Shown: in pieces, positions 1 through 21,702 of the stretch
Layout of the letters: every line of letters begins with the position of its first letter
How positions within the stretch are numbered: position 1 is the stretch's first letter
Assembly: GCA_000697455.1 (NCBI GenBank)
Contig: JNET01026939.1
Span: 1 to 21,702 of the forward strand
Direction of reading: 5' to 3'
Source of the DNA: Basidiobolus heterosporus B8920
Lineage: Eukaryota; Basidiobolomycota; Basidiobolomycetes; Basidiobolales; Basidiobolaceae
DNA: 21,702 nucleotides
Notes under the pieces: generated by a model
The model's database searches: none
The model's input: only the letters and a program-made list of their open reading frames with translations
What the model was told of the DNA's origin: nothing
Program-made: the position numbers and the translations under genes

Positions 1-2676
1 GTCTATTGACAATTTACAAACCCTCAAAAAGGTCGAGATTACTGCAACATACGACGCTCAGGAACCAGATATCAACCAGTTTCCTTCACAAGAAGCGCAA
101 ATAGTTTCCACGGAATCAGAGAAAGACAGGCAATACCTATTGAATTTGGTTGAAAAAGCAGAGAGTTTCAGTGATAACGTGAACCACATACTCCCATCAA
201 GGCTCTTTTGTGAAACCCCTTTATCTGGTTTATTAGAGCCTCACTCCGTCGGACAGGCGATACTTGACGCTCTCACGAACCGCGAACAAAGATATGAGGA
301 TATTCTGGAATGTATAGTCAACAAAAAGGTTGGAGCACGCTTCGCTTGTTTTTTCCGGAAGAATATTAAAATCATGTTTGTTAGGCAGTTATCTTACTCC
401 CACAGCTACCAATCTCGGAGTGGTCAGGGATTGAGGGGATTGATCGTAGAATACTTGAGAATCACGTATTGTTGGTACAGAAATGGCAACGAGATAGCCC
501 TATTACAACTTTAAGTGGACTAAAAGGATACATTCAAAGAGAGAAGAATTTCCTGTTGGATTTGAGTGTTCCGGATATTGAGGATGAGTTCTCCTCGGAT
601 AGTAGCGATACCCGGCGGTAAACGTTTGCATTAATGATAAATGGAAAGGCAGTATTTACTCAAACTGTTGTTAGGTCAATTTTTGGAATCTTCGGAAAAC
701 CAAAGAAAATGAAGAAGCGAATCAATGTTCAAATCCATTACGCCAACCTTTATGTACCGTGGATGAATACCTTCGCGGTAGTGTCAATCATTCAACATCC
801 AATTTCTCCAGAGTTTCTGAACCCTCCACCGAATTCACTTGAACCTCGATCGAGGGAAGAGAAGCCAGTGGTTTGGGACTTGCTTGTTAAAGATATGAAC
901 CGGTAGGAGATGTTCTAGTATCGTATAGTAAGACAAAGTACTCATTGGCAACCATTACATTCTGGTCGGCCAGATTCATTCAGAAAATCCACTCCAAGAA
1001 ACACATGTCTGTACAGGAAATGGTGGATTTCTTTGGAGGATTCATTGAACGAACCAGCATCGCAATTGAGCAACTTCCGGAAAAAGAAGAGAATCAGTTG
1101 ATTGAATGGGTAGAACGGCTATTGGCTTTGAAGCTCTATCACATGTAAGTAAACCATCCGTTGTCTGGTTTATCAGGAATCTTGCTCTAAGCCCTCGTAG
1201 TCTATTCTCCCCGGTTTCCAGTAATGACCAACTTGAGGATCAAACGCTCTCGTCTCGGATCTCTGCGTTAAACATTGCTGGTTTAAGACTAGATCATCTT
1301 GGTATATGTGCTCAAGGGGCAGAGTATGATCACTTAATGATGATGGTTGAAGAGGCAGGGCTCGGTATGGTCTAGTTCCCGTTTAGTTCCCGTTTAGTTC
1401 CCGTTTAGTTCTTAACCTAACTGGTACCTAGAATTACGGCGAATCAACAGCGTCAAAGCGCCTGCTGATAAGATCCAAGTGCTGGTGAATTGCCATTACA
1501 TAATAGTACAGGACTCTATCCAACCAATTATTTATCAGATTCGCGATAGTAATGTTGTTCATGTAGACTGCATCACTGGACAAGTACCACCAAGCGGAAG
1601 ACTCGGATGTCACTTCTTCAAGTGCAGATATTATTCTTCCTCTATTGATCTACATTGTGATCAAGTCAAACCCACCCAACTATGTCTCTAACCTAAGGTA
1701 AGACTTATCCCAGTGTCTGCCAGGCGCAGTGGATTTGCCTGACCCATGTCAAGATTCATACAGCGCTACCGAAACTCGCTCAAGGCCACCCAAGAGTACT
1801 CTTATTGTCTGACGAATATGGTTGGTGATATGCTCTGTGGAACCGATCGAGTGCGACCAAACTAACACATGAGTGCAGATGGCGGTCACTTCCTTCTTGC
1901 AAGATGTCGATATGGCTACATTGGGGCTTACCTTTCAAGCGGACTCAAGGTAATGATAGAATTTATGGTAGAATTTCATGGTATAAATGCACAGCAAATG
2001 GCGACGGCCCTTTCAACTCCTAGAGAATTTAGAAATGGTCAACGGGAACCTCCGCCCCCTCAAGATCTAGATACGAAAGCATCTACAGATATGGGTGACG
2101 GTGTGAGAGTGATGACTGAGGTGGCCATGGGTGGAGGAGCTAGGGCATTATCTGGAATGGTGAATATGTAAGAGGCATTAATGGTATTTCGTGCTGAAAA
2201 GGGAGATAACCAGGTTAATGAACCAAAAGAGTGGGTAGATTCTTGTCCAAGGAACAGGGCTTTTCCGCGGTATCTGGCCTGCCATTGGACGAGTCGATTG
2301 CTGCAGCAATGGCTTCAAGGTAGATCAAGGCCTCCCCTCCTATCTGATACCTAACCTCAGACTTTAACTCTTTCCATGATCAGACTAAATCCTGTAGTGG
2401 CCAGCAAGTCTGGAATTTCAAAGGTATTCCCCATTCTCAGCCAGTGTTAAGCCAGACATCTAAACGCTAAGCCCACAGATGGCCAACCTGCTGGAACCAC
2501 CTATCCAGAAGTATATGGAATGTTCGGTAGATCAATTGTGTATTAGTGAGATTCAAGGTACGTGCCAACCACGATTCGGGCTCAACACAAACTTACTGGA
2601 TACACGCTCAGGATTGCTTCAAGACTATAAACGGTTAGGGAACCAGATCAATGAGTTGATCGGGTCGCGGAGGTGA
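1..2676 (+). CDS. VPS9-domain Rab5-family guanine nucleotide exchange factor (5' end outside window)
   Basis: Fourteen exons join in frame: 2-328, 385-617, 675-902, 974-1144, 1222-1364, 1432-1505, 1567-1697, 1754-1820, 1879-1949, 2024-2167, 2230-2319, 2384-2423, 2479-2557, 2612-2676. Their 1863 nt give 620 residues plus a TGA stop. The VPS9 core lies at about 1222-1949: 'SSRISALNIAGLRLDHLGI', then 'SADIILPLLIYIVIKSNPP', 'VSNLRFIQRYR', 'EYSYCLTNMMAVTSFLQDVD'. The Asp of SADIILP and Tyr of EYSYCLTN correspond to the known catalytic Asp and Tyr of Rabex-5/Vps9 domains. The family activates Rab5/Vps21-type GTPases on endosomes. The region before it (about 675-1144) reads as the helical part that precedes the core; the N-terminal part is not a domain I recognise. 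The C-terminus ends in a short helical block 'LLQDYKRLGNQINELIGS'. Least certain junctions: the acceptor at 384 (405 also keeps frame), the acceptor at 2023 and the purine-rich acceptor at 2229. The gene starts before position 1. Confidence 0.88.
1373..1413 (+). repeat. 11-bp tandem repeat inside a VPS9-gene intron
   Basis: The unit tagttcccgtt occurs three times (1373-1383, 1384-1394, 1395-1405) and is followed by a partial fourth. It fills much of the 67-nt intron 1365-1431. Each unit ends in a TTTAG-like junction that resembles a 3' splice site, while the acceptor that keeps the frame is CTAG at 1431. Confidence 0.85.
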
Positions 2677-3199
2677 TCGTGGCTTGGAACACCAGAGAAT
2701 TTATCGAATATGGGTTCGTATGAGGTTAATGGGTTCGTATGAGGTTAATGGGTTCGTATGAGGTTAATGGGTTCGTATGAGGTTAATGGATTCGTATGAG
2801 GTTAATATGGTTATATCTGCACAATCAAGCACTACCTCAATCTCTACCTCTACCACTACCACTACCAGCATGCTGATAACATTATTTTGATAATAAAATC
2901 CTTATCTCAGGGCCCACAGACAGTTACCTAACACAGAACTAACACAGAAACGTTCTCAGCTTTGAACAAAGTTTTAAGCGATCATTCCAAATTAGGCAGC
3001 AACGAACGGCATTAGTAAGCGATCAAAAAGAACAACATTTGAAATCCCTGAGAATCCCTGAAAATTCACAAAAAGTCCAAAAAGGAATTATTCGGAAGTG
3101 TAAAGCAACACAAGCCGTATTCTATCTAGTTCATTGATAAGGATTGGTTAAAATGGAATCAAAGAAGAATCCATTAGTTAGCCTTGTAGTGTTCTCCAC
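2677..3199. other. Intergenic region with tandem repeats
   Basis: This stretch lies between the VPS9 gene and the first small Cys-rich gene. It holds the 19-bp tandem repeat at 2710-2804 and a short pyrimidine-biased ctacc/actacc microsatellite near 2830-2868. I see no convincing coding sequence on either strand. Confidence 0.6.
2710..2804 (+). repeat. 19-bp tandem repeat, five copies, just after the VPS9 stop codon
   Basis: The unit atgggttcgtatgaggtta is repeated head to tail at 2710, 2729, 2748, 2767 and 2786. The first four copies are identical; the fifth differs by one base (atggattcg). The array begins 34 nt after the VPS9 stop codon, so it probably lies in the 3' untranslated region. 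A 19-bp unit would not preserve a reading frame. Confidence 0.95.
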
Positions 3200-3206
3200 T
3201 ATAAAT
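3200..3206 (+). promoter_or_regulatory. TATA box of the first Cys-rich small-protein gene
   Basis: TATAAAT stands 54 nt upstream of the ATG at 3254. The paralogue has the same element at nearly the same distance (3756, 50 nt before its ATG). Similar bases follow in both (ccgcttg and ttgcttg), so the promoter appears to have been duplicated with the gene. Confidence 0.6.
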
Positions 3207-3253
3207 CCGCTTGCCTGGCCAAGGAAATAGTCACTTTCTGAGACGAAATCAAA

Positions 3254-3463
3254 ATGTGTATGCCAGCCAAGTGCAAGAAATGCGGGAAATCCACCTGGAG
3301 GGGTTGTGGCCAGCACATTGATGCAGGTAATCCATATGTTCTCTCGGCATTCTTCCAAAGACTAACCCCAATATTCTCTTCCCAAGTTATGAGAAACGTA
3401 CCCGTTGAGCAAAGATGTGCTTGTCCAAGAGAGGCAAGTAAAGACTCTTGTCTTATCGCTTAA
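3254..3463 (+). CDS. Small Cys-rich protein, copy 1 (CxxCGKxTWxGCGxH family)
   Basis: Two exons, 3254-3326 and 3387-3463, encode 49 residues. The 60-nt intron has a GTAATC donor, a GACTAACC branch site and a CCCAAG acceptor. The protein has the pattern MCxPxKCxxCGKxTWxGCGQHID followed by VMxNVPxEQRCxCPRE. Its six cysteines plus a histidine suggest metal binding. I recall this as a widespread short family of unknown function with fungal and bacterial members; the recognition is from memory and no function is claimed. Compared with copy 2, the second intron is not spliceable here: the donor-like AGTAAAG remains, but the acceptor GCAG has become GCAT. Reading through gives a different tail, 'SKDSCLIA', and an early stop. 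Confidence 0.75.
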   Translation: MCMPAKCKKCGKSTWRGCGQHIDAGNPYVLSAFFQRLTPIFSSQVMRNVPVEQRCACPREASKDSCLIA

Positions 3464-3595
3464 ATTAACGCACACATCGCATTGCTATCCGTACTCGCAT
3501 CTGTCAATAATCTATATAATGGCCTTTCTCCTCATCGACTGCAACAGCTCAAGATTTTACCTCTAATGGTGATGATGGTTTTTGGTACAACGTTT

Positions 3596-3608
3596 AAATA
3601 AACGAGTT
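3596..3608 (+). terminator. Polyadenylation-type signal after copy 1
   Basis: AAATAAACGAGTT contains AATAAA and recurs exactly after copy 2 at 4190-4202. The shared 3' end shows that the duplicated unit, about 0.55-0.6 kb, extended past the coding sequence. Confidence 0.5.
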
Positions 3609-3755
3609 CCAAGTAAGATGCGATTTTTGGGGAATCTCTTGACTTGGTCCTATCAAAGCAATCATACATGCAACATTGCGATCTAATATATTACTTGGAA
3701 CTGGGTTAAAATGAAATTAATGAAAGATTCATTTGAAATTGGGGTTGGCCTCGCA

Positions 3756-3762
3756 TATAAAT
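3756..3762 (+). promoter_or_regulatory. TATA box of the second Cys-rich small-protein gene
   Basis: TATAAAT lies 50 nt upstream of the ATG at 3806 and matches the element in front of copy 1 in sequence and spacing. Confidence 0.6.
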
Positions 3763-3805
3763 TTGCTTGTCTACTCAACAAGTTTTTTCCTTATTTTATA
3801 TCGAA

Positions 3806-4081
3806 ATGTGTTTCCCAGCAAAGTGCGAAAAATGTGGAAAAACCACCTGGAAGGGTTGTGGTCAGCACATTGACTCAGGTACTTCACATGCTATAGCTTT
3901 TCATTTACACCTATGTCTAGTAAAGACTAACTCGATTGTTTTCTTTCCAAGTTATGAAGAATGTACCCGTTGAGCAAAGATGCACTTGTCCAAGAGAGGC
4001 TCCTGCCCCAGGTAAAGCCTCTTGCCTTATTTCTTAAATGAACGCATACATATCACCTTGCTATCCGTTGCAGGTCAATAA
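3806..4081 (+). CDS. Small Cys-rich protein, copy 2 (CxxCGKxTWxGCGxH family)
   Basis: Three exons, 3806-3878, 3952-4011 and 4074-4081, encode 46 residues. Intron 1 is 73 nt (GTACTT donor, GACTAACTC branch, CCAAG acceptor). Intron 2 is 62 nt (GTAAAG donor, GCAG acceptor), and the last exon adds only the end of Gly, a Gln and the stop. The core 'MCFPAKCEKCGKTTWKGCG' and 'VMKNVPVEQRCTCPREA' differ from copy 1 at a few positions. Intron 1 position and phase, promoter and polyadenylation context match copy 1, which supports recent tandem duplication. Its three-exon form is probably ancestral, because the alternative end of copy 1 is explained by loss of an acceptor. Function unknown; metal binding is inferred from the Cys and His pattern. 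Confidence 0.75.
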
Positions 4082-4642
4082 TCTACGCAATTGCTTCTTT
4101 CTCATGGGCCATGAGAGTTAAAGAAGTTTCTTTGCTTTTCGTAGACTCTATTCCCTCATTGGTGACTTCTTATTTCTGTTGTGACACATAAATAAACGAG
4201 TTTCGCCAAGTAAAGAAAAAATTTCGTAGTAGAGTGTAATGTTAGCGTAGGCCTTTATTGTTTACTGTTTCACATATTCTTCAAGATACCGTCTAACAAT
4301 GCTGATATTTGGGAAGTGTGGAGTGCGGTGAAATCTGCAGCAAAATCAACAGGCACACCATGAATATATGCTCAATGTGCGAGCAAACAGTCTGCGTCAC
4401 AAAGGCTCAAGACATCTCGCTTATTCGCCTACCCACTCACTATATAATCTTATTGTTTTTGAACCTCGACGCCCCTACCCTATCCAAGCCAGACGTTTCT
4501 GTATATATACGGGCATTCTTTACACAGAGATTCTTCCACAACACATAATTATATTTGCCTCTTAATCAATAAATGTAAGTCAGAAATAGCACTTTTATCC
4601 CGATATAAGCCAACTAATGAAACTCTTGTACAGTGGTTGTAT
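4082..4642 (+). other. Intergenic region and promoter of the CBM9-like gene
   Basis: It begins with the 3' region of copy 2 (AATAAA at 4191). A TATA element gtatatatac lies at 4501-4510. A likely 5' UTR intron occupies 4575-4633 (GTAAGT donor, CCAACTAATG branch site, TACAG acceptor). Short open frames around 4309-4565 have no recognisable protein features and overlap the promoter, so I do not call them genes. Confidence 0.5.
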
Positions 4643-6001
4643 ATGAGGATTGTAAATATTCTAGAACCCATGGTATGGCTGAGCCTTGGAGAAGTCGTGG
4701 CAGGATTTTGTCAAATACCCTACAAAAAGCATTATACCATACCTAAAGCTTTAACGCCGCCAGTGATTGACGGAAGTTTGAACGATGCAGTTTGGGAGAA
4801 TGCCCCATGGACTGAAGAGTTTATTAGTATTCTAGATCCCTTATCAGGAATAATGCCGACCAGAAGTATGAAAACCAGAGCAAAGGTCAGTAGTTCATTC
4901 GACATTTCACGTTCGATGATTGGTACTGACTCAATGTTTGATAGTTGCTCTGGGATGATCGTAATGTATATATCGGCGCGCAGATGAGCCATCCATTTCT
5001 TTTTATTAATAGTAGCCAACCTTTGGAACTAGGTAAGCCAGTACCAAAACTTCTTTCTTGCTGTTGGATGGGCAATGGTAACTAATTTCCTCCAGAACTC
5101 TTCGACAACACTTTCGAGATGTTTATTGATTTTGGTCGTACCAATCATCAGTACAAGAGGGTTCAAATGAATCCATTAGGTCTTCACCGCACTTTAGAAT
5201 ATGACAAACCATTAGGTGATGGTGGCATAATGAGCACTTGGGATACTTCTTCCATGATTACCTTTGGAGTGTTTAATAGTACACCAATTAGAATCGTGCA
5301 GGACGCTCTATTTTTCCTAAATTCAATCACAGAGACAGGTGGGCAATGGGCCATTGAGTGGGCTATTCCCATAGACCTGATACGTAAGAGTAGAAAACGA
5401 GAGGACGGCTTTATGACTCCTACCAATTCGTTTGCAAATTTTCAATTTATGAGGTAATATTCCTTCATAATGAAGGAATCTAGTTACCCATCATTTATTT
5501 TTTTGCTTATACAACCCTAGAGCCGGCTGGCCACCTTCGTCCATCCCGCCTTCTGATGAAAACCCCAACATGCTTGACAAACGAAGATTACTTTCAATCT
5601 TAGATCCAGTGGCCGAGGCTAGTCCATTCCAATATGTGTGGTCAGCGGGACTAGATGCATCCACAAACACCATTGACAATCCTGAATATTGGGGAACCGT
5701 GGAGTTTTCCGAGCTGACCCGTATCGGTCCCCAACATCCAGAGAACCCCGATCCACAAAGGGTAGCAAGATACGTTCTCATGGAAGTGTACCATGCAGAG
5801 CGCGATTTCTATGCTACCCACGGGCTTTACACTTCTAGATTGCATGAATTACGCAACAGAAACCAAAGGATCCCTAACTGTGGAAAGATTCCCGAGATCA
5901 CTCTCTCCAAAGATGGGTCACGATATGTAGCTAGTGTCAGGGTGGGTGAGCAGATCGGAAGGGTTCGTGATGATCGGTATTTGTGGTTCACTCAAAGATG
6001 A
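4643..6001 (+). CDS. CBM9/DOMON-like domain protein
   Basis: Four exons, 4643-4885, 4945-5032, 5096-5453 and 5521-6001, join in frame to 389 residues. All three introns are GT-AG (59, 63 and 67 nt). The fold is the family-9-like carbohydrate-binding domain found in sugar-binding modules and in many standalone bacterial and fungal proteins. Diagnostic stretches are 'PPVIDGSLNDAVWENAPWT' near the N-terminus, 'LLWDDRNVYIGAQM', 'LFDNTFEMFIDFG', 'WAIEWAIPIDLI' and the closing 'NPEYWGTVEFSE'. In this family the E-F-x-x-F-I-D strand and the Y-W-G-x-V-x-F ending are typical. The first ATG is preceded by an in-frame stop in the 5' exon. The N-terminal 25 residues are moderately hydrophobic and could be a weak signal peptide. 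A catalytic domain is absent, so the ligand is unknown; a role at the cell surface or in the secretory pathway is only inferred. Confidence 0.82.
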
Positions 6002-6284
6002 CCATTTATTTCTAAGCCTCTACGCTGTTGTCATTGAATACTTTACAGTACAGAATATATTTGAACTAGGAATCAATTAAATAGAAAGCCGTGGATATCA
6101 TAACATACTTAATGGAATCAGTAGAACCTCAAGGCAAAGGGTAAGGGGTGAGGGGCAAAAGAAAAGGTATCAAAGGATCCGCTCATTCACTTATATACAA
6201 TGATGATGTAGGTAGAATAAAATGAATCACTTGCTTACATTTCATCAATCACTGAATGGTACGTTCTCGGCCACATCGATGAGA

Positions 6285-7211
6285 TCAACAGTAGCGAGCT
6301 AGTCTATAATCTTCTGTAGTAGAGAGCAAGGACTCAATTGAAGTGCGACTACTAGATAATTCTACCTCCATCCCCTCATACTCGGACTCACTTGTAAAAG
6401 AGGTTTGGTGACTGAGTGGTACTTGCTGCCTTTTTACACTAGAGATCTTTGCTTCTAATTTCAGGCTCGGCCTTCCACGCTTCTTCCGTTGGGCATCGAT
6501 GCAAGAGTCACTTTTTCCGGATTGCACACATCGATGACAAGGCCTGCTAGTATCACACGCTACATGGGAGTGCTTGCAATTCACGCATGCCTTCTGCACG
6601 TACACCTTTTTGGTGGGTGTTCGATCTTGACTAGAATCTAGTCCTAACTTGGTTGGGTTCAAACTTGCCAGAGGTACACCGAAACTCCACATCTTCCTAC
6701 TCAATGGCGAGAAGAGTTCCATTCCAGAGCGATCAAAGATCGGTGGTGCAGTCCAAGGAGAGAAGGACAGACCCGGTGAATCGGCTAACTCGTCGATCGA
6801 CTGGGGAAAATGTCAGTATACCCATTGATGGGAAACAAAAGGGATGGTATGGAAAGTTACCCTCTTCTTATTGGAGATGGGGGTAGTGGGGAATGTGAGA
6901 CTGTGCGATCTTTTCCGTGTAGGCGATGAATATATGTATGGTTCATCTGAGCACCTACGTTGAAGATGGAGTGTTGCTAAGGGTCTAGGACCGGAAAACC
7001 TGATGGGTGACAGTTGAAGGGACGAAAATCCGGTGCTTCCCTGGCTCTTTAGAGGTTGGAGTGAAAGCAGTGCGGAGATAGCAGTAGGTGTATCGAAACG
7101 CGGTCGATTGGAATTTATGAATGAACTGCTTATAGGATTTTGAGGAATACCAGCATTAGGAAGGTCTCTACCATAACCTTGGTCAGGCCATAAAGAAGGG
7201 AGCTGGTGCAT
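6285..7211 (-). CDS. Zn2Cys6 fungal transcription factor
   Basis: Two exons, 7211-6861 and 6800-6285, are joined across a 60-nt phase-0 intron (GTAACT donor, CCCCAG acceptor) and give 288 residues. A binuclear zinc cluster sits at about residues 189-217 with spacing C-x2-C-x6-C-x5-C-x2-C-x8-C, in 'ACVNCKHSHVACD' and 'RPCHRCVQSGKSDSC'. It is followed by the basic stretch RKKRGRPSL, which resembles an AT-hook. The cluster resembles the ERT1/AcuK-like class (H after the second Cys pair, RPC..RC), but the PAS-like C-terminal domain of that class is not visible. The N-terminal 120 residues are Ser/Pro-rich and low complexity. The ATG at 7211 is chosen because the frame is closed 48 nt upstream. 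A missed 3' exon is possible. It should act in the nucleus; the targets are unknown. Confidence 0.82.
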
Positions 7212-7565
7212 CGGATAGGGATAAATAGAAGCCACCGACCAACAGCTTTAGGCGACTGATGTGTAAAAAGTTACAGTTGGTTGGAAAGAGAAAATCCCAG
7301 GGTCGTTGAAAATTCTCCGACTTCACCTGAGGTAAAGATTAAATACCAAATGTCATCAACATGGAACATATTTTTAGAGCGCAAAGAGGCCTATTTTTAA
7401 TGATCATTTGGAATTCATTTATCCAAAGTTTCTTGCTCCTTTAAAAATAACCATTGCTCCTGACAAAAATAGCTTTCTATCTCTCACATACACAATCAAG
7501 CTTGCCCCACACATCGATGGACGTGGGTAAAATATCCGATCTATCAAGAGTATTTATTAAAGAGA
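7212..7565. other. Intergenic region upstream of the zinc-cluster regulator
   Basis: This 354-nt gap separates two genes that both read leftward. It holds the promoter of the transcription factor and the 3' end of the PPCS gene. I see no coding sequence and no clear TATA box. Confidence 0.5.
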
Positions 7566-8946
7566 TTAAAATTGGGGTGAGACCGAGAGCGAATTGCCAG
7601 AGGATTTGATGAAAGCGTCATGTCTCTCAATCAAATTAGGCACGATCTTGCTCTCGATCTCTACACCCCGTGCCAACTCCTCGTTGGTTAGAGAGACAGC
7701 TTCCGAGGTGGTATTGGTAATGAACCAGACGATTTGTTTACGCGTGGCCAAGAGGTTCCCGATCACAACCTTGTGACCGTAACGGTTGAGCGCTTGCCGT
7801 GCCTTCTTGGTTAAGATCGATGGTTCGGTCTCGAGCTAGGGTGGGGATGGACAGATAGATCAGCAAATGCCCAGCAGTAGTAAAGTCAAGTTAAGCCAAT
7901 CTTACCTTAAATGAAATGATGAAGCTCTGCGATGCCCATTTAGTGACTAACGGCTTGAGGACTTTAGGAACTTGTTCCATAGTGAGGGTCAGACCCCCAC
8001 CATTTGACTGAATCTTGTGCTCAACCTAGCCATCAAACAAGTGTTAAAGACCTACCGCCAAGCTACCATTTAGCTCAACTTACCATCTTTTCGGCAGGGA
8101 TGAAAAAATCACTGACTGCTGCAGCTAGGTAAAACAATGCCTTCTCTCCCATGGATCCTACGATGAATGCGGCACTACGAAGATGGAACAGATAATCTGT
8201 TACTGTCACAAAGCTGATCATCAGAAGGGTTTCTTCTTGTTTTGCCTAGATAGGATTTAATGACAGCTGAATATTGACGAAAACCTTCTTGTCTGCTGAT
8301 GTTCCCGGTACCTTTTGATACTTGACCAATACCTCCTGCATGGTCTGACTATACTGCGAATCCACTAAGAAAAATGGTGAGCCACTGCTAGATAAACCAT
8401 GAAAATAACTTTGAGAAACGTCAAAGCTTACCGGTAAGTTGTCCGTCAGGCCCCAATCCCATATAGTCCAAAAAGCAATTTTTGGAGTGAGTATAGTGTC
8501 TACTATAGGGTTGTAGACTAAATTGACGGTGAAGGAATATGACTGCGTAGCCCAACTCTAGAAAATATGTGCCGATAGTGGTTAAAGAGGGTATAGATGG
8601 ACTAGATGTGCCGGTTAACTGGTGAGTAATCAGGGTAAAAAGGATATTCAGCAGAAGTGGCGCCTCGAGTACCTGCGCTAAAGTTATCGATGAAGCGCAC
8701 AGTTTGGTTCTCCAAAGGCACAGTAGTTCCACCGCTCTAATAAAAGAAGTTCAGGAAGAAAATCAAGCAGAGAGAAGCGCATCAAGGCGAACACATTACT
8801 GTAATAACGGCGATTCTACGACCAGCTGCTCGGTGTTTCGCCACGAACATTTCCATACGTTTTTCATTGTCAGTAAGTTCCTGGGGTGCTGCATGGGTTC
8901 GGAAATATTCCTCAGGTTCAATCAAGGGAGTTTGTGGTCTTGACAT
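7566..8946 (-). CDS. CAB2: Phosphopantothenate-cysteine ligase (phosphopantothenoylcysteine synthetase)
   Basis: Seven exons, 8946-8800, 8736-8648, 8568-8432, 8364-8312, 8245-8084, 8025-7906 and 7835-7566, total 978 nt and give 325 residues. The enzyme joins phosphopantothenate and cysteine, the second step of coenzyme A synthesis; the eukaryotic form uses ATP. Family landmarks appear in order: [20 protein letters not shown] from residue 50, '[20 protein letters not shown]', '[17 protein letters not shown]', '[20 protein letters not shown]', '[19 protein letters not shown]' and '[11 protein letters not shown]'. Length is typical of the fungal/animal enzyme, which is separate from the decarboxylase. 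Five introns are GT-AG (58-70 nt). The intron at 8569-8647 has AT-AC ends. For intron 4 the donor at 8311 is preferred over one at 8284, because the latter gives a 39-nt intron and adds nine residues that the family lacks. The product should be cytosolic. Confidence 0.93.
8569..8647 (-). other. Probable U12-type AT-AC intron in the PPCS gene
   Basis: Read on the minus strand, the 79-nt intron starts ATATCCTTTTTACC and ends CGGCAC. The first nine bases equal the U12-class 5' splice-site consensus ATATCCTTT. A branch-like CTCTTTAAC matches the consensus TTCCTTAAC at seven of nine positions and lies 12 nt from the 3' end, inside the narrow spacing known for U12 introns. Removal joins GA to ATATTTTCTAGAG and gives '[16 protein letters not shown]' with no gap, as in the enzyme family. 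A four-base ATAT repeat at both boundaries makes the exact cut ambiguous by sequence, but all shifts give the same mRNA and only this one gives a known terminal dinucleotide pair. Confidence 0.82.
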
Positions 8947-9211
8947 ATTGCCCAAAAGTGGTACTGGTCTTCAGTATACTTGAACGTAAGGAAAACTCGA
9001 TCTTTTATTTGGCCGTTGCCCCAATAATCAACTTACAAGTAGATAATTCAATTGGCGATTAAGTTTGTGTAATTTATGTAGTAAATTAAGGACGATTACG
9101 AAGGTGTTCTTATATGAAAAAAGCGCGCTTTATTCTAAATCCTATGGTCAATTGTATAAACAGAGTAAGAGAAATCTATGAAGTACAGAATCGCTACAAT
9201 ACTAGCGAACT

Positions 9212-10765
9212 TTAACGACGAGGCTTGCCACCGGTCTTGGCCTTTTTTGCGGTCTTTTTGGCTGGCTTATCCTCTGCAGGCTGTAAGTGACAAAATGATG
9301 TTACGACAAGTGCGTTCAGACCATTAACAAATGGACGGTACCTTTCGTTTCGGTGAAGAGGAGGGCAGGACCTTGAAAAAACCATCCAAACGTCCCTGCG
9401 TACCAGATTTCAGGTTCTTCTCCAACTTCTCGATTCCTTTCTTTACGCGATCCTCACTGCAACCTCAGTTAGCGGACAAAAATCGCTCGTAGATCTCAAC
9501 AGGCTCTTACCTAAATCCCTTCTCTTTCACCAAGAATTCGACTAAACCTTCGCTATCCGGCTTCTCCCATTTGAGCTGCATCAGGAATAGGGTGAGTCAG
9601 CTGTCTTTGATTTGGTCAGATGGTGACTAGTTACTAGTTTACCTCAGCTTCGTTCGGATCGGCAACTTCAGGATTGCGGAACAGCTCGCGAGCTGCCTCG
9701 TAAGGCCAGTCATCGGGAGTTGGATATTTCTTGGAGTCGAGGTTTTTGAGGATATTTTCGATGGATTTGTGCTGTTTGATAAGGTTCACTGCACGATGTG
9801 GGCCAATTCCTTTGATGGAATCGCAGTAATCACATCCCAACAATATGCAAAGATCAATGAACTAGAGCAGAGGATAGCGGGTTAGTGGCCATGGGCATCT
9901 AGAGTTCCTTGACTGCCAGCCTACCTGATCGTAAGTGAGTTCCAATCCTTCCAAGACCTTATCCAAGTGAATTTCATCGATCGGCATTTTTCTAGCCTCG
10001 CTAAATGTCAGATGTCTCATGAGTACAGGCGACGAGAACGTCAATGTGTCCATATCTTCGGATGCGGCTGCGTAAACCTAGGTAATCCGTACTCGTCTCA
10101 GATCAGTCTACTTGGTGAAGGTAATCAATCTCTCTTACCTTTCCTGCCTTACATAACGCCGCACACTGGGCTTCGGCTTCGCATGGTGCTTCAATGTATG
10201 GGATTCCCATCAACTTAAGTAACCTCTTGCACTCATCATTGTGCTCTTTAGTAACTTTGACAGTACGTCTACTGAATTTATCGATGTTTGCAGCATCCCC
10301 AGCCTCTTGTGCCTCGGCAAGGTTCTTGTTGGCTTCATTTCTTCTCTCCAAACGTTTGGCCAACTAGAATTCAGTAATAACTTAGTGAGGTAGATACAAA
10401 GCAATAGAGAAGTGAACGCACTTCGCCAGATTTCAAGGTGGGGGGCTTTCCATCAAACACATAAGCAGGCTTGATCCCATGTTCAACCATACGCAAAGTT
10501 CTGTAAAACAGTCCTAGCAGATGGCTAAAAAAACGTTAGAAAGAGAACAACAAATAAGCTATAGGTAAATAGTCGGCAACCTTGTGGTCTCTCCAACCTC
10601 ATTTTGAAGCTGCTGACCGTCCTGTCTAACGGCAATCAAAAATTGATATATAGACATGGAAGCATCGATAGCAACTTTACGTCCGAACAAATGTTTGATT
10701 TCAAAACTTTTGATAGCATTGGGTGCATGATCTGCTATGACCTTAGTTAATCCATGAATTCCCAT
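9212..10765 (-). CDS. FEN1: Flap endonuclease 1 (FEN1/Rad27)
   Basis: Eight exons, 10765-10581, 10524-10422, 10363-10139, 10077-9925, 9861-9643, 9575-9511, 9456-9342 and 9280-9212, give 377 residues, near the usual 380. The protein removes 5' flaps in Okazaki-fragment maturation and long-patch base excision repair in the nucleus. All active-site acidic residues fall at the numbering of the human enzyme: D34 (VAIDAS), D86 (YVFDGKPP), E158 and E160 (APCEAEAQ), D179 and D181 (SEDMDTLTF), D233 (LLGCDYC). The N-terminus MGIHGL gives the conserved Gly2. A helix-hairpin-helix region follows ([10 protein letters not shown]). The PCNA-interacting box QGRLDGFF is at 337-344. The tail is Lys-rich ([15 protein letters not shown]), as expected for nuclear import and DNA contact. 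The seven introns are 56-67 nt and GT-AG. It diverges from Zwilch. Confidence 0.97.
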
Positions 10766-11131
10766 GTTGCAATAGGGTTGTAAGTTAGGCCAAGTGAATG
10801 ATTTTCTGACGAAGGGGGTAGGAGGTTTAGTCAAAAACAGAGATGATTCCTGATTGGATGAATGAAACAAGCTCCAGTCTATTGTTTATTTACAGCGGCT
10901 TACAGGATTGATTGCATGATCCATAAGCTATACTGAGCCCAACCCTAAGCTACAACCCTAAGCTATATTGAGCGATACCTTAGTGTCTTAAGCTATACAC
11001 ATTTCATCTGAAAAAAATCACATCAAAACAAGCTATTTGTAATATCAACAAAACATTGGCTAACAACATTCCTACAGAAAGCCTTCTGACCATTGTTCAT
11101 TATACGACTCAACAACCTCAAGCCTAGCATC
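10766..11131. promoter_or_regulatory. Divergent promoter region between FEN1 and Zwilch
   Basis: This 366-bp gap separates two divergent start codons. It contains a forkhead-like TTGTTTATTTAC at about 10881-10892, inverted CCAAT motifs (ATTGG) near 10854 and 11056, and short dispersed copies of the word aagcta(ta) between about 10920 and 11000. No TATA box is evident. Joint cell-cycle control of the two genes is only an inference. Confidence 0.45.
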
Positions 11132-13319
11132 ATGCCAGATATCGATATTGCCACAGAGTCAACCCTCGACTTCTATAAACTATTGGAAGAACTGTCTGAG
11201 AATTCCGAACCTATCGAGAATTTAGTGTCTGCTGTGCTAGAAGATGCATTTATTTGGTTTATTCCTAGACATGTCTACCATCCTTTGAAAGATCAGTTCG
11301 GCCCCCGCCCATTCTTCTTGATCACCGCGGCAGGGGAAGAGTGTCAACCTTTCTCAATAGCCACAGAGAACATTAATCGAATTGCTGTAGGTCCTTTGCC
11401 TACGGGTAAAAAGGCCTTTTTGGGAGGGGCAGAGAATTACTTATCTTCTGGTAGATATGCCCAACGTTGTATCTGGCCACAAGATAAAATGGCACCTATC
11501 TCTAAGGATGCTGCTAGATTTTACTTATCAAAGTATGCGTTAGCCCATGGTCAGGTAAACAATAAGCCTCTTCCCGCGGTATTTGTTTATTCTTTCCAGA
11601 CGGTTGACTCTCAAGAGAGAATGTATTCTGGAATCGAAGCGACTGTCAAAGAGGACCAAACGAACTTCCTTTTGTATCAGCTCAAGGATGAAGGAACCGT
11701 GGCAAAATCCAAAGAAGATGCCAAATCACCTATACCTACTTTGGAGGAGATTGTTGAAGATTTCCAGGATTTAGTAGGCACCCCAGGCCACGAACCAAGC
11801 GAAGGCAGAGCCTACGCTAGATATGAGATTTTGGGGGAGCCCATGTCTAAAGAAATCCCGAATGAAACCAGTTCTGTTGTAATGGAGGTAGCTTGGGAAG
11901 GAATGGCCAATATGTTAGCTGCTCCACCAACATCTGCTTTGGTCACTTTACTTATTAAGTCGGTAGACGGCAACTTGGATTACGAAAATCACATTGCCAC
12001 CCAACCTTTGTTGCGCGAGCTCAACCAACTTATTGAATGGTATGACTGCTGCACTCAGGGCACATCTTGGGAATCAAGAGTTCGACGACAAGGAATAGCC
12101 GCTGAAATAGATGACTTTTTGGATGACATCAAAAACGAGGGTGGCATAGCCATGAGCGAAGAGACCATCGCTGTAGAGGCAGGAATGTTCAATTCACTCC
12201 CCGTCAGAAAGGATCTGGACTTTACTGAGAAGCTCTGGAAGTACTGTCAAGAAGCTCTCAACACTGACGAGATCATAGACTGCTTGACAGCTACTATCGA
12301 TGAGCTTGAAACCGGAAAGCTTCAACCCTTGGTACACAAGGGAAATCACTCTAGTTTGGCTAACTTGATAAGAGATTGTTTGAAATTATCAAAGCTTCAA
12401 ATTACCGCAGACTATCAAGAACAAAAAGAAACAATTAGCCGCTCGTTTGATTACTGGCTTGAACAGCCATTGGAGTGTTTGGTGGAGGTTGGCGTCTCCA
12501 AACTAAAGCGTGATTACTGTCATCATTTGATAGGTATGTAGCGGTGAGAGGTGGATGTTTCTTATTCATGTCTAACCACTTTTATAGGGAATGACCTTGC
12601 CACTTGGGATACTTTGGTAAGACTATGGTTCGCTCTATGCGTTTAGTGTTAATATGCTTACCCTGACTTCTCGTAGGAACCCTTCTTAGAGCCAACTATC
12701 CCTCTCGAAGACCAACTGCACAGACTGCGGTATCTCCATCGAATCCTCGAGCTTTGGTCACTTGTTAAAACCAACGTACTGGCGGTTCCGTACGAGAGCT
12801 TAAGACTTCTTGTCCAGGATACCATCACCCATTACACCCAATTCTTAAGCGACCCCGAGGCTTTCGAGTTCGAGCAACCTTTGTACGCAACCATCAATCT
12901 TCCACGTTTCTCTAACGAGACAGATAAGCTACTTACCAGTCTAGTGCGAAGGTAAGTATTCACTTGTGAGGATTTCTACAGTTTAGTTATTAATCCCAAG
13001 CGAATTCCCAGCTTTGATCCATGCTATTGGGAGCTCAGTCTTGTCGAGGAGAGTGGTCTGCTATCCTCTTTCTCGGACCAAGAAGCACAAAACAGTTCCG
13101 GTACCATGCGCATGATGGTAGCGTTCAACCGAAAAGACGAACTATTTGGTCACCAGTCAAAGCGCGGTAAGTATTTAAAAGCCTTCCTGATGAAAGATCA
13201 TACACTGAATTTCTCTGAATGTAGATGAACCCGAAGAAGAACTAATGGAGGTTGATGTCACAGCCCTGACCTCGTTCCATAACCGATACTATCTAGTGAA
13301 GTCAACGGCCACATGCTAA
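11132..13319 (+). CDS. ZWILCH: Zwilch, RZZ kinetochore complex subunit
   Basis: Five exons, 11132-12533, 12588-12616, 12677-12951, 13012-13166 and 13225-13319, total 1956 nt and give 651 residues. The introns are 54-60 nt and GT-AG. The start is the first ATG of the open frame. Similarity to animal Zwilch is clear in the C-terminal half: 'VRKDLDFTEKLW' near residue 355, 'LETGKLQPLVHKGNHSSLAN' near 390-410, and 'LVEVGVSKLKRDYCHHLIGN' near 450-470, followed by the conserved 'LATWDTLEPFL' and 'LHRLRYLHRILELW'. Animal Zwilch binds Rod and ZW10 to form the RZZ complex, which recruits Spindly, dynein and checkpoint proteins to unattached kinetochores. The N-terminal half matches only loosely, and the protein is about 60 residues longer than the human one. 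RZZ subunits are absent from the common model yeasts, which makes this gene easy to miss in annotation. Confidence 0.85.
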
Positions 13320-13710
13320 AGTAGGCTTCTACACACCAGCTATCCCTCACAATAACAAACATCATTCTTGTCCTCCAAACCATGTTCGATAATTCTCTAT
13401 TCCATGTACAAACCATTTCTCCACCCCTAGTGAGTTCTCATTTCTGGGCTATTTGAAATAGAAACCGAGATCCACCCTAAATAATATATAATGTTGAATG
13501 TCGTACAACGGGCTTTGTTTGTAAATTGATTCGTCTTCACAGAACAATTCATTGTATCCCATATGTGCCATCTCTTGGCACATGGCTGAGGTTTCCCTAT
13601 TTTAAGGGTGGCTACGGTTCTTCAATATCATTCGTCCTTGTGTGAAGTAGATATATAAGTAAGGACCCCCTATTCCCACACGCACCAACCACATTTTACA
13701 TTGAACAGTT
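13320..13710 (+). promoter_or_regulatory. Intergenic region with TATA box for the IQM-like gene
   Basis: This 391-bp stretch holds the 3' end of Zwilch and the promoter of the next gene. A TATA-like atatataag at about 13651-13659 is 52-60 nt before the ATG at 13711, followed by a C-rich tract. An AT-rich ataatatataatg near 13480-13492 may belong to the Zwilch 3' region. I see no coding sequence. Confidence 0.45.
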
Positions 13711-14639
13711 ATGAACTGGTCACTTCCCAACCTCAACTTTTCCGAGTTTCGCAGAAAGTCTTTCCCAAAAAAGCGGTCCAATTCGTTAGACCTCACGGAT
13801 AGTAGATATGGAGTGGAGGGGGTTGTAGTTCAAGGTAACCAGCCAACTGTGGTCACCTCCGCGGCAACTTTTGAACGTTGGGCGAAAGTAAGGAAAGGTG
13901 TTTTGAGTGGTGAATTCTCCCCAAGGTTTGGGAAAGTTTTGGAAAATATGGAACTGATCTGGAAGGTACATATACTTCTTCTTACAACTATCGATTCCGT
14001 GTAACTGACTCAAGTCACCTACCCATCTCGCCTCAGAGTGAAGGAAATAACTCCACCTCTCCACTTTGTGAGAATTACTGGCTTGAGGCCGTTGATAAGA
14101 ATCACCGTTGGGGTGGCGTTCTTCACCTATTCCACAAAGAGTGGCTGCGAAGCAATAGTGAGGATGACTTTTTCACTTGGCTAGACAAAAGCAAAGGATA
14201 TCGAGGACTACCTGGACTATGGGCCGTACGTCTCAAAGGGAAGCTTAGTCGAGTAAGATTTCTCAAACCAGAAGAACGACTACGTTACCAGATAACTTGC
14301 GACCATAAAGGGCGTTTGATTTACCTAGCTTCTGGACAACTGGTGCATTTACCCAAACTCTTTGTCAAAGGTATGGAGGGGATATTTGTGGTTGACCAGG
14401 AAAATCGGTTCTATATGGCCAGAAAATTCCCAGGTTATTTTCATCACTCCACCTTTTTGGCTGGTGGTAGGGTGCGCGCTGCCGGGATGGTTTTTGTCAA
14501 CCAGGGGCATCTGAAATGGATCAGTAGAAGTAGTGGCCATTACAAGCCCACCTCGGAGCAGCTACTGTTGGCTGTTCGTTTACTAAAGGATATGGGCCTG
14601 AGGGATGTATTTGAGGTTGATGATGTGATTGTACCCTGA
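13711..14639 (+). CDS. IQM-like protein (fungal relative of plant IQ-motif calmodulin-binding IQM proteins)
   Basis: Two exons, 13711-13965 and 14037-14639, are joined across a 71-nt phase-0 GT-AG intron and give 285 residues. The body follows the order of motifs in plant IQM proteins: a short helix 'FERWAKVRKGV', then 'NYWLEAVDKNHRWGGVLHLF' near residue 99, 'DFFTWLD' near 130, 'KPEERLRYQI', 'GMEGIFVVD', 'FHHSTFLAGGRVRAAGM' near 220 and 'SGHYKPTSEQLL' near 251. In plants the region binds calmodulin through an N-terminal IQ motif; no complete IQ motif (IQxxxRGxxxR) is visible here, so calmodulin binding is not supported by the sequence. The biochemical role of the fungal proteins is unknown to me. 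It runs toward the HAK/KUP gene, with 125 nt between the two stop codons. Confidence 0.78.
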
Positions 14640-14764
14640 CTGCACCCTCGTACATCATCAACATTATGTTTATTCAATGGGATCGTTCACCTTCCCAACC
14701 CATGTGCAAAACCATGGTCTAGACACTGGTTGAACATTCCAACCTACGCACAACGTTAATCTAT

Positions 14765-17072
14765 TTATAATTCTACCATGATCCCCAACTCCATAGTTTT
14801 GGCTGGAAGCGTGTTAAGTTTGGGTCCTCTCTTATTACTCTGCAAAAAGGCATAAGCATGATGTAACAGCCACCTTCGAACTTTTGAAGAGTCGTGTTTA
14901 GCGTAGTACGTGTGTCGACTAAGAATAAAGAAAACATCGTGGCTAATAGCACGCAACAATCTTTCCTGTTCTTGATTCTGTGGTTTCCTTTCACCAGAGG
15001 ACTCGACGAACATTTGGTAAGACCCTGGATTAAGCGATGTCAAACGTACAAGTTCAGATATCACTTCATCAGAGAATTGATGTCCAGGATCCACGGTCTC
15101 CATATATCCATATCTAGCAACACATCGATAGAAGCCTCTCAATGATAATCGAGTAAGGATATACCGTTCTCTGGGCAAAACGTATGGAATAGAAACATGA
15201 CGTATAGTCACGAACACTAAAACCTGTGGTGCCACCGAAAACGATGTGACAAAACGGGTGAGTGTGGCGGGCACTCCGACATCAGCTTCGCTATAGAATA
15301 ACGCGAGGCCAGGTGTCCGTTGAACCGGTTGGTGGTTACTCGATAGACACAATGTATTTGTAGAATCTTCGTGAAGCAAATCACATAACGCTAAATTATG
15401 TTGAAAAGCGTACAGAATTTTCAAACTAGTGCCCCAATACCAAAGATTCATCACGCCTGAGATGATTCCAGCCATAGCCAAAGGTAACCATCCGCCAGTT
15501 GTAAGTTTGAGCAGAGCTGCACTTAAAAACGCCCCATCTAACATGCCGAATCCCAAGAGGAAAGGTAGGTATACGATAGGACGTACTTTCCAAACGTAGA
15601 CCATGACCAAGATAACTAACAAGGTGGTTATAAACATGTCTACACTAACCGCTACTCCATAAGCATCTGTGAGGTTTGTCGAGCGTTGAAAGATGATCAC
15701 GATGGAAATGGTTAGTACCATCAAGAGAGAATTTATCTCTGGAATGAAGATCTGTCCATGAATGATCTGAGAGGTGTGTTTGATGGTGACCCTGGGAAAG
15801 CAGTCCAAGGAAACTGCCTGATTGATAATGGAAAATGTGGCTGAAATCATTGCCTGCGAAGCTACCACCGTCGATAATGTTGCCATAACAAAGACACCCC
15901 AATACAATGGTTGGGGTATAGTCATCCAAAAAGCATTCTTAATCAATGTTGGGTTTACTAGTAAGCGAGCCCCTTGCCCACAGTAACAGAGAAGTAGAGA
16001 AGGGAAAACCATAAAGGTTGCTGAGAGTCTGATGGAGGTGGCATCAAAGTGACCAAGATCCGCAAACAATGCTTCGACTCCTAATAAGATTGTCAATGAT
16101 TTGTAGTACTTATTATTCACTGAAGCTATAGTTAAATCAGTGTCCATACCAGTCATGGCCAGAATGACTCCTCCTAAACATCGCCACCCACGTATCCCAT
16201 TACTCATTAAGAAGCTGAATGCATGTGTGGGAAGCAACGCCTCTAGGATGGCCGAATGGAAGCTAATATTATGGATTCCAATCATAGCTAGCACTATTAG
16301 CCATAGTGTGATGATGGGTGCGAAGAGAGCAGCGATACGATCAGTACCACATCGCTGTACCATAAACAGGCAAACCAAAACAGTGCACGTGAGTGGAACA
16401 GTGAGCGGTTCAACCGACGGAAGCTGCACCTGGATTCCTTCAACCGCTGAAAGCACTATAGCGAATGGTAAACAAATTAATCTGGAAGGCAATTTCCTGG
16501 AATTCAACCTACCTGAGACGGCCGGAGTCAAAATTCCGTCACCAATTACCAAAGATGCTCCAAAAATTACCAGAACCCTTAAAGATACTTGTAAGCCAGG
16601 TTTCGTCTGAAATAAGGATTTCTGATTCAACACGATCGAATCATCCGTATCATCATGGTTCAGCTCCAGGTTAGAAGACTTGGCATCCACTTGTGTGGAT
16701 ATACCAAGGTGCCTGAATATCAATGGTTTAAGTACCGATGTCAAACAAGAATTCTGTCAGCACACACCTGCACAGCAAGGAATATAGTGCGAATGTACCC
16801 CCCTCACCATGATCATCAGCACGCAACACCACAAATACGTATTTCACAAGCATCACCATGACCAGTGACCATACGATAAGAGACACAGTCCCATAGATAT
16901 CTTGTTCAGATGGCGGAGTTGTGAATATCCCTGAGAAGACGTAGAGCGGACTGGTACTAATATCACCTGTAGATTCAAGTAATCAGTCATATTTCTTGGT
17001 ATTGAAGGGGTCATTTTCATTACCGTAAATGATACCGGTACTTTTATAGGCCAGATGAATTATTCCCAACAT
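14765..17072 (-). CDS. HAK1: HAK/KUP-type potassium transporter
   Basis: Five exons, 17072-17024, 16966-16768, 16712-16513, 16455-16150 and 16080-14765, give 689 residues. The four introns are 55-69 nt and GT-AG; the last two lie inside what looks like one long open frame and must be removed to restore the family sequence (TPAVSVLSAVEG and [15 protein letters not shown]). Landmarks: '[19 protein letters not shown]' at the N-terminus, '[20 protein letters not shown]', '[12 protein letters not shown]', 'FADLGHF', '[20 protein letters not shown]', 'VYVWKVRP', '[11 protein letters not shown]'-like '[19 protein letters not shown]', and '[12 protein letters not shown]'. Twelve membrane segments are expected, followed by a cytosolic C-terminal domain. 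The family takes up K+ at the plasma membrane, often by H+ symport and induced at low K+. The last G of GDIGTSPLY is S here (GDISTSPLY), a change in the selectivity-related first segment. The ATG at 17072 has an in-frame stop just upstream; an earlier N-terminal exon cannot be excluded. Confidence 0.92.
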
Positions 17073-17895
17073 ACTCTACAATGAATTTGGTCATTTCCGA
17101 ACCAGCAGAATCAAGCTTAGTATTAATAAAACAACCCTTACCGTGTACCCTTGAGAAGAATGCCGTTCCAGGTCGTAATAAGAATTCCAAGTCATTGATA
17201 TATCCAGTTCACAAGAAAAATCCAAGTAGACTACTGGGTATATATACTAGTAACCAACCACCCCAACCACCACAACCATATCCAATTTTGTGCGTTATCA
17301 TGTCCACATGTATTGAACAGGATAAAGGAGATGCAAGACCAAGAAGCATGAACGTTCCGCAACCAAAGATTTTAGGTGAGTCAGTCGAAAATGATTGACA
17401 TTCTTGAATCTACTAATTGAATCCGAAAATCCGGAATCGACGAATTCGATTATGAACTTTGAACTATTGACTATACGTTCGTCAGTTCTCCGGATTGGCT
17501 TTTGCATGCCAAAATTCATCAATCAACAGATCTACTTGGGTTGATTATAGGATGGATGAAATCAGATTAAATTGCAGGGGACACGAAGATTACATGTGTC
17601 TCAGTCCTACATCATCGACGCTATCAACGAATCAGGCGGATCATGGATTATTAGAGATACACCAACATCCACTGTCTGATTATTATCCACGATTCTACAT
17701 CCCAAGTAATTCGCGTGTTTCCACCATGTTTGTACTTTTGAAATAAACAAGAAACCGTGGAATTTAATTGACTTCGATATGAGTTGTGAATGTACAATTG
17801 CTAACTGAACATCATTTTTTTTAATCAATAACTTGGCCACTATCATGACAGGGATTTGCCTAGCTAGAACAATCCTATTTACACGGGGAATCAAC
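17073..17895 (+). other. Intergenic region with a possible small transcription unit
   Basis: Between the HAK/KUP start and the aquaglyceroporin stop the plus strand carries gene-like signals: TATA gtatatatac at 17238-17247, an ATG at 17300 that opens a 25-codon frame, a strong GTGAGT donor at 17376, a CTACTAATT branch-like site near 17411-17419, candidate acceptors at 17485 and 17577, and AATAAA at 17742-17747. I could not join the exons into one convincing protein: the frame that reads SQSYIIDAINESGGSW downstream of 17578 is out of phase with the first exon under the junctions I tried. It may be a small gene, a noncoding RNA or chance. Confidence 0.25.
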
Positions 17896-18792
17896 TTAGA
17901 AATAGTCGGTGTTGGGTGGCTCGATTAAGTAGAAGAAATCAAATGAGATGGCACCAAATACTGCACCCACTATGGGAGCTACAATAGGTACCCAGAAGTA
18001 ACCATTGTATGCAGTGAATGTCTCGGTTCCCCACCCAGCAATTAGTGTGAATAGCCGTGGACCAAAATCACGAGCAGGATTCAGGGAATACCCGTTTAGC
18101 CCACCAATAGTAACACCAATACAGACTAGCATAAGCCCAATCACTATGGGAATGATCGCAGAGTGAGAAGAATTACGATGGTCGTTTGCCGAAAGCACAA
18201 TAATCGTCATGATAGCAGTTAGGATGAATTCGATGAAGAAAGCATTGCCGTGATTAAGAAAAGGCTCTGGATAAGCAGCGTAGAATGCTGCCGAGGCATT
18301 CTCTCCAATGACTTGACGTACGCCTCCATCAAGGAGGTTGATAGGTTGATAGTACAGACCATAGACTATACCAGCCGCACAGAATGCCCCTAAAACTTGG
18401 GAGAATATATAACCAGGGACTTTGGACCATGGAAATCCTCGGGAAACTGCAAGAGCAACCGTGATTGCTGGGTTCAAGTGTGAACCGGAAATACCAACAT
18501 TGCAGTAGATGCCCATAGTCAGGGCTAAACCCCATCCCCAATTGATGCTGAAGAAATTCTCTTTGCTTGGACTAAGCATGGCCGTATGCACGGAGCCTAG
18601 TCCAAACACTAGCATGATAAATGTACTGAAGAATTCGGCAGTGTATTCCCGATATCTGTACCGAAGTCCCTTGGCAAAGTTTTTGATACAAACTTGTACG
18701 GGGGTCAACTTCAATTCAGGCTCTTCCGTATCGATACGATAGTTCTGGGTGGTAGTGACAGTTTGAACGCTAACGGCATTTTCAGCACCCAT
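17896..18792 (-). CDS. Aquaglyceroporin (MIP family), intronless
   Basis: A single uninterrupted frame encodes 298 residues. Both pore loops are present: 'SGSHLNPAITVAL' with NPA at 107-109 and 'NGYSLNPARDFGPRLF' with NPA at 238-240. Asp242 after NPAR is the glycerol-facilitator signature, so glycerol and other small solutes are likely substrates besides water. Six membrane segments and two half-helices fit the family; the N- and C-termini are short, unlike Fps1, whose long regulatory tails are missing. The second segment 'HRNSSHSA' is a short charged loop. A TATA element (TATAAAT on the minus strand at 18853-18847) lies 55 nt before the ATG. Unlike every other full-length gene in the window it has no intron. 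Its downstream neighbour is the HAK/KUP transporter on the same strand. Confidence 0.95.
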   Translation of the reverse strand: MGAENAVSVQTVTTTQNYRIDTEEPELKLTPVQVCIKNFAKGLRYRYREYTAEFFSTFIMLVFGLGSVHTAMLSPSKENFFSINWGWGLALTMGIYCNVGISGSHLNPAITVALAVSRGFPWSKVPGYIFSQVLGAFCAAGIVYGLYYQPINLLDGGVRQVIGENASAAFYAAYPEPFLNHGNAFFIEFILTAIMTIIVLSANDHRNSSHSAIIPIVIGLMLVCIGVTIGGLNGYSLNPARDFGPRLFTLIAGWGTETFTAYNGYFWVPIVAPIVGAVFGAISFDFFYLIEPPNTDYF

Positions 18793-18846
18793 GTGAGATG
18801 ATTGAGGAGAAGGTGAGGTCTGAATTTGGCCATTCGCATTTCGTGT

Positions 18847-18853
18847 ATTTATA
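18847..18853 (-). promoter_or_regulatory. TATA box of the aquaglyceroporin gene
   Basis: On the minus strand GGATATAAATAC stands 55-61 nt upstream of the ATG, the same spacing as the other TATA boxes in this window. Confidence 0.55.
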
Positions 18854-20142
18854 TCCAGTGGACGTGGTTTTCCCAGAACAGTAGACGACTGTCTGAAACT
18901 TCTTTTTCACAAGGTCTCTCTATGTCAGCTGAATCACTGACTCTTCACGTCGCATCCTTCAATCAATATCAAACGGTGAGAAACTAGTTTGTTTGCCATG
19001 ATTAATCGACGTGTTTCCCTCGACCAGCACGAAAGAAATCCAATTCCCCTTAAAACCACTGCCACGCCGGCTATTTGTAGGTCCGATCAACTCGCCTAAA
19101 GGGGGATTTACGGAAAATGCCCAGAGTATGAATGAAACAAGCACAGCTGCCATCCCTCACCATAAATGGGAATTTCTTCATCATTACTATCTGTGCGAAA
19201 AGTTGTTGGTTCTGATTTCAATAAAAATCTTGTTCTCAGTCTCGACTCTAGTTCCAATCGCTGAATTAATCGCTGAATTAATCGCTGAATTAATCGCTTA
19301 TCGAGATTCCAATACACATAGGAATAATTATTCAGACTAGATGGGAATTTAAGGTTCAGGGTACCAACTTTATTTATGCTTAAGTCGTATAGTTTAGATC
19401 TGTTAAGTGATTAAATCATAGCCTGGGTGATCTGTAACCTATTATCTTAGGATTTTACCAACATTAAAAGCTTTTAGATCCTACAATTAGCATTGGCAAA
19501 GTGATCCCCACCCCTTGTTGATGATTAAATAAAAGAACTGCACTACTTCAAGGTGTACTAGATATTATCAGGTCCTGTAGGTTACTAGATATGACTTGGA
19601 ATATTACAAAACATGTGGATCAACCAATAATCTTACCAAGTAGAATTAGCATTTGCACTTTTATCAGGAGGTTAACAAAGTAATGTACAACAATCTGGTG
19701 CTAAGTAATGTGAATTTTAACCTCTGGAACATACTGCCTGCTTTGCAACATCACCAGCTGGCATTCACTCAGGCTTGGAAGTACAAAGTTCAGTAATTAG
19801 CTGCTTTTTAATATCCTAAGTATTGCTCAATCCCAATAGTGAAAAGTGCAACAGGTGGGGGGGGGTCTTCTGCCATTGTTATGGTGTGAACAAGTAACAT
19901 TTGAGTATCTAAGGTAATTATATTCAGACAAGGTATATAGATATGCTGAGTAGATACCAATATTGCTGAACCTAAGTAAACTTAGCACTCAGGTACTGTG
20001 GTAACTATATACATAGCTTGCATCTTGTACTATGATATGCTTATCATGTTTGAAAACATTTCAGGTCACTTTGATTTAGGTACAGTTATATACAAATACC
20101 GGCATATGAGAAATCATAAATATGTGCAAATGAGCTAAAGCT
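18854..20142. other. Gene-poor region
   Basis: I see no credible gene here on either strand. The open frames near 18959-19340 have no domain features and include a simple repeat. From about 19340 the base composition (A+T-rich, many ggtac/gtact words, a run of nine G at about 19857-19865) resembles decayed retrotransposon or LTR sequence, but no element ends can be placed. Confidence 0.4.
19256..19299 (+). repeat. 12-bp tandem repeat
   Basis: The unit aatcgctgaatt is repeated at 19256, 19268 and 19280, with a partial copy aatcgct at 19292. It lies in sequence without a recognised gene. Confidence 0.9.
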
Positions 20143-20832
20143 TGTTGCATTTGAGAGTAGTGATAATACAAGTGACTATAGATATCAAGAAGAAATTATT
20201 GCACTTCTGCATGATGACTTTTTGTAATAAAGAAAAATACCAACACTTTCTGCTTGAACTAGCAAAAAAGGTACTGTACTACTCCAGCAGGCTTCAAGAG
20301 AATACTCTAGATGCTTCAGCTAATACAAGAGTACCCAGTTTTTCATTAACTCAACAATGTATGTATGTTTATGTTGCAAATCCTAGCTGGTTGATTTTGA
20401 CTTTGAAATGCATGTTCTGCTAAAACACCATCTCAGGATACTCAAGAACCTCTTAAAGTTAGTCCAGTGCCTGTGCATCTTCCCCTTTGTTGTGAGATTC
20501 TGGGAGTTATTGGAAATGATTTGGTGAACTAGAAGAATATGCGGCTTTCACTTGTAGATTCATTGAATGTAAAGTTGACTTTTATACTTTTGTCACAATG
20601 TAAACAAAGCAACATGTAGAATGTGCTAAGAAAGGCCCCAGGAGCATGTGTGTAAATTTGGGGCTATTTGGACATGATTGAGAATGTCAAGTATTCTTAG
20701 TACTTCAAAGTTAGTGAAAATATTCTAAGTAAAACCCAAGTGTGAGTTTTGAGTGAGAGGAAGTTGTTAAGTAGATATAATAGGGTAAGATTAAGTATGA
20801 GTAATTAGGTGTCAAATATGTGAATTTCAACA
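20143..20832 (-). repeat. Probable 3' LTR of a Ty1/copia element (inner edge firm, outer edge tentative)
   Basis: On the minus strand the LTR begins TGTTGAAATTCACATATTTG at 20832, directly after a polypurine tract. A TATA-like GTATAAAAG lies at about 20588-20580 in the position expected for U3. The outer end must finish in CA; the copy ending GCAACA at 20143 gives a perfect 5-bp terminal inverted repeat (TGTTG/CAACA) and a 690-bp LTR. A second candidate ends CACAACA near 20490 and would make the LTR about 340 bp. The other LTR is outside the window, so the choice and the target duplication cannot be tested. Confidence 0.5.
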
Positions 20833-20841
20833 CTCCCACTT
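20833..20841 (-). other. Polypurine tract of the copia element
   Basis: AAGTGGGAG on the minus strand sits immediately before the LTR start TGTTGAAATT. This is the standard position of the plus-strand primer of LTR retrotransposons. Confidence 0.65.
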
Positions 20842-20878
20842 AACCAAGTAATCATACACACTAATCCTAAGAAACTTC

Positions 20879-21275
20879 TTAATATACAAATTTCTCTCTA
20901 ACTAATGGTTTAGTTAGAATGTCAACCATTTGTTCAGTTGGACAATAAGCCATGTCTACTAACTTATTCTCTATAACTTCTGTAATCAAGTAGTGCTGAA
21001 TATCTATGTGCTTACTTCTTGCATGAAATGTTGGATTTCTAGCTAATTGAATACAACTTTGATTATCCAGCCATATAATTACTGGTGAGTTCTGAATAAA
21101 GCCTGAGTCATTCAACAGCTTTATTAAGCACATGACCTCTTTGGTAGCTTCACAGGCAGCCATAATCTGCTTTGCTGGTCAAGAGTGAGACTGAAGGTTC
21201 CCTATGAGATATTGCAGCCAGAATACCAGCAGAAAATCGGCAGATTTTTTTCCAGATCCATGATCACCACTGATC
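20879..21275 (-). pseudogene. Copia RNase H domain, broken by frameshifts
   Basis: The main open piece (20879-21163) contains the RNase H core 'AACEATKE', 'IIWLDNQSCIQLARNP', 'RSKHIDIQHYLI' and 'DILTKPLVREKF'. Just upstream the expected preceding block 'ISHREPSVSLLTSKADY' is present but in another frame; the join at about 21163 lacks two bases. A further shift lies near 21220. At the 3' end a single missing base near 20882 creates a premature stop, and the normal end of the domain continues in a second frame toward the polypurine tract. Confidence 0.8.
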
Positions 21276-21474
21276 TTTTAGGTGTCTCTTCCTCTGGTAT
21301 ATGCATTATTGTAAGGTCTGTATCATGGATTGGGAATTGCACCCTGGAGGTCTCATCACCTTTCTTCAATGGCACCTTTCCATTACCCACACCCTTTGAC
21401 TGCTCTTTCTTTCTTATGGGTGTAGGGTTAGGTGATGGTGGCTGTTTACTAGATTTCTTGCGTTTGTATGGCAT
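21202..21474 (-). CDS. Unidentified basic open frame inside the copia remnant
   Basis: A 90-codon frame starts with ATG at 21474 after an in-frame stop. It begins with a Lys/Pro/Ser-rich basic segment (MPYKRKKSSKQPPSPNPTPI) and continues with 'SRVQFPIHDTDLTIMHIPEE'. Its last part overlaps the RNase H remnant in a different frame, so only about 21275-21474 is distinctive. It sits where the reverse transcriptase connection region should be, but does not resemble it. It could be captured host sequence, a piece of another element or chance. No function is assigned. Confidence 0.25.
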   Translation of the reverse strand: MPYKRKKSSKQPPSPNPTPIRKKEQSKGVGNGKVPLKKGDETSRVQFPIHDTDLTIMHIPEEETPKRSVVIMDLEKNLPIFCWYSGCNIS

Positions 21475-21702
21475 TGGTCATATGCAGGATATCATATCCC
21501 AACCAGGGATGTACACTGCATTGTTCATATATGTCCAATAAAACGCATATGATTTCCAAATATGTTGCGATATTAATCTATTGATAAGACATTTCTAAGA
21601 CAGTCTCAGATTTGTCACACTATACACATCATCAATATATATCACACCTATGAGACAAGGGTGTTCTTTTCTTCAACATGAACATTGAAGTGCACTCAAG
21701 TA

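Follow-up and report, generated by a model that had tools for sequence, protein, structure and literature searches.

The gene for phosphopantothenate--cysteine ligase (PPCS, CAB2) on a Basidiobolus contig appears to carry an ordinary U12-type AT-AC intron, 79 nt in length, which the U11/U12 and U4atac/U6atac spliceosome would most likely excise; we put the probability of this reading at about 0.94. The gene lies on the minus strand of the window, by which we mean the whole stretch of 21,702 nucleotides that was analyzed. The reading rests on our analysis of the gene model and its junction, of the donor and its accompanying termini, and of the genus of the source; it also draws on further U12-donor introns elsewhere in the source assembly and on the mark that the donor has left in the protein models of relatives.

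The PPCS gene and its second intron

The PPCS gene runs from ATG to stop between positions 8946 and 7566 of the minus strand. Removal of six introns from this interval joins seven exons into an open frame of 325 residues; five of the introns have GT-AG ends and measure 58 to 70 nt, and one has AT-AC ends. The GT-AG introns, all on the minus strand, are intron 1 (8737-8799, 63 nt), intron 3 (8365-8431, 67 nt), intron 4 (8246-8311, 66 nt), intron 5 (8026-8083, 58 nt), and intron 6 (7836-7905, 70 nt). The product matches the Pfam family DFP (PF04127; E value, 3.2e-19), which identifies it as PPCS, and most of its length is spanned by matches to solved enzymes, namely, PDB 7edz (E value, 2e-79), 6ai8, which is named CAB2 (E value, 8.3e-75), and 1p9o. 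With the two best solved chains, 7edz and 1p9o, both of which we take to be human PPCS, the restored protein aligned without a gap over the exon 2/exon 3 junction. The restored protein is a eukaryotic PPCS with an intact conserved block.

In the gene model, the AT-AC intron is intron 2 (8569-8647, minus strand) and has phase 2. Exon 2 (8648-8736, minus strand) ends in ...GATSA(GA), and the first base of exon 3 (8432-8568, minus strand), an A, completes the split codon; the predicted spliced junction joins ...TCTGCTGA at the end of exon 2 to ATATTTTCTAG at the start of exon 3. The original prediction held that the most conserved block of the protein can be read only if an AT-AC intron is taken out here, and this proved correct: removal of 8647-8569 restored the block, and retention broke the frame. 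We enumerated the frame-keeping GT-AG, GC-AG, AT-AC, and AT-AG pairs in exons 2 and 3 that were at least 30 nt apart, and among these, the conserved block was recovered only by 8647-8569. The GT-AG pair 8672-8558 kept the frame but deleted 12 residues of the block and was rejected as the real junction, and none of the other enumerated junctions restored the block. With ATAT at each end of the 79-nt intron, the cut could be shifted by up to 4 nt; inspection of the sequence at the five equivalent cuts found recognized termini in the AT-AC register only. U12-type introns have AT-AC or GT-AG termini, and 8647-8569 has the former pair.

The U12 donor consensus is RTATCCTT, and the 5' splice site of the intron, ATATCCTTT at 8647-8639 of the minus strand, matches it exactly, as had been predicted. 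Over both strands of the assembly bases examined (462,900 strand positions), RTATCCTT was counted 35 times and RTATCCTTT 13 times. The branch consensus of the same class is TTCCTTRAC, and the branch of U12-type introns lies about 10 to 15 nt from the 3' end. The branch-like motif of the PPCS intron, CTCTTTAAC (8581-8589, minus strand), is followed by 12 nt to the intron end, and the earlier description of this distance as typical of the class stands. The motif itself scores 8.5 of 14.5 against the consensus, with two mismatches, and a motif scoring at least as high was in the right place at 338 of 25,824 AC sites (1.3%). Among the GT-AG introns of PPCS, which have no U12 donor, the branch score was higher in intron 1 and equal in intron 5, where the branch-like motif lies 17 nt from the intron end. 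Taken by itself, CTCTTTAAC is weak evidence, of little distinctiveness for the U12 class; the putative class assignment rests on the donor, the termini, the exact repair of the exons, and the trace in relatives described below.

Minor introns and splicing machinery in the source fungus

Among the best 120 of 4676 matches listed, the PPCS proteins closest to that of the window were those of Basidiobolus meristosporus (89% identity) and Basidiobolus ranarum (83% identity), and identity to any protein from outside Basidiobolus was at most 65%. The aquaporin encoded at 17899-18906 of the same contig was likewise closest to Basidiobolus among the matches listed, sharing 69% identity with the B. ranarum protein and 68% with that of B. 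meristosporus. Basidiobolus was nearest for both genes tested on the contig, and these best matches rule out an origin in Dikarya; the genus is classified in Basidiobolomycota, outside Dikarya. B. meristosporus has been reported to contain 249 minor introns (0.554%), a density unsurpassed among fungi to date (Larue and Roy 2023, PMC10639083); in the sections of that paper cited here, Rhizophagus irregularis is credited with 205 minor introns, Ascomycota and Basidiomycota show no convincing ones, and two or more minor snRNAs are part of the criterion for the presence of minor splicing. Bartschat and Samuelsson (2010, PMC2846911), in the part used here, describe minor introns as lost in Basidiomycota and Ascomycota and present in Rhizopus and Phycomyces.

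Because Basidiobolus is reported to be rich in minor introns, a minor spliceosome is expected in the source fungus, and a minor intron in this genus is expected and unsurprising for the lineage. The surprise that the original prediction attached to a U12 intron presupposed membership in Dikarya and lapses with the assignment to Basidiobolus; nor is there any need to invoke its suggestion that the major machinery splices a U12-like intron. The PPCS locus provides no evidence for minor splicing in Dikarya. Cutaneotrichosporon oleaginosum is a basidiomycete. The minor snRNA genes reported for it, the only fungus for which the sections of PMC7072748 cited here mention such genes, are hard to square with the loss of minor splicing reported for Dikarya; the literature has not fully settled this point, which has no bearing on this window.

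The PPCS intron had been described as one U12 intron in an otherwise GT-AG gene. We scanned 231,450 bases of the assembly, comprising the window, 20 stretches, and four loci with weak family matches (L002 and L023 to L025); locus L001, which overlaps L007, was left out of the count. The scan called for an RTATCCTT donor, matching termini, a branch-like motif 9 to 16 nt from the end, a length below 110, and a frame that stayed open over 60 bases on each side of the junction. Its branch threshold of 8.5 was chosen after a first look and is the PPCS intron's own score, so that this intron passes by construction. U12-type open-frame introns were found at 4 of the 35 RTATCCTT sites (PPCS, L025, L017, and L009); the fair count, which omits the PPCS intron, is 3 of 34 other donor sites. 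Passes averaged 0.28 in 100 dinucleotide shuffles, with a maximum of 3, and 59 permuted donors gave passes at 41 of 1582 sites (2.6%), from which about one chance pass would be expected among 35.

All four introns found by the scan start with RTATCCTTTT. The one at L025:937-1014 (plus strand) is a U12-type GT-AG intron of 78 nt with the donor GTATCCTTTT and a TCCCTTAAC branch; its removal completes a 214-aa Rab8/Sec4-like GTPase (PDB 5szi, Rab-8A; E value, 1.9e-83). Another GT-AG intron of 78 nt, at L009:884-961 (plus strand), combines the U12-type donor GTATCCTTTT with a weak branch and lies in the gene for the glycerol-3-phosphate dehydrogenase Gpd1, a stretch of which is completed when the intron is removed (PDB 1wpq; E value, 1.6e-31). 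The fourth, at L017:4045-4123 (minus strand), is a 79-nt AT-AC intron with the donor ATATCCTTTT and the branch ATCCTTAAC in a transmembrane-like stretch, and we regard it as a candidate that lacks homology support. With at least two further U12-donor introns in identifiable genes of the same partial assembly (Rab8/Sec4 and Gpd1), a lone U12-like intron is ruled out.

We also searched the assembly, which amounts to 8.1 Mb in 428 contigs, for components of the minor spliceosome. None of 16 contigs checked was shorter than 10,088 bases, and small contigs are, judging from these sizes, probably absent. With the Rfam families, U12 and U6atac gave no match in the assembly at E values up to 0.001, and U11 and U4atac gave nothing above the cut-off at E values up to 10. 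A U4atac match (E value, 2.6; 18.5 bits) was dismissed, since 11 of 14 prokaryote controls also matched at that threshold; no minor snRNA scored over the cut-off in any of the 14 control genomes, and the search thus had no positive control. Core patterns yielded nothing clearly beyond chance for U6atac (up to two mismatches; 2 matches versus 3 in the reversed control) or for U12 (up to three mismatches; 6 matches versus 4), and Rfam recognized no minor snRNA in the eight loci concerned. Matches in the assembly to the protein families zf-U11-48K (best, 16.9 bits versus a cut-off of 21.1) and PDCD7 (14.6 bits versus a cut-off of 27) were sub-threshold only. As a gauge of completeness we used the major snRNAs, of which U6 and U5 were found in the assembly and U2 and U4 were not. 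The assembly or the snRNA search is incomplete, and because U2 and U4 were missed too, the missing minor snRNAs say nothing about the machinery.

These results also bear on the very unlikely alternative that the fungus has lost its minor spliceosome and that the U2 (major) spliceosome handles the AT-AC intron. AT-AC introns spliced by the U2 spliceosome exist and share their terminal dinucleotides with the PPCS intron (PMC7072748, in the sections cited here), but the PPCS intron has a U12 consensus donor in full, not a U2-like one. Its branch region can also be read as the loose YTRAY motif; against this, the same TATCCTTT donor occurs in GT-AG introns of other genes of the assembly, and the closest relative is reported to be rich in minor introns. 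That no minor snRNA was found in the assembly would suit a loss, but the same search missed the U2 and U4 snRNAs.

Traces of the intron in the PPCS proteins of relatives

The original prediction expected standard gene predictors to break the gene at the AT-AC intron and proposed a comparison of the intron position in related fungi. We examined 136 PPCS proteins, the union of two lists of the best 120 matches each, for which the queries were the PPCS protein of the window and Rhizophagus diaphanus P0094; membership in Basidiobolus and Glomeromycotina was assigned from organism names. The expectation was borne out in relatives: their protein models carry a trace at the same site, and among the 136 proteins listed, 16 of the 19 models from these two lineages were irregular there, compared with 1 of 117 others. 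The Fisher value for irregularity by lineage is 6e-17; as the proteins are related, it should not be taken as a probability for independent samples. Within the first list by itself, all 10 proteins from the two lineages were irregular, and the single irregular outsider was absent from that list. That outsider is P0123 from Syncephalis pseudoplumigaleata, whose EYPCW... is unlike a translated U12 donor and whose irregularity may reflect an indel or another mis-splice; the conserved block is regular in the remaining 116 of the 117 outsiders listed. The three regular models within the lineages are all from Gigaspora margarita.

Nine of the 16 irregular models run into SAEYP[FL]..., which is the translation of GA|ATATCCTT(T), the U12 donor; these are the models of B. 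meristosporus, Glomus, Rhizophagus diaphanus, two Cetraspora, Dentiscutata, two Funneliformis, and Ambispora. On the acceptor side, a T immediately precedes YFLE in B. meristosporus, R. irregularis, and Geosiphon and fits the intron end AC|A TAT, and the R. irregularis model has LSLTK upstream, which could be encoded by TCCTTAAC. Two of the 16 irregular models, P0121 and P0132, start just downstream of the intron site. The B. ranarum model is without the conserved block and reads NFSA/GYAV, as a GT-AG cut would leave. Seen through the protein models alone, the position of the intron is conserved in relatives with minor splicing (16 of 19 models, nine of them with EYP[FL]).

This pattern would most simply be read as a single AT-AC minor intron with one position, which predictors have failed to recognize in many genomes, and the proteins suggest that the intron of Basidiobolus and of Glomeromycotina, the arbuscular mycorrhizal fungi, is probably shared by common descent. 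We think it likely that the PPCS intron dates back at least to a common ancestor of Basidiobolomycota and Glomeromycotina, has been kept at one phase-2 site, and is probably missing from censuses; its probable absence from the published ones would follow from the fact that 16 of the 19 listed models are mis-spliced or truncated there. If this is true, counts that start from annotations systematically underestimate the minor introns of early-diverging fungi, and annotated proteins of these fungi are wrong at conserved cores. An annotation error of this kind, met in 16 of the 19 proteins listed, would keep such introns out of annotation-based surveys. The PPCS intron, which sits in a core gene of CoA synthesis, would be a marker of minor splicing for two early-diverging lineages of fungi.

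The models of relatives also weigh on the idea that the real splice is a GT-AG one (8672-8558 or another frame-keeping pair), that PPCS does without part of the block, and that the AT-AC ends are coincidental. Frame-keeping GT-AG pairs do exist in exons 2 and 3, and the B. ranarum model, a protein model alone, resembles the outcome of a similar cut; however, no enumerated GT-AG pair keeps a block that is regular in 116 of the 117 listed proteins from outside the two lineages, and lineage-specific broken models fit predictors forced around an AT-AC intron, so that we regard this idea as even less probable than splicing by the U2 spliceosome. A pseudogene or an assembly error with no intron at 8647-8569 has nothing specific in its favor and next to no probability, given that the five other introns and all exons are intact, that the product is 89% identical to that of B. 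meristosporus, and that irregular models at this site also come from several other genera.

Published minor introns and neighboring genes

Minor introns in Basidiobolus were already known; what is new is the lineage-bound irregularity of PPCS models at the intron site. Our literature search found no paper on a U12-type intron in PPCS, and the terms "PPCS" and "phosphopantothen" are absent from the main text of PMC10639083. The B. meristosporus and R. irregularis introns of that survey come from both lineages that carry the PPCS trace, and the former from the same genus. For R. irregularis, the survey, in the sections cited here, counts annotated introns; with the annotated PPCS of both B. meristosporus and R. 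irregularis mis-spliced at the site, the PPCS intron is probably not in that count. The U12-type introns of Rhizopus and Phycomyces (PMC2846911) are likewise from outside Dikarya and include both AT-AC and GT-AG minor introns, but they are few and from other organisms, and the part of the paper used here names ribosomal protein S13, not PPCS.

Elsewhere in the window, a 483-residue open frame at 11090-12541 (plus strand) matches Zwilch, a subunit of the RZZ kinetochore complex (PF09817; E value, 7.2e-27), and a KUP/HAK-type potassium transporter is encoded at 14765-16756 (minus strand; PF02705 on 14888-16756; E value, 4.4e-120). An open frame at 20879-21178 (minus strand), which had no Pfam match, presumably resembles the terminal RNase H region of Copia-type retroelements. 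The aquaporin gene lies at 17896-18906 (minus strand), and its closest matches are from Basidiobolus. For B. meristosporus, the entries of PPCS and of the closest aquaporin both give 75,607 bases as the longest contig, which suggests the same linkage as in the window.
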